Positions 1 to 64,000 of a stretch of DNA of 64,000 bases are shown piece by piece. A model generated the notes under the pieces. The model did no database searches. It worked only from the letters and a program-made list of their open reading frames with translations, and had not been told where the DNA came from. This stretch comes from Collimonas antrihumi (GTDB lineage Bacteria > Pseudomonadota > Gammaproteobacteria > Burkholderiales > Burkholderiaceae_D): assembly GCF_018304965.1 (NCBI RefSeq), contig NZ_JAGQED010000005.1:62001-126000 (forward strand), given 5' to 3'. Each line of letters begins with the position of its first letter. The first letter of the stretch is position 1. A program made the position numbers and the translations under genes.

Positions 1-1070
1 AGTCGGTAGCGATAATGCCCGACACGCAGATCCACATGCATGACGGCGAAAGCATTTTGTGCGGCATGCAGACACTTGAAGCCTTGCAGCGCGCCGTGGA
101 GCGATTGCCGTCACGTTGTCGCGAAGTATTCCTGCTGCACAAAATCCAGGAAATGCCGCAACAAGAGGTCGCGGAAAAATTGGGTATCTCGCGCAAAATG
201 GTAGGCAAACACCTGATGCGGGCAATGACCGCCATCATGCCGTTGATGGCGCAGTGCACCGGTGTGGCCTGCGAATCCACGCTTGCAACCATGCGTCTTC
301 CCTTATTGGCCTTGTACCCCGCTCAAAACGATATCCTGAATGCGGTGGCGAAACGCAGACGGATACAGCGCATGGCGACAATGGCCACCTTCTGCATTGC
401 CATCGGAGCCATTTGGATCGTCGATCCGGCTTATCGCACGGAACATATTGCCACCTCGACCGGAGAGCGCTCAAGCTGGACCATGGACGACGGTAGCGAA
501 ATCCAGCTCAATACCGACAGCGCGCTGACCATTAAATCGCACCTGCGTTCGCGCCGCCTGATTCTGGACAAGGGAGAGGTGGCATTCAAGGTGGCCCATA
601 CCTATCGCAGTTTCGTGGTGCAAGCCAACCATGTCACCATCACCGACATCGGCACCGAGTTCAATGTTCGCAATCTGCCCGCCGGCGTGCGTGTGACGGT
701 ACTCAAGGGAGCGGTGCAGGTCACGTCAAACCAGCAGGCGGCGGTGGCAAAGATCATTACGGCGAACCAGCAGATCGATTACGACGACGCCACGCCGGCT
801 GCGATAAAGTCAGTAGACACGAACCAGGCCGCGGCGTGGCAGCGCGGCAAACTTGTCTTTGACGGCACGTCATTGCGTCAGGCCGTCGATGAAATGCAGC
901 GTTATCGCCGCGCCAGCATTTCCTTGCGCGGCGAACGCGTAGCCAAGCTGCGCTTGTCAGGCGAATACAGCATCAACGGGCTGGAAAACCTGATCGATGC
1001 CCTGCCGGCCGCCTTGCCTGTCAAGATACACCGTGGCGCCGCCGACGATGTCACGATTTCCATGAAATGA
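1..1070 (+). CDS. ECF sigma factor / FecR-type anti-sigma hybrid (5' partial)
   Basis: The reading frame is open at the left edge, so the start lies outside the window; the first in-frame ATG is at 15. Counting from that ATG, residues about 20-75 match sigma-70 region 4 (LPSRCREVFLLHKIQ, then a helix-turn-helix with VAEKLGIS). One hydrophobic segment (MATFCIAIGAIWIV, about 120-136) follows, then a periplasmic FecR domain (WTMDDGSEIQLNTDSAL, DIGTEFNVR) and a C-terminal STN-like part. FecI-type sigma and FecR-type anti-sigma factors are normally separate genes. Here they form one frame and the usual FecR N-terminal cytoplasmic domain is absent. IutY of Pseudomonas putida is a known hybrid of this kind. 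The gene lies 80 bp before a TonB transducer, so it probably controls it in response to an iron chelate. Confidence 0.85.
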   Translation, partial: SVAIMPDTQIHMHDGESILCGMQTLEALQRAVERLPSRCREVFLLHKIQEMPQQEVAEKLGISRKMVGKHLMRAMTAIMPLMAQCTGVACESTLATMRLPLLALYPAQNDILNAVAKRRRIQRMATMATFCIAIGAIWIVDPAYRTEHIATSTGERSSWTMDDGSEIQLNTDSALTIKSHLRSRRLILDKGEVAFKVAHTYRSFVVQANHVTITDIGTEFNVRNLPAGVRVTVLKGAVQVTSNQQAAVAKIITANQQIDYDDATPAAIKSVDTNQAAAWQRGKLVFDGTSLRQAVDEMQRYRRASISLRGERVAKLRLSGEYSINGLENLIDALPAALPVKIHRGAADDVTISMK

Positions 1071-1081
1071 TTTTCATTCTC
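1063..1081. promoter_or_regulatory. Fur-box-like sequence before the receptor gene
   Basis: An AATGA-TTT-TCATT inverted repeat lies over the end of the sigma/FecR frame. By eye it matches 13 of 19 positions of the classical Fur consensus. It is 70 bp before the TonB receptor start, a sensible place for iron repression. The match is suggestive only. Confidence 0.4.
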
Positions 1082-1150
1082 AGGTTCCCTAAACACAACG
1101 CCATTTCGATAACTTCTATAAGAGACCCATTTTTCTTATAGGAGCATCAA

Positions 1151-3520
1151 GTGGCTAAGGTTGTAAAACGGGCGCTGCCCGGTATCAGATTTAAACATCG
1201 ACTGAGTGTGCTGGCGGCCGGCATTGCGGTGGCAACATCGGTTTGGGCGCAATCGAATCCGGTCAACTTCGATATCCCGGCGCAATCGCTGGATCAATCG
1301 TTGCGCGCACTTGCACGCCAGTCGGGCGCGCAAATCGTCTTCTCCACCGATCTCGCAGAAAAGAAAACAGCGGCGGCATTGCATGGCTCTCTGACAGTCC
1401 ACGATGCTCTCGACCGGCTTTTGTCCGGCACCGGCCTGACTATCCATGCAACCAAGGACGGAGCTTACACAGTGATGCCGGCGCCAGCCAAGGAGGTCAG
1501 CACCGGCGACAACCGCTTAGGTGACATCACAGTGACGGCAGCACGGCCTTCGCTGTATGCCAGAGATGGCGCGAGCGTCGGTGCGCTGGGGTCGAAAAAA
1601 ATGGAGGATCTGCCTTTCTCGATTCAATCCTATACGAGCGAATTGATCAATGCGCAGGATGGCCGCACCTTGATGGATGTATTGAAAAACGATCCCTCCA
1701 TCCAGGACGCCACGCAGGCCGGCGCCTATGAGACGATCCGCATACGCGGCTTCTTTGTCGACTGGACCAACACGATCCGGCGCGATGGCATGTCGGTAGC
1801 TCCGTACTATGAAATCCCGCTCGAAAACATCGAACAGGTCGACGTATTGAAAGGGCCCTCCGGATTTCTGTATGGGATCAATTCACCCGGCGGCACGGTC
1901 AACTATGTCATCAAGCGTCCTACGCGCGAACGTTTCACCACCATCAAAACCTCTGTGCGGGATCATGGCGGCTACTACACGAGCGTTGATACCGGCGGTG
2001 CGCTGGAAGATGGAAAATTCGGCTACCGGATCAATGTCGCCGGCGAAAAAAATGGCGACTTCAGGAGCAACGGCGATGTTTCCCGGAAATTCGTCAGCGG
2101 CGCATTCGACTGGGCTCTCTCTCCAGACGCCTTGCTACAGCTGAATTTCGACTATCAAGACCGGAAAATCGCAGCGCAACCGGCGATCGGCCCTGAACTG
2201 AACGGCCAGTTGCCTGCCATTTCGTCGATCAGTCCGAGGACTTTGCTGGGACAGCCTTGGTTGCAGTATCAAACCAAAACGTACAACATCGGCGCTGATT
2301 TCAACTACCGTATCAACGAACAATGGAAGCTGATCACACGCGTGGCGCAATCATATAATGCACGGGTAGCGGCCTTTCCCGACATCTATAACGTCGCTGC
2401 CAACGGCGATATTCTGTCTGGAGATATCTATCTGAATCCCGGCCAGAGTTTCCGGGTATTGTCGACTGACAGTTATATTTCCGGGAATTTTGATACGGGC
2501 CCGATCAAGCATCAATTGGTTGGCGGATTCTCGACCAGGAACTTTAAGGCTTTTGAGTCGGGATTCAGCGTGCTAGATCAGACCGTAGGGAATATTTATA
2601 ACCCGGTCTATTCGCCGCAGCCGCAAGGCCTGGCCTTTCCAAACAAGAATCTGTCGAAGAATTATCAGCCCAGCGTCTTCTTCAGTGATGTCCTGAGTTT
2701 GTCCCCGCAATGGGATCTGATGTTTGGATTGCGTCATGTGCAATATAAGAACGACAGCATGCCGGCCTCCGGCGCTCACACGCATCAGCGTGCCAGCATC
2801 AATGCGCCATCGTTTGCGGTGACCTTTAAACCTTACCAGGGCATTTCGACGTATATCAGTTATGCGAAAGGTTTCGAGCAGCCTGGGCCGGCGGGTTACG
2901 ACACCAACAATGCTGGCGAGAACCTGCCGCCTCTGCAAACCACACAGTATGAAGCCGGCATCAAAGCCAATGTAATTCCAGATCTGTTGCTGACCGCGGC
3001 TCTGTTCCGGCTGGAAAAAACCTTGCAGTACGTCGATGCCAATCACTTTACCGTGCAGGGCGGAACCGAGCGCCACTCCGGGCTTGAGTTGACTGCCAAT
3101 GGCCGTCTGACAAAAGATTTGTCAGTTGTGGCCGGACTGGCATTTTTGCATACCGAGGCAGATAATCCTGGCGACGCACAAGTCTCCGGCAAACAGATTG
3201 CGGATGTGCCGAAATTCCAGGCGAATGCATTCCTGGATTACCGGATTCCACAAGTCGCTGGCCTGAGCGTCAATGGCGGAGCCTATTACGTCGGACGTCG
3301 CCCGCTTAACGCGCAGAACAGTAGCTGGATGAGCGGCTATACGCGTTTTGACAGCGGCCTGCGTTATGTCACCAAAGTGGCCGGCTATCGCACCACCTTT
3401 GGACTGACCGTACAAAATCTGACGGACAAACGCTACTGGGCAGCAGGCGATCCAAGCATCAACGGCGCATGGCCTGGAAAGCCCCGCACCGCCTATTTAT
3501 CGGCTCAGTTTGATATGTGA
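1151..3520 (+). CDS. TonB-dependent siderophore receptor with N-terminal signalling (STN) domain
   Basis: 789 aa from a GTG preceded by TAGGAG at a good distance. A signal peptide ends near residue 34 (SVWAQ). Residues about 38-95 form a secretin/TonB short N-terminal domain (FDIPAQSLDQSLRALA), the part that contacts FecR-type regulators. Next come a TonB-box-like segment (DITVTA), a plug (VDVLKGPSGFLYG, SPGGTVNYV) and a 22-strand-type beta-barrel ending in TAYLSAQFDM. The STN domain marks it as a transducer that both imports an iron chelate and signals, matching the hybrid regulator just upstream. It resembles ferrichrome/ferrioxamine/pyoverdine-type receptors; the ligand cannot be told from sequence. 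Confidence 0.93.
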   Translation: MAKVVKRALPGIRFKHRLSVLAAGIAVATSVWAQSNPVNFDIPAQSLDQSLRALARQSGAQIVFSTDLAEKKTAAALHGSLTVHDALDRLLSGTGLTIHATKDGAYTVMPAPAKEVSTGDNRLGDITVTAARPSLYARDGASVGALGSKKMEDLPFSIQSYTSELINAQDGRTLMDVLKNDPSIQDATQAGAYETIRIRGFFVDWTNTIRRDGMSVAPYYEIPLENIEQVDVLKGPSGFLYGINSPGGTVNYVIKRPTRERFTTIKTSVRDHGGYYTSVDTGGALEDGKFGYRINVAGEKNGDFRSNGDVSRKFVSGAFDWALSPDALLQLNFDYQDRKIAAQPAIGPELNGQLPAISSISPRTLLGQPWLQYQTKTYNIGADFNYRINEQWKLITRVAQSYNARVAAFPDIYNVAANGDILSGDIYLNPGQSFRVLSTDSYISGNFDTGPIKHQLVGGFSTRNFKAFESGFSVLDQTVGNIYNPVYSPQPQGLAFPNKNLSKNYQPSVFFSDVLSLSPQWDLMFGLRHVQYKNDSMPASGAHTHQRASINAPSFAVTFKPYQGISTYISYAKGFEQPGPAGYDTNNAGENLPPLQTTQYEAGIKANVIPDLLLTAALFRLEKTLQYVDANHFTVQGGTERHSGLELTANGRLTKDLSVVAGLAFLHTEADNPGDAQVSGKQIADVPKFQANAFLDYRIPQVAGLSVNGGAYYVGRRPLNAQNSSWMSGYTRFDSGLRYVTKVAGYRTTFGLTVQNLTDKRYWAAGDPSINGAWPGKPRTAYLSAQFDM

Positions 3521-3562
3521 TGACAGCGGCTTTGAATTACTTGATATTTGCGGTGCGAAAAA

Positions 3563-4840
3563 TCAAGCTCGCGCCGGCAATATCTTGCCGCTGACCACGC
3601 CAAACCCCACGCGATAACCAACGCCCTGACACCAGCCCGTCATCCCCACCTCATCGCCATCCTGGATAAAACTACGCTGGCTGCCATCCGCCAGCGTCAG
3701 CGGATTCTTGCCGTTCCATGTCAGCTCCAGCAAGCTGCCGAAGGCATCCGGCGTGCTACCGCTGATGGTGCCTGAGCCCATCAGGTCGCCGATGCGGGTG
3801 TTGCAGCCGGAAACTGTGTGATGCGTCAGTTGCTGCACCATGGTCCAGTACATGGCTTTGAAATTGGTGCGGCAGATGGTTTGCGCTGCGGCGTTCTCGC
3901 CAGGTGTAAGCGACACCTCCAGCGTGATGTCATAGCCATTCTTGCCGCTCTGCTGCAGGTATGGCAGCGGCTCCGGTTGCTGTGCCGGGCTGGCGACGCG
4001 GAACGGTTCCAGCGCGTCCATGGTGACGACCCACGGTGAAATCGAGGTGGCGAAAGATTTGCTGTTGAACGGTCCGAGCGGTACATATTCCCACTGCTGC
4101 AGATCGCGTGCGCTCCAGTCGTTGAGCAGCACCATGCCGAAAATATGCTGTTCCGCATTGGCGATGTCGATCGGTTCGCCCAGCGCGTTCGGCTGGCCGA
4201 TGATGAAGCCGGTTTCCAGTTCGAAATCCAACTTGCGGCAGGCGCCAAAAATCGGCGCTTCGGCGTCCGGCAATTTCAGCTGTCCGTTGGGGCGCTGCAC
4301 CGGCGTGCCGCTGACCACTACCGAGCTGGCGCGGCCGTTGTAGCCGATCGGGATGTGCAGCCAGTTCGGCAGCAACGCATTGGCCGGATCGCGGAACATG
4401 GAGCCGACATTGGTGGCGTGTTCCTTCGACGAGTAGAAATCGGTATAGCCGGGAATCTCCAGCGGCAGATGCAGGCTGGCCTGTTCCTGGGCGACGAATA
4501 CCTTGGCGCGCAAAGCCTGGTTATCGCGCAGTTGCAGGTTGTCATCGCGCAGCATTGCGCTGATGGCGGCGCGAGTGCTGCGCCAGGTCGCACGGCCCAG
4601 TGCGATGAAGGGATTCAAACTGGCCTGGCGAAACACTTCAGGGCTGATACTCGGATTCAGCAAGCCGGCTTCGGCCACCGCCGCCATATCCAGTATCTGA
4701 TCGCCGATGGCGACGCCGACGCGCGGCGCCGGATTGGCGGTGGTGCTAAATACGCCGAACGGCAAATTCTGGATAGGAAAATGCGACTCCGCCGGAGTCG
4801 GGATAAATGATTTCAGTACGGGATCGTTAGCTTGCATCAT
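3563..4840 (-). CDS. fahA: fumarylacetoacetase
   Basis: 425 aa. Hydrolyses fumarylacetoacetate to fumarate and acetoacetate, the last step of tyrosine/homogentisate breakdown. It has the N-terminal SH3-like FAH domain (FGVFSTTANPAPRVGVAIG) and the catalytic domain with YTDFYSSKEHATNVG and LLNDWSARDLQQWEYVPLGP. The frame opens further upstream inside hmgA, but the ATG at 4840 has an AGAGAG ribosome-binding site, leaves a 26-bp gap to hmgA and gives the usual length. It is the last gene of a transporter-hmgA-fahA operon. No maleylacetoacetate isomerase gene is seen in the window. Confidence 0.95.
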   Translation of the reverse strand: MMQANDPVLKSFIPTPAESHFPIQNLPFGVFSTTANPAPRVGVAIGDQILDMAAVAEAGLLNPSISPEVFRQASLNPFIALGRATWRSTRAAISAMLRDDNLQLRDNQALRAKVFVAQEQASLHLPLEIPGYTDFYSSKEHATNVGSMFRDPANALLPNWLHIPIGYNGRASSVVVSGTPVQRPNGQLKLPDAEAPIFGACRKLDFELETGFIIGQPNALGEPIDIANAEQHIFGMVLLNDWSARDLQQWEYVPLGPFNSKSFATSISPWVVTMDALEPFRVASPAQQPEPLPYLQQSGKNGYDITLEVSLTPGENAAAQTICRTNFKAMYWTMVQQLTHHTVSGCNTRIGDLMGSGTISGSTPDAFGSLLELTWNGKNPLTLADGSQRSFIQDGDEVGMTGWCQGVGYRVGFGVVSGKILPARA

Positions 4841-4866
4841 GTCTTTTTCTCTCTTGTCTTGTTGCA

Positions 4867-6177
4867 TCAGGGTTGACCGTTGAAATGCTTTTTCAAACCA
4901 TGCCAGCATTGCAGATAGTCCTTCTGCAGATGCGGCGTCGCCAGTGCGTAAGGCGTGGGATGAATCACGTAGCGGCTTTCAAACATGAAGGCCATTGTAT
5001 TGTCGATACGGTGTGGCGCCAATGTCGCATTGGAAGCTTTGTCGAACGTTGCGGCATCGGGGCCATGGCCGCTCATGCAGTTGTGCAGGCTGCCGCCGCC
5101 GGGTGTAAAGCCGTCGGCCTTGGCATCGTAGGCGCCGTGAATCAGGCCCATGTATTCGCTCATGACGTTGCGGTGGAACCATGGCGGCCGGAAGGTGTGC
5201 TCGGCCACCATCCAGCGCGGCGGGAAAATCACGAAATCGACATTGGCGGTGCCGGCCGTATCCGAAGGCGAAGTCAGCACCGTGAAGATGGATGGATCTG
5301 GATGATCGTAGCTGACTGTGTTGATGGTGTTGAACAAGCTCAGGTCGTATTTGTATGGCACGTAATTGCCATGCCAGGCCACCACGTCCAGAGGTGAATG
5401 ACCGATACGCGCCGTCCACAACTGGCCACCGAATTTCGCCAGCAACTGGAACTCGCCTTCGCGATCTTCATAGGCCGCCACCGGCGTCTGGAAATCGCGC
5501 GCGTTGGCCAGGCCGTTGGCGCCGATCGGGCCCAGTTCCGGCAATTGGAAAGCGGCGCCGTAGTTTTCGCAGATATAGCCGCGCGCGCTGCCGTCAGGCA
5601 GTTCGATGCGAAAACGCATGCCGCGCGGGATCACTACGATTTCACCAGGCTTGACTTCCAGCACGCCGAGTTCGGTCCTGGCCAGCAGACGTCCTTCTTG
5701 CGGCACGATCAGCAATTCGCCGTCGGCATCGTAAAAGAAGCGGTCCTGCATGGAGCGATTTGCCACGTACAGATGAATGGCAATTCCGACCTGCGCCGCG
5801 GCGTCGCCGTTGCCGGCAAAGGTGACGATGCCATCGATAAAATCGGTGGGCTGATCATCGGCCGGCAATGGCAATGGATTCCAACGCAACTGGTTGGGCG
5901 GCGTATCGATCTGAGTAAACGGACCACTAGCCAACAAAGGCTGCGGAGATTTTTCAAATGCGTGGTGCATTGCGCCCGGCCGGATACGATACAGCCAGGA
6001 GCGACGGTTGTGCGCGCGCGGCGCGGTAAATGCGGTGCCGGACAGTTGTTCCGCATACAGGCCGTAAGGTGCTTTCTGCGGCGAATTTTGAGTTGCAGGC
6101 AAGGCTCCGGGCAAGGCTTCGCTGACGAAGTCATTGCAGAATCCGGACTGGTAACGGAGCGCGTCGAGGTTTTCCAT
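4867..6177 (-). CDS. hmgA: homogentisate 1,2-dioxygenase
   Basis: 436 aa, normal length. Non-heme iron enzyme that opens the homogentisate ring to maleylacetoacetate. The N-terminus ([19 protein letters not shown]) and the iron-site region ([22 protein letters not shown]) are typical; the His and Glu ligands of the family are visible there. It lies 33 bp after the transporter gene and 26 bp before fahA, so the three are very likely cotranscribed from the lysR-facing promoter. An AAGGA ribosome-binding site precedes the ATG. Confidence 0.96.
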
Positions 6178-6210
6178 GGGCTTTATCCTTGGTTCAAGTT
6201 CTTATCTATC

Positions 6211-7575
6211 CTAATGCGCAATGACCGCATTCGCTGCCTTACGTTGTGAAGTCTCCTGCATCAACATCAGCATCACGGCCGACACCAGCGCCGGCACGGC
6301 CAACAAGATGAAGATGCTGCTGTTCGGCCAGTTCAGGCGGATCAGCTCGCCACCCAGCACCGGTCCGACGATGGAACCGATGCGGCCTATGCCCAGGCTC
6401 CAACCGATGCCGGTGGAGCGCAACGTGGTCGGGTAGTAAGTGCCTGCCAACGCGTTCACCGCAGGCTGGCCGCCGACGATGCAGAAGCCGGCGACGAAGA
6501 TGCTGGCAAACAGGAACAGCAACGAGATTTCCGGACGGCCGATCAACGCCACTGCTACACCGGCAATCAGGAATACCGGAATCAACACACGGCGGAAGCT
6601 GGAGCGGTCAATCAACTGCCCCATGACCAGCGTACCCAGCGTGCCGCCGATCTGCAAGGTGGTGCCGGCCATCACTGCGGTGGCAGTCGACAGGCCGGCA
6701 TCCTTGGCAATCGTCGGCAACCAGTTCGAGAGGAAATACAGATTCACCAGGTTCATGAAATTGATGATCCACAACAGGATCGTAACCTTGGCCCTGCCCT
6801 CCTGGAACAGTTGCAGCATCGGCGCACCCTTTCCGGCTTTTTCGTTGACGACGTAGCGCGTATCCTGATTGATCACGACCGCGGGATCGATGCGGCGCAG
6901 CCACCTGCCGACCTGCTCCAGCCGTTTGCCGCGCAACACCAGGAATTGCATCGACTCCGGCAGCAGGAAAATCATCAGCACGCCGATCACCAGCGGCACG
7001 ACGCCGCCGACATGGAATACCGATTGCCAGCCGAAGCGCGGGATCAATGCCGCCGACAGCAAACCGCCCAGCACCGCGCCCAAGGTGAAGCCGCACGAAA
7101 CCAGCATCATCAAAGTGACCCGCTTACGCACAGGGCTGTATTCGCCGGCCAGCGCCATCGCATTCGGCATGATCGCGCCCAGCCCGAGGCCAGTCACGAA
7201 GCGCAGTACGATGAGTTGCCCGACCGTGCCGGCCATGGGCGTCAACAACATGCAGGCGGCGAAGAACAAAGTGGCGGCAATCAACACCGGGCGGCGGCCG
7301 ATACGGTCGGCCAGAATGCTGAAACAGAGCGAGCCCACCAGCATGCCGAACAAGCCGGCGCCGAACACCGGCCCCAGATTGGCCTTGGCGATGCCCCACT
7401 CCTGGATGATGGCAGGCGCCACATAACCCATGGCCTGGACGTCGAAACCGTCGATGATCAGGCAGATGGCGCACAGGGTCAGCATGACGATCTGGAAGCC
7501 GCCGATGCGGCTGCGGTCGATCAGGGCGGGGATGTCTATCGGGCTGCCGTTTGTATTCTTCGTCGCAATGGCCAT
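6211..7575 (-). CDS. MFS aromatic-acid:H+ symporter (AAHS family)
   Basis: 454 aa with about twelve membrane segments. The DGFD motif in helix 1 (CLIIDGFDVQAMGYVAP) is the signature of the aromatic acid/H+ symporter family (PcaK, BenK, MhpT). The cytoplasmic loop after helix 2 carries ADRIGRRPVL. It is first gene of the hmgA-fahA operon, so the substrate is probably homogentisate or a precursor such as 4-hydroxyphenylpyruvate or phenylacetate; that is inferred from context. GGAGA precedes the ATG. Confidence 0.9.
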   Translation of the reverse strand: MAIATKNTNGSPIDIPALIDRSRIGGFQIVMLTLCAICLIIDGFDVQAMGYVAPAIIQEWGIAKANLGPVFGAGLFGMLVGSLCFSILADRIGRRPVLIAATLFFAACMLLTPMAGTVGQLIVLRFVTGLGLGAIMPNAMALAGEYSPVRKRVTLMMLVSCGFTLGAVLGGLLSAALIPRFGWQSVFHVGGVVPLVIGVLMIFLLPESMQFLVLRGKRLEQVGRWLRRIDPAVVINQDTRYVVNEKAGKGAPMLQLFQEGRAKVTILLWIINFMNLVNLYFLSNWLPTIAKDAGLSTATAVMAGTTLQIGGTLGTLVMGQLIDRSSFRRVLIPVFLIAGVAVALIGRPEISLLFLFASIFVAGFCIVGGQPAVNALAGTYYPTTLRSTGIGWSLGIGRIGSIVGPVLGGELIRLNWPNSSIFILLAVPALVSAVMLMLMQETSQRKAANAVIAH

Positions 7576-7711
7576 ACGTGTCTCCAGGTAATTGTTGGCG
7601 TCGTATCAATACGATCTGGTTTTGGGCATTATCATCCTTTTTAATAATCAGAAAAATAGGCAACAATTAAAATCATTTTTTAATTAACTTAAATAATATA
7701 AAATCGTCATC
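7576..7711. promoter_or_regulatory. divergent promoter region, homogentisate operon / lysR
   Basis: 136-bp AT-rich gap between two divergent genes, the standard place for LysR control. A TATAAAAT-like -10 lies about 20 bp before the lysR ATG. The AT-rich block just before it could hold the LysR T-N11-A site, but several registers fit and none stands out. Confidence 0.5.
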
Positions 7712-8608
7712 ATGGACAGGCTGGATTCGCTACGAGTATTTTGCCAGGTGGTAGAACTGAACAGCTTCAGCCGCGCCGCTGAACAGCTGGAGATGTCGAA
7801 CGCCACCATCACCAATCACATTGCCGCCCTGGAGCGGCATTTCGGCGTGCGCCTGCTGAACCGCACCACCCGCAAGATTTCCCTTACCGACGATGGCCAT
7901 AGCTGCTATCAGCGCGCGCAACGCTTGCTGGGCGACATGACCGAACTGGAAGATGCATTGCAAGGCCGGCGCGTGACGCCGCAGGGTATCTTGCGCGTCG
8001 ATGTGCCCACCGTGATTGCCCGTATTTACCTGGCGCCGGCGCTGGAGCGCTTTACCGCTCTGTACCCCGACCTGTCGATCAGGTTGAATGTCGGCGACCG
8101 CATGGTCGATATGGTGGAGGGGCGCGGCGACGTCTGGATCCGCATCGGCGAGCTGAAGGATTCCAGCATGGTGGCGCGCCGTATCTACCAAACCCGCAAC
8201 CTGTGCTGCGCTTCGCCGGAATTCCTGGCGCGCTACGGAACTCCGCAGACGCCGCAGGAACTAAGCAGTTTCCGTTGCCTGGCTTTCGTTCACCCTAACA
8301 GTGGCCAGAACGTCCCCTGGACCTTTAGCAAGGGCAAGCAAGAACATAGCTGGGCGCCGCCCGGCAATATCGCCATCAACCACGCTGAAACACTGATCCA
8401 TGCCGCCAGCAGCGGCGCCGGCATCGTCCAGCTGCTGACGCTCTCGCTCAATCCGCAGATTCGCGATGGTCTCTTGACGCCGGTTCTGGCAGACTGGGCG
8501 ACGCCAGGGCCGCCGGTATCGGTGGTGTATCACCAGAGCCATCAGTTGTCGGCCAAGGTAAGGGTATTTGTCGATTTCGTTACGGAGCTGTTTGCGACTA
8601 TCGATTAG
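7712..8608 (+). CDS. LysR-family regulator, probable regulator of the homogentisate operon
   Basis: 298 aa. An N-terminal winged helix-turn-helix (FCQVVELNSFSRAAEQLEMS, NRTTRKISLTDDG) is followed by the two-lobed effector domain. The sequence style is that of the CrgA/AaeR-like LysR subgroup. It is divergent from the transporter-hmgA-fahA operon, so it probably activates that operon with a pathway intermediate as coinducer (inference). In Pseudomonas the corresponding regulator is the unrelated IclR-type HmgR. Confidence 0.9.
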   Translation: MDRLDSLRVFCQVVELNSFSRAAEQLEMSNATITNHIAALERHFGVRLLNRTTRKISLTDDGHSCYQRAQRLLGDMTELEDALQGRRVTPQGILRVDVPTVIARIYLAPALERFTALYPDLSIRLNVGDRMVDMVEGRGDVWIRIGELKDSSMVARRIYQTRNLCCASPEFLARYGTPQTPQELSSFRCLAFVHPNSGQNVPWTFSKGKQEHSWAPPGNIAINHAETLIHAASSGAGIVQLLTLSLNPQIRDGLLTPVLADWATPGPPVSVVYHQSHQLSAKVRVFVDFVTELFATID

Positions 8609-8674
8609 GGTTTCAGAGTTAACCGATTTTAGAGTTTCGGTTCATCTACGTTTTATTTTTAGCCAGGAGAAGTC

Positions 8675-9004
8675 ATGCATTGGGTCTATCTATTGATCGC
8701 CATCGTTGCCGAAGTGATTGCCACCAGTGCCTTGAAAGCCAGTGCCGAGTTCACCCGGCTGGTGCCGTCGATTGCGGTGGTGGCGGGCTATCTGACGGCC
8801 TTCTATTTCCTGTCGCTCACATTGCGCACGATGCCGGTGGCGATCGTCTATGCGATGTGGTCGGGCATCGGCATTGCGCTGATCGCCCTGGTCGGCTGGC
8901 TGTTCCTGAAGCAAAGCCTGGATGCGGCGGCGCTGATCGGCATCGGCTTGATTGTTTCCGGCGTGTTGGTGCTGAACGTGTTCTCCAAATCGGTAGCACA
9001 CTAA
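8675..9004 (+). CDS. small multidrug resistance (SMR) efflux protein
   Basis: 109 aa with four hydrophobic helices. The essential membrane Glu is in helix 1 (HWVYLLIAIVAEVIATSALK) and the YAMWSGIGIALIALVGW helix is diagnostic of EmrE/QacE-type transporters. It exports cationic compounds (quaternary ammonium or guanidinium) in exchange for protons, as a dual-topology dimer. CCAGGAGAAG precedes the ATG. It lies 66 bp after the LysR gene on the same strand; whether they share a transcript is unclear. Its subtype (Qac-like or Gdx-like) was not resolved. Confidence 0.93.
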   Translation: MHWVYLLIAIVAEVIATSALKASAEFTRLVPSIAVVAGYLTAFYFLSLTLRTMPVAIVYAMWSGIGIALIALVGWLFLKQSLDAAALIGIGLIVSGVLVLNVFSKSVAH

Positions 9005-9020
9005 ATCTCTGCTGCTAACT

Positions 9021-10013
9021 TCATGCCTGCCATAACGGCGGCTCATCCATCAGCGCGATCTGTTCGCGCAATTCCAGCACCCGGTCTTGCCAATAGCGCT
9101 GGGTATTAAACCAGGGGAAGGCCACGGCGAAAGCCGGGTCGTCCCAGCGCCGCGCTATCCAGGCTGCGTAGTGGATCAGGCGCAGCGTGCGCAGGGCTTC
9201 GATCAGATACAGCTCGCGCGTATCGAAATCGCAGAAGTCTTCATAGCCGGCCAGCAAGCTGCCCATTTGCTGCACCATGTCCCTGCGCTCGCCGGACAAC
9301 AGCATCCACAAATCCTGCACCGCAGGCCCCATGCGGCTATCGTCGAAATCGACAAAGTGCGGCCCGGCATCGGTCCACAACACATTGCTGCCGTGGCAAT
9401 CGCCATGCAGGCGCAAGGCGCCGACACTCCCGGCACGCTCAAAACAGCGGCGCACGCCCAGCAAAGCCTGGGTCACGGTGCTGCGATAAGCTTCCAGCAA
9501 ATCTTCCGGCACGAAATTGTTGGCGAGTAAAAATGCGCTAGGTTCTTCGCCGAAACTGACGATATCCAATGTCGGCCGGTGCTGATAATTGCTGAGTGCG
9601 CCGACTGCGTGAATGCGGCCCAGGAAACGGCCCAGCCATTCCAGCGTAGCGCTATCCTCCAGCTCCGGCGCGCGGCCACCGTGGCGTGGAAACACTGCGA
9701 AGCGGAAGCCCTCGAACTGGTGCAGGGTACGCCCGTCTTCCGCCGCCCATGCAGCCACCACCGGAATTTCACGCTCGACCAGCTCTTGCACGAAGCCGTG
9801 TTCCTCCAGGATCGCAGCGTCGCTCCAGCGTTGTGGCCGATAGAACTTCGCCACCAGCGGCGGCCCTTGTTCCATGCCGATCTGGTACACGCGGTTTTCA
9901 TAGCTGTTCAGCGCCAGCAGGCGGCCATCGCCATGCAGGCCGATGCTGTCGAGCGCGTCCAGTACGGTGTCCGGGGTGAGGGTCGAAAATGATGCGGGAG
10001 GCGATGTAGTCAT
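9021..10013 (-). CDS. srkA: stress-response serine/threonine kinase, SrkA (YihE/RdoA) family
   Basis: 330 aa, the length of E. coli SrkA. It has a choline-kinase-like fold: ENRVYQIG near the nucleotide loop, the Lys in PPLVAKFYRP, the catalytic loop LHGDCHGSNVLW and the metal-binding FVDFDDSRMGP. In E. coli the kinase counters stress-induced death and acts in Cpx/MazF-related pathways; the role here is inferred. Dsb-type oxidoreductase genes, which often follow it in enterobacteria, are absent. Convergent with the SMR gene. Confidence 0.9.
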   Translation of the reverse strand: MTTSPPASFSTLTPDTVLDALDSIGLHGDGRLLALNSYENRVYQIGMEQGPPLVAKFYRPQRWSDAAILEEHGFVQELVEREIPVVAAWAAEDGRTLHQFEGFRFAVFPRHGGRAPELEDSATLEWLGRFLGRIHAVGALSNYQHRPTLDIVSFGEEPSAFLLANNFVPEDLLEAYRSTVTQALLGVRRCFERAGSVGALRLHGDCHGSNVLWTDAGPHFVDFDDSRMGPAVQDLWMLLSGERRDMVQQMGSLLAGYEDFCDFDTRELYLIEALRTLRLIHYAAWIARRWDDPAFAVAFPWFNTQRYWQDRVLELREQIALMDEPPLWQA

Positions 10014-10128
10014 CCCGCATTGTAAACGCCGGCGGCTTATTTTTTTGGAGGATTAGGCAGTAATGACATTGTTGCTTGCCAATGCCAGGTGGTAAATTTT
10101 AAAAACAACAACTTACCAGGCAAACCTC

Positions 10129-11025
10129 ATGACAATGCTCTCGCCAAGCTTGATCAAAAAAGCATTTTGCAACGTCATCAGTGCATTGCGCCTGATGGTG
10201 CCAGGCATATTGACGACGCTGGTGACATTAGCGCCTCTGGCGGCGGCAAACGACATCCCGCCAGCGTTAATGCTCGCCAACAGCTACCGTCCCGGTATCA
10301 ATCTTGCGGGATATTGGGTGAGCGAAAAAATGGATGGTACGCGCGGCTATTGGGATGGCGAAAAATTGCTGACGCGCCGCGGCCAACAAATATTTGCACC
10401 TGCCTGGTTCACTGCGAATTGGCCGAAAGTGGCGCTGGACGGCGAACTGTGGGCCGGCCGCGAGCAGTTCCATCACGCGGTCTCCACCATACGCCGCCAG
10501 ACGCCGGACGATGCGGCCTGGCGCAAAATGCGTTTCATGGTGTTCGATCTGCCGGCGCATGGCGGCACTTTCGATCAGCGTCTCATTGCATTGCAAAGCG
10601 TGACTGCCAAGCTTGCCGTGCCCTGGGTAGTCGCAGTCGAACAAATCAAGGTCGACGACCATGCGGCCTTGCAAAGTATGCTTGAACGCATCGTCAAACA
10701 AGGCGGCGAAGGATTGATGTTGCACAGAGGCGATTCGCTTTACCGTGGATATCGCAGCAATGACCTGCTCAAAGTTAAAATCCACGAGGATGCGGAAGCC
10801 AAGGTCATCGCCCATATTCCAGGCAAAGGAAAATACCAAGGCATACTGGGCGCTTTACAGGTGGAAACCCCAGACGGCTTGCGCTTCAAACTAGGCAGCG
10901 GTTTCACCGACGCGCAGCGGCGCCAGCCGCCGGCGCTGGGAAGCCAGGTGACTTACCGCTATCGCGGCTTGACTCCTGGCGGCACGCCACGGTTCGCCAG
11001 TTTCATGCGGGTGTATGAGCAGTAG
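10129..11025 (+). CDS. ligE: exported ATP-dependent DNA ligase, LigE type
   Basis: 298 aa. A signal-like segment (LMVPGILTTLVTLAPLAAA) ends near residue 40. The catalytic lysine motif SEKMDGTRGYW puts the adenylated Lys near residue 67, followed by further nucleotidyltransferase motifs (LDGELWAG, GGEGLMLH, LLKVKIHEDAEAKVI) and an OB-fold ending in FASFMRVYEQ. This minimal ligase of beta/gamma-proteobacteria and Neisseria is exported, and has been linked to periplasmic or extracellular DNA in uptake and biofilm. The main replicative ligase is NAD-dependent LigA, not in the window. Neighbours give no functional hint. The ATG at 10129 has a weak ribosome-binding site; 10135 is an alternative. 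Confidence 0.9.
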   Translation: MTMLSPSLIKKAFCNVISALRLMVPGILTTLVTLAPLAAANDIPPALMLANSYRPGINLAGYWVSEKMDGTRGYWDGEKLLTRRGQQIFAPAWFTANWPKVALDGELWAGREQFHHAVSTIRRQTPDDAAWRKMRFMVFDLPAHGGTFDQRLIALQSVTAKLAVPWVVAVEQIKVDDHAALQSMLERIVKQGGEGLMLHRGDSLYRGYRSNDLLKVKIHEDAEAKVIAHIPGKGKYQGILGALQVETPDGLRFKLGSGFTDAQRRQPPALGSQVTYRYRGLTPGGTPRFASFMRVYEQ

Positions 11026-11241
11026 TGCTCCGATTTTGATATAAGATCATTCAATCTGGTTTATCGGCTTACCAAAGAGCCTGTCGAAGGCTATACCGGT
11101 ATTCTGCGGTAGCTTCATGTAGAATTTCTCAGGACAAATGATTGCTCACGGACAAGCATCTCGAATATTTTGCAGCTTAAGCGCATTTCAATCGTAAAAT
11201 CCGTATCCTCATTTCCCTCGTAAATTTAAACGGCCATCTCC

Positions 11242-11940
11242 ATGAATCTCGACGAACCCCTCTCAGACAAAGAATTTGACGAACTGGACGATTTTTTATT
11301 GTCCGATCGTTGCGCTGAAGACAGCATGACCATGGATACCCTGCACGGCTATCTGACGGCGCTAGTGATCGGCCCCGAACAGGTTTTGCTGGGTGAATGG
11401 CTGCCACATGTGTGGGGACCGTCGCTGAAAGACGCGCCGAAATTCAAGTCCGACAAGGAATATGAAAAGATCGTCGGCCTGATTGCGCGCTACATGAATG
11501 AAATCGCTGTCACGCTGGAAGTGGCGCCGAAAGAATACGAACCGCTGTTTTGCGAACACGAACACGAAGGTAAGAACCTGCTCGACGGCGAAGCCTGGAC
11601 CTGGGGTTTCTGGGAAGGCATCAACCTGCGCGCCAAAGCCTGGGAACCGATCTGGCACTCCAACCTGGCGACGGTAGTACGCCCTATCTACTTGCTAGGT
11701 GCGGAAGAACTGGAAGAGGAAGAAATGGCGTTGCGCGAAGATCCCGTGCAACGTCACAAGCTGGCAATAGAGGTGGAGGCGGCGATTCCGGAAATCTACC
11801 GTTATTGGCTGCCGCACCGTAAATCGGCGGTCACCACCATCCAGCGCGACAAGCCGAAAGTCGGCCGCAATGATGAGTGCATCTGCGGCAGCGGTAAGAA
11901 ATTCAAGAAATGCTGTGGCATCGACTCCAGCGAAGATTGA
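11242..11940 (+). CDS. UPF0149/YecA-like protein with C-terminal SEC-C zinc motif
   Basis: 232 aa. The first 190 residues are a YecA/UPF0149-type alpha-helical domain ([27 protein letters not shown]). The end carries [14 protein letters not shown], the SEC-C zinc-binding motif also found at the SecA C-terminus. YecA-type proteins can bind ribosomes through this motif; the precise role is not settled. A normal start with no close operon partner; the next gene, orn, is convergent. Confidence 0.88.
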
Positions 11941-11997
11941 ACATGGAAAACGGTGGATAGCGCTAAGCGGTATCCACCCTGCCACATTGACGCAGCA

Positions 11998-12603
11998 TTA
12001 TTCTTTAATGAAATGCTCGCGGTAGTAGCGCAGTTCTTCAATCGATTCAATGATATCCGCCAGCGCAGTATGCTTTTGATGCTTCTTGAAGCCACTAGCC
12101 AGTTCCGGCTTCCAGCGGCGGCATAGTTCTTTCAGGGTGGATACGTCCAGGTTGCGGTAGTGGAAAAACGCTTCCAGCTTGGGCATCCCGCGCGCCATGA
12201 AGCGGCGATCCTGGCAAATCGTGTTGCCGCACATAGGTGACTTGCCGTTCGGCACGTATTTTTTCAGGAACGCGATCAGCGCCAATTCGGCATCACTTTC
12301 GGTCACGGTCGAGGCTTTCACCTTTTCGATCAGGCCGGAGCGGCCATGGGTACCCTTGTTCCAGGCATCCATGCCATCCATGATTTCGTCAGGTTGATGA
12401 ATCGCAAACACCGGCCCTTCCGCAAGGATATTCAATTGCGGATCGGTCACCACCACCGCCACTTCAATGATGCGGTCGGTATCCGGATTGAGCCCGGTCA
12501 TTTCCATATCGACCCAGATCAGGTTGAATTCGTTAGGCCGCACCGGCGCCGCGGGAACTGGCGGAGCTTCGGGTGTAGCGGATATATCGTCGGCTTGTGA
12601 CAT
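11998..12603 (-). CDS. orn: oligoribonuclease
   Basis: 201 aa, slightly long because of a Pro/Ala-rich N-terminus of about 24 residues. DEDDh 3'-5' exonuclease that degrades RNA dinucleotides, including pGpG from c-di-GMP breakdown. Exo I is visible as [21 protein letters not shown], and the final His/Asp pair in KHTALADI. Single gene, divergent from the M48 protease across a region holding a long inverted repeat. Confidence 0.96.
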
Positions 12604-12674
12604 AATTGTTCTCTTAGTTAGCGGTATTGCGGCATTTCACGTGAAATTTGCCGTAAAGCGCCTTCAGGAACCGT

Positions 12675-12755
12675 CGCGAGCGGCTCAAGGTCTGGTCGAG
12701 AAGCGGAGCTGTACTTTAGTACAGCGAGCATCGCAGACCAGAGATTGAGTCGCGC
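12675..12755. repeat. imperfect inverted repeat, arms about 38 bp
   Basis: The arms run from GCGAGCGGCTCAAGGTCTGG to the matching CCAGAGATTGAGTCGCGC and meet at the perfect core CTGTACT-TT-AGTACAG. The element fills much of the orn/M48 divergent gap. It looks like a dispersed palindromic element rather than a terminator, having no T-tract. No second copy was seen in the window. Confidence 0.75.
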
Positions 12756-12806
12756 AGTAGGTTACTGGAGGTGCAATTGGAAGGTATTTTCTCACATAGG
12801 GACGGC

Positions 12807-14138
12807 ATGTCTTCATTTGCATTTTCAGTTTTGTTTGTTGTTTTCCTGGCGATCACCCTGGTGGTGCGCTTCTGGCTGAGCTCGCGCCAGATTCGCCATG
12901 TACTTGCCCACCGCAGCGCAGTACCGGCCGAATTCGCCGAAAAGATCCCATTGTCCGCGCACCAGCGCGCTGCCGACTACACCGTCGCCAAGACCAAATT
13001 CGGCCTGTTTTCGATGCTGGTGAGCGCTGCCGTCCTGATCGGCTTCACGCTGTTGGGTGGTTTGCAGTTGCTTTCCAACATCATATTCAACTGGGCCGGC
13101 CCCGGCATGGTCTATCAACTGGGCTTGCTGGTGGCGTTCGGCGCCATTTCCGGCCTGATCGACCTGCCGCTGGATTATTACAAGCAATTTGTACTGGAAG
13201 CCCGTTTCGGCTTTAACAAGATGACGGTCCGGCTGTTCTTTACCGACATGTTGAAAAACACCTTGATCGGCGCCGCTATCGGCTTGCCGCTGATCTGGGT
13301 AGTGTTGCAGCTGATGGCAAAATCAGGCGGTCTCTGGTGGTTTTACGCCTGGCTGGTATTCAGCGCTTTCCAGCTGTTGATGCTGGTGCTCTACCCTACC
13401 GTGATTGCGCCGCTGTTCAATAAATTCACGCCGCTCAACGACGACAGCCTGCGCGACCGCATCGAAGGCTTGATGAAACGGGTCGGCTTCGCCTCCAAGG
13501 GCTTGTTCGTGATGGACGGCTCCAAGCGTAGCGCCCACGGCAACGCCTATTTCTCCGGCTTCGGCGCCGGCAAACGGATTGTTTTTTTCGACACCCTGCT
13601 GGCGCGTCTGGCGCCGCATGAAATCGAAGCAGTGCTGGCGCATGAACTGGGCCACTTCAAGCTCAAGCACATCACCAAACGCATTGTCGTGATGTTCGCG
13701 ATTTCGCTGGCTTTCCTGGCTTTGCTCGGTTACCTGAAGCAGCAACTCTGGTTCTACACCGGCCTCGGCGTCAATCCGCTGCTGCTGGCCGATCTCAGCA
13801 ACAACGATGCGATGGCGCTGATCCTGTTCATGCTGGCGCTGCCGATCTTTACCTTCCTGCTGTCGCCACTATCGTCGATCAGTTCGCGCAAACACGAATT
13901 CGAAGCCGACGCATTTGCCGCCCGGCACACCGACGCCAACGATCTGGTGGCGGCGCTGGTCAAGCTGTATGAAGACAATGCCTCGACCCTGACACCAGAT
14001 CCGCTGCACTCTGCGTTCTACGATTCGCACCCGCCTGCCTCGGTACGCATCAAAAAATTGACGAATAAGTTATCAGATAAGGTAGACGATAAGTTGGACG
14101 ATAAGTTGGACGATAAGCCGATGGCAGCACATGGTTGA
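12807..14138 (+). CDS. M48 (Ste24-like) integral membrane metalloprotease
   Basis: 443 aa from the ATG with AGGGA before it; a GTG at 12771 would add 12 residues. Several membrane helices flank the zinc motif [13 protein letters not shown], with the third ligand Glu in [16 protein letters not shown]. It has the domain order of CAAX-prenyl-protease-like M48A enzymes, used by bacteria in membrane protein quality control. Its last codons form a Lys/Asp tail made by a 12-bp tandem repeat. It overlaps rsgA by 8 bp (ATGGTTGA), so the two are translationally coupled. Confidence 0.93.
14076..14117 (+). repeat. 12-bp in-frame tandem repeat in the protease tail
   Basis: Units GATAAGGTAGAC, GATAAGTTGGAC, GATAAGTTGGAC and a partial GATAAG encode repeated D-K-(V/L)-D. 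The unit is a multiple of three, so copy changes would keep the frame and vary only tail length. Confidence 0.85.
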
Positions 14139-15111
14139 TCACAGCAAGCTAAGCCACCACAAGCAACACAGCAACCAGGCCGGCAGCGGCCTGGTGATTG
14201 CCGCACACGGCCGGCACTATCTGGTGCAAGGAAAAATTGGGGAAGGGTCGCTTACAGAATCGCTCAAATTGCAATGCGTCACGCGCGGCAAGAAAAGCGA
14301 TGTCGCCGTCGGCGACCGGGTTCAGTTGAAGCTGACTTCGCCCAACCAAGGCGTGATCGAAGCCATCGATGAGCGCCACAGCCTGCTGTATCGCTCCGAC
14401 CAGTACAAATCCAAGTTGCTGGCCGCCAACGTCACCCAGCTGTTCATCGTGGTGGCAACCGAACCGGGTTTTGCCGACGATCTGATTTCACGCGCGCTGG
14501 TGGCTGCAGAAGCCGCCGGCGTCACGGCGCATATCGTGCTGAACAAAACCGATATCGTCGAATCGCTGGCCAAGACCCGGCAACGGTTGCAGCTGTATGC
14601 CAGCCTCGGCTACCCGGTGCATGAAGTGTCGGCACGCGCATTCCCGGAACAAACCTGCGCCACGCTGGCACCCTTGCTGGCAGGACAATCGACCATCCTG
14701 ATCGGCCAGTCCGGCATGGGCAAATCGTCGCTGATCAACCTGATCATGCCGGGCGCCGACATTGCCGTGCGCGAAATTTCCGCCGCTCTCGATACCGGCA
14801 AGCACACCACTACCTTCACCCGCCTGTATGAAATGGATGTGGCGGACACCAGCCTCGGAGGCAATCCCGCCAACATCATCGATTCGCCGGGATTCCAGGA
14901 ATTCGGCTTGTATCAGTTGAGCGAAGGCATGTTGGAGCGTGCCTTCACCGAGTTCTCGCCCTACCTTGGCAAGTGCAAGTTTTACAACTGCCATCATCTG
15001 ACCGAACCGAGCTGCGCCGTACTGGAAGCGGTCAAGGAAAACAAAATATCGCCGATGCGGCATCAGTTGTACGTGCAGTTGCTGCATGAATCGTCGCAAA
15101 AGCTGTATTAA
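14131..15111 (+). CDS. rsgA: ribosome small-subunit GTPase A
   Basis: 326 aa. Late 30S-assembly GTPase with an N-terminal OB-fold, a circularly permuted GTPase domain (G4 LNKTD comes before the P-loop [12 protein letters not shown]) and a C-terminal zinc finger ([13 protein letters not shown]). The start overlaps the protease stop. Pairing of an M48 protease gene with rsgA is, to my knowledge, common in Burkholderiales. The next gene, argF, is 211 bp away with its own apparent promoter. Confidence 0.95.
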
Positions 15112-15160
15112 TTGCCAAAACAGCCATTTTTCGACAGGTATCTTTTCTACTGAAATCCCT

Positions 15161-15166
15161 TATAAT
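15161..15166 (+). promoter_or_regulatory. -10 TATAAT for argF
   Basis: Perfect TATAAT in the rsgA-argF gap. The -35 is poor at normal spacing. It implies a 5' leader of about 150 nt before argF. Confidence 0.45.
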
Positions 15167-15322
15167 TGAAGCACTTATTTCATTTCTAAGCCAATCTCAG
15201 GTAGTCGGGAAGTCGGCAGTGCAGCAGTTGGTGGTGCAATTGATGCCGCAATTGAGCAGTTGTTTTAAAAATGGAATTCCAACTATCGGCGGCAGTCGCC
15301 ACAGCGGCCGCCGTTTTCATTT

Positions 15323-17631
<2,309 letters not shown>

Positions 17632-17669
17632 AATTCACGCTAACTGAAAAAACTCAAAACGAACTCAAC

Positions 17670-17984
17670 ATGACTACACAATTCGACAATGTCACCGTCC
17701 TCAAGCAAGGCAATGTCTATTTCGACGGCAAATGCGTTTCCCACACCGTCGTTTTCGCGGATGGCAGCAAGAAGACGCTGGGCGTCATCCTGCCTTCATC
17801 GCTGAACTTCGGTACCGGCGTTGCAGAAATAATGGAAATTACCAGCGGCATCTGCCGTGTGCGCCAGAAAGACCAGCAAGCCTGGGTCCAGTACAGCGGC
17901 GGCGAGCGCTTTGAAATCCCGGCCAATTCGAGTTTCGATATCGAGACGCTGGAAACCGTGAACTACGTTTGCCATTACGCCTAA
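17670..17984 (+). CDS. ppnP: pyrimidine/purine nucleoside phosphorylase
   Basis: 104 aa, a single cupin barrel of the UPF0345/PpnP family ([39 protein letters not shown]). The E. coli member phosphorolyses a wide range of nucleosides. It is close behind argG, and the metabolic link is not obvious. Confidence 0.93.
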
Positions 17985-18008
17985 AACGTAAAGAAAAATG
18001 CAAAAAAA

Positions 18009-18036
18009 AGCCCGTGATGCAGTTGCATGACGGGCT
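18009..18036 (-). terminator. intrinsic terminator for murB
   Basis: Stem AGCCCG...CGGGCT with inner ATGCA/TGCAT pairing, followed on the minus strand by eight U residues (A8 at 18002-18009). It lies about 100 bp past the murB stop. On the plus strand it has no U-tract. Confidence 0.8.
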
Positions 18037-18069
18037 AAATCCATTACTTTAGGGAGTGTTGGATATGAG

Positions 18070-18096
18070 ACATAACGGAGTTTAAGTCCGTTATGT
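18070..18096. repeat. 10-bp perfect inverted repeat, 7-nt loop
   Basis: ACATAACGGA-GTTTAAG-TCCGTTATGT between ppnP and murB. There is no U-tract on either strand. It could be a 3'-end hairpin of ppnP mRNA or a protein site. Confidence 0.6.
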
Positions 18097-18136
18097 GACC
18101 TAATAATGACACATTGAGATGCGAACCGCTTGCGCC

Positions 18137-19168
18137 TCAAATAAAAATCGGTTCCGGCTCCAGCGTTACGCCAAATTTCCCTCTCACATCGGCCTGCACC
18201 GCTTGCGCCAGGCGCACCACATCCTGGCCACTGGCGCCGCCGCGGTTGACCAGCACCAGCGCCTGTTTTTCATACACACCCGCTGCACCCAGGTTTCTCC
18301 CCTTCCAGCCGCACTGATCGATCAGCCAGCCGGCAGCCAATTTGTAACTGCCGTTCGGCTGCAGGTAATTCACCAATTGCGGATATTGTTCCAGCAGAGC
18401 ATTTCGTTGTGCTGCCGTCACTATCGGATTCTTGAAAAAACTGCCGGCATTGCCGATCACTGCGGGGTCCGGCAGTTTGCGGGTGCGGATGGCAATCACC
18501 GCATCGCTGATATCGCGCGCGCTTGGCTGCAGCAATTTACGCGTATCCAGCTCTTGCGCCACATCGGCATAACGCAAAGCAGGCTGCCAGTGCTTCGGCA
18601 AGGCAAAGGTGACATCGAGCACCACTGCCCTGTCGCGCAAGCGGTGCTTGAACACGCTGTCGCGATAGTCAAAGGCGCAGGCGCTGCGATCGAGGGTCAG
18701 GATTTCGCCGCTCTCCATATCGATTGCGGTCAGCGCATGGAAGCGCTCTTGCAGCTCGATGCCGTAGGCGCCAATGTTCTGGATCGGCGCGGCGCCGACG
18801 CTGCCCGGAATCAGGGACAGGTTCTCCAGCCCTGCCAGCCCTTGCTCCAACGTCCATAACACCAGCTCATGCCAGTTTTCGCCGGCTGCCGCCCGTACAT
18901 AAACGGCATCATCGTCGGCGCCGACAATTTCCCGTCCGCGATTACACATATGCAACACCAGCCCCGGAAAATCCTGGGTCAGGACCAGATTGCTGCCGCC
19001 GCCCAGCACCAGCCGCGGTAAACGGGCGGCGTCAGGGTCGGACCTGAGTATCTGCAGGGTTTCCAGTGAAGTGACCGGCAGGTAGGCGTGTGCGCTGGCA
19101 TCGATACCAAAGGTATTATGCTGGCGCAGCGAAAAATCGAATTGGTACGGAAGCTTGGAGATGGTCAT
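18137..19168 (-). CDS. murB: UDP-N-acetylenolpyruvoylglucosamine reductase
   Basis: 343 aa. FAD enzyme that reduces UDP-GlcNAc-enolpyruvate to UDP-MurNAc in peptidoglycan synthesis. FAD-domain motifs [12 protein letters not shown] and [17 protein letters not shown], and the catalytic region [10 protein letters not shown], are present; the architecture is type I, as in E. coli. Single gene, divergent from the yajQ-type gene, ending at an intrinsic terminator. Confidence 0.95.
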
Positions 19169-19360
19169 AGCATCGGGATTATAAACGTAAGCGGCTAAGG
19201 CCAGCGGCCAAACCTGACGCCTGACGATAGGCAGACATATAAGAAATAGGCCCGCCAGACTGACATCTCGGGTTTCTTGTCCGTTAAAATGCGCATAGCT
19301 CGACGGCGGCTCCAGCTTGAGCCTGCCGGCTTTGTTTGAACATACTGAAGGAATATCACC

Positions 19361-19846
19361 ATGCCATCATTCGATACCGTATCGGAAGCCAATCTGGTCG
19401 AAGTAAAAAATGCCAACGATCAAGCCAACAAGGAAATCTCGACCCGCTTCGACTTCAAGGGCAGCGACGCCCGCATCGAGTTGAAAGAACGCGACCTGAC
19501 TGCGTATGCCGACTCTGAATTCCAACTGGCGCAAGTACGTGACGTTTTGACCTCGAAACTGGTCAAGCGTAATGTCGACGTGCGCTTTCTCGACATCGGC
19601 AAAATCGAAAAAATCGGTGGCGACAAGGTCAAGCAAGTGATCAAGATCAAGAACGGCATCGAATCGGAAGCCGCCAAGAAGATCGTCCGCATCGTCAAGG
19701 ACAGCAAGATGAAGGTCCAGGCCAGCATCCAGGGCGACGCGGTCCGCATCACCGGCGCCAAACGCGACGATTTGCAGGCAGCCATGGCCATGTTGCGTAA
19801 GGAAGTGGCCGATTTGCCACTGGAATTCAATAATTTCCGTGACTAA
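19361..19846 (+). CDS. YajQ-family nucleotide-binding protein
   Basis: 161 aa, two-lobed YajQ fold beginning [18 protein letters not shown] with [16 protein letters not shown]. Family members bind c-di-GMP or other nucleotides and can act as a co-regulator of transcription (shown in Xanthomonas). GAAGGAATA precedes the ATG. Monocistronic. Confidence 0.94.
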
Positions 19847-19955
19847 ATTGTAGCTTGGCAACTTCTAGGGTTATCATCCACCTGCTGTTGCCGGCTGTTC
19901 AAGATATCGGCACTACGGCGCTACCTTAACCCCTTGCCAGGAAAGTCGGACAACA

Positions 19956-20606
19956 ATGCGCCCGCTTGCTCTAGTCAACCGCCTGTTTTTACTTGCTTCC
20001 ATTTCCTGTGTTACCTGCACTGCACAAGCTTCCGATATTGGCGTAGTCGGCCTGTTTCCGGGCAAAGCGGTGCTGGTAATCGACGGCTCCGGGCCGAAAA
20101 CTTTCTCGGTTGGCAGCAAAGTCACCGACGATGTGAAGCTGCTGGAAGCCAACGGCTCCACCGCCACACTGGAAGTTAAAGGCAAGCGGCAAGTGATCGG
20201 CATCGGCGAATACGTCAGCCGTAGCGCACCCGGCGCTGCTTCCAGCGTTACCTTGAAAGTCAATCCGCAGGGACATTTTGTGGCACAGGCCCAGATCAAC
20301 GGCGCCATGATGACCATGCTGGTCGACACCGGCGCCACCATGATCGCCCTGCCCGCATCGGAGGCAGTACGGCTCGGCGTGGACTACAAAAAGGGCAGGA
20401 TGGTCGCGGTCAATACTGCTAACGGCGCGGCACCGGCGTACATGGTCAAGCTGAACACCGTCAAGATCGGCGACATTGAAATGAATCAGGTCGACGCTCT
20501 GGTACAAGAGGCCGGGCTGCCGTTTGCACTGCTCGGCATGTCGTTCCTGAACCGCACCGAGATGCGGCGCGAAGGCGAGATGATGGTATTGACCAAGCGC
20601 TTCTGA
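19956..20606 (+). CDS. exported retropepsin-like aspartic protease (TIGR02281-type)
   Basis: 216 aa. Signal peptide up to about residue 26 (ISCVTCTAQAS). The N-terminal half is a small beta-domain (VVGLFPGKAVLVIDG). The C-terminal half holds the catalytic motif MLVDTGATMIALPAS and GMSFLNRTEM typical of clan AA single-domain aspartic proteases, which dimerise to be active. The substrate is unknown. Convergent with aroG. Confidence 0.88.
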   Translation: MRPLALVNRLFLLASISCVTCTAQASDIGVVGLFPGKAVLVIDGSGPKTFSVGSKVTDDVKLLEANGSTATLEVKGKRQVIGIGEYVSRSAPGAASSVTLKVNPQGHFVAQAQINGAMMTMLVDTGATMIALPASEAVRLGVDYKKGRMVAVNTANGAAPAYMVKLNTVKIGDIEMNQVDALVQEAGLPFALLGMSFLNRTEMRREGEMMVLTKRF

Positions 20607-20625
20607 CAGCGCTTGATCTACCAGC

Positions 20626-20644
20626 GGCGGATAACCTATCCGCC
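20626..20644. terminator. hairpin between convergent genes
   Basis: GGCGGATA-ACC-TATCCGCC, an 8-bp perfect stem placed between the retropepsin stop and the aroG stop. It lacks a clear U-tract on either strand, so termination efficiency is doubtful. Confidence 0.4.
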
Positions 20645-20661
20645 CTGTGTTACCTACCCGT

Positions 20662-21729
20662 TCAGGCCGGGCTGCTATTCAGCAAACGGCGTTGTTTTAC
20701 CGCCGCTGCCAAACCTTCCAGCACTGCCACGCTTTCTTCCCAGTTGATGCAGCCATCGGTTACCGATTGGCCGTAGACCAGCTCCTTGCCCGGCACCAGA
20801 TCCTGGCGGCCGGCAATCAGGTGCGATTCAACCATCACACCCACGATACGATCGTCGCCAGCGGCGATCTGGTTGCCGATATCGGCGCATACCGGGATTT
20901 GATTTTCCGGCTTCTTCGAGCTGTTGGCGTGCGACGCATCGATCATCAGGCGCGATGCCAGGCCACTGTTGGCGATATCCTTGCAAGCCGCTTCGACACT
21001 GGCTGCGTCATAGTTCGGCGCCTTGCCGCCGCGCAGAATGATATGGCAATCTTCATTGCCGTTAGTCGACACAATCGCCGAGTGCCCGCCCTTGGTCACC
21101 GACAAGAAATGATGCGGCTGCGAAGCGGCCTTGATGGCATCCACTGCAATCTTGATATTGCCATCGGTGCCGTTCTTGAAACCGACCGGGCATGACAAGC
21201 CGGAAGCCAGCTCGCGATGCACCTGCGATTCGGTAGTACGGGCGCCGATTGCGCCCCAGCTGATCAGGTCGGCAATGTATTGCGGGCTGATCACATCCAG
21301 GAATTCGGTACCTGCCGGCAGGCCCAGCTCGTTAATGTTCAACAACAGCTCGCGCGCCATGCGCAGGCCGTCGTTGATACGGAAGCTGTTGTCCATGTAC
21401 GGATCGTTGATCAAACCTTTCCAGCCGACCGTGGTGCGCGGTTTTTCGAAGTAGACCCTCATCACGATTTCCAGCTCGCCCTTGAAACGTTCGCGCTCAC
21501 CCACCAAACGGCCCGCATATTCCATCGCCGCCTTGGTATCGTGGATCGAGCACGGTCCGATCACCACCATCAGGCGGTCATCCTGCCCATGCAAAATGCG
21601 ATGCAACGCAATCCGCGAATTGGCGGCTGTTTCCGCCACTTTCTCGGAGCAGCCGAATTCGCGAATCAAATGGGATGGTGGAACTAATTCTTTCATTTCT
21701 CGTATGCGCAGATCATCGGTGCGTTGCAT
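20662..21729 (-). CDS. aroG: 3-deoxy-7-phosphoheptulonate synthase (DAHP synthase)
   Basis: 355 aa, class I-alpha enzyme that joins PEP and erythrose 4-phosphate to start the shikimate pathway. MVVIGPCSIHD, RVYFEKPRTTVGWKG and LMIDASHANSSKK are diagnostic active-site segments. The ATG at 21729 follows CCAGGAGAAAAAC; the frame opens at a TTG 18 bp upstream, but that extension contains the ribosome-binding site. Its leader encodes a Phe/Tyr-rich peptide and an intrinsic terminator, so it is probably attenuated by aromatic amino acids. Confidence 0.95.
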   Translation of the reverse strand: MQRTDDLRIREMKELVPPSHLIREFGCSEKVAETAANSRIALHRILHGQDDRLMVVIGPCSIHDTKAAMEYAGRLVGERERFKGELEIVMRVYFEKPRTTVGWKGLINDPYMDNSFRINDGLRMARELLLNINELGLPAGTEFLDVISPQYIADLISWGAIGARTTESQVHRELASGLSCPVGFKNGTDGNIKIAVDAIKAASQPHHFLSVTKGGHSAIVSTNGNEDCHIILRGGKAPNYDAASVEAACKDIANSGLASRLMIDASHANSSKKPENQIPVCADIGNQIAAGDDRIVGVMVESHLIAGRQDLVPGKELVYGQSVTDGCINWEESVAVLEGLAAAVKQRRLLNSSPA

Positions 21730-21761
21730 GTTTTTCTCCTGGCTCAAAAGTGACTGGGTAT

Positions 21762-21790
21762 AAAAAAACCGCCATCGCTGGCGGTTTTTT
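21762..21790 (-). terminator. attenuator terminator in the aroG leader
   Basis: On the minus strand AAAAAACCGCC-AGCGAT-GGCGGTTTTTTT, a strong stem with a U-tract, lies between the leader peptide and aroG and ends 33 nt before the aroG ATG. Its 5' arm ACCGCC can instead pair with GGCGGT in the leader ORF (plus-strand 21836-21841). Confidence 0.85.
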
Positions 21791-21813
21791 AGAAATTTCG
21801 GTTTGCTCTTTAC

Positions 21814-21894
21814 TTACGAACGCTTACCGCTTTTCACCGCCGTGGGGCTGGAATAGCTAAAGTAAAAAAAGAAATAAGCGCGTGCGAAAGACAT
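21814..21894 (-). CDS. aroG leader peptide (Phe/Tyr attenuation)
   Basis: 26-residue ORF whose residues 7-14 are YFFFYFSY, i.e. seven Phe/Tyr codons in eight. It ends with TAA 24 nt before the terminator stem on the minus strand. CGCTTA just before the run (plus 21875-21880) can pair with TAAGCG near the end (plus 21821-21826), giving the 1:2 hairpin. A ribosome stalled on Phe/Tyr codons would block that pairing and free GGCGGT to sequester the terminator arm. The peptide layout matches pheL-type leaders. It is too short for most gene finders. Confidence 0.85.
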   Translation of the reverse strand: MSFARAYFFFYFSYSSPTAVKSGKRS

Positions 21895-21977
21895 GTTTTT
21901 CAGTAAAGGATTATTAAAATCAAGACCAATAGTGCAGGATTTCCGGCGGTTTGGCAAGACCCGTATTAGCACATTAT

Positions 21978-22399
21978 TTATATACAACAATATAATAGCG
22001 GTCCCGATACCGGTCCGCCAAGGCCAGGAGCCCGGCCATCAATGCATGGCAACCGCATGCCCCGAGCCGACGATGGGCGCAATGCCATCGCGCCGGTCCA
22101 GCCGCCGCCCCACGCGCCTAAAGCGATACCGACATTAAACGCCGCTATATTCAAACCGGAAGCAACATCCACTGCACGCGGTGCATGGCGCTCAGCCTGT
22201 TGCACCACGTACACTTGCAAACCTGGCACATTACCGAAGGCGAAAGCGCCCCACGCCAACACCGTCAGGACTGCCAGCCAGCGGGCGGAACGGAAACGCC
22301 AAGGCTGGCGGCAATAGTTGGAATCAAGCCAACGATAATGAATTCCGTCGTACCGATGGCAAAAGCGCTGAGCGTAAGCGCCCAAAGTGCGAGCGGCAT
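21978..22399 (-). pseudogene. remnant of an MFS efflux transporter (YdhP/AraJ-like)
   Basis: The N-terminal 40 residues are clear (MPLALWALTLSAFAIGTTE, then FIIVGLIPTIAA). They end abruptly near 22270 and the sequence jumps in another frame to what looks like transmembrane helices 10-12 (LTVLAWGAFAFGNVPGLQVY, SGLNIAAFNVGIALGAWGG). A further frame change affects the end. An internal deletion of roughly 230-260 codons, estimated from a normal length of about 390, plus frameshifts make it non-functional. Confidence 0.85.
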
Positions 22400-22567
22400 G
22401 ATGTTTTTCCTATTTGAAGTTTGACGCCATGTAGTTTGATGGCTGGCGTGACAAAGAAAAACAGCTGTGACCACAATACATATTTGACTAATAATCAAAT
22501 ATGTACGTGGTTTGATGCGAATTTTGCATAGAGCCTACAGTGTGCGGAGACTTGTACTCCGTAGCCC

Positions 22568-22633
22568 ATTAATTAGGGTCAGAGTCAAATTACGCGATAA
22601 AACCTGCGTAATTTGACTCTGACCCTAATTAAT
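22568..22633. repeat. 28-bp perfect inverted repeat with 10-nt loop
   Basis: Arms ATTAATTAGGGTCAGAGTC... (22568-22595) and their exact complement (22606-22633) around GATAAAACCT. The GGGTCAGAGTCAAATT core resembles palindromes found near REP-associated (IS200-like) transposases in proteobacteria; that link is from memory. No transposase is present. It separates the MFS remnant from the Ada-regulated operon. Confidence 0.9.
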
Positions 22634-22646
22634 TGCTTTGTTGCTG

Positions 22647-22696
22647 AATTCGACCGCAAGAGCCGGGGTGCGGCTCTCGGACAGCGTGGCTAGACT
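22647..22696 (+). promoter_or_regulatory. Ada box and promoter of the oxygenase-alkB-alkA operon
   Basis: AAT-TCGACC-GCAA at 22647-22659 matches the Ada site AAT-N6-GCAA. A weak -35 (GTGCGG, 22668) and -10 TAGACT (22691-22696) follow with a 17-bp spacer. The -10 lies exactly 31 bp after GCAA, as at the ada promoter. Confidence 0.8.
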
Positions 22697-22726
22697 TAGT
22701 ACTTTCAATCACTCGGGAGACAATTG

Positions 22727-23470
22727 ATGAACGCCGTCATCGGTAATGCCACACAGGCCGTCGACGCCATCGCGGACCGGCTTACGCGCATCAACTGGGA
22801 AAACGTCTATCAAGATCTGGACAGCTACGGCAGCGCACTACTGCCGCGCTTGATAACACCCGAGGAATGCACTGCACTGATTGCACTTTATCCGCGCGAC
22901 GATATCTTTCGCAGCCGGGTCGTGATGGAACGCCATGGCTTTGGCCGTGGCGAATACAAATATTTCAGCTATCCCCTGCCTGAGCTGATCGGCGACTTGC
23001 GCAACGCCCTCTACCCTTTGCTGGCACCGCTTGCCAACCGCTGGAACGAAACCATGAATATAGCCGCCCGCTTCCCGCAACGACACGCTGATTTCATCGC
23101 CCGATGTCACACCGCGGGCCAGTTGCGGCCGACGCCGCTCATGCTGCAGTACGGTGAGGGCGACTATAACTGCCTGCATCAGGACCTGTACGGAGAACAC
23201 GTTTTTCCGCTCCAGGCAGCAATCCTGTTATCCGCACCGAGGCGCGATTTCAGCGGTGGCGAATTCGTAATGACGGAGCAACGGCCACGCATGCAATCGC
23301 GCCCAGAGGTAATTCCTTTGGGCCAAGGCGATGCGGTCGTGTTTGCCGTCCATAATCGCCCGGTACAAGGCCAGCGCGGCGCTTATAGAGTAAATTTACG
23401 ACATGGCGTCAGCCGTATCCGCTCCGGATCGCGGCACACGCTAGGCGTGATTTTCCATGACGCTTCATGA
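22727..23470 (+). CDS. 2OG-Fe(II) oxygenase of the Ada regulon
   Basis: 247 aa from the ATG after GGGAGACAATTG; the codon before it is a TTG in frame. The double-stranded beta-helix has the iron site HQDLYGEH (H-x-D) with a distal His and 2OG-binding Arg in the C-terminal region (RVNLRHGVSRIRSG). It is not AlkB but a separate family, close to COG3826. It lies 10 bp before alkB behind an Ada-type promoter, so a role in alkylation damage is likely; the substrate is unknown. Confidence 0.85.
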   Translation: MNAVIGNATQAVDAIADRLTRINWENVYQDLDSYGSALLPRLITPEECTALIALYPRDDIFRSRVVMERHGFGRGEYKYFSYPLPELIGDLRNALYPLLAPLANRWNETMNIAARFPQRHADFIARCHTAGQLRPTPLMLQYGEGDYNCLHQDLYGEHVFPLQAAILLSAPRRDFSGGEFVMTEQRPRMQSRPEVIPLGQGDAVVFAVHNRPVQGQRGAYRVNLRHGVSRIRSGSRHTLGVIFHDAS

Positions 23471-23480
23471 AGAGCATTAC

Positions 23481-24134
23481 ATGACTTTCGATTTATTCGA
23501 TGCAGAAGAACTGACCGATAAGCGGCAACAACAATTAGGGCAAGACGCATGCGTATTGCGCGGCTTCGCTACGCCTTACGTAGCGCAATTGTTGCCGTTA
23601 CTGGAGGCAATTCAACAGGCATCGCCATTCCGCCATCTGGTGACGCCCGGTGGCTTTCGCATGTCGGTGGCCATGACTTGTTGCGGTCCTCTCGGCTGGA
23701 CCAGCGACCGCCGCGGTTATCGCTACAGCGCTGTCGATCCGGAGCACGGCCGCAACTGGCCGCCAATGCCAGAGATTTTTTTACAGTTGGCGCAAGCCGC
23801 AGCGGCACAAGCCGGCTTCGATGGCTTCCAGCCCGATGCTTGCCTGATCAACCGCTACCAGCCGGGAACCAAGCTGTCGCTGCACCAAGACAAGGATGAG
23901 CAGGACTACGCTGCCCCCATCGTTTCCGTATCGCTGGGCATTCCTGCGATATTCCTGTTCGGCGGCCAGGAGCGCGCCGACAAGAGCGTTCGCGTGCCAC
24001 TGTTCCATGGCGATGTCGTGGTCTGGGGCGGCGCCGACCGCCTGCGTTATCACGGCGTGCTGCCGCTGAAGGACGCCGAACATCCCTTGCTCGGCAGGCA
24101 AAGAATCAATCTGACTTTTCGCAAGGCAGCCTAA
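23481..24134 (+). CDS. alkB: AlkB-type DNA oxidative demethylase
   Basis: 217 aa from the ATG with GAAGAG upstream; an ATG at 23457 would add 8 residues. Fe(II)/2OG dioxygenase that removes methyl groups from 1-methyladenine and 3-methylcytosine. Active-site elements are PDACLINRYQPGTKLSLHQD (H-x-D), RYHGVLP (second His) and the closing RINLTFR with two Arg. The substrate loop MTCCGPLGW is typical. Middle gene of the Ada-controlled operon, with its stop overlapping the alkA start (TAATG). Confidence 0.95.
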   Translation: MTFDLFDAEELTDKRQQQLGQDACVLRGFATPYVAQLLPLLEAIQQASPFRHLVTPGGFRMSVAMTCCGPLGWTSDRRGYRYSAVDPEHGRNWPPMPEIFLQLAQAAAAQAGFDGFQPDACLINRYQPGTKLSLHQDKDEQDYAAPIVSVSLGIPAIFLFGGQERADKSVRVPLFHGDVVVWGGADRLRYHGVLPLKDAEHPLLGRQRINLTFRKAA

Positions 24135-24814
24135 TGTCGAGTTCGACAGAATCAATCATGATCGCAGCGGATATATCAGAGCACGCCTACCGTAAAGCAG
24201 AGAAATTCCTGTCAGCGCTGGACTCCGACTGGGCGCGTCATATAGCTCATATCGGCCCTTGCCGCCACGCGTCCAAACCAGCGCGTGAGCCGTATGAAGC
24301 ACTGGTGCGAGCGATTGCTTACCAACAGTTGCATGCCCGCGCCGGCGACGCCATCCTGGCGCGCATGCTCGCCTTGTTTGGCGATAGCGCCTTTCCGACT
24401 GCACAGCAACTGCTGGATACGCCCGTCGATATATTACGCAGCTGCGGGTTTTCCGCCAGCAAAATCGCGACGATCCATGGCATTGCACAAGCTGCCTTGG
24501 ATGGCATCGTTCCACTACGTGCGGAAGCGCTGACGACCAGCGACGATGCCCTCATCGAGCGCCTGACAAGTTTGCGCGGCGTCGGCCGCTGGACCGTCGA
24601 GATGTTGTTGATTTATACATTGGAACGGTCGGACATTTTGCCTGCCGACGATTTCGGTGTGCGCGAAGGTTATCGACGTCTGAAAAACATGGAGCAGACA
24701 CCAACCAAAAAACAGATCAGCGATATCGGCCTGGCCTGGAGTCCCTATCGAACCGTGGCCGCCTGGTATCTGTGGCGTTTGCCGAAGAATCCGGCGGCTA
24801 GTGAAACTGTCTGA
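24134..24814 (+). CDS. alkA: DNA-3-methyladenine glycosylase II
   Basis: 226 aa. Helix-hairpin-helix glycosylase: the hairpin LRGVGRWTVEMLLIY and the catalytic Asp region LPADDFGVREGYRR are clear. It excises 3-methylpurines. It is shorter than E. coli AlkA because the N-terminal beta-domain is missing, which is usual for this compact form. Translationally coupled to alkB. Confidence 0.93.
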   Translation: MSSSTESIMIAADISEHAYRKAEKFLSALDSDWARHIAHIGPCRHASKPAREPYEALVRAIAYQQLHARAGDAILARMLALFGDSAFPTAQQLLDTPVDILRSCGFSASKIATIHGIAQAALDGIVPLRAEALTTSDDALIERLTSLRGVGRWTVEMLLIYTLERSDILPADDFGVREGYRRLKNMEQTPTKKQISDIGLAWSPYRTVAAWYLWRLPKNPAASETV

Positions 24815-24823
24815 TATTGTCTG

Positions 24824-24873
24824 AATTTGACAGCAAGACCCGGAGTGCCAGACCTCCGACGCGTTGCTAAAGT
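24824..24873 (+). promoter_or_regulatory. Ada box and promoter of ada
   Basis: AAT-TTGACA-GCAA at 24824-24836, weak -35 GTGCCA (24845) and -10 TAAAGT (24868-24873), with the same 31-bp distance from GCAA to the -10 as at the alkB operon. Transcription would start about 23 nt before the ada ATG. Autoregulation is expected. Confidence 0.8.
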
Positions 24874-24902
24874 ACAGCTACGATAAGCCATTGGGAACCG
24901 AT

Positions 24903-25982
24903 ATGCGAACGCTGACACAACAGCAATGCACTGCACGGCAAAGCGCCGAACGCGATCCGCGTTGGGCTGCAGTGCTGGCAAGAGATCCGGCCGCAGACAC
25001 GCAGTTTGTCTATGCCGTCAAAACCACGGGCGTGTATTGCCGCCCGAGCAGCCCTACACGCCTGCCGCGCCCGGAAAACGTCGAGTTCTTCGATACCCCT
25101 GCAGCCGCCGAGGCGGCCGGTTATCGGCCCAGCAAGCGCGGCGCCGATCAAACCTCGGTGGCGGCCCATCACGCCGAGCTGGTAGCCGCCGCTTGCCGCA
25201 GCATCGAGAGCGCGCTGGAGCTACCCAGCCTGGAGATGCTGGCCGCCGATACCGGCCTCAGCCTGTTTCATTTTCACCGTGTGTTCAAGGCTGTCACCGG
25301 ACTCACACCCAAGGCATATGCCAACGCACACCGCGCCAAGAAGGTGCGCGACCATCTCAGCCACAGTCACTCCGTCACCGAGGCGATCTACGATGCCGGC
25401 TTCAATTCGAACAGCCGTTTTTACGAAGCCTCAGGCAATGTGCTAGGCATGACGCCGACCGACTACCGCGCCGGCGGCGCCAACACCGATATCCGTTTTG
25501 CGATTGGCGAATGTTCGTTAGGAGCGATCCTGGTGGCGCAAAGCGATCGCGGCGTGTGCGCCATCTTTCTAGGTGATGATCCGAACGCCCTGGCGCACGA
25601 CTTGCAGGATAAATTCCCGCGCGCTCATCTGATCGGCGCCGACCGTGATTTTGAACAGCTGGTGGCACAAGTGGTTGGTTTCATCGAAGCCCCTGCCCTC
25701 GGCCTGGATTTACCGCTGGATGTGCGCGGCACCGCATTCCAGCAGCGCGTTTGGCAAGCACTGCGCGACATTCCGGCAGGCAGCACCACCAGCTACGCTG
25801 AAATCGCCAACCGTATCGGCTCGCCCAAAGCCGTGCGCGCCGTGGCCCAGGCTTGCGCTGCCAACAGCCTGGCGGTGGCGATTCCCTGCCATCGCGTGAT
25901 ACGCAGCGACGGCAGCGCTTCAGGTTATCGCTGGGGCGTGGAACGCAAGCAGGCGTTGCTGAAACGAGAAAGCAGAAAGTGA
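24903..25982 (+). CDS. ada: Ada methyltransferase/regulator with a degenerate N-terminal zinc site
   Basis: 359 aa from the ATG after GGGAACCG; the frame extends upstream to a TTG. Domain order is N-Ada (RDPRWAAVLARDP...TTGVYCRPSS), AraC-type helix-turn-helix (LSLFHFHRVFKAVTG) and O6-methylguanine methyltransferase with the acceptor IPCHRV and a QACAANSLAVA helix. In E. coli four Cys (38, 42, 69, 72) hold zinc and Cys38 accepts methyl from phosphotriesters. Here only the first remains (C46); the others are S50, S77 and G80 (YRPSKRG). The C-terminal active site is intact, so repair of O6-methylguanine should persist, but the phosphotriester switch is questionable. Confidence 0.93.
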   Translation: MRTLTQQQCTARQSAERDPRWAAVLARDPAADTQFVYAVKTTGVYCRPSSPTRLPRPENVEFFDTPAAAEAAGYRPSKRGADQTSVAAHHAELVAAACRSIESALELPSLEMLAADTGLSLFHFHRVFKAVTGLTPKAYANAHRAKKVRDHLSHSHSVTEAIYDAGFNSNSRFYEASGNVLGMTPTDYRAGGANTDIRFAIGECSLGAILVAQSDRGVCAIFLGDDPNALAHDLQDKFPRAHLIGADRDFEQLVAQVVGFIEAPALGLDLPLDVRGTAFQQRVWQALRDIPAGSTTSYAEIANRIGSPKAVRAVAQACAANSLAVAIPCHRVIRSDGSASGYRWGVERKQALLKRESRK

Positions 25983-26263
25983 ATATCGTCGGCAAAACAT
26001 GGCGACTCATCGGCGCCGACGGCACCAGCCATGACAGTAATCAAGCCGGCAGCCTTGGCGGTCATCGCCGTAGCCACATCTACGGCCGCCTGGATTGCCG
26101 TGCGGCGCTGCAAGCAATCGCCAAGGGCGGATATGTGAAGAACAGGGTGTTTTTTCTCAACCAGGCTGATGCCGAAGCCGCCGGCTATCGCCCATGTGCG
26201 GTTTGTCTGCCACAAGGTTATCTGCGCTGGAAGGCGCAGCAAAACCAGCCTATTTCAAACTAG
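25979..26263 (+). CDS. stand-alone Ada-type metal-binding domain protein
   Basis: 94-95 aa. A GTG at 25979 overlaps the ada stop (GTGA); no ATG is available at the right place. The sequence fits the small Ada_Zn_binding family: HIYGRLDCRAALQAI, GGYVKNRVFFLNQADAEAAG and YRPCAVCLPQGYLRW, with Cys in the positions expected for metal binding. Being coupled to an ada gene that has lost the matching cysteines, it might supply the missing zinc/phosphotriester function; that is a hypothesis. Confidence 0.85.
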   Translation: MNIVGKTWRLIGADGTSHDSNQAGSLGGHRRSHIYGRLDCRAALQAIAKGGYVKNRVFFLNQADAEAAGYRPCAVCLPQGYLRWKAQQNQPISN

Positions 26264-26274
26264 CCGGCGTGGCA

Positions 26275-26646
26275 TCACAGCGGGCGCAATTGCTCCGCCA
26301 CCGAACGGGTTTTTTCGCTAACAACGTCGCCGGTATGTAGTGTCGTTTTGCGCTCGATCAGCATGAGATGGCACTCTTCCTCCGCCACCGGATTATGTCG
26401 CACACCTTTGGGGACGACATACATTTCGCCCTCCCCCAGCTCGACATTGCCTTGTTCCATCTCGATGCGCAGATGGCCTTTGAGAACCAGGAACAATTCA
26501 TCCTCATGTTCGTGACTATGCCAGGCCAGAGAACCTTTGACCTTGGCAACCTTGACATAAGAATCGTCGACTTCGGCCACCACGCGCGGTGACCAGTGTT
26601 CTGTCAGTGATGCGGCTATTTGTTTCGGTGAGCTGACGTTTGACAT
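26275..26646 (-). CDS. cupin-domain protein
   Basis: 123 aa single-domain cupin. Motif 1 WHSHEHEDELFLVLKG and motif 2 GEMYVVPKGVRHNP supply the usual His/Glu metal ligands. This compact family is common beside regulators and sugar or antibiotic genes; no substrate can be assigned. Convergent with the Ada-type small gene and 51 bp after the truncated Cupin_8 gene. Confidence 0.85.
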   Translation of the reverse strand: MSNVSSPKQIAASLTEHWSPRVVAEVDDSYVKVAKVKGSLAWHSHEHEDELFLVLKGHLRIEMEQGNVELGEGEMYVVPKGVRHNPVAEEECHLMLIERKTTLHTGDVVSEKTRSVAEQLRPL

Positions 26647-26697
26647 GATTTTCCTCTGTGCCGGTATTGATAAGTGCTGAACGCCACGCGCTCATCT

Positions 26698-27360
26698 CTA
26701 GCTTTTGAGTTTATTGATCGAATACATAATGCTGGAAAACGGTGGCCCAGGCTTGGCGATAAGCCGGCGCGCGCCGGTCGGTGCGAAATCCAAGGGACCG
26801 ATGTAGAGATTGCCGATCTGCTCCGGCGGAAACAAGGTAAACCGCCGCTTGCCGCTGACCACGCAAGCAATATTGTGAGCATCGTCGAAATGCGCAGGCG
26901 TCGTGACGGCGTTACCTATCCATATCCGAGGAATAATCTCGGGACCAAGGATCGATAATTTATTCTCGTCCAAAAAACCTGGCAGGCAATTCGCGATCAG
27001 CGCGCTCTGTGCCGCAACCGCGGGCGGATTGGCAAACTGCCGATAGCGCAGCAATTGATCGAGGATGGCTGAGACAGGAAGCCGGTTGTGCAAATAATTG
27101 AAGCCGTTCATGGCGTCATCGTAAAAGATGCGGCCCTTGGCCTCCGGCGGCGTCATGATCGCATCGACGTCGCTGCCGTTATCCAGTTTTCTCAGGTAAG
27201 TACAAATGGCTTCGGTCGAGGTCTTGGCCAACTGCACCGCCGGCCAGTGTTTGACGTAGCCGCGCAGGACTACCGGCTGGTATTGAGTGGCAATCTGTTC
27301 TTTGAAAATGCGGTCGTCGACATCGTATCGTTCGGCAATCGCTGGCAAGCTCTGGCGCAT
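26698..27360 (-). pseudogene. truncated Cupin_8 (JmjC-like) gene
   Basis: 220 aa. The N-terminal two thirds are a normal Cupin_8 protein (QYQPVVLRGYVKHWPA, IPRIWIGNAVTTPAHFDDAHN with the H-x-D iron pair, SGKRRFTLFPPEQIGNLYIG). After PLDFAPTGA the family sequence stops and 23 unrelated residues lead to a stop. The second His of the iron site and the last third of the fold are missing, so it is probably inactive. Related full-length proteins are about 330-340 aa. Confidence 0.7.
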
Positions 27361-27448
27361 TCGGCATCCTGGTAAAAGACGGCTATCAATTTGCCTGAGC
27401 AGGATAACTCGGTTTGCACTGATGATCCAGAATGTAAAACAACTTTAC

Positions 27449-27486
27449 AATACCCGAATAGGGTATTAACATTCCCTTTATGGGAA
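27449..27486. promoter_or_regulatory. twin operators before the HTH-nucleotidyltransferase gene
   Basis: Two palindromes of form CCC-N5-GGG: AATACCC-GAATA-GGGTATT (27449-27467) and TTCCC-TTTAT-GGGAA (27472-27486). Their centres are 21 bp apart, two helical turns, and the second covers the start codon. A TACAAT -10 (27446-27451) is just upstream. Autoregulation by the winged-helix protein is likely. Confidence 0.65.
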
Positions 27487-28082
27487 CTAACTCATTCAGA
27501 TTAGCGGACGCACTTTTCTCCAAAGTGCAGCAACGGGTACTGGGGCTGCTGTTCGTCAATGCAGACCGCAGCTTTTATACAAACGAAATTGTACGTTTTG
27601 TTGATTCGGGTATCGGCGTTGTACAACGCGAATTGGAAAAGCTGACCGCATCTGGATTGGTGACAACCAAGAAGATCGGTAACCAGAAACATTATCAAGC
27701 CAGTCGTGACACGCCGATTTTTGAGGAGTTGCGCGGCATTATGCTGAAAACAGTCGGCCTGGCTGATATTTTACGCACCGCGTTATTGCCGCTATCCGAT
27801 AAAATTCACGCAGCCTTCGTTTATGGCTCTATCGCCAAAGGCAACGACACAGCAAAAAGTGATATTGATGTATTCATCATTAGCGATAACGTGGCCTATG
27901 CTGACTTGTACAGCTTGCTAAGTACCAGCGAAGCGGAGCTTGCCCGACCTGTGAATCCCTCGATTTATTCTATGAATGAGCTGGAACGTAAGCTAATGGA
28001 GAAAAATGCTTTCGTGTTGCGCGTATTTGAGCAGCCCAAGATTTTTCTGCTAGGCTCTCCCGATGCTCTCCCAAAATCTTGA
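27480..28082 (+). CDS. winged-helix / MNT-type nucleotidyltransferase protein
   Basis: 200 aa. N-terminal winged helix (RVLGLLFVNADRSFYTNEIV, VVQRELEKLTASGLV) then a minimal nucleotidyltransferase core with AFVYGSIAKGNDTAKSDIDV, the GS-x10-D-x-D motif that binds metal and NTP. MNT proteins of this kind pair with HEPN partners as antitoxin and toxin, and some AMPylate the toxin. The next gene overlaps it by 20 bp and looks HEPN-like, supporting a two-gene module. Low GC relative to the neighbours suggests acquisition. Confidence 0.8.
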   Translation: MGTNSFRLADALFSKVQQRVLGLLFVNADRSFYTNEIVRFVDSGIGVVQRELEKLTASGLVTTKKIGNQKHYQASRDTPIFEELRGIMLKTVGLADILRTALLPLSDKIHAAFVYGSIAKGNDTAKSDIDVFIISDNVAYADLYSLLSTSEAELARPVNPSIYSMNELERKLMEKNAFVLRVFEQPKIFLLGSPDALPKS

Positions 28083-28497
28083 AAACCTGGTCACGACCGG
28101 TAGCCTGAAATCTGAACCAGCCGACCAGAGCGAATTCAATGGACTATTGCGCTCCGCAAAGGCTCGGCTGACCGATTCCGTCAATCCGGATCTCGCCATT
28201 GAAAGCCGTTTCGACTTGGCATATAGCTCATCGCATGCGCTGGCTTTGGCGGCTCTACGCTGGCATGGCTATCGCTCCGATAATCGCTATGTCGTTTTTC
28301 AATGCCTGGAACACACGCTTAACATAAAACCAGAAATCTGGCGCGTGCTGGCGCTATGCCATCAGCGGCGCAATGCCGCCGAATACGAGGGTCATCTTGA
28401 AATTGGCGATCAGTTGCTCGCCGAGTTGATCGCGGCCACAGATTTATTGCAAAGGAAAGTTGCAGCGATGCCGTCAATCAAGCCTGTAGCCCCATGA
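28063..28497 (+). CDS. HEPN-like helical partner protein
   Basis: 144 aa, all-alpha. DLAYSSSHALALAALRWHGY and the later ALCHQRRNAAEYEGHLEI match small helical HEPN-type partners of MNT proteins. The canonical RNase motif R-x4-6-H is absent; the equivalent stretch reads RRNAAEY. Overlap with the upstream gene implies coupled translation. It could be a toxin, a non-catalytic variant, or a target for AMPylation on Tyr; activity cannot be read from the sequence. Confidence 0.65.
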   Translation: MLSQNLENLVTTGSLKSEPADQSEFNGLLRSAKARLTDSVNPDLAIESRFDLAYSSSHALALAALRWHGYRSDNRYVVFQCLEHTLNIKPEIWRVLALCHQRRNAAEYEGHLEIGDQLLAELIAATDLLQRKVAAMPSIKPVAP

Positions 28498-28501
28498 GGA
28501 A

Positions 28502-28975
28502 CTACAGCGCGGACGACGGCGCAATCATATGGATGTGGGAAATACCATCTTCGTCATACAGCTCACCAACCGGCTGAAAGCCAAAGCTGCCATAAAAACG
28601 CTGCAGATGTGCCTGCGCACCAATCTTGATGTCATGCCCCGGAAATAGCTTGGCGGTTTGCGCCATCGCTTGCTGCACCAGTTCATTGCCGGCGCCCTTG
28701 CCGCGCAATTCAGGCGCGGTCACCACCCGCCCTATCGATGGCAGGTGAAACGCTTTACCCGGCGGCACGATGCGCGCGTAGGCGCCCAGTTCGCCATCCG
28801 GCAGATAACCCAAGCCGTGCCAGGAATACAGATCGACGCCGTCGGCATCCTGGAATACGCAGGTTTGCTCCAGCACGAACACACGCTGCCGCAATTGCAT
28901 CGCCGCATACAATTGCACAGTACTTAGCTCCTGGAATGGCAGCCAGTGCCATTCCATCATCGTCGGTTCTGCCAT
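28502..28975 (-). CDS. elaA: GNAT acetyltransferase, ElaA type
   Basis: 157 aa from the ATG 4 bp after the tldD stop; an upstream ATG inside tldD adds 7 residues. ElaA signatures are LRQRVFVLEQTCVFQDADG near the start and an acetyl-CoA loop GRVVTAPELRGKGAGNELV. The substrate is unknown. Last gene of the yhdP-nitrilase-tldD-elaA series. Confidence 0.88.
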   Translation of the reverse strand: MAEPTMMEWHWLPFQELSTVQLYAAMQLRQRVFVLEQTCVFQDADGVDLYSWHGLGYLPDGELGAYARIVPPGKAFHLPSIGRVVTAPELRGKGAGNELVQQAMAQTAKLFPGHDIKIGAQAHLQRFYGSFGFQPVGELYDEDGISHIHMIAPSSAL

Positions 28976-28979
28976 GCCG

Positions 28980-30440
28980 TCAGGCCGTGCCGCCAACCGT
29001 CACGCCGTCGATGCGCAAGGTTGGCTGGCCGACGCCGACCGGCACGCTTTGTCCTTCTTTGCCGCAGACACCGACACCTGGGTCAAGTTGCATATCGTTA
29101 CCGATCATGGAGACCCGGTGCAAGACGTCCGGACCATTGCCGATCAGGGTTGCGCCCTTGACCGGATAAGTGACCTTGCCGTTTTCGATCATGTAGGCTT
29201 CGCTTGCCGAGAACACGAACTTGCCGTTGGTGATATCGACCTGGCCGCCGCCGAAATTGACTGCGTACAAACCGTTTTTCACCGAAGCCAGGATCTCCGC
29301 CGGATCCTTGTCGCCGGCCAGCATGTAGGTGTTGGTCATGCGCGGCATCGGCAGGTGGGCGAACGATTCGCGCCGTGCATTGCCGGTCACCGGCATTTTC
29401 ATCAGGCGCGCGTTCATGGTGTCCTGGATATAACCTTTCAGGATACCGTCTTCAATCAGCGTTGTGCATTGGCTTGGATTGCCTTCATCGTCGATATTCA
29501 ACGAGCCGCGGCGGTCGGCGATGGTGCCGTCATCCACCACGGTGACGCCTTTGGCTGCCACCCGCTCGCCGATACGGCCGGAAAATGTGCTTGAACCCTT
29601 GCGATTGAAATCGCCTTCCAGGCCATGGCCGATTGCTTCGTGCAGCAGGATGCCTGGCCAGCCAGGTCCAAGCACCACAGTCATCGGACCGGCCGGGGCA
29701 GGCCGTGCATCCAGGTTCACCAGCGCCGAAGCAACCGCGTCGGCCGCGTACTGTTCCAGTATGGCGTCATTGAAATAGGCGTAGCTATAGCGTCCACCGC
29801 CACCGCTGCTGCCGGTTTCGCGGCGGCCGTTCTGTTCGACGATGACCGTTACCGAGAGCCGTACCAATGGCCGGATATCGGCGGCAATCACGCCGTCGCT
29901 ACGCGCCACCAGCACCACATCGTATTCTGCGGCCAGACCGGCCATCACTTGCACCACGCGCGGATCCTTGGCGCGCGCCATGCGCTCTACCCGTTCCAGC
30001 AGCTTGACCTTGTCGGTGGCGTCCAGCGACACCAGCGGATCGTGCGGCAAATACAGGGAGCGGCCACCGTTTTGTTGCATGCCGCTGGCGATCTTGATCT
30101 TGCCGGCGCCTTGGCGGGCGATGGTGCGGGTTGCTACCGCGGCATCGTGCAAGGCGCGCTCGGAGATTTCATCGGAATACGAAAAGGCAGTCTTGTCGCC
30201 GGAAATGGCGCGCACGCCTACGCCCTGGTCGATGGAGAAACTGCCGGTCTTGACGATACCTTCTTCCAGGCTCCAACCTTCGCTCTTGGTGAACTGGAAG
30301 TACAGGTCGGCATAATCGACCTTGTGCGTGAACATGGTCCCCAGCGCTTTCAGCAGGCTCGATTCGTCGAGGCCGAACGGAGTCAACAGAATATCGCGCG
30401 CAACGGCTAAAGTGCTCAGGTTTGGTTCAAATGGTTTCAT
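28980..30440 (-). CDS. tldD: metalloprotease TldD
   Basis: 486 aa, full length. With TldE/PmbA it forms a heterodimeric zinc protease that matures microcin B17 and degrades CcdA; its core bacterial role is general peptide processing. The metal site is in [19 protein letters not shown] (HExxxH). pmbA is not in the window. It follows the nitrilase gene on the same strand after a 136-bp gap containing an 11-bp tandem repeat. Confidence 0.95.
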
Positions 30441-30544
30441 TGGTATTCCGGTTTTACTGTGATGTTAGGTGGGATTGTAGAGCATCCCGGGCTGAGCTGG
30501 CCGCAGCGGCGAAAATAGTAATATCTAAAAGTAAATTCGTATTG

Positions 30545-30577
30545 CCAATAATTCACCAATAATTTGCCAATAATTCT
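30545..30577. repeat. three 11-bp tandem repeats CCAATAATTNN
   Basis: CCAATAATTCA, CCAATAATTTG and CCAATAATTCT sit end to end just past the nitrilase stop. The period is one helical turn and the sequence is AT-rich against a GC-rich background. Confidence 0.8.
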
Positions 30578-31404
30578 TATAACTTACGGTGCAGCAATGC
30601 AGGCAAACTGGCCCGCACTCCTTTAAGGAAATGGGGGTCGATAGTGCCGCTGACAAGGCCCTCGCCTTCCGTCAGCACTGATTTAATTTCACCCCAAGGA
30701 TCGATCAGCATGCTGTGGCCCCATGTACGGCGGCCATTGGGATGCTTGCCGCCCTGCGCCGCCGCCAACACATAGCACTGGTTTTCGATGGCGCGCGCGC
30801 GCAGCAGGGTTTCCCAGTGAGCTTTACCGGTGGTGTAGGTAAAAGCGGCCGGCACCACAATCAGGCTGCAATCGCCCAGCGCCCGGTACAACTCGGGAAA
30901 ACGCAGGTCGTAACAGACCGACAAGCCCACTTTGCCGAACGGCGCCTCGAAACTGCCCACTTCCTTGCCGTAAACGATGGTGCGTGCCTCGTCGTAGGAT
31001 TCCTCGCCTTGACTAAAGCTGAACAGGTGGATCTTGTCGTAACGGCTGACGCGCTGGCCGTCGGGGCCGTAGACCAGCGTGGTGTTGAGCACCTTGCCAG
31101 CCTCGTCGGCGATCATCGGCAAGGTGCCACCGATCAGCCAGATCGCGTGCTCTCTTGCCAGTTGCGCCATGAGGGCCTGGATCGGGCCTCGATCAAGGGC
31201 TTCGGCGCAGGTCAGCTTGTCGGCTTCATGCATGCCCATGATCGGCCAGTATTCGGGCAACAACACCAGTTGCGCGCCCTGCCCGGCGGCATCGGCCACC
31301 AGGCGCCGCGCCGTATTGAAGTTTTCTTCCAGCACCGGCGTCGACACCATCTGGATCGCGGCGACTTTGAAACTGGCTGAATGATCTTGCGATGCTTGAC
31401 TCAT
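30577..31404 (-). CDS. nitrilase-superfamily amidase (deaminated-glutathione amidase-like)
   Basis: 275 aa from the ATG with GCAGGAGTTC upstream; the frame continues into yhdP but that extension has no start signal. The Glu-Lys-Cys triad is visible: LLPEYWPI, YDKIHLF and CYDLRFPELY. The family includes Nit1/YbeM, which repair deaminated glutathione. Placed between yhdP and tldD. Confidence 0.9.
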   Translation of the reverse strand: MSQASQDHSASFKVAAIQMVSTPVLEENFNTARRLVADAAGQGAQLVLLPEYWPIMGMHEADKLTCAEALDRGPIQALMAQLAREHAIWLIGGTLPMIADEAGKVLNTTLVYGPDGQRVSRYDKIHLFSFSQGEESYDEARTIVYGKEVGSFEAPFGKVGLSVCYDLRFPELYRALGDCSLIVVPAAFTYTTGKAHWETLLRARAIENQCYVLAAAQGGKHPNGRRTWGHSMLIDPWGEIKSVLTEGEGLVSGTIDPHFLKGVRASLPALLHRKL

Positions 31405-31471
31405 GGTGCTGAACTCCTGCGCTGGACAGATGAGATGCAATAAGTTGACAGTGAGTTGACTGAAAGTTGAA

Positions 31472-34400
31472 TCAGCGGCCGGAAGACAGATCAGGTGTAT
31501 TCGCTGCCGGTGCTTCAGTCTTGTGATCCAGCTTGGTGACCACCGGATCAGTCCAGCCGCCGCTAATATTATATTCAAAGGTGAAGGCGCGCATCAGCGG
31601 ATCGCGCAGGAACAGTTGCGCCAGGAAAGTGCCGATGCCGATCACCGGATTGATCGCCAGCAGCGCCACCGAGGCTGTGCCTGCATTAATTTCCGGCAGC
31701 ACCGCCACATGCAAGTTCTGGGTTTCATGCGCAATATCGGCAACCCCGTCCATCAATACCGTAGCGCTCACGCCGCGCATCTTGAAATTATCGGTGTGCG
31801 CCTTGCCCTGCAAGATCGTGGCAGTGCCGACCACGCTATCGAAGGCGAAGCCTTCAGAAAAAATATCGCGAAAATCCAGGGTCAGGCGGCGCGGCAAGGA
31901 TTGCAAACTCAACACCCCGAGCAGCTTGGCGGCGCCCGGATCAACCTTCAGAAACTGGCCTGACGCCATATCCAGATTGACCTGGCCGGATAAGGATGGA
32001 ATATCCATGGTGAACGGCAAACCCTTCCAGCTGACCTCGCCGTCCATGCGTCCTTTGGTCGCACGCAGCACATGCGCAAAACCGAAGCGGTCCAGCAGCT
32101 TGCCGGCGTCGATGATGTCCATGGCATAGGTCAGGCTGGTGGTGTTGTCGCCGTTGACGGTGGTCCATTTGCCGTCTGCCGTCAACTCTGCATCGGGATT
32201 CTTGATCGATAATTTATGAATACGCCATTCATTCCCGACATTGGCGCGCACATTGTTGGCGTTCAACTCGAGGCGTCCCAGCTTCTTGCCGAGCAACTGG
32301 AAATCCTCGGCGATAATATCCAGCCCCGGGATCTGGGTCGAGCTTCCTTTTCCCTCCAGCACCTCGCCAACGTCCGACTCGCCGCCCTGCGGAATGATCA
32401 GCGACGACAGACGCGCAGTGACCTTGCCTAGGCCGCGTCCGGACGGCGATGCGTTCCAGGTGACGTAGCCCGAAGCTTGCTTGGAATCGACGTTGACTTG
32501 CCAGGCGTTCTTCAGATGCGAAGCGCCCAGCACCACGTTGTCCAGCGTCTTGCCGAGCAAGATCAACTGGTTGGCCCTGACCGAAACCAGATTCGGTTCT
32601 GCGTACTGCGCCAGGCCGGACAGAGCTGTTTCCTCTCCGGCTTTGGCAGCGGCTTCGTCGTTCATGGCGCCTGTCAGGCTGTTCCAGGCATCGATATTCA
32701 AGGACTTGGCATTCAGATTGACCGCCACTCCGTTATCCGGCTCAGGCGCAGGGGCATTGATACCGATGCCGCCGCGCAGTATTTTCCAGTCGACCGTCTT
32801 ATTGGGGCTGTTGAGAGGTTTCTGCCGTTGATACCGGGCGACGATGGCCGATCCCAACGTCAGCCTGAGTTCATCACGCAACATTGCCGCATCGTCGGAA
32901 GCCGCACCCAGCCATTCGAATTTGAGCGGCATGGCTTCGCTGGCGCTCTTGCGCAACGGTTCTGGAAAATCCAGTCCCATGCCTTGCAGGCTGGACTCAA
33001 CCACCAGTTCGGTATGATGATCGCGGATCGCGATGTTGGCGGTGTAACGGCTGCTGCCACTGGCATGCGACAGCAGTTTTTGCATCGCCGCGGTGGGATA
33101 CATGGCGCGCAAGCCGTCAATAGCGGCGCTGCCTTCCACTTTGACCAGGGTCTGGTGATCGGCTTGGGTGCCGCCGCTGACCTGCGCCGGTCCGCCCAGC
33201 ATATTGCCTTTGATGCCGTTCAGGTTGAAGCCTTTTTCATTGAACTCAAGCTGGCCGCTGGCATTGGCGATAGGCGGGATGATTTTTTGCAGGATCACGT
33301 CATTGTTCTGGAACTGCAATACTCCGGTGACCTTGCTGTCGACGACATGAGCCAGCGGCAATTGCAGGTTCAATTGCAACCTGGCATTGCCCTTGGCTTG
33401 CGATTCGCTGGTGAACCCGCCGATCCAATGCAACACCGGACTATTCTGGGTGAATTGCACAAAATCCTGCAAAGCGCCGGCAGCGCTGCCATCGATCAGC
33501 AGCATCTCGTCATGCGACGACAGATCAGGGATCGTCGCCGTCACGTCGCTCACCGTCACCCCCGAGGTTTGCGCGGTGGCGGCCTTGATCTGCAAATGCG
33601 TGCGGTCCAACGTGATGGTGCCGTCTATTTTTTCCAGTAACGGCCACAAGGGCTGTTTGCCATCCTGGCCGAAATGACCGGGATCGTACTCCAGCGTGCC
33701 GTTTTCTATTTTTCCGGCGATGCTGAACTCACCTTGGTTTTTGGGGTTGGCTTTGGGATTGGTTGGATCGGTACGGAACGGGAAATCGGCGAGATCGCCC
33801 TTGAGCCGGATCGCGACATCTTTCGCCTTGCCGTCCTTGAGCCCGCCGACCAGCCAGTTGCGCAAATGTTCAGGGGTATGCAACGGCAGATAGTTGCCGA
33901 TTTTCTTCACGTCGAATTCACTGATGCTACCGGTCATGTCGATCACGCCCAGCGCCACGCCATGCCGGTCTTGCATAGGTAACAGGTGGCTGCCAGACAG
34001 TGATCCAGTCAAACCGTCCTGGACAAAATTCATGCTATCGATTTGCAACAGCACATTCTTTTGCTGGAAATCCCAGTGCGCCCGCATATCGAGTTTTTCG
34101 AAAGGCTGCAACGGCACCGCGAAAAAGCCTGGCAAATCCAGCCGCGCATTTTCCGACTTCAGGTTCAGGCTGCCGCCGTCCTGGTTGGCATTGATGCTGC
34201 CGGTCAGATTGTCGACCCCGGGAATTCCCGGTACCGCGGCTTGCGCCGGCTGGCTGGCCGTCTTCGGCTGGGCTGCACGCGGCGCCTGGGGATTGATGGT
34301 CAATCCCTCAAAACTGCCTTTTGCGCTGTATGCCGCAATCGCCGGATAAGCGCCCTGCCATTGGGCGGAAAAATCGCGCAGCTGGCCGCGCGGCGCGAAA

Positions 34401-35668
34401 TCGTCGATCATCTTGATCTGCGCGGCACTCAGGGGCAGGCGCTGGGCAAAACTCGCTATGGTTTGCAAATCCAGCTGCTTGGCCTGCAAGCTGTACTTCT
34501 CTGCCTGTTTGCCCTGTGCGGGCAGATAAGATTCGCTGATGGTGGTGCGCGGCAAACTCAGGCCATCCGCGGTTTTTAATGAGAAATCGGTAAGCGTTAC
34601 CGCATGGCCGTTGGCGCCGAAAGTCGGCGTGCCGTCTTGCGGCGCCGACCCCAAATCCTCATGCGCGGAAACGCGTCCGCTTACATTAGCCAAAGCCAAC
34701 GGCTGCAGGTCTGGCCGCAGCTGCATGGCCAGGTCGTTCAGTTCAAGATCGGCGGTAAAGTTACTTACCTTGGCGTGATCCAGGTCAAGCCAGGCTTGTA
34801 CCGCGCCCTTGCCTTGACTGATCTCAAAGGGATAGTTGAAGTAAGGCTTCCATGCGGTCAGATCGGCATCGTGCAGATTGGCGTAGAAGGTGCCGGTCCA
34901 GCGCTTGAAGTCGGCAGTCTTTTCGGCAAATACCGGATGGACGAAATTCGCCCGCAGATCCAGCGGCGCTGCAAAAGAAGCCGGCGGTGTCGCCCGCGCC
35001 GACAACTGATGGCGGCGCCAGCGGTTTTGCAGCACCAGGTCGATATTGGTCAGGATCAGTTCCGGCGCCTTGCGCAGATCGTCGCGCCAGCGCACCTGGC
35101 CGTCGCGAATCACGATCTTGCGCTGGGCCAGCAGCCATTCGGCGCCGGCACCATCGTTTTCCTGTTTTGAGTTGACCAGAATGCCGGCGACGAACAGGTT
35201 GCCCTGGGCATCGCGCTCGACCTGTAGATCGGGTTTATTGATTTCCAGTGACGCTAGCCGGACCCCGCCCACCAGCGCGGAACGCCAGGAAATGGTGGCC
35301 GCTACCTGCGGCAAGGTCAGCGCAGACTGGCCCTCTTTATCGTGAACCACGACGTTGTCCAACACCAGGCGCGGCTGCAAACCATGCCAGGATGCCTGGA
35401 TCGCGCCTATCGTAATCGGATTGCCCACCGTTTTACTGACGATATGCTCGACTTCCGCCTTGTAGTAGCCGACATTCGGCAACACTACATAACGCAAACC
35501 CAGGAACAGTCCGCAAAACACGAAATACGCCACGACCAACAACGTCAACAAGGCACCCAGCAGATGGTGGGTAACCAGGTTAATGTGTTTATAGGTGGCA
35601 ATTCCGGCGCGCCAGCAGATGGCAAGCTTGCTAGCCGGCGGCGGAATTTTTGCTTGTTCTTCCAACAT
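31472..35668 (-). CDS. yhdP: YhdP-family AsmA-like envelope protein
   Basis: 1398 aa from the ATG. One N-terminal membrane helix (ALLTLLVVAYFVFCGLFLGL) is followed by a very long beta-rich periplasmic region with repeated DUF3971/AsmA_2 features. YhdP, TamB and YdbH are bridge proteins that carry phospholipids from inner to outer membrane in E. coli. The C-terminus has LDFRDIFSEGFAFDSV and INPVIGIGTFLAQLFLRDP, typical of the family. First gene of a run with the nitrilase gene, tldD and elaA, divergent from glnE. Confidence 0.93.
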   Translation of the reverse strand: MLEEQAKIPPPASKLAICWRAGIATYKHINLVTHHLLGALLTLLVVAYFVFCGLFLGLRYVVLPNVGYYKAEVEHIVSKTVGNPITIGAIQASWHGLQPRLVLDNVVVHDKEGQSALTLPQVAATISWRSALVGGVRLASLEINKPDLQVERDAQGNLFVAGILVNSKQENDGAGAEWLLAQRKIVIRDGQVRWRDDLRKAPELILTNIDLVLQNRWRRHQLSARATPPASFAAPLDLRANFVHPVFAEKTADFKRWTGTFYANLHDADLTAWKPYFNYPFEISQGKGAVQAWLDLDHAKVSNFTADLELNDLAMQLRPDLQPLALANVSGRVSAHEDLGSAPQDGTPTFGANGHAVTLTDFSLKTADGLSLPRTTISESYLPAQGKQAEKYSLQAKQLDLQTIASFAQRLPLSAAQIKMIDDFAPRGQLRDFSAQWQGAYPAIAAYSAKGSFEGLTINPQAPRAAQPKTASQPAQAAVPGIPGVDNLTGSINANQDGGSLNLKSENARLDLPGFFAVPLQPFEKLDMRAHWDFQQKNVLLQIDSMNFVQDGLTGSLSGSHLLPMQDRHGVALGVIDMTGSISEFDVKKIGNYLPLHTPEHLRNWLVGGLKDGKAKDVAIRLKGDLADFPFRTDPTNPKANPKNQGEFSIAGKIENGTLEYDPGHFGQDGKQPLWPLLEKIDGTITLDRTHLQIKAATAQTSGVTVSDVTATIPDLSSHDEMLLIDGSAAGALQDFVQFTQNSPVLHWIGGFTSESQAKGNARLQLNLQLPLAHVVDSKVTGVLQFQNNDVILQKIIPPIANASGQLEFNEKGFNLNGIKGNMLGGPAQVSGGTQADHQTLVKVEGSAAIDGLRAMYPTAAMQKLLSHASGSSRYTANIAIRDHHTELVVESSLQGMGLDFPEPLRKSASEAMPLKFEWLGAASDDAAMLRDELRLTLGSAIVARYQRQKPLNSPNKTVDWKILRGGIGINAPAPEPDNGVAVNLNAKSLNIDAWNSLTGAMNDEAAAKAGEETALSGLAQYAEPNLVSVRANQLILLGKTLDNVVLGASHLKNAWQVNVDSKQASGYVTWNASPSGRGLGKVTARLSSLIIPQGGESDVGEVLEGKGSSTQIPGLDIIAEDFQLLGKKLGRLELNANNVRANVGNEWRIHKLSIKNPDAELTADGKWTTVNGDNTTSLTYAMDIIDAGKLLDRFGFAHVLRATKGRMDGEVSWKGLPFTMDIPSLSGQVNLDMASGQFLKVDPGAAKLLGVLSLQSLPRRLTLDFRDIFSEGFAFDSVVGTATILQGKAHTDNFKMRGVSATVLMDGVADIAHETQNLHVAVLPEINAGTASVALLAINPVIGIGTFLAQLFLRDPLMRAFTFEYNISGGWTDPVVTKLDHKTEAPAANTPDLSSGR

Positions 35669-36033
35669 CAATCAGAATGGGTAAAATTAATCATGGTAAG
35701 ACAGGGTAAGGCTGAGTTAACAGAGCCGCCAGGAAACTTGCGGCGAGTTACTCTGCACACTGTCCCCCAACTGACCAGGGATAGGAAGTAAAATAAATCG
35801 GCTGCATCTGATCGATTCCAGATTGGCAAGTTATTGATGTTCGACAAGCTGCCAGCCTATATGTTCGCATGGATCAGCGTAGACACAGTTAAAAAAACAA
35901 AAAGGTCGAAAATAACCAGTAAATTAATCAATTGAGCAGCCAATAAATCAGCAAATTGAGCTCCGCCCTATTTTTTTGAATTTTGCACCGTCTACCCACG
36001 CCGCCTACCCTTTTAATCTGCGATTCCATCCCC
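35669..36033. other. gene-free divergent region yhdP/glnE
   Basis: 365 bp, AT-rich toward glnE. A direct repeat AATTGAGC occurs at 35930 and 35954. I see no convincing promoter hexamers, terminator or small gene; open frames here are short or are extensions of neighbours. Confidence 0.5.
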
Positions 36034-38796
36034 GTGACTCCATCCCTATTAAGCAGCAACGCCGCCTCTCGTTTTTTTTCACGCTGGGTCAATGCCGAAG
36101 CCGGACGCGCCGGACAGATCGCTGAATTGGCCAAGCCGGTAACAAGATTAACCGTCAGCCCGATGCTGCTTAATCAACTGTTACAAAGAGAAACAGATGC
36201 CGGCATGCCGTTGCCGCGCGCCATGCGCCGCCTGCGCAACCTGCTGGTATGCACTTTGATCGAACGTGATTTGCGCGGCGTGGCCGATCTGGAGGAAGTA
36301 GTAAGTGCAGTCACCACATTTGCCGAATTTGCGGTGCAAACCCACCTGGCGGCGTTGACTGCTGACATGGTGGCGTTGCATGGCGCCCCGGTCGGCGAAG
36401 AATCGGGCCAGCCACAGGAATTGATCGTGTTGGGCATGGGCAAGCTGGGCGGCTGCGAACTCAATGTTTCGTCCGATATCGACCTGATTTTCACCTATGC
36501 GGAAGATGGCGACACCCAGACCATCAACCCTGAACAACGCTCGCTATCGAATCACGAGTTTTTTACCCGGCTAGGCAAAAAACTGATCGGCGCGCTGTCT
36601 GAAATTACTGAAGACGGTTTCACTTTCCGGGTCGACATGGCGTTGCGGCCGAATGGCGCCTCGGGACCGCTGGTCGCCAGCTTCAATATGGTTGAGGCTT
36701 ATCTGGTGACCCAGGGCCGGGAATGGGAGCGCTATGCCTGGTGCAAGGCCCGCGCGCTGACCGGCCGGCCGGAAGATATCGCCACCCTGGAGAACATCAG
36801 CCGCCCGTTCGTGTTCCGGCGCTACCTGGATTACGGTTCGATCGACGCCATGCGCTCCATGCACGCGCAAATCCGCACGGAAGTACAGCGCCTGGAAGCA
36901 TTGCATCCGGAACGCAGCAACAACGTCAAGCTGGGGCGCGGCGGGATTCGCGAAATCGAGTTCCTGGCACAGGTGTTCCAGCTCATCCGCGGTGGCCGCG
37001 ATGGCGATTTGCGCGACCGCTCCACCCGCGCCACGCTGCGCACCCTGGCCGCCAAAAACCTGCTGGATGCCGAGGTCGTCGATAAATTGCTGGCCGCCTA
37101 CGATTTCTTGCGCAACCTGGAACACCGGCTGCAATACCTGGACGATGCGCAAACCCACACCTTCCCCACCAATGCGGCGGATTGCCAGATCATCGCCCAG
37201 GCCATGGGTTTTGCCGATGTGGCGTCGTTGATGCCGGTGCTCGAGCAGCACCGAACCCTGGTCGACACCCAGTTCGGCGATATATTCAAGGACAAGCTCA
37301 AGGACAAACAGCAGGGCCGCGCCAGCCAGAAGGACTGGGACGACAGCGAAAATGTGCTGCATACCTTGAGCGAAACCGATAGCCGCGAAACGATTGCCCT
37401 GGTATTGACCCATTGTGGATTCTCCGACGCATCGGCGGCGGCGCAGCGGCTGGTCACGACCTGGCAATCGACGCGTGTGCAGAACCTGCCGGTAGCCAGC
37501 CGCACGCGCCTGCTGGCCCTGGTCAACGCAGCGTTGCCGGTAGTGGCAGCGATCCCCGAACCCGAGCGCCATCTGCCTACCCTTAGCCGCCTGCTGGATT
37601 TCCTGGAAGCGATTGCGCGCCGCGCCGCCTATCTGGCGCTGCTGACTGAATATCCCGCCACCCTGCACCGCGTGATCCGCATGATCAGCGCCAGCGACTG
37701 GGCCGCAAAATACCTGACCCAACACCCTATCCTGCTGGATGAACTGCTCGATCCTCGCAGCCTGAACGCGGCGCCGGACTGGCCGGTATTTGCCCAGGAA
37801 TGCCGGCGTCAGCTCGAGACTGCTCCTGGCGACACCGAGCGGCAAATGGATATCCTGCGCGAAATGCACCATGCCCAGCAGTTCCGCCTGCTGGCACAGG
37901 ATCTGGAAGGCATGCTCAGCGTCGAGGCGCTGGCAGATCACCTATCGATCCTGGCCGACATCCTGGTGGCCGCCACCGTGCAAGCCATCTGGAACATGAT
38001 GCCGGGCCGCCATCGCGAGAAGCCGCTATTCACCGTCATCGCCTACGGCAAACTGGGCGGCAAGGAACTTGGCTATGTCTCTGACCTGGACGTAGTGTTC
38101 CTCTACGACGATGAAGACCAGGACGGCCCCGCGCTCTATGCGAAGCTGGCGCAGCGTTTCATTACCTGGATGACCAGCCATACGCCGGCCGGCATCCTGT
38201 TCGATATCGATATTGCGTTGCGCCCCGACGGCGCTAGCGGATTGCTGGTGTCTTCGTTTCGCAAATTTGAAAAATACCAGCGCCAGTCGGCCTGGCTGTG
38301 GGAACACCAGGCCCTGACCCGGGCTCGTTTCTGCGCCGGCGATGCAGCGATCGGTGAGCGCTTCGAAAGCCTGCGCGTGGAAGTGTTACGCCAGACACGC
38401 GATGCCAAACTGCTGCAAAGCGAAGTGCTGGATATGCGCCAGAAAATGCGCGACGCTCATCCGAACCGCAGCGATCGTTTCGATCTCAAGCACGACGCCG
38501 GCGGCATGATCGACATCGAATTCCTGGTGCAATTCCTGATCTTGCGCCATGCCGCCGCTTATCCGCAACTGACCGCGGACATCGGCAATATCGCCTTGTT
38601 GAAGCTATGCGGCGAACTCGGCTTGATTGATGCAGGATTGGCCAATGCAGTGGCCGACGCGTATCGGACTTTCCGTAAATTGCAGCATCAAGGCCGCTTG
38701 CAGGGAGAAGAACGGGCGCGCGTGGTGGCGCCTCGTATTGCTGCCGAAATCTCGGTGGTGAAACAATTGTGGGCCGATATTTTTACAGCCGCGTAA
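36034..38796 (+). CDS. glnE: glutamine synthetase adenylyltransferase / adenylyl-removing enzyme
   Basis: 920 aa from a GTG chosen because the next residues (TPSLLSSNAASRFFSRW) look like the native N-terminus; a TTG at 35983 gives 937 aa and neither has a good ribosome-binding site. It has two nucleotidyltransferase domains: the adenylyl-removing one with MGKLGGCELNVSSDIDLIF and the adenylylating one with YGKLGGKELGYVSDLDVVF, joined by a helical linker. It controls glutamine synthetase activity in response to PII. Single gene, divergent from yhdP. Confidence 0.94.
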   Translation: MTPSLLSSNAASRFFSRWVNAEAGRAGQIAELAKPVTRLTVSPMLLNQLLQRETDAGMPLPRAMRRLRNLLVCTLIERDLRGVADLEEVVSAVTTFAEFAVQTHLAALTADMVALHGAPVGEESGQPQELIVLGMGKLGGCELNVSSDIDLIFTYAEDGDTQTINPEQRSLSNHEFFTRLGKKLIGALSEITEDGFTFRVDMALRPNGASGPLVASFNMVEAYLVTQGREWERYAWCKARALTGRPEDIATLENISRPFVFRRYLDYGSIDAMRSMHAQIRTEVQRLEALHPERSNNVKLGRGGIREIEFLAQVFQLIRGGRDGDLRDRSTRATLRTLAAKNLLDAEVVDKLLAAYDFLRNLEHRLQYLDDAQTHTFPTNAADCQIIAQAMGFADVASLMPVLEQHRTLVDTQFGDIFKDKLKDKQQGRASQKDWDDSENVLHTLSETDSRETIALVLTHCGFSDASAAAQRLVTTWQSTRVQNLPVASRTRLLALVNAALPVVAAIPEPERHLPTLSRLLDFLEAIARRAAYLALLTEYPATLHRVIRMISASDWAAKYLTQHPILLDELLDPRSLNAAPDWPVFAQECRRQLETAPGDTERQMDILREMHHAQQFRLLAQDLEGMLSVEALADHLSILADILVAATVQAIWNMMPGRHREKPLFTVIAYGKLGGKELGYVSDLDVVFLYDDEDQDGPALYAKLAQRFITWMTSHTPAGILFDIDIALRPDGASGLLVSSFRKFEKYQRQSAWLWEHQALTRARFCAGDAAIGERFESLRVEVLRQTRDAKLLQSEVLDMRQKMRDAHPNRSDRFDLKHDAGGMIDIEFLVQFLILRHAAAYPQLTADIGNIALLKLCGELGLIDAGLANAVADAYRTFRKLQHQGRLQGEERARVVAPRIAAEISVVKQLWADIFTAA

Positions 38797-38820
38797 GGTA
38801 GGCACACGACAGAGAGGGAT

Positions 38821-39171
38821 TCAAACGATACCCAGAAATTTCATGACCATGGTAGCAAGAGCACGGCCTCTGCGCTTATCCGGCGCCGCTTCGCGCACTT
38901 CGCCGATGACTTCATCGTCCAGCGTCAGTTGACCGGTCTCGAAAGCCGTCAGGATCTGCCTGGCGGCCGCTACGTGCTCGGACGCAACTTGCAAGCGCGC
39001 CCCGCCGGTGGCCACCGCAATCAGGGAGTACATCTGAGTGATACCGCCATCGAGGACGAACGCAGGTATTCTCTCTGACTCCAGCAAGGCTCTCATGACT
39101 TCCAGATCGGAAGGTGTCATTGAACGCGCGATCGTTTCGAAATCGCCTTGGCTATCGGTGGTGATTGTCAT
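38821..39171 (-). CDS. DUF2007 putative signal-transducing protein
   Basis: 116 aa. The N-terminal part matches the DUF2007 fold (SDLEVMRALLESERIPAFVLD, then GGARLQVASEHVAAARQIL), a small ferredoxin-like domain. The C-terminal tail is charged (APDKRRGRALATMVMKF). Function unknown. It lies convergent to glnE, 24 bp away. Confidence 0.8.
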   Translation of the reverse strand: MTITTDSQGDFETIARSMTPSDLEVMRALLESERIPAFVLDGGITQMYSLIAVATGGARLQVASEHVAAARQILTAFETGQLTLDDEVIGEVREAAPDKRRGRALATMVMKFLGIV

Positions 39172-39259
39172 GCCGACTCCTGGACCAAGTTAAGTTATTC
39201 GCAACATAGGTCACTATACCTTAGGTCACGCCGGGTAGACGCATTGCGCCTCGCAATGC

Positions 39260-39286
39260 AAAACGCCCCGATCAACGGGGCGTTTT
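39260..39286 (-). terminator. intrinsic terminator of gap
   Basis: AAAACGCCCCG-ATCAA-CGGGGCGTTTT, an 11-bp perfect stem 23 bp past the gap stop. It is symmetric, so it could act in both directions. Confidence 0.88.
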
Positions 39287-39309
39287 GTCATGCAAGCAAG
39301 GTCAAGCTA

Positions 39310-40323
39310 TTACTTGGCGCTCATCAGTGCAATCGTGGTGTCCAGCATGCGGTTCGAGAAACCCCACTCATTGTCGTACCAGCTCGATACTTTCACCAGA
39401 CGACCGGAAACCTTGGTCAGGGTGGCGTCAAAGTTCGAGGAAGCAGGATTGTGGTTGAAATCGACCGAAACCAGCGGCTCTACGTTATACGTCAGCAAGC
39501 CCTTCAATGCGCCGTTTTCCGAAGCATCTTTCATGATCGCGTTGACTTCGTCGACAGTGGTGTCGCGTGCAGCAACGAACGACAGGTCGACCAGCGAGAC
39601 GTTGATGGTAGGAACGCGAATCGCGAAACCGTCCAGCTTGCCGTTCAACTCAGGCAACACCAGGCCAACCGCGGCAGCAGCGCCGGTCTTGGCCGGGATC
39701 ATGCTCATGGTGGCGGAACGGGCGCGGCGCAGATCTTCGTGATAAACGTCGGTCAGCACCTGGTCGTTGGTGTAGGAGTGGATGGTAGTCATCAGGCCGT
39801 TCAACACGCCGATCTTGTCGTTCAACGGCTTGACCAGCGGCGCCAGGCAGTTGGTGGTGCAAGAAGCATTGGAAATCACAGTGTCGCTGGCTTTCAGCAC
39901 GCCGTGGTTGACGCCGAAAACGACAGTCGCGTCGACATCCTTGCCGCCTGGTGCGGAGATGATGACTTTCTTGGCGCCGCCTTTGATGTGGGCGCTGGCT
40001 TTTTCCTTGGTGGTGAAGAAGCCGGTGCATTCCAGCACGACGTCAACGCCCAGTTCGCCCCATGGCAGTTCGGCCGGATTGCGTTGCGCCAATACCTTGA
40101 TGCGATCGCCATTGACTACGATGAAATCGCCGTCGACTGTCACAGTGCCAGGAAACTTGCCGTGGGCAGTATCGTACTGAGTCAGGTGCGCATTGGTTTT
40201 TGGATCGCCGAGGTCGTTGATGGCAACGATCTCGATGTCATGCTTTTTGCCGCCTTCATAATGGGCGCGAAGGATGTTGCGGCCGATACGGCCATAGCCA
40301 TTGATGGCGACGCGGATAGTCAT
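39310..40323 (-). CDS. gap: glyceraldehyde-3-phosphate dehydrogenase
   Basis: 337 aa, type I. N-terminal Rossmann start [20 protein letters not shown], catalytic Cys in [13 protein letters not shown] and C-terminal [15 protein letters not shown]. Converts glyceraldehyde 3-phosphate to 1,3-bisphosphoglycerate with NAD. AGGAGAAAACC precedes the ATG. Last gene of a tkt-GNAT-gap run, ending at a strong terminator, so pgk is not directly downstream. Confidence 0.97.
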
Positions 40324-40378
40324 GGTTTTCTCCTAAGGTATTAACAAATAAATATGTTGCAACTTCATCACTAACGGT

Positions 40379-40954
40379 TCAATTGACCCTGATAGTACGC
40401 CAGCCGTAGCCAGCCTCCTGCAATTCGAGTCCATCCCAGCTGAAAGGTTGCTCGGCCAGCAGCTCGGCGCCCAGCATCTCGTAAAACTGCCGCGCCGGGC
40501 GATTGTCCGCCAGCACCCATACCAGCATGTTGTTGGCGCCGGCGCTGGCCAAGGCGGCGGCCACGTGCGCCACCAGCTTACGGCCGATGCCCGCGCGCTG
40601 CACCGACGGCTCCAGATAGATCGCCGTCAGTTCGGAATCGAAGCCGAGCTTGGCTTCCTTGAGCGTCATGCCGGCCGCAAAACCCAGCACCTCGCCATCG
40701 ACCTCGGCCACGAAGACATTGGCGGCATTCGAGGTCGCCGACAGGATGCGGCTCCAGATGGCAGCGCTGTCTTCTATCTTCATGCCATCCAGATAGTCGT
40801 CCGGAATGATGCCGCGGTAAGTGGTGCGCCAGCTATCGATACGCACCGCCGCGATCACCCCTGCATCGGCGATGGTGGCGCGGCGGATGACGACATCACC
40901 GACGATGTTGGTGATGTCCATCTTGCCGATAGCTCTGGCAGCTCTCAGATTCAT
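40379..40954 (-). CDS. GNAT-family acetyltransferase inserted between tkt and gap
   Basis: 191 aa; the ATG overlaps the tkt stop (ATGA). The GNAT core is clear: [40 protein letters not shown] for acetyl-CoA, [16 protein letters not shown]. The N-terminal 20 residues are not part of the fold, so a start at 40921 is possible. Substrate unknown. Coupled to tkt and 55 bp before gap. Confidence 0.88.
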
Positions 40955-42945
40955 GCCAGTACCAGTTTGGTCTTGGCCACGACGTTTTCAACAGTGAAGC
41001 CGAAATGTTTGAACAGCACAGGAGCCGGAGCCGATTCGCCGAAAGTATCGATACCAACCACAGCACCTTCCAGGCCGACATACTTGTGCCAGAACGCCGT
41101 CACACCGGCTTCGATCGCCACGCGCGGCAAACCGCGTTGCAGCACGCTGGCTTTGTAGGAAGCTTCCTGGCGGTCGAACACATCGGCGCAAGGCATCGAT
41201 ATCACGCGCACTGCAATGCCTTCTTGCGCCAGCGCTGCCGCAGCCTGCATCGCCAGTTCCACTTCAGAACCGGTAGCGATCAGGATTGCCTTGGCGTCGG
41301 CCGCATCTTTCAAGATATAGGCGCCACGCTGGATGGCGGCGATTTGCGCTGCGTCACGCTCTTGGTATTGCAAATTCTGGCGCGAAAAAATCAATGTGCT
41401 CGGGCCGTTCTTGCGCTGCACGGCCTGTTGCCATGCCACTGCCGATTCAACCGTGTCGCATGGACGCCAGTTATCCAGTTGCGGAATCAAACGCAGGCTC
41501 GAGACATGTTCCACCGACTGGTGAGTCGGGCCGTCTTCGCCCAGGCCGATGGAGTCATGGGTGAAGACGAAGATCGAACGAATCTTCATCAGCGCTGCCA
41601 TGCGCAAGGCATTGCGGCTGTAATCGGAGAACGTCAGGAAAGTCGCGCCAAACGGGATGTAGCCGCCATGCAGGGCGATACCGTTCAGCATCGCGCTCAT
41701 GCCGAATTCGCGCACGCCGTAATTGATGTGATTGCCCGGCTGATCGGCACGTACCGCTACGGATTCTTTCCAGTTGGTCAGGTTAGAACCGGTCAGGTCG
41801 GCCGAACCACCGAGGAATTCCGGCAGCACTTGCGCCAGTGCCTGGATCGCGTTCTGGCTGGCTTTACGGGTGGCGATGGTTTCTTTCTTTTCGACGCAAG
41901 TGGCGATGTAGTCGCTCACGGTCTTTTCGAAATTGCCTGGCAGTTCGCCTTTCATGCGGCGTGTGAATTCGTTGGCCAGTTGCGGATACTCGGCAGCGTA
42001 AGCGGCGAACAACGCATTCCAGTCGCCTTCGAATCGCTTGCCCTGCAGTTTGGCATCCCATGCATCATAAACGTCGGCAGGGATTTCAAACGGCGGGTAA
42101 TTCCAGCCCAAGGCTTCGCGCACAGCAGCAATTTCCTTGTCGCCCAATGCCGCGCCGTGCACCTTGTCGGTGCCGGCCAGGTTTGGCGAACCTTTGCCGA
42201 TGACTGTCTTGCAGCAGATCAGGGTTGGCTTGTCGGACAATTTGGCTTGATGGATGGCGGCGTTGACGGCTTCCACACTGTGGCCGTCGACGGCGCGGAT
42301 CACGTTCCAGCCGTAGGCTTCGAAACGCTTCGGGGTATCGTCCTTGAACCAGCCTTCGACATGGCCGTCGATCGAGATACCGTTATCATCGTAGAGCACG
42401 ACCAGCTTCGACAAACGCAGTGTGCCGGCCAGCGAGCATGCTTCGTGCGAAATGCCTTCCATCAGGCAGCCGTCGCCGACGAAAGTGTAAGTGTGATGAT
42501 CCACCACAGGGAAACTGGCGCGGTTGAATTCTGCAGCCAGCAGTTTTTCCGCCAGCGCCATGCCGACTGCATTGGTCAAACCCTGGCCGAGCGGGCCGGT
42601 GGTGGTTTCAATCCCTGGCGTGACATCGACTTCAGGGTGGCCCGGAGTCTTCGAATGCATTTGACGGAAATTGCGGATCTCGTCCATCGACAAATCGTAG
42701 CCAGTCAGGTGCAGCAACGCGTATTGCAACATCGATCCATGACCATTTGACAACACAAACCGGTCACGATTGGCCCAATGCGGATTAGCCGGGTTGTGAC
42801 GGTAGTGCTTTGCCCACAATGCGACTGCGATTTCCGCCATGCCCATTGGCATGCCGGGATGGCCGGAGTTGGCTTTTTGTACAGCGTCCATTGCCAGCGC
42901 ACGGATTGCATTGGCCATCTTGGTAGTCGGGAGAGTGGAAGTCAT
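40951..42945 (-). CDS. tkt: transketolase
   Basis: 664 aa from the ATG at 42945; the longer frame lacks a start signal. Thiamine-diphosphate enzyme of the pentose phosphate pathway. [16 protein letters not shown] and the cofactor motif [14 protein letters not shown] are intact, as is the C-terminal transketolase domain. First gene of tkt-GNAT-gap and divergent from rsmE across a region with a 16-bp palindrome. Confidence 0.97.
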
Positions 42946-43060
42946 GGTGTGAGCAGGTAGGCAACGATTGAAAATTGGTTGGTGGGCGCGCAGCGTCGGA
43001 ACAGCCCACAAAGGCCGATATTTTACCAAAATGCGGCCGATCCCGGTTCAAATCCGCGCA

Positions 43061-43076
43061 TCCCTCATATGAGGGA
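43061..43076. promoter_or_regulatory. 16-bp perfect palindrome between tkt and rsmE
   Basis: TCCCTCATATGAGGGA lies about 115 bp before the tkt ATG and 75 bp before rsmE. Size and symmetry suit a dimeric regulator. No regulator gene adjoins it. Confidence 0.5.
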
Positions 43077-43150
43077 CAGTAAAATGCTGTCGCGCCATAT
43101 AATATTAATGCCTGACTCCTGATTAAATTAAGTAGAGAATTATCAACTCA

Positions 43151-43876
43151 ATGCCTCGTTTCTACGTTTCTACCCCGCTCGAAATCGGCCAGTTGCTGGT
43201 CTTGCCGGAAGCAGTCGCCCATCACTTGCTGGTGCTGCGCCTTGGGCTGGCTGCGCCCATTACCTTGTTCAACGGCACCGGCGGCGAATACACCGCCACC
43301 ATCAGCAGCATAGAAAAAAAACGCGTCAGCGCCGAGATCAAGACCTTTTCGCCGCGCGAGGTTGAACTGCCCTACGCCATCACGCTGGCCCAGGCTTTGC
43401 CGGAGTCGTCGAAGCTGGACTGGATCATCGAAAAAGCTGTGGAGCTTGGCGTCGCAGCGATCCAGCCACTGGCGGCGCAGCGCTGCGTGGTGCGCCTCAA
43501 TAGCGAGCGCGCCGAGAAAAAGCAAAGCCATTGGCAGGCCGTGATCGTCGCCGCCGCCGAACAAAGCGGGCGCAATCGCATGCCCACACTGTCTACGCTC
43601 AGCCCCTTTACCGACTGGGTCCAGCAGCAGGATCTGCATAAACGCATCCTGCTGTCGCCGCGCGGCGAGCAGTCGCTGTCGGACTGGGCGCGTCATCAAC
43701 CGCCGCAAGCGCTGGCGTTGCTGATCGGCCCGGAAGGCGGTTTCACGGAAGCGGAAGAGAACCTGGCTTGCAGCCAGGGCGCGCTGATGTTGTCGATGGG
43801 ACCACGGATCCTGCGGACTGAAACCGCCGGCCTGGCAGCGCTGGCGGCAATCAACGCGATATGGGGTGAAATGTGA
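43151..43876 (+). CDS. rsmE: 16S rRNA (uracil-1498-N3)-methyltransferase
   Basis: 241 aa. N-terminal PUA-like domain (MPRFYVSTPLEIGQLLVLPE) and C-terminal SPOUT knot (ALLIGPEGGFTEAEENLA, SMGPRILRTETAGLAAL). It methylates U1498 in the 30S decoding region using SAM. Single gene. Confidence 0.95.
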   Translation: MPRFYVSTPLEIGQLLVLPEAVAHHLLVLRLGLAAPITLFNGTGGEYTATISSIEKKRVSAEIKTFSPREVELPYAITLAQALPESSKLDWIIEKAVELGVAAIQPLAAQRCVVRLNSERAEKKQSHWQAVIVAAAEQSGRNRMPTLSTLSPFTDWVQQQDLHKRILLSPRGEQSLSDWARHQPPQALALLIGPEGGFTEAEENLACSQGALMLSMGPRILRTETAGLAALAAINAIWGEM

Positions 43877-44140
43877 CGAGAAAGTAACATGTAACAAAGG
43901 CGAAATATAACCAGCGTAATCTGCCTCTATCGTTTCTACAATTTGTTCTAAGCAAAAATAAAAACCCTGGCTAAAATGGTTAGTGGACTTAAGAAACGTT
44001 CTCAAGACACAATCGTTTTCAGTTATACAACTACTCAAAGTTCTTGCCGCGTTGTAATATTAATTTTCTCAATACTTTGTCTTTATTTGCAAAGTAACAA
44101 CCTGCCTTGATGGCTGACGTTTTTTACTCAGGAGAATATT

Positions 44141-44584
44141 ATGGGACTGCTGGATTCGGTACTTGGCGCAATCGGTGGCGGCCAACAGCAAGCGAACGAT
44201 CCGAAAGCCATGTTGATCCAGGCTGCAATCGGCATGCTGACCAAACAAGGCGGCGCTGCCGGTGGCGCAGCGGGCGGCTTGGGCGGCTTGCTCAGCGCAT
44301 TTGAAGGCGCCGGCCTGGGCCAGGTTGCCCAATCGTGGATCAGCAATGGCCAGAACCAGGCGATTTCACCGGATCAGGTGCAACAGGCGCTGGGCAGCGG
44401 CCAGTTGCAGGAATTGGCACAAGCAGCAGGTATTTCACCAACTGAAGCTGCCGGCCACCTGTCGGAAATCTTGCCTGGCCTGGTGGACAAGCTGACCCCA
44501 CATGGCGAAGCAACCGCGGCTCCTGGCGGCCTGGACTTGGGCGGGTTGCTGGGCGGTCTGTTGGGCGGCAACAAGCAGGCCTGA
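44141..44584 (+). CDS. YidB-family (DUF937) protein
   Basis: 147 aa, Gly/Gln/Ala-rich. Starts MGLLDSVLGAIGGGQQQAN and contains AISPDQVQQALGSGQLQELA, the DUF937/YidB core, ending in a GGLLGGLLGGNK tail. Function not established. CAGGAGAATATT precedes the ATG. The 264-bp gap upstream is AT-rich and probably holds its promoter; an intrinsic terminator follows. Confidence 0.88.
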   Translation: MGLLDSVLGAIGGGQQQANDPKAMLIQAAIGMLTKQGGAAGGAAGGLGGLLSAFEGAGLGQVAQSWISNGQNQAISPDQVQQALGSGQLQELAQAAGISPTEAAGHLSEILPGLVDKLTPHGEATAAPGGLDLGGLLGGLLGGNKQA

Positions 44585-44622
44585 GTTGGCTAACGCTTAT
44601 TGACCAACGCTAACCGTTCGAC

Positions 44623-44648
44623 AAAAATCGCCCTCAGGGGCGATTTTT
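44623..44648 (+). terminator. intrinsic terminator after the yidB-type gene
   Basis: ATCGCCC-TCAG-GGGCGAT stem flanked by A5 and followed by T8 on the plus strand. Confidence 0.9.
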
Positions 44649-44820
44649 TTTGGCGTTCACAATCTTCGCTGCATCACTATTAGTATCCATAATTCAATAA
44701 AATAGCCGTTTTATCAATTAAAAATCATTCAATCCGGTGCAGTTCGACTTCTTGGCAGGGGGAAAACGTCGAAAGCATTTATAATCCAAGGTTTTTGCAA
44801 TAAATATTCCGGTCACTTCA

Positions 44821-45798
44821 ATGAAGGTATTTCGCGGACTTCCCAATGCCGAATCGCGCGCCCCTTGCGCGCTAACTATCGGCAACTTTGATGGCGTACA
44901 TCGCGGCCATCAGGTATTGCTCGCGCACGTCCGCAAAGCCGCCACCGAACTGGGGCTGGATGCTGCGGTGATGACGTTCGAGCCGCACCCGCGCGAATTT
45001 TTTGCGCAACGTACCGGCCAGCCGGGCAATATGCCGACACGCGTCGCCAACCTGCGCGACAAGCTGCAATCGCTGTCGCAGGCTGGCATAGATCGCGTGA
45101 TTGTCGAACATTTCAACGCCAGCTTTGCAGCCATGTCGCCCCAGGACTTTGTTGAAAAAGTGCTGGTTGAAGGCTTGCACGTGAAGTGGCTGATGGTGGG
45201 CGAAGATTTCTGCTTCGGCGCCCGCCGCGCCGGCAATATCGCCACCCTGATCGAAGCCGGCAAGAAATACGGCTTCCATGTCGAAACCTTGCCGACCGTG
45301 ATGAACGAAGGCGCGCGGGTATCCTCGTCGGCGGTGCGCACGGCGCTGGCGGCCGGTGATTTCAGCCATGCGCGAGCGCTGCTGGGCCATCCTTATTCGA
45401 TCTCTGGACACGTGGTGCATGGCAAGAAACTCGGCCGCACCATCGGCTTCCCGACCTTGAACCTGCGTGTCAGCCATAAACTACCGGCCTTGTCCGGCAT
45501 TTTTACCGTTAAAGTACATGGCCTGGCCGAACAGCCGCTGCCGGCGGTGGCCAGCATCGGCGTCCGCCCTACCGTGGACGACAGCGGGCGGGTGCTGCTA
45601 GAGAGCTATATTCTCGATTTCACCGGTGATTGCTACGGCAAACTGATACAGGTCGAATTTTTGCAAAAATTGCGCGACGAAGAAAAATACGTCGATTTGC
45701 CGACCCTGACTGCCGCGATCACGCGCGATGTCAGCAATGCACGTGCGTATTTCCGCCAGCAAGATACTGCAGCGATTTCAGCCACTGACCGAATTTGA
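44821..45798 (+). CDS. ribF: bifunctional riboflavin kinase / FAD synthetase
   Basis: 325 aa. N-terminal FMN adenylyltransferase domain (TIGNFDGVHRGHQVLL, TFEPHPREFF, VGEDFCFGARRAGN, SSSAVRTALAAGD). The C-terminal kinase domain has GHVVHGKKLGRTIGFPTLNL and LESYILDFTGDCYG. It makes FMN and FAD. It precedes ileS and lspA, the order common in proteobacteria. Confidence 0.96.
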   Translation: MKVFRGLPNAESRAPCALTIGNFDGVHRGHQVLLAHVRKAATELGLDAAVMTFEPHPREFFAQRTGQPGNMPTRVANLRDKLQSLSQAGIDRVIVEHFNASFAAMSPQDFVEKVLVEGLHVKWLMVGEDFCFGARRAGNIATLIEAGKKYGFHVETLPTVMNEGARVSSSAVRTALAAGDFSHARALLGHPYSISGHVVHGKKLGRTIGFPTLNLRVSHKLPALSGIFTVKVHGLAEQPLPAVASIGVRPTVDDSGRVLLESYILDFTGDCYGKLIQVEFLQKLRDEEKYVDLPTLTAAITRDVSNARAYFRQQDTAAISATDRI

Positions 45799-45884
45799 CG
45801 CTGTTCTCTCAGTTGTCTTAATAATGCCTGGCTCAACGCGCACCAACTGCGCGTAGCCCTCACTGAATTCCATTGAAGAAAATT

Positions 45885-48794
45885 ATGTCCGATCAGACCA
45901 GCAAACCAGAAAACAATAAAGCAGCGAAGCCACAGGGTAAACCGCAAACTAAGCCGCAAAGCAAATACCCGGTCAACATGACCGAGACGCCATTCCCGAT
46001 GCGCGGCGACCTGGCCAAGCGCGAGCCGCAATGGGTCAAGCAGTGGCAGGAAAAGAAAGTCTACGAACGGATTCGCAAAGCCTCCAAGGGCCGCCCGAAA
46101 TTCATCCTGCATGACGGTCCGCCGTATGCAAACGGTGAAATCCACCTGGGCCATGCCGTCAACAAGATCCTCAAGGACATGATCGTCAAGGCCCGCAACA
46201 TGGCCGGCTTCGATGCGCCTTACGTGCCGGGCTGGGATTGCCACGGCATGCCGATCGAAATCCAGATCGAGAAAAAATACGGCAAGAACCTGCCGGTAGC
46301 GGAAGTGCAAGCCAAGGCGCGTGCCTACGCTAACGAACAGATCGACCTGCAAAGAAAAGACTTCATCCGCCTCGGTGTATTGGGCGAATGGGACAATCCA
46401 TACTTGACCATGGCCTTCGGTAACGAGGCCGACGAACTGCGCGCGCTAGGCGCCATCCTGGAAAAGGGTTATGTCTATCGCGGCCTGAAACCCGTCAACT
46501 GGTGCTTCGATTGCGGCTCCGCTTTGGCCGAGGCCGAAGTCGAATACCAGGACAAGCGCGATCCGTCGATCGATGTCGGCTTCCCGTTTGCCGAACCGGA
46601 AAAGATCGCCGCCGCATTCGGCTTGCCCGCGCTGCCAACCGATCAAGGTTATGTAGTGATCTGGACCACCACGCCGTGGACCATCCCTTCCAACCAGGCG
46701 CTCAACGTCCACCCTGAAATCGACTACGCGCTGGTCCAGACCGCGCGCAACGGTGCGCCCTTGCTGCTGATCCTGGCGCAAGACCTGGTCGAAGATTGCC
46801 TGCAACGTTTCGGCCTCGAAGGCAAAGCCATCGCTACCTGTAAAGGCGAGGCGCTGTCGCTGATCAATTTCAAGCACCCGCTGGCCGCCGCCGATGCCGG
46901 CTACAACCGCCTGTCGCCGATCTACCTGGGCGACTACGTCACCACCGACAGCGGCACCGGCATTGTCCACTCGGCGCCAGCCTACGGCATCGAAGACTTT
47001 ATCTCATGCAAAGCGCATGGCATGAAGGACGACGACATCATCAGCCCGGTTATGGGCGACGGCAAGTTCGCGTCCTGGCTGCCGTTCTTTGCCGGCATGA
47101 CTATCTGGGAAGCATCGAAGCCGATCTGCGGCAAGCTGGAAGAAGTCGGCGCACTGTTCAAGCTGGTGATGTTCGATCACAGCTACATGCATTGCTGGCG
47201 CCATAAAACGCCGATCATCTACCGCGCCACTTCGCAATGGTTCGCCAGCATGGACAACCTGCCGAAGGACGGCCACCCGAGCCTGCGCGCAACCGCCCTG
47301 CAAGCAATCGAAGATACCGCGTTCTTCCCTGGCTGGGGCAAGGCGCGCCTGCATGGCATGATCGCCAACCGTCCCGACTGGACACTGTCGCGCCAACGCC
47401 AATGGGGCGTGCCGATGGCGTTCTTCGTCCACAAGGAAACCGGCCAGTTGCATCCACGTACGCCGGAACTGCTGGAACAGATCGCGCAGCGCGTTGAGCA
47501 AAGCGGGATCGAAGCCTGGCAGGCGCTGGATCCGAAGGAATTGCTGGGCGACGATGCCGTCAATTACATCAAGAACAAGGACACCCTGGATGTCTGGTTC
47601 GACTCCGGCTCCACCCACCAGACCGTATTGCGCGGCTCGCACGCCAGCCAGCTGCAGTTCCCTGCCGACCTGTATCTGGAAGGTTCCGACCAACATCGCG
47701 GCTGGTTCCATTCCTCGTTGCTGACCTCGGCCATGTTGAATGGCCGCGCGCCGTATAACGCGTTGCTGACGCACGGTTTCGTGGTCGACGGCGAGGGCCG
47801 CAAGATGTCGAAGTCGCTGAAAAACGGCGTCGAGCCGCAAAAAGTGGCGGACTCGCTGGGCGCGGAAATCCTGCGCTTGTGGGTGGCCGCCAGCGATTAC
47901 TCGGGTGAAATCACGATCTCGGACGAGATCCTGAAACGCGTCACCGAATCGTATCGCCGCATCCGCAACACCCTGCGCTTCCTGCTGGCGAATACTTCCG
48001 ACTTCGATCCGTTGAAGGATGCGGTGCCGATCGCCGACTTGCTGGAAATCGATCGTTACGCGATCGCCAGCATGGCGCAGCTGCAAACCGATATCCTGCA
48101 ACATTACGAGACTTACGAATTCCATCCGGTGATCTCGAAATTGCAGATGTACTGCTCGGAAGACCTCGGCGGTTTCTATCTCGACATCCTGAAAGATCGC
48201 CTGTACACCAGCGGCGTCAGCTCGCCGGCCCGCCGTTCCGCTCAAACCGCGATCTGGCACATCACCCAGGCGTTATTGCGCGTGATGGCGCCGACGCTGT
48301 CGTTCACGGCGGAGGAAGCCTGGTCCTTCTTCGCCAGCCCGGAGGCTTTTGCCGCCAGCGATGAAACCATTTTCACCCAAACCTACTACACGCTGCCGGA
48401 AATCAGCGACGCCGCGGCCCTGATCGAAAAATTCAGCGCCGTCCGTGCGGTACGCGCCGACGTCACCAAGCAACTGGAAGAAGTCCGGGTCGCAGGCGGC
48501 ATCGGCTCTTCACTGCAGGCCGAAGTCGACATCAAGGCTGCTCCAGCGAAATATGCGCTGCTCCACAGCCTCGGCGACGATCTGAAATTTGTCTTGATCA
48601 CGTCCAGCGCAACCGTGTCGGAAGTGGCGACAGAAGCCGAAGAAGCGATTCTGGTCACACCGTCGGCGCAGCAGAAATGCGAACGCTGCTGGCATTACCG
48701 GGCCGATGTCGGCAGCCATCCTGAGCATCCTGGTTTGTGCGGACGCTGTGTTGCCAATTTGTTCGGCAACGGTGAAGATCGGCATTTTGCGTAG
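45885..48794 (+). CDS. ileS: isoleucyl-tRNA synthetase
   Basis: 969 aa from the ATG at 45885; a TTG four codons upstream also fits. Class Ia enzyme: the HIGH-type motif [20 protein letters not shown], an editing CP1 domain, and the C-terminal zinc finger [10 protein letters not shown]...CGRCVANL. The first 27 residues are Lys/Gln-rich ([16 protein letters not shown]), an odd low-complexity extension. The TAG stop lies inside the left arm of a palindromic repeat, so that element appears to have set the C-terminus. Confidence 0.96.
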
Positions 48795-48906
48795 GGTGGG
48801 CACTTATGCCCACGCGTGACCGCGATAACCGGAATGCAGGCCCGTGCTGCACCGAAACAGACATGTACGTAGAGTGAGTTCACGCGTGGGCAACGTGCCC
48901 ACCCTA
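48791..48906. repeat. paired GTAGGGTGGGCA palindromic element
   Basis: Left arm GTAGGGTGGGCACTTATGCC... (48791-48820) and right arm ending GTGCCCACCCTAC (48878-48906) are near-perfect inverted copies around 57 bp. Each arm also folds on itself (TGGGCA/TGCCCA). A shorter relative is at 52496. REP-like and probably dispersed in the genome. Confidence 0.85.
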
Positions 48907-48935
48907 CAAACCCCTGAGAATCTATACAACCTGAT

Positions 48936-49445
48936 ATGGCCACAAAAAAACGCACGTCGATTTCTTCATCTTCCTCCAAATACGGCCTGGCGCCATGGCT
49001 TGCCATCGCGGCACTGGTGTTATTGATAGATCAACTGACCAAGATCACGATTGTGCGGCTGTTCAGCTATGGCGAATCGCAAGCGGTGACCTCATTCTTC
49101 AACCTGGTGCTGGTATATAACAAGGGCGCTGCATTCAGCTTCCTTTCCACCGAATCCGGCTGGCAGCGCTACTTTTTCACCGCGCTCGGCATCGCGGCCG
49201 CGCTGTTCATCACTTTCCTGCTGAAACGCCATGCCGGACAACGCATGTTTTGCACCGCGCTGGCATTGATCCTGGGCGGCGCCATCGGCAATGTGATCGA
49301 CCGCATCGCCTACGGCCATGTGATCGACTTTCTCGACTTCTATGTGCGCAACTGGCACTGGCCAGCTTTCAACGTCGCCGATAGCGCGATCTGCGTCGGT
49401 GCGGTATTGTTTGTTATTGATGAATTGCGTCGCGTAAATAAATAG
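48936..49445 (+). CDS. lspA: lipoprotein signal peptidase
   Basis: 169 aa with four membrane helices. Aspartic protease that cleaves prolipoprotein signal peptides after lipidation. Signature stretches are [33 protein letters not shown] (first Asp) and [11 protein letters not shown] (second Asp). The N-terminus carries a Lys/Ser-rich stretch. Separated from ileS by the palindromic element. Confidence 0.96.
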
Positions 49446-49460
49446 TTAATTAATTGCGTA

Positions 49461-49504
49461 ACTACTTAGTAATCACTTAGTTACCACTTAGTTACCACTT
49501 AGTA
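49461..49504. repeat. four 11-bp tandem repeats with core ACTTAGT
   Basis: ACTACTTAGTA, ATCACTTAGTT, ACCACTTAGTT and ACCACTTAGTA lie end to end between lspA and coaBC. AT-rich, one helical turn per unit. Confidence 0.8.
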
Positions 49505-49548
49505 TCCAATTAAGTAACCGATAAGCGCTTTACCCTCCAGGAGTAAAT

Positions 49549-50754
49549 ATGGATCTCGCTGGTAAAAAAATCGTGCTGGGACTGACCGGCGGCATTGCCT
49601 GCTACAAGGCAGCGGAATTCACGCGCGCCATGAGCAAGGCCGGTGCTTCGGTGCAGGTCGTCATGACCTCGGCGGCGATGCACTTCATCACGCCAGTCAC
49701 CATGCAAGGCTTGTCCGGCAAGCCGGTATTTACCGATCAATGGGATGCGCGCATCGGCAACAACATGCCGCATATCGACCTGACGCGCGACGCCGACGCC
49801 ATCGTGATTGCGCCCTGCTCTGCCGATTTCATCTTCAAGCTGGCGCACGGCGCCTGCGACGACTTGCTGTCGACGTTATGCGTCGCCCGTCCAGCCACAG
49901 TACCCTTGCTGGTCGCGCCGGCGATGAATGTCGAGATGTGGCAAAACCCGGCAACCCAACGCAACCTGACGCAACTGCTGGAAGACGGCATCCAGCTGCT
50001 CGGCCCCGATGCGGGCGAACAGGCTTGCGGCGAAGTCGGCATGGGCCGCATGCTGGAAGCAGATCAATTACTGGAAGAAGTGATCGCCTCGTTCCAACCC
50101 AAGCTGCTCAAAGGTAAACGCCTGCTGCTGACCGCCGGCCCGACTTTCGAACCGATCGACCCGGTACGCGGCATCACAAATCTTTCATCCGGAAAAATGG
50201 GTTATGCCGTAGCTCGCGCAGCTTATGAAGCCGGGGCGGAAGTCACCCTGGTGTCAGGCCCGACCGCGCTGACCACACCCTACGGCGTGCGCCGCATCAG
50301 CGTCCAGACCGCGCAGCAAATGCACGATATCGTGATGGCGCAGTTGGCCGGCGCCGATAGCGGCACTGACGTCTTCGTCGCAGTGGCAGCAGTGGCTGAC
50401 TGGCGCGTAGCCAACGCCAGTGCGCAAAAACTGAAAAAGAACGCCGACGGCAGCGCCCCCGAATTAGTGTTCGAACAAAACCCGGACATTCTGGCAACAG
50501 TTGCAGCATTGCCGAAACCGCCTTACTGTGTCGGTTTTGCTGCCGAGTCAGAGAACTTGCTCCAATATGGCGAGGTCAAACGCATCAAGAAAAATGTACC
50601 GCTATTGGTCGGCAATATCGGCCATGACACGTTTGGCAAGGATGATAACCAATTAGTATTGTTTGATGCCGACGGCCACACCAGTTTGCCGCGCGCCGGC
50701 AAGCAACAACTGGCGCGTCAGTTGATTGCCGCAATTGCCAGTCGTCTTATCTAG
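49549..50754 (+). CDS. coaBC: phosphopantothenoylcysteine decarboxylase / synthetase
   Basis: 401 aa. The N-terminal flavin decarboxylase domain has GLTGGIACYKAAEF, HIDLTRDADAIVIAPCSADF and LLVAPAMNVEMW. The C-terminal synthetase domain has LLLTAGPTFEPIDPVRGITN and SGKMGYAVARAA. Two successive coenzyme A steps. CCAGGAG precedes the ATG. It precedes dut, the usual order. Confidence 0.96.
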   Translation: MDLAGKKIVLGLTGGIACYKAAEFTRAMSKAGASVQVVMTSAAMHFITPVTMQGLSGKPVFTDQWDARIGNNMPHIDLTRDADAIVIAPCSADFIFKLAHGACDDLLSTLCVARPATVPLLVAPAMNVEMWQNPATQRNLTQLLEDGIQLLGPDAGEQACGEVGMGRMLEADQLLEEVIASFQPKLLKGKRLLLTAGPTFEPIDPVRGITNLSSGKMGYAVARAAYEAGAEVTLVSGPTALTTPYGVRRISVQTAQQMHDIVMAQLAGADSGTDVFVAVAAVADWRVANASAQKLKKNADGSAPELVFEQNPDILATVAALPKPPYCVGFAAESENLLQYGEVKRIKKNVPLLVGNIGHDTFGKDDNQLVLFDADGHTSLPRAGKQQLARQLIAAIASRLI

Positions 50755-50833
50755 AGTCTCGAATTTCCATATCGCTGCCCGTTTCACCGCCAGCGGTTTG
50801 CATCAAAAATCAGAGGTAGTTTGATGAGCACCC

Positions 50834-50851
50834 GGCAGGATTAATCCTGCC
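50834..50851. repeat. 18-bp perfect palindrome before dut
   Basis: GGCAGGATTAATCCTGCC, with no loop. It lies in the coaBC-dut gap, about 75 bp before the dut ATG. Confidence 0.6.
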
Positions 50852-50879
50852 ATGTTTGTTGTACCTGCCATTATTTCTT

Positions 50880-50906
50880 CATTTTTCATTTTTCATTTTT
50901 CATTTA
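50880..50906 (+). repeat. 7-bp simple repeat CATTTTT x3-4
   Basis: Three CATTTTT units and a partial fourth lie about 20 bp before the dut ATG. Such tracts can slip and may alter spacing or translation of dut. Confidence 0.75.
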
Positions 50907-50926
50907 ATAGATTGTTACAAAATTCC

Positions 50927-51376
50927 ATGAATATCATCGACGTCAAAATTCTCGACCCACGCATGCAAGATCAATTGCCGGCTTACGCCACCGAAGGCAG
51001 TGCGGGCCTGGACCTGCGCGCTTGCCTGGACGCCGCGCTGACGATCAAACCCGGCGAAACCCATCTGATTCCGACCGGCCTGGCGATTCACATCGGCGAC
51101 CCTGCCTATGCCGCCATGATCCTGCCGCGCAGCGGCCTCGGCCATAAACATGGCATCGTGTTGGGGAACCTGGTCGGCCTGATCGACTCTGATTACCAGG
51201 GTCAGTTAATGGTTTCTACCTGGAACCGCGGAACGACCGAATTCACCCTCAACCCGATGGAACGGCTGGCGCAATTGATTATTGTGCCTGTTGCACGTGT
51301 CCGTTTTAATGTCGTACCAGATTTCGAGAGCAGCGAACGCGGCGCAGGCGGCTTCGGCAGCACCGGAAAAAATTGA
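50927..51376 (+). CDS. dut: dUTP diphosphatase
   Basis: 149 aa from the ATG; the longer frame reads the T-rich repeat. Trimeric dUTPase motifs are in order: [56 protein letters not shown] and the C-terminal arm [11 protein letters not shown]. It hydrolyses dUTP to dUMP. Confidence 0.96.
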
Positions 51377-51387
51377 TGGAGAAATTA

Positions 51388-52491
51388 ATGAGATTGACGA
51401 ATTTGACGCGCGGCGCCGGATGGCAAGGCGCCAAGCGTTATGCGGCGCTGACATTACCAGTGCTGTTCCTGGCTGCCTGCGCCACGCAGGAGCCTGGCAC
51501 TGGCGCCGGTACCGCACCAAGGACCGTGCCGACAGTCTCTCCCAAACCCGTAGCGCCGACGTTGTCGCCACAGCAAACGGAGCTGAAATCGTTGATCGGC
51601 TTGCAAGACCGCTTGTACGACGTCGCCGCTCCATTGCTGGTGAATAACGCGGTATTGTGCAGAAACAATGCGCGCAACCTGCTCGGTTTCACCGCCAAGA
51701 CAAAGTATTCCTATACACCAGAATTCGTTGATGCGGCAGCTGCCTTGGGCCTGAGCGATCAACTGCAAGTGACCGGCGTGCTGGCCGGCAGCGGTGCCGC
51801 CAAGGTCGGCCTGCAACGCGGCGACCGGCTGGTGACTATCCAGGACAAGCCGGTACCGACCGGCGCCGATGCTGAACGCCAGACCGCCCTGCTGCTGGGC
51901 CCGCTGGTGAACGGCCGTAACAGCATCAAGCTGACGGTCGCGCGCAAAGGCAGCAACCAGACCATGAACATCCCGCTGACCCGTGCCTGCGCCTTTGGCA
52001 TCGAACTCGGCAATACCGAGAATGTGATCAGTTATGCCGACGGCCGACGCGTGCTGATCAGCAGCGGCATGATGAAATTCACCAAGAACGACGATGAGCT
52101 GGCCCTGGTGATCGCCAAGGAAATGGCGCACAACACACTTACCCATCCGGCGCGCCAACGCAGCACTGCCACCCTGACCGGTGTCATCGACAATCTGATC
52201 CGCTTGCGGCCGGATACAGCGGCATTGAACGGCATGGCCGGCGTCAAGCCTTATCCGCAACAAATGGATGCGGCAGCCGACAAACTGGCGTTGTACATGG
52301 TTGCGCGCGCCGGCTACAAGGTCGACGATGCGGCAGCTTTCTGGCAACGGCTGGCGACCAGCTATCCGGCCAGCGCGCTCAATGGCTATACCGCGATCCA
52401 TCCTGGCACCGACTATCGGCTGTCGGCCATCCAGAAAGCCGTTTCGGATATCCAGGCCAAGCAAGCGACCAACGCTGCCGTACTGCCGTAG
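51388..52491 (+). CDS. lipoprotein with PDZ and degenerate M48 peptidase domain
   Basis: 367 aa from the ATG after TGGAGAAATTA; an ATG at 51376 overlapping the dut stop is also possible. Lipobox LFLAACATQ, then a PDZ domain (GVLAGSGAAKVGLQRGDRLV) and an M48-like domain. Active M48 enzymes have HExxH; here the site reads IAKEMAHNTLTH, with Lys in place of the first His. The Glu and second His remain. It may be a pseudo-protease or a chaperone-like envelope lipoprotein. Confidence 0.85.
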   Translation: MRLTNLTRGAGWQGAKRYAALTLPVLFLAACATQEPGTGAGTAPRTVPTVSPKPVAPTLSPQQTELKSLIGLQDRLYDVAAPLLVNNAVLCRNNARNLLGFTAKTKYSYTPEFVDAAAALGLSDQLQVTGVLAGSGAAKVGLQRGDRLVTIQDKPVPTGADAERQTALLLGPLVNGRNSIKLTVARKGSNQTMNIPLTRACAFGIELGNTENVISYADGRRVLISSGMMKFTKNDDELALVIAKEMAHNTLTHPARQRSTATLTGVIDNLIRLRPDTAALNGMAGVKPYPQQMDAAADKLALYMVARAGYKVDDAAAFWQRLATSYPASALNGYTAIHPGTDYRLSAIQKAVSDIQAKQATNAAVLP

Positions 52492-52495
52492 GAAT

Positions 52496-52523
52496 GTAGG
52501 GTGGGCAATTTTGCCCATCCTAC
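52496..52523. repeat. single-arm GTAGGGTGGGCA palindrome
   Basis: GTAGGGTGGGCAA-TT-TTGCCCATCCTAC, 13-bp arms with one mismatch, right after the lipoprotein stop. Same family as 48791-48906. Confidence 0.85.
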
Positions 52524-52524
52524 G

Positions 52525-52563
52525 AAAAAAGCCTGAATCACTCACGTGAATTCAGGCTTTTTT
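52525..52563. terminator. bidirectional intrinsic terminator
   Basis: AAAAAAGCCTGAAT...ATTCAGGCTTTTTT, a 14-bp perfect stem with an 11-nt loop, between the convergent lipoprotein gene and clpA. T-tracts are present on both strands. Confidence 0.9.
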
Positions 52564-52584
52564 AACGAGCGGATTAAACCAAAA

Positions 52585-54885
52585 TTATTCCACTTCCACC
52601 GTTTCCTCAGGCGCTGCAGGCGAGGACGAATCCTTCTCTGCAAAGTCCAGGCTGATCTGATCCTTGTCGTCCAGATCGACGGTTACCCGGCCGCCGGTCA
52701 CCAATTTGCCGAACAACAGTTCGTCTGCCAGCGCCTTGCGTATCATGTCCTGGATCAGGCGTGACATCGGACGCGCGCCCATCAACGGATCGAAACCCTT
52801 CTTGGCCAGGAATTTCCGCAAATTCTCGGTGAAGACCGCTTCCACTTTTTTCTCATGCAACTGCTCTTCCAGCTGCATCAGGAACTTGTCGACCACACGC
52901 AAGATGACTTCTTCATCCAGTGCACGGAAGCTGATGATGGAATCGATGCGATTGCGGAATTCCGGCGTAAACATACGCTTGATATCCGCCATCTCGTCAC
53001 CGGCCTCTTTCTTCTCGGTGAAACCGATCGAACGTTTTTGCAAGCTTTCTGCACCGGCATTGGTGGTCATGATAATGATCACATTGCGGAAATCCGCCTT
53101 GCGTCCATTATTGTCGGTCAATGCGCCGTGATCCATCACCTGCAACAGGATATTGAAAATGTCCGGGTGGGCTTTTTCAATTTCATCCAGCAGCAATACC
53201 GCATGCGGCTTCTTGGTCACGGCCTCGGTCAGCAAGCCGCCCTGGTCGAACCCGACATAACCCGGAGGCGCGCCAATCAGGCGGCTCACCGCATGGCGCT
53301 CCATGTACTCGGACATGTCGAACCGGATCAGCTCGATGCCCATGATGAATGCCAGCTGCTTGGCCACCTCGGTCTTGCCAACGCCGGTCGGACCGGAGAA
53401 CAGGAAAGAACCGATCGGCCGGTCGGTCTTGCCCAAACCGGCGCGCGCCATCTTGATCGCCGATGCCAGGGCATCGATCGCCGGATCCTGGCCGAACACC
53501 ACATTGCGCAAATCGCGGTCTATGGTTTGCAGCTTGCTGCGATCGTCCTGGTTGACCGACTGCGGTGGAATCCGCGCAATCTTGGCGATGATGTCTTCGA
53601 TCTCGCCCTTGCCTATTGTCTTTTTCTGCTTCGACTTCGGCAGGATGCGTTGCGCTGCACCGGCTTCATCGATGACGTCGATCGCCTTGTCAGGCAGATG
53701 ACGATCGTTGATGAAACGCGCCGCCAGTTCAGCTGCGCTGGTCAGTGCGGAAGCCGAGTACTTGACGCCGTGATGTTCTTCAAAGCGCGATTTCAAGCCG
53801 CGCAGGATCTGCACGGTTTGCTCTACCGTCGGTTCGTTGACGTCGATCTTCTGGAAGCGACGCGACAACGCATGGTCTTTTTCAAAGACGCCGCGGAATT
53901 CTGTATAAGTGGTCGCGCCGATGCATTTCAGCTGGCCGCTGGACAACGCCGGTTTCAACAGATTGGACGCATCGAGCGTGCCGCCGGAAGCCGAACCGGC
54001 GCCGATGATCGTATGGATCTCGTCGATAAACAAGATGCCGTGCGGACTATCTTTCAATTGCTTGAGCACCGCTTTCAGACGCTGCTCGAAGTCACCGCGG
54101 TATTTGGTGCCGGCCAGCAGCGAACCCATGTCGAGCGAGTAGACAATCGCATTTTGCAAAATTTCAGGGACTTCACCCTGGGTGATGCGCCATGCCAGTC
54201 CCTCTGCAATCGCAGTCTTGCCGACGCCGGCTTCGCCGACCAGCAAAGGATTATTCTTGCGGCGACGGCACAAGGTCTGGATCACGCGTTCGACCTCGTA
54301 CTCGCGGCCGATCAGCGGATCGATTTTTCCTTCGGTCGCCAGCTTGTTCAGGTTTTGCGTAAACTGGTCGAGCGGGCTCTCTTTAGCCTGGCCTTCGGCC
54401 TGCACTTCTTCCGCGCCTTCCGAAGATTTCTGCGCATCGGATTGCTGATCCTTGCGCACACCATGCGAAATGAAGTTGACCACGTCGAGACGCGTCACAC
54501 CTTGCTGATGCAGGTAATACACAGCATGCGAATCCTTCTCGCCGAAGATGGCGACCAGCACGTTTGCGCCGGTCACTTCCTTCTTGCCGTTGGAAGCCGA
54601 TTGCACATGCATGATGGCGCGTTGGATAACGCGTTGGAAACCCAGGGTAGGTTGGGTATCCACTTCATTCGAACCCGGCACCGTCGGTGTGTTGTCGCCA
54701 ATGAAGATAGCCAGCGTCTTGCGCATATCGTCAATATTGACCGCACACGCACGCAGCACTTCTGCCGCGGACGGGTTGTCGAGCAATGCCAGCAGCAGGT
54801 GTTCAACCGTGATGAACTCGTGCCTTGCTTGTCGTGCCTCGACAAACGCCATGTGCAAACTTACTTCCAGTTCCTGCGCAATCAT
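52585..54885 (-). CDS. clpA: ClpA, ATPase subunit of the ClpAP protease
   Basis: 766 aa from the ATG after GGAGGAAGC. N-domain ([19 protein letters not shown]), two AAA+ modules with Walker [13 protein letters not shown] and [13 protein letters not shown]. An acidic C-terminal tail ends [13 protein letters not shown]. Unfolds substrates for ClpP; its N-domain binds ClpS. The start overlaps the clpS stop (ATGA), so the pair is coupled. Confidence 0.96.
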
Positions 54886-55190
54886 GCTTCCTCCATCATG
54901 CATTGCAGGGGGTGCCCTGCTTTGCGTGCGTGCGTTAATACCAGTTCAACCTTGGTGGATGCAATATCTTTAGGATATACACCACACATGCCTTTGCCAT
55001 CGCGATGCACTTTCAACATTATCTGCGTTGCGGCTTCGCGATCCTTGTTGAAATATTCCTGCAGAATAGCGACCACGAACTCCATTGGCGTGTAGTCATC
55101 ATTAAGCAGAAATACCTGATACATGGGAGGCGGCTTGAGCTTTTGCTCTTGCCGCGTCGCTACTGTCCCGTCTTCGTGCTTGGTTACCAT
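54882..55190 (-). CDS. clpS: ClpS, N-end-rule adaptor for ClpAP
   Basis: 102 aa. Core [20 protein letters not shown] and [20 protein letters not shown] form the pocket that binds bulky N-terminal residues. Coupled to clpA by the 4-bp overlap. Confidence 0.96.
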
Positions 55191-55334
55191 GCGCCTATTC
55201 TAAAACCTTCCGCCAAATGCGCAACGCGCAACTCTGAATAAATAGTGTTTATATCGATACTAATGTTGATATTACGCGTTTTCCGATTGCTATGCAGATG
55301 ACGATAGAAGAGATTAAATCAAGAGGAGAAAACA

Positions 55335-55376
55335 ATGCGTATGCACAAATTTAATTGCATAAAGGAAATTACTTGA
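55335..55376 (+). CDS. possible 13-codon ORF with strong ribosome-binding site
   Basis: ATG follows AGAGGAGAAAACA, a better Shine-Dalgarno than that of cspA. It encodes MRMHKFNCIKEIT and stops within the cspA -35. Expression is not certain. Confidence 0.3.
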   Translation: MRMHKFNCIKEIT

Positions 55377-55401
55377 CTTTTTTATTTTTAACGCGAACAA
55401 T
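55373..55401 (+). promoter_or_regulatory. probable cspA promoter
   Basis: -35 TTGACT (55373-55378), 17-bp spacer, -10 AACAAT (55396-55401). The -35 is good and the -10 weak. Confidence 0.5.
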
Positions 55402-55528
55402 GACATTCATTGATAAGCATGTTTCAGCTTGTTAATAGAAGTGAGCAAGTTCTAGAAGGGGCAGCGTTACGCGAGGCTTCTTGCTTTTACGGCTCGTGTG
55501 ATTGTTATTATTTGAAAGACGCTATTTT

Positions 55529-55732
55529 ATGGCAACAGGTACAGTCAAGTGGTTCAACGATTCTAAGGGCTTCGGCTTTATCACTCCGGATGACGGCGGT
55601 GAAGATTTGTTTGCACACTTTTCCGCAATCCAGATGAACGGCTTCAAGACTCTCAAAGAAGGTCAAAAAGTCCAGTTCGAAGTCACGCAAGGCCCTAAAG
55701 GCAAGCAAGCTTCTAACATCCAGGCTCCTTAA
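55529..55732 (+). CDS. cspA: cold-shock protein, CspA family
   Basis: 67 aa. OB-fold RNA chaperone: [19 protein letters not shown] carries RNP1 (KGFGFI) and DLFAHFS is RNP2. The ATG at 55529 gives the standard length; the frame opens upstream but homology begins here. Divergent from clpS and ended by an intrinsic terminator. Confidence 0.96.
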
Positions 55733-55756
55733 TTCAGTTGATTAAGTGGTCTTTGT

Positions 55757-55785
55757 AAAAAACCTCACCGCGGTGAGGTTTTTTT
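55757..55785 (+). terminator. intrinsic terminator of cspA
   Basis: AAAAAACCTCACCG/CGGTGAGGTTTTTT perfect symmetric stem with T7, 25 bp past the cspA stop. Confidence 0.9.
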
Positions 55786-55819
55786 ATTGCCCCGCCATAG
55801 CGCATGTCGGCAACGCACG

Positions 55820-55851
55820 AAAAAAAAGCCAGAACAAGTTCTGGCTTTTTT
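55820..55851 (-). terminator. intrinsic terminator of icd
   Basis: GCCAGAAC-AA-GTTCTGGC stem, with U8 on the minus strand, 17 bp past the icd stop. Confidence 0.9.
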
Positions 55852-55867
55852 CATAAAAACGGAAAAC

Positions 55868-57121
55868 TTACATGTTTTCGATCAATACTTCACCGAAACC
55901 GGAGCAAGAAACCTGCGTTGCACCTTCCATCAGGCGTGCGAAGTCGTAAGTGACCTTTTTCGAAGTAATCGATTTTTGCATCGATTCAATGATCAGGTCA
56001 GCGGCTTCGATCCAGCCCATGTGGCGCAACATCATTTCCGCCGACAGGATCAACGAACCTGGGTTGACGTAGTCTTTGCCGGCATACTTTGGCGCAGTAC
56101 CGTGGGTAGCTTCAAACATGGCCACTGAATCCGACAGATTGGCGCCAGGAGCGATGCCGATACCGCCGACTTGTGCCGCCAGAGCGTCGGAGATGTAGTC
56201 GCCGTTCAGGTTCAGGGTAGCGATGACGCTGTATTCATTTGGACGCAACAGAATTTGTTGCAAGAATGCATCAGCGATCGAATCCTTGACGATGATTTCA
56301 CGGCCGGTTTTCGGGTTCTTGAATTTCGCCCATGGACCGCCATCGATCAACTCAGCGCCGAATTCTTTTTGCGCCAGTGCATATGCCCAGTCACGGAAGC
56401 CACCTTCGGTGAACTTCATGATGTTGCCCTTATGGACAATGGTGACGGATGGCTTGTCGTTGTCGATCGCGTATTGGATCGCCTTGCGTACCAGACGCTC
56501 GGTGCCTTCACGCGAAACCGGCTTGATGCCGATGCCGGAGGTGTTCGGGAAACGGATCTTCTTGACGCCCATTTCCTTGACCAGGAATTCGATCAGCTTC
56601 TTGGCACCGTCGCTGCCCTCTTGCCATTCGATACCTGCATAGATGTCTTCCGAGTTTTCGCGGAAAATCACCATGTCGGTCTTCTCTGGCTCACGTACAG
56701 GCGACGGCACGCCCTTGAAGTAACGCACCGGGCGCAGGCAGACATACAAGTCCAGCTCTTGGCGCAGAGCCACGTTGAGCGAACGGATACCGCCGCCAAC
56801 CGGCGTCGTCAATGGGCCTTTGATCGATACAACATAATCCTTGATCGCGGCCAGGGTTTCTTCCGGCAGCCAGACGTCAGGACCATATACCTGAGTCGAT
56901 TTTTCGCCGGCAAATACTTCCATCCAGCTGATCTTGCGCTTGCCTGCATACGCCTTGGACACGGCAGCGTCGACCACCTTTATCATGACCGGGCTGATAT
57001 CTACACCAGTGCCATCGCCTTCGATGTAAGGAATGATTGGATTGTCAGGAACGTTGATCGAAAAATCGGCGTTGACGGTGATTTTTTTGCCTTCAGCAGG
57101 CACTTTGATATGTTGGGACAT
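55868..57121 (-). CDS. icd: NADP-dependent isocitrate dehydrogenase
   Basis: 417 aa, E. coli-like dimeric type. [20 protein letters not shown] at the start, substrate loop [14 protein letters not shown] with the phosphorylatable-Ser region, and [23 protein letters not shown] near the end. TCA-cycle step to 2-oxoglutarate. Single gene with its own terminator. Confidence 0.97.
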
Positions 57122-57296
57122 CAGTGTATCTCCGGAGTTGAGGAGGTAAAAACTACCAGTGCGGTTGGATTTGAAACACGGTTGGTCTTATATAAGACAT
57201 AAGACAAGCATTTCGTATTATGCACTAGTATTTTACTAGACGCTATGCTTTTGCGACATCGGCTCTGTGCTTCGCATAGCGATCAAGCTTTATACT

Positions 57297-57872
57297 ATGC
57301 GCATGTCTCTGATTTTATTCAACAAACCATTTCAAGTGATGTGCCAGTTTTCGGCGCACCCCGGCCGCCCTACGCTCGCCGACTACATCAAGATCCCGGA
57401 TATCTACCCAGCCGGACGCCTGGATGCCGATAGTGAAGGATTATTGTTACTCACCGATGACGGCAAGCTGCAGCACAACATCAGCCATCCGGCACTGAAG
57501 CAGCCAAAGACTTATATGGTGCAGGTCGAAGGTGTTCCTACCCAGACCATGCTGGCGCACTTGCGCAACGGCGTCGATCTCGGCGATTTCCGTAGCAAGC
57601 CGTGCCAGGCGCGTGAGATCGAGGCGCCGGATTGGCTATGGCCGCGCGAGCCGCCGATACGCCAGCGCCACGACAAACCCACCAGCTGGCTGGCGCTCAC
57701 CCTGACCGAGGGTAAGAACCGCCAAGTACGGCGCATGACAGCGGCTGTGGGATTACCTACCTTGCGGCTGGTGAGGGTGTCGATTGGCCAGGTATCGCTG
57801 CAAAGCCATCCCTTGTGGCCGGGCGAGTCGATGGAAATAAACCCCGCGGATCTGACTAATTTGCACGAGTAG
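57297..57872 (+). CDS. rluE: 23S rRNA pseudouridine synthase, RluE/RsuA family
   Basis: 191 aa from ATG 57297 (or 189 from 57303). No S4 domain; catalytic motif [17 protein letters not shown] and the closing [18 protein letters not shown]. Most like RluE, which modifies U2457 of 23S rRNA. A TATACT -10-like hexamer ends at 57296, directly before the ATG, so a leaderless message is possible. Confidence 0.92.
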
Positions 57873-58056
57873 CGAAGAAGTAGCGAGGGAGGACGGAGCA
57901 GTGGCAAGCAGTGGCAAACAGCCGCTGATACAAATTGATACAGGTTTCCGATTTTTTTAAAAAAAAATGTCAACCATCGGTTTACGAGCGTCGTTAATTG
58001 CAGTGATTCAAGTGAATCATAGATTGATTAACTCGCTAACTGACTGGATTTGAAAA

Positions 58057-58290
58057 ATGAAAAAACTGATCGCCGTTCTGATTGCTGGCTTGTTCGCTAC
58101 TTCCGTTTTCGCTGCTGACGCTGCACCTGCAGCAGCTCCTGCTGCCGCACCAGCTGCCGCTGCAGTTGAGGCTTCGGCTCCTGTCGCCAAGAAGGCAACA
58201 CACAAAGTCAAGAAGGCTAAAAAAGCAGCTAAAGCTAAAGCTGCAAAGGCTGAAGCTCCAGCAGCTGAAGCCGCTCCTGCTGCCAAGTAA
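58057..58290 (+). CDS. small exported Ala/Lys-rich protein
   Basis: 77 aa. Signal peptide MKKLIAVLIAGLFATSVFA, then low-complexity APAAAPAAAPAAAAVEA and a basic KVKKAKKAAKAKAAKAEAP stretch. The mature part is nearly all Ala, Pro and Lys, like histone-tail or acid-shock-type proteins. Function unknown. It has its own terminator. Confidence 0.8.
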   Translation: MKKLIAVLIAGLFATSVFAADAAPAAAPAAAPAAAAVEASAPVAKKATHKVKKAKKAAKAKAAKAEAPAAEAAPAAK

Positions 58291-58311
58291 TTCCAGCAGC
58301 AGTTTCAACCG

Positions 58312-58338
58312 AAAGGCAGGCGCGTCCTGCCTTTTTTT
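58312..58338 (+). terminator. intrinsic terminator of the Ala/Lys gene
   Basis: AAAGGCAGG-CGCGT-CCTGCCTTT followed by more T, 21 bp past the stop. Confidence 0.92.
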
Positions 58339-58428
58339 ACGTCCTGAAACAATTAATATCCACCTCCGACGCCCCTCCGCCGAATTACCTCTCTGTATAA
58401 TCTCCGCATCCTAAGGAGCCTCGACAAC

Positions 58429-58899
58429 ATGAACAACATGAGAAAAATTCGCGCCACGTACCTAACCGCAGTCTTTGCAGCCATCGCAACCTGCGCTGTT
58501 ACCGCATTGCCGGCAGCAGCGCAAGAAAGCCAGCAACTCCCGACCACCTCCCTGAACATCGGCATCCACGTGATCAAGGCCGAGGTTGCCCACACAAATG
58601 CGCAACGCGAACAGGGCCTCATGTTCCGCAAGAAAATGGGCAGCAACGAAGGGATGGTATTTGTGTTCGATAATCCGGCAGGTATCTGCATGTGGATGAA
58701 AAACACACTGATCCCGCTATCGGTCGCATTCATCGATGCAAAGGGCGCCATCCTGAACGTCGAGGAAATGAAAGCGCAAACGCTGGACTCGCATTGCGCC
58801 CAGGGAGCCGCTTCTTATGCGCTGGAGATGAACAAGAACTGGTTCAAGGACAAAAATATCAAAGCCGGTACCGTGATCCAAGGTTTGCCGCAACTATAA
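58429..58899 (+). CDS. exported DUF192 protein
   Basis: 156 aa. Signal peptide ending near ALPAAAQ (residue about 31). DUF192 core: EQGLMFRKKMGSNEGMVFVF, MWMKNTLIPLSVAFID and ASYALEMNKNWFKDKNI. Function not established; periplasmic or envelope location expected. AAGGAGCC precedes the ATG. Confidence 0.88.
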   Translation: MNNMRKIRATYLTAVFAAIATCAVTALPAAAQESQQLPTTSLNIGIHVIKAEVAHTNAQREQGLMFRKKMGSNEGMVFVFDNPAGICMWMKNTLIPLSVAFIDAKGAILNVEEMKAQTLDSHCAQGAASYALEMNKNWFKDKNIKAGTVIQGLPQL

Positions 58900-58952
58900 G
58901 CACCTGCAACAGTTAATAAGAACACATAGGTAATTTTAAAATCGCCGCCGCC

Positions 58953-59030
58953 GTCATTCCCGCGAACGCGGGAATCCAAGGTGAAGAATCCATGGTACGT
59001 AAAATGGATCCCCGCGTTCGCGAGGATGAC
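58953..59030. repeat. REP-like paired palindromes (GTCATTCCCGCGAACGCGGG)
   Basis: Two 26-bp arms (58953-58978 and 59005-59030) are inverted copies with three mismatches, and each holds its own CCCGCG-AA-CGCGGG-type palindrome. This is the common CATTCCCGCGAA family of bacterial REP elements. Located between DUF192 and rpsT. Confidence 0.85.
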
Positions 59031-59062
59031 GAAGCTAGCGTTAATTAATTAAAAACCAAACA

Positions 59063-59100
59063 GAAAAACCCTGCATAACATGCGTTATGCAGGGTTTTTC
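59063..59100. terminator. bidirectional terminator, 17-bp stem
   Basis: GAAAAACCCTGCATAAC-ATGC-GTTATGCAGGGTTTTTC, a perfect stem with T5 on both strands, between the convergent DUF192 gene and rpsT. Confidence 0.92.
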
Positions 59101-59167
59101 TTAATCCAACAACAATCCAGCAAAGCTGGCAGCCGGGGCCGCCAATCAAATACTCAATCAAATAATA

Positions 59168-59437
59168 TTAAGCAGCCAGCGCTTTCAGAGCGGCGTTCAG
59201 ACGGCTCTTATGGCGTGCAGCCTTGTTCTTGTGAATGATTTTCTTGTCCGCGATACGGTCGATAACCGATACGGATTTTTGCAGAACCAGCGCTGCTGCA
59301 GCTTTGTCGCCACCAGCTTCGATTGCCTTGCGAGCAGCTTTGATTGCTGTACGCAGGGTCGAACGCTGACTGGAGTTGTGCAGGTTTTGCTGAACTGCTT
59401 GACGAGCACGCTTACGTGCTTGTGCGGTATTTGCCAT
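59168..59437 (-). CDS. rpsT: 30S ribosomal protein S20
   Basis: 89 aa, highly basic, starting [18 protein letters not shown] with the typical [16 protein letters not shown] and [28 protein letters not shown] precedes the ATG. Single gene with its own promoter. Confidence 0.97.
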
Positions 59438-59797
59438 TTATATTTCCTAAAACGAGGTCGGGAATGCTTACGCGGCATAAACAAACCAGACCGCGACGCA
59501 GAATTCTGTAAAGCCACGGATTATAACCAGTTTTTCCAAAACAGGCAAACTCCCCTTGCTTTGGAAGCAATTCTGTCGCAAGAAAACACCGTTGCAAGAG
59601 TGGCAACCCACTTTCTTGCTATATCCTGCTTGCTCGGGAACAATCCGGCCCAGACTTTATCACAGTCAATAGTATGCGCCGGCAGCAAGTAAATCCTTGC
59701 GAACATGGCAAAAATCCCCCCTCTTTTTCCAAATCCTGAGAAAGTTACGGCAGGCGATCCTGTGGCAGGCGATCTGCTGCAGCTATAATGCCGCTCC
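59438..59797. other. gene-free divergent region rpsT/murJ
   Basis: 360 bp. It contains a near-consensus rpsT promoter and, close to murJ, a TATAAT at 59784-59789. Otherwise no repeat, RNA gene or small ORF that I can support. Confidence 0.55.
59520..59548 (-). promoter_or_regulatory. sigma-70 promoter of rpsT
   Basis: On the minus strand TTGCCT, 17-bp spacer, TATAAT. Start would fall near 59513, giving a leader of about 75 nt before rpsT, room for S20 autoregulation as in E. coli. Confidence 0.8.
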
Positions 59798-61348
59798 ATG
59801 AACTTGCATAAAACGCTTGCCACCGTCTCTGGCATGACCATGGTGTCGCGTGTGACGGGCCTGATTCGTGAAATCCTGTACGCGCGCGCATTCGGCGCCG
59901 ACGGTTACACAGACGCCTTCGCCATCGCTTTCCGCATTCCCAACCTGTTGCGCCGGCTGTTTGCCGAAGGCGCTTTTTCGCAAGCCTTCGTGCCGATCCT
60001 GGGTGAATACAAGAACCAGAAAGGCGAAGCCGCGACCAAGGAACTGGTCGATCACGTCGCCACCGTGCTGACCTGGGCCATGTTGTTCACCTGCATCATC
60101 GGCATACTGGCCACACCGGTGCTGGTGTATTTCATCGCCACCGGCCTGAAAGATAACAAAGAAGTGTTCGATGCCTCGGTGTTCATGACCAGGATCATGT
60201 TCCCCTACATCGGCTTCATGTCTTTTGTCGCCTTGGCTGGCGGTATCCTGAATACCTGGCATGAATTCAAGATTCCGGCTTTCACGTCGGTGCTGCTCAA
60301 CCTGGCTTTTATTGTCGCTTCGCTATTTGTCGCCCCCTACCTGGAACATCCCATCTATGCGATGGCATTTGCGGTGCTGGTCGGCGGTGTATTGCAGGTT
60401 GCGCTACAGGTACCGGCCTTGGTCAAGGTCGGCATGCTGCCGCGGATTGCGCTCAATCCCATGGTCGGCTTGCGCGATCTCGGTGTGCAACGGGTACTTA
60501 AAAAAATGGGGCCGGCGGTATTCGCCGTATCTGCCGCTCAACTGAGCCTGTTGATCAATACCAATATCGCTTCGCGCCTGGGGCACGGCAGTGTTTCGTT
60601 ACTGACCTACGGCGACCGCTTGATGGAATTCCCGACGGCGTTGCTGGGCGTTGCCCTCGGCACCATCTTGTTGCCTAGCTTGTCCAAAGCCAATGCGGAT
60701 AAAGACCACGGCGAATACTCATCGTTGCTGGACTGGGGCCTGCGCCTCACCTTTTTGCTGGCCCTGCCGTCTGCGGTCGGTCTGGCTACCCTGTCAGTGC
60801 CGCTGACGGCGACGTTGTTCCAGCACGGTAAATTCGATGCTGCCTCGGTTGCGGTTACCAGCCAGGTTCTGATCGCCTATGGCGTCGGCTTGATCGGCCT
60901 GATCGTGGTGAAAATCCTGGCGCCGGGCTTTTATGCCAAGCAAGACATCCGAACCCCGGTCAAGATTGCAGTCGGCGTATTGATCGCCACGCAGTTGATG
61001 AACTACTTCTTTGTGCCGATTTTTGCAGTAGCCGGACTGGCGTTGTCGATCAGCGTCGGCGCCTGCCTGAACGCCGGCTTCTTGCTGTGGAGCCTGATGC
61101 GGCGCGGTATATACAAGCCTGAGACGGGCTGGATCCGCTATTTCATACGCTTGCTCGGCGCCCTGTTCCTGATGGCTGCCGTGGCTCTGTGGTGCAGCCA
61201 GCAATTCGACTGGACCGGACCGCACACCAGCTCCCTGGCACGCATCGCCGCCTTGTGTGCTGTGCTGGCGGCTTGCGGCATTACTTATTTTGGCGCACTG
61301 CTGGCGATGGGATTCCGTTTCCGTGATTTCAAACGTATTGCGCGTTGA
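59798..61348 (+). CDS. murJ: lipid II flippase MurJ
   Basis: 516 aa, about 14 membrane helices of the MOP/MATE-like fold. GMTMVSRVTGLIREILYARA at the start and the conserved NLLRRLFAEGAFSQAFVPIL are diagnostic. It moves lipid II across the inner membrane. No ribosome-binding site is apparent, and a TATAAT ends 8 bp before the ATG. Confidence 0.96.
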   Translation: MNLHKTLATVSGMTMVSRVTGLIREILYARAFGADGYTDAFAIAFRIPNLLRRLFAEGAFSQAFVPILGEYKNQKGEAATKELVDHVATVLTWAMLFTCIIGILATPVLVYFIATGLKDNKEVFDASVFMTRIMFPYIGFMSFVALAGGILNTWHEFKIPAFTSVLLNLAFIVASLFVAPYLEHPIYAMAFAVLVGGVLQVALQVPALVKVGMLPRIALNPMVGLRDLGVQRVLKKMGPAVFAVSAAQLSLLINTNIASRLGHGSVSLLTYGDRLMEFPTALLGVALGTILLPSLSKANADKDHGEYSSLLDWGLRLTFLLALPSAVGLATLSVPLTATLFQHGKFDAASVAVTSQVLIAYGVGLIGLIVVKILAPGFYAKQDIRTPVKIAVGVLIATQLMNYFFVPIFAVAGLALSISVGACLNAGFLLWSLMRRGIYKPETGWIRYFIRLLGALFLMAAVALWCSQQFDWTGPHTSSLARIAALCAVLAACGITYFGALLAMGFRFRDFKRIAR

Positions 61349-61375
61349 TTTTGCGCCTTAATATTGCACGCTAAG

Positions 61376-62035
61376 TCAGCGCTTACGTGCCAGCGTCAGC
61401 CCGTCGCCGATCGGCAACAGCGACAGGTCGATGCGCGCATCGTGATGCAGCTTGATGTTCAGCGCTTGCAAAGCAACCGTGTCGGCGCTGGTATCGCGGG
61501 TCGCTACCTTGCCGCTCCATAAAGTGTTGTCGATGGCGACCAGCCCGCCGCTCCGCAGCAACTGCAGGCAACGTTCGTAATAGCCGTCATAGCTGGTCTT
61601 GTCGGCATCGATGAAGGCAAAATCATATTGCCCCGCCTCCCCTGCGGCCAGGCGCGCATCGAGCGTCTCCAGCGCTGGCCGCAGCTGCAAATCGATCTTG
61701 TGCCTGACTTGTGCCTGCTCCCAAAACGGCTGGCCGATCTGTGTATATTCATTGCTGATATCGCAAGCCATCAGCTTGCCATCCTCGGGCAAGGCCAACG
61801 CCACTGCCAGCGCGCTGTACCCGGTGAAGACGCCGATTTCAATGGTCCGCCGCGCCCCCATCAGCTTGATCAGGAGTCCCATGAATTGCCCCTGCTCGGG
61901 CGAAATCTGCATGCCTGCATACGGATGACTGCGGGTAGCGGCGCGCAAAGCCTCTTGCGCCGGATGTTCGCGGATCGAGTGATCCAATACATATTGGTAG
62001 AGCGTGTCGTCGAGATTGAGTGTGCGATTAGACAT
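61376..62035 (-). CDS. class I SAM-dependent O-methyltransferase (family 3)
   Basis: 219 aa from the ATG after CAGGAGAACGAC. Family-3 O-methyltransferase motifs: RRTIEIGVFTGYSALAVALA (SAM loop), YDFAFIDADKTSYDGYYE (metal-binding Asp) and LVAIDNTLWSGKV. Related to catechol and caffeoyl-CoA methyltransferases; substrate unknown. Convergent with murJ. Confidence 0.92.
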   Translation of the reverse strand: MSNRTLNLDDTLYQYVLDHSIREHPAQEALRAATRSHPYAGMQISPEQGQFMGLLIKLMGARRTIEIGVFTGYSALAVALALPEDGKLMACDISNEYTQIGQPFWEQAQVRHKIDLQLRPALETLDARLAAGEAGQYDFAFIDADKTSYDGYYERCLQLLRSGGLVAIDNTLWSGKVATRDTSADTVALQALNIKLHHDARIDLSLLPIGDGLTLARKR

Positions 62036-62203
62036 AGTGTCGTTCTCCTGAATAAAAATAATAATCCACCTAGGGAACATACCCTAATGTTGTTGCACGA
62101 CAGCATAGCGAGGCAGAACGAATCGAACGACAGATCACGGTTCCCCACAGTTCTCCGCAGTTCTTCTATCGCACTAGAGAAAATAGTTTGCTAGGATACA
62201 GTC

Positions 62204-63064
62204 ATGACCATGACCACTACCACATCCTTAGATTACTTTACTGCTCTGGTGCAACAAGCCAACGATGTTCCTTTGTTCGAAGCAGCACTGGCGATCGCGC
62301 AGGATGTCTATCCCAAACTGGATTTCAACGCGCCCCAGGATGAGCTCGACCGGCTGGCCAACACCTTGCGCCAGCGTCTGCCACCGGACGCTTCGGCGAT
62401 CCAGAAATTGCGTCAGCTGAATCAGTTCTTCTACCAGGAGCTGGGATTCGCGATCAACGTCAATCATTATTACGACACTGACAATAGCTATCTGCACCGG
62501 GTCATCGCCAAACGACGCGGCATTCCGATTTCGCTGGCAGTGATTTACATGGAACTGGCGCAGCAGATTGGCTTGCCGGTAAAAGGCGTGTCCTTCCCCG
62601 GCCACTTCCTGATGAAACTCACGGTACCTTCCGGCGACATCATGATCGATCCGAGCAATGGCGCCAGCCTGTCGCGCGAAGAACTGGAAGAACGGCTGGA
62701 GCCTTATCTGCCTACGGAAAACGAGGAAGAAAGAGCGGCCAGCCGGCTCTCCCTGATCAGCTACCTGCAGATCGCCCACCCGCACGACATCCTGGTTCGC
62801 ATGTTGCGTAATCTGAAAGCCATCTACCAGCAAAGCAATCACTGGCAACGGCTGCTGGAAGTACAGCAACGGATCTTGATCCTGCTGCCCGGCGACGCCG
62901 TGGAACGGCGCGATCGCGGACTGGCGTTCGCGCAGCTGGATTGCCCGCAAGCGGCGTTGGAAGACCTGGAAAATTATCTGGCGCAACGGCCGCATGCATC
63001 TGATGCGGCCGCCTTGTACCAGCAAGCCATCGAATTGCGCGAGGCGTGCCGGCGATTGAATTAG
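62204..63064 (+). CDS. SirB1-family protein (transglutaminase-like and TPR)
   Basis: 286 aa. Transglutaminase-like core of SirB1 (LRQLNQFFYQELGF, RRGIPISLAVIYMELAQQIG, KGVSFPGHFLMKL) then TPR-like helices (LNLKAIYQQ-type, QLDCPQAALEDLENYL). Function unclear; the catalytic Cys of true transglutaminases is not seen at its usual place. Confidence 0.88.
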   Translation: MTMTTTTSLDYFTALVQQANDVPLFEAALAIAQDVYPKLDFNAPQDELDRLANTLRQRLPPDASAIQKLRQLNQFFYQELGFAINVNHYYDTDNSYLHRVIAKRRGIPISLAVIYMELAQQIGLPVKGVSFPGHFLMKLTVPSGDIMIDPSNGASLSREELEERLEPYLPTENEEERAASRLSLISYLQIAHPHDILVRMLRNLKAIYQQSNHWQRLLEVQQRILILLPGDAVERRDRGLAFAQLDCPQAALEDLENYLAQRPHASDAAALYQQAIELREACRRLN

Positions 63065-63140
63065 TTAATTAGATTTGCTGCGTAGCATTGGCGGCGGCAG
63101 CATTGGCGGCGAACCATTCGCTGCCCGGCAGCGAATGGCT

Positions 63141-64000
63141 TTAACCCTTGGTGCGCGCCTCGATCACTTCCCACTTCTCCAGGCTCTCCAGCAACAAGCC
63201 ATCGATTTCAGCGAACCTGTCGTTGAGACGTTTCACTTCATCCGGCTTTTGCTTGTACAAATCAGGATCGGCCAGTTGGCTCGAAATGGCTTTTTGTTCT
63301 GCTTCCAGCTTGGCGATCAGCAACGGCAATTCTTCCAGCTCACGCTGCTCTTTGTAGCTGAGTTTTTTCTGCTTGGCTACAGGTTGCGCCGGCTCCGCTT
63401 TCGCTTCCGCCTTGGCTTTGGCAATCACGGCCGATTGCGTCGGACGCACGCGTTCCCAATCGGTATAGCCACCTACATATTCGCGCCACATGCCATCGCC
63501 TTCAGCGGCAATCACCTGGGTCACTACATTGTCGAGGAAGGTACGGTCATGGCTGACCAGGAACACGGTGCCGTTGTAGTCTTCCAATAACTCTTCCAGC
63601 AATTCCAGCGTATCGATATCGAGATCGTTGGTCGGCTCGTCCAGCACCAGCACGTTAGCCGGCTTGGCAAACAAGCGCGCCAGCAACAAGCGATTGCGCT
63701 CACCACCGGACAGCGATTTCACCGGCGAGCGCGCACGTTCCGGCGCGAACAGGAAATCGTTCAGATAAGTCATCACGTGCTTGCGCTGGCCGTTGATCTC
63801 GACCCAGTCGCTACCCGGCGCGATGGTGTCGGCCAGGCTGGCGTCTTCGTTCAGCTGCGCGCGCATCTGGTCGAAATATGCGATCTGCAATTTGGTGCCC
63901 TGCTTGATCGCGCCGCTATCCGGCTGATCTTCGCCAAGAATCAGCTTCAGCAAGGTGGTTTTGCCGGCGCCGTTCTGGCCAATCAAACCAACCTTGTCGC
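63141..64000 (-). CDS. uup: ABC-F ATPase Uup (C-terminal part, cut by the window edge)
   Basis: Frame is open to the right edge, so the N-terminal half is outside. Seen here are the second ATPase domain, with Walker A LIGQNGAGKTTLLK, signature LSGGERNRLLLARL, Walker B VLVLDEPTNDLD and switch His LVSHDRTFLD. A basic linker and a C-terminal coiled coil (LSYKEQRELEELPLLIAKLE) follow, the DNA-binding tail that marks Uup. It acts in ribosome quality control and in precise excision of transposons in E. coli. Confidence 0.93.
   Translation of the reverse strand, partial: DKVGLIGQNGAGKTTLLKLILGEDQPDSGAIKQGTKLQIAYFDQMRAQLNEDASLADTIAPGSDWVEINGQRKHVMTYLNDFLFAPERARSPVKSLSGGERNRLLLARLFAKPANVLVLDEPTNDLDIDTLELLEELLEDYNGTVFLVSHDRTFLDNVVTQVIAAEGDGMWREYVGGYTDWERVRPTQSAVIAKAKAEAKAEPAQPVAKQKKLSYKEQRELEELPLLIAKLEAEQKAISSQLADPDLYKQKPDEVKRLNDRFAEIDGLLLESLEKWEVIEARTKG

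Follow-up and report, generated by a model that had tools for sequence, protein, structure and literature searches.

Transcription of aroG in Collimonas antrihumi is very probably governed by ribosome-mediated attenuation, in which the supply of charged tRNA-Phe and tRNA-Tyr would decide whether RNA polymerase reaches the gene. This is the best explanation, as judged from sequence comparison, for a leader region that combines a short reading frame dense in aromatic codons, an antiterminator and a terminator helix predicted to exclude one another, and the aroG gene directly downstream. The window analysed is the whole stretch of 64,000 nucleotides, and the features of the leader region are collected in Table 1. 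The initial annotation had proposed, on the minus strand, a 26-codon open reading frame containing YFFFYFSY ahead of a terminator and aroG, and this was confirmed at 21894-21814. The segments it named for the stems 1:2 (CGCTTA/TAAGCG), 2:3 (GGCGGT/ACCGCC) and 3:4 (ACCGCC/GGCGGT) are each present exactly as given. Its core reading, a Phe/Tyr leader upstream of aroG whose 2:3 and 3:4 helices compete, is likewise supported, as 135 of 150 loci keep this arrangement and the helices covary.

Table 1. Features of the aroG leader region in the window.
Feature	Position	Strand	Basis
-35-like TTGCCA, putative leader promoter	21952..21957	-	commonest best -35 across loci
-10-like CACTAT, 17 nt from TTGCCA	21929..21934	-	weak: 8/12 matches over both hexamers
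Leader peptide ORF MSFARAYFFFYFSYSSPTAVKSGKRS, 26 codons	21814..21894	-	predicted translation
Control codons YFFFYFSY, leader codons 7-14, 7/8 Phe/Tyr	21853..21876	-	ORF reading
Segment 2 core GGCGGT, antiterminator 5' arm	21836..21841	-	pairing compared with shuffles, covariation
Inner antiterminator arm GAAAAGCGGT, predicted partner 21792-21802	21826..21835	-	prediction in the window only
Segment 3 ACCGCC, common to antiterminator and terminator	21780..21785	-	covariation
Intrinsic terminator (segments 3 and 4), 12-bp stem, GCGA loop, U tract	21762..21790	-	folding
Shine-Dalgarno AGGAG of aroG	21736..21740	-	sequence
aroG, class I DAHP synthase, 355 aa, ATG at 21729	20662..21729	-	NF006723, PF00793

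The identity of AroG rests on a match to NCBIfam NF006723 (593 bits, cut-off 568), Pfam PF00793 being matched as well, and its closest protein relatives are those of Collimonas sp. OK607 and OK242 (98-99% identical). The arms of the terminator stem, AAAAAACCGCCA and TGGCGGTTTTTT, span 21790-21763 and the U tract reaches 21762, 32 nt from the aroG start codon. The leader stop lies 84 nt upstream of the aroG ATG, with the terminator and its U tract in between. A simple terminator scan missed the hairpin at 21790-21762; folding shows it plainly.

The same architecture was found in 135 of the 150 aroG upstream regions compared. A rule (CCGCC...GGCGG-TTT plus an upstream GG[C/T]GG) placed the terminator between leader ORF and aroG in 133 of them, and two more (L103, L126), in which leader and terminator are present and an extra G-C pair escaped the rule, were recognised by eye. 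By set, this corresponds to 57 of 70 regions in the first, made up of the 70 best places of an aroG similarity search with the window included, and to 78 of 80 relatives in the second (76 by rule). The two sets are not independent, since species overlap (e.g. L005/L073, L030/L086, L049/L123). Eight places at 63-67% identity were left out of the first set, and G061, G069 and G097 entered later via the covariance model described below. The check on relatives suggested in the initial annotation thereby supports its core reading: the peptide and the 2:3 and 3:4 helices are kept in the 135 loci, with covariation, while stem 1:2 stays at chance level. On its other point, the start of transcription, the promoter-like element described below lies 5' of the leader, and the gap from U tract to start codon is just 32 nt.

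One of the 15 exceptions is a contig end (L060) and the other 14 are leaderless (L030, L049, L057, L062-L069, L072, L086, L123). In six of these (L030, L049, L062, L067, L086, L123) a TldD-like gene (PF19289) ends about 40-180 nt 5' of aroG. As the same gene also occurs on 70 of 133 leader-bearing loci, these six may have lost the leader by deletion. DAHP synthase paralogs were used as a control, taking 20 of 40 places (36-59% identity overall, about 41-59% for the 20, among which G074 and G081 are the single match of their genome). None of their 20 upstream regions has five or more aromatic residues in eight codons, the best having four. A search of plasmids returned only diverged aroG matches, none spanning 80% of the query.

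The distribution was followed further with a covariance model, R1, built from 46 leaders and holding the terminator pairs only. Among 300 genomes searched in the order it has matches at E<=0.01 in 119 and none in 181, and many of the weaker matches span the terminator alone. At E<=4.9e-5 all 73 matches are full length and lie before AroG, in 14 families; the 73 comprise 71 model-found loci together with L058 and L070, and 8 of the 73 genomes supplied rows of the model. Among the 85 fetched R1 loci AroG is present at 73, and the 12 without it all have E values of 8.7e-5 or weaker. At class level E<=1e-4 is reached in 9 of 369 genomes, six of them outside the order. Four of these six were examined (L273 and L275 were left out): L272 and L274 lie before AroG, and L278 and L279 do not.

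Of the 135 loci that show the architecture, 130 have at least five aromatic residues in eight codons, the automatic count giving three or four for L017, L038, L043, L052 and L141, and so do 69 of the 73 model-found AroG loci, the others being L242 and L257 (4/8), L253 (3/8) and L256 (1/8). In the last two, both of family f43, segment 2 and the terminator are kept before aroG and the aromatic run is nearly or wholly lost. The codon run can thus decay, as L256 and similar loci keep terminator and segment 2 despite few aromatics, and a decay or a change of the sensor is possible in L253 and L256. The codons of the run are exchanged mostly within the aromatic set, and in the frame picked for its richness the aromatic fraction is 0.79, compared with 0.28 and 0.21 in the two others. 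When TTT-AGC is taken as anchor for 77 distinct leaders, an aromatic codon stands just before it in 75 and at the next position in 71; farther upstream His, Thr and Gly are common. The eight-codon windows of 154 distinct peptides hold 650 Phe, 279 Tyr and 48 Trp codons. Tyr is present in 146 of these peptides, at least twice in 103, and Trp in 45, located within the run in lineages such as Burkholderia/Paraburkholderia; only five have Phe alone.

Within its own 4.7 Mb genome the element stands alone in the places examined. Runs of six Phe/Tyr codons gave 14 matches at 10 places (the reversed pattern gave four matches), and eight of the places were checked, L157 and L159 being left out. A terminator within 220 nt downstream was found only at the aroG leader. 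A second Phe/Tyr leader was therefore rejected, as none of the seven other places examined has a terminator behind the run.

The position of the run fits a role in exposing segment 2. The last aromatic codon precedes segment 2 by a median of 14 nt (range 5-21, 93 loci), so that, given the size of its footprint, a ribosome halted on that codon would not cover segment 2. Behind the run, sequence, frame and length of the peptide are unconserved among relatives, and the GGCGG/GGTGG motif is kept even where the frame differs (L017, L041, L047, L104, L117, L140, L146, L150). Measured to its last base, the stop codon is 8 to 41 nt beyond the core in the loci covered (L038 and the GGTGG-bearing L017 were left out). 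The Collimonas leader has its stop codon starting 19 nt beyond segment 2, and a ribosome waiting there may therefore just miss segment 2; it may act on the inner arm instead of the core. L017, from a genome of about 1.7 Mb in the same genus, keeps the RNA segments and part of the aromatic run, with a frame shift inside a T tract. In Massilia/Janthinobacterium-type leaders (e.g. L031, L032) the stop directly follows AVE, and the RNA 3' of this stop (GGTTCACGTAGC-like) resembles the still-coding VHVKA/VHVAA stretch of L037, L044 and L048.

How well segment 2 pairs with the terminator's 5' arm was compared with dinucleotide shuffles in 93 loci of limited similarity (ungapped identity below 85%). 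The pairing is better than in the shuffles at p<=0.05 in 82 of them, and in the window (p=0.025). The GGCGG/CCGCC core yields little covariation, as it is near-invariant and itself part of the search rule. RNAalifold on close relatives (69 of 70 antiterminators, L092 left out) returned six 2:3 core pairs with zero covariation, and the inner helices predicted in the window are absent from this consensus. At the base adjoining the core the three segments vary in concert. In 91 loci its states in segments 2/3/4 include T-A-T (31), C-G-C (16) and A-T-A (4), and a Watson-Crick flank is formed by 2:3 in 55 loci (33.1, sd 3.8, in permutations) and by 3:4 in 81 (43.8, sd 3.9), neither being reached in 5000 permutations. 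These statistics, like the other covariation tests given here, ignore phylogeny. States that break 2:3 are also common (A-A-T in 15 and C-A-T in 5 of the 91), and the window, with C-A-T, itself has a C-A mismatch at the flanking 2:3 pair. The second flanking position is weaker, with 287 and 66 of 5000 permutations. Only 40% of an initial 81 distinct loci, mainly from Oxalobacteraceae, form the first flanking pair of 2:3; in this set the total helix extension is matched by 1 of 2000 permutations and the count of loci having one flanking pair or more by 36 of 2000.

Pairs were also counted over the 2:3 helix. Of the alignment cells 82.6% are paired, and the covariation is 0.106 compared with 0.067 when shuffled (0 of 500 for each measure), every slid version of 2:3 being lower in both. 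Two of the five measures are at the level of shuffles, namely the number of pairs altered in both partners (493 of 500) and that of additional pair types (282 of 500), and in these two the slides +1 to +3 exceed the true register. A G-U pair is retained despite a changed base in L017 and in L198/L204. When folded, RNA ending before segment 4 adopts 2:3 in all 93 loci, and with segment 4 included the terminator wins in 89. The choice between the helices must therefore fall during transcription, as 2:3 is favoured before segment 4 and the terminator after it. Covariation, folding in 93 of 93 loci and the 14-nt spacing, all of them evidence from sequence, support the antiterminator and the terminator as mutually exclusive helices.

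A protector stem 1:2 is a frequent, non-defining part of leader-peptide attenuators. The stem proposed at first, CGCTTA/TAAGCG, can be drawn in the window, yet its pairing does not differ from shuffles (p=0.22); p<=0.05 is reached in 12 of 93 loci, with a mean z of -0.47. As its pairing across loci is no better than that of shuffles, 1:2 was rejected as a conserved part, and by this evidence the proposed attenuator would have no need of it.

A promoter-like element is present 5' of the leader in most loci examined. Of 92 loci, 59 have TTGCCA as their top-scoring -35, while the top-scoring -10 is TATAGT in 35 of them and CACTAT in 17. A best two-hexamer score of at least 9 is reached by 47% of the loci versus 7% of mononucleotide shuffles. 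In the window the site TTGCCA-17-CACTAT is poor at the -10.

The proposed course of events is as follows. Transcription would begin 5' of the leader. With ample charged tRNA-Phe and tRNA-Tyr, the translating ribosome would traverse the aromatic codons and disturb segment 2 or the RNA behind it; segments 3 and 4 would then make the terminator and RNA polymerase would halt before aroG. If Phe or Tyr were scarce, the ribosome would stall on the aromatic run, about 14 nt before segment 2, and the free segment 2 would pair with segment 3 ahead of the synthesis of segment 4. With 2:3 formed there would be no terminator, and aroG would be transcribed. The same attenuator may sense Phe only, the Tyr (and Trp) codons being passengers, which we regard as somewhat unlikely. 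The prevalence of Phe in the codon windows given above speaks for it, and the C. glutamicum aroR leader (Phe-Tyr-Phe) is described as unaffected by Tyr availability (PMC11802643). Against it stands the retention of Tyr codons in nearly all distinct peptides and their repetition in 103 of 154.

Other readings would separate the terminator, or the peptide, from the control of aroG transcription. The hairpin might be the ordinary terminator of an upstream unit, the reading frame a chance one and the aroG promoter located downstream. Leaderless aroG genes do occur, and a simple promoter scan leaves the TTGCCA element uncalled and lists other weak sites upstream; just 32 nt, however, separate the U tract from the ATG, no promoter candidate from segment 2 to the ATG scores above 5/12, and the aromatic codons, the spacing and the three-way covariation are conserved, which makes this reading extremely unlikely. 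The terminated leader, an expected transcript of about 160 nt, might instead act mainly in trans, as small RNA or peptide, with control of aroG being secondary. The trp leader peptide peTrpL of Sinorhizobium offers a precedent (PMC7298713). The changing frame and length after the run argue against a conserved function of the peptide, and all strong model matches sit before aroG, so that such a main role appears very improbable. An effect of the leader on translation or stability of the aroG mRNA, by re-initiation or ribosome protection and not by termination, appears highly improbable too: leader ORFs have been proposed to raise expression via re-initiation (PMC4833913), but here the distance of 84 nt between leader stop and ATG is occupied by terminator and U tract, and the competition that is conserved is that of terminator and antiterminator. 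Attenuation by charged tRNA-Phe and tRNA-Tyr is thus the reading retained below.

The attenuation principle is that of E. coli pheA, where the leader pheL governs pheA in response to Phe; a Phe-rich leader and an attenuator, here a predicted one, are common to both systems, and the governed gene differs. Rfam RF01859 (Phe_leader) aligns end to end with the window's leader at 30.5 bits (E 0.0028); membership was rejected, the cut-off being 55 bits, and in 17 loci, the window's included, the leader has no match to any Rfam family at that family's cut-off. E. coli aroG, which encodes the same enzyme step, is under the TyrR repressor and feedback, i.e. a DNA-binding repressor there versus a leader here. 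Neshat et al. reportedly described in 2014 the aroR leader peptide before the aroF operon of C. glutamicum. The initial annotation had seen a different logic in the Collimonas leader; this holds in relation to E. coli aroG, but the principle is not new, given C. glutamicum aroR-aroF, a candidate before aroF of Acholeplasma and a putative aroF attenuator (PMC2659441).

In C. glutamicum, the accounts describe aroR as a Phe-Tyr-Phe leader before the aroF (DAHP synthase) operon (PMC11802643, PMC4046766). As described, it is alike in its aromatic leader, its DAHP synthase gene, ribosome-mediated attenuation and a reported response to Phe limitation; it differs in its host, an actinobacterium, and in having three named aromatic residues versus a long run. 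The Acholeplasma uORFC-13-1 is presented as a candidate uORF with Phe codon(s) and a terminator before aroF (PMC8632094). These are the features it shares with the leader of aroG, itself before a DAHP synthase gene; as reported there, its structure is another one, it is confined to Acholeplasma and environmental sequences, and it is itself a candidate. The same source mentions that attenuation of E. coli aroF was once hypothesized (PMC8632094). For Shewanella, a putative aroF attenuator sensing Tyr-tRNA is entered in Table 3 of a comparative study citing Camakaris 1980 (PMC2659441). It has in common that attenuation was proposed at a DAHP synthase gene, and differs, as far as a table entry tells, in being a gamma-proteobacterial aroF for the Tyr-sensitive isozyme. 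A further table of putative attenuators, which covers tyrA operons only, includes Bordetella parapertussis (PMC1173090), and TyrR regulons are described in gamma-proteobacterial lineages (PMC5343134). The literature search turned up no report of the element in beta-proteobacteria, where an earlier prediction may nevertheless exist; the putative aroG leader would thus add to a known principle a host group that is new by the literature searched.

Control of the first committed shikimate step by repressors and isozymes is a textbook case from E. coli. A TyrR-type HTH (PF18024) scores above cut-off in none of 15 genomes from the same genus as the window and in 6 of 60 relatives. The genome studied has one AroG-like match, and no class II DAHP synthase was found in it; a second PF00793 match of 287 aa we take to be probably KdsA. 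Tentatively, the leader may be the main aromatic sensor of much of the order, reading Phe and Tyr together (and Trp in Burkholderia/Paraburkholderia-like lineages), and gating the sole gene for an AroG-type DAHP synthase in Collimonas. It would then replace the E. coli logic of TyrR/TrpR and isozymes by a single gate for several amino acids, analogous to the multivalent ilv leaders. Such a widespread attenuator would explain the control of aromatic supply in those Burkholderiales where the TyrR domain is unseen above cut-off. The leader would also provide a ready marker for annotating aroG control across many genomes, and the natural mixtures of Phe, Tyr and Trp codons would form a series for asking which tRNAs are read.

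The surroundings of the locus show some further traits. On the minus strand, 5' of the leader, two overlapping ORF pieces in different frames occupy 21978-22498. By eye they resemble remnants of an internally deleted or frame-shifted MFS transporter gene; a Pfam search gave no match at 0.001 for these pieces. Neighbouring ORFs on the plus strand (23457-24814) resemble, also by eye, AlkB- and AlkA-type DNA repair proteins. The sole Rfam match of the window at the gathering cut-off is a cspA thermoregulator at 55413-55787 on the plus strand (85.4 bits).
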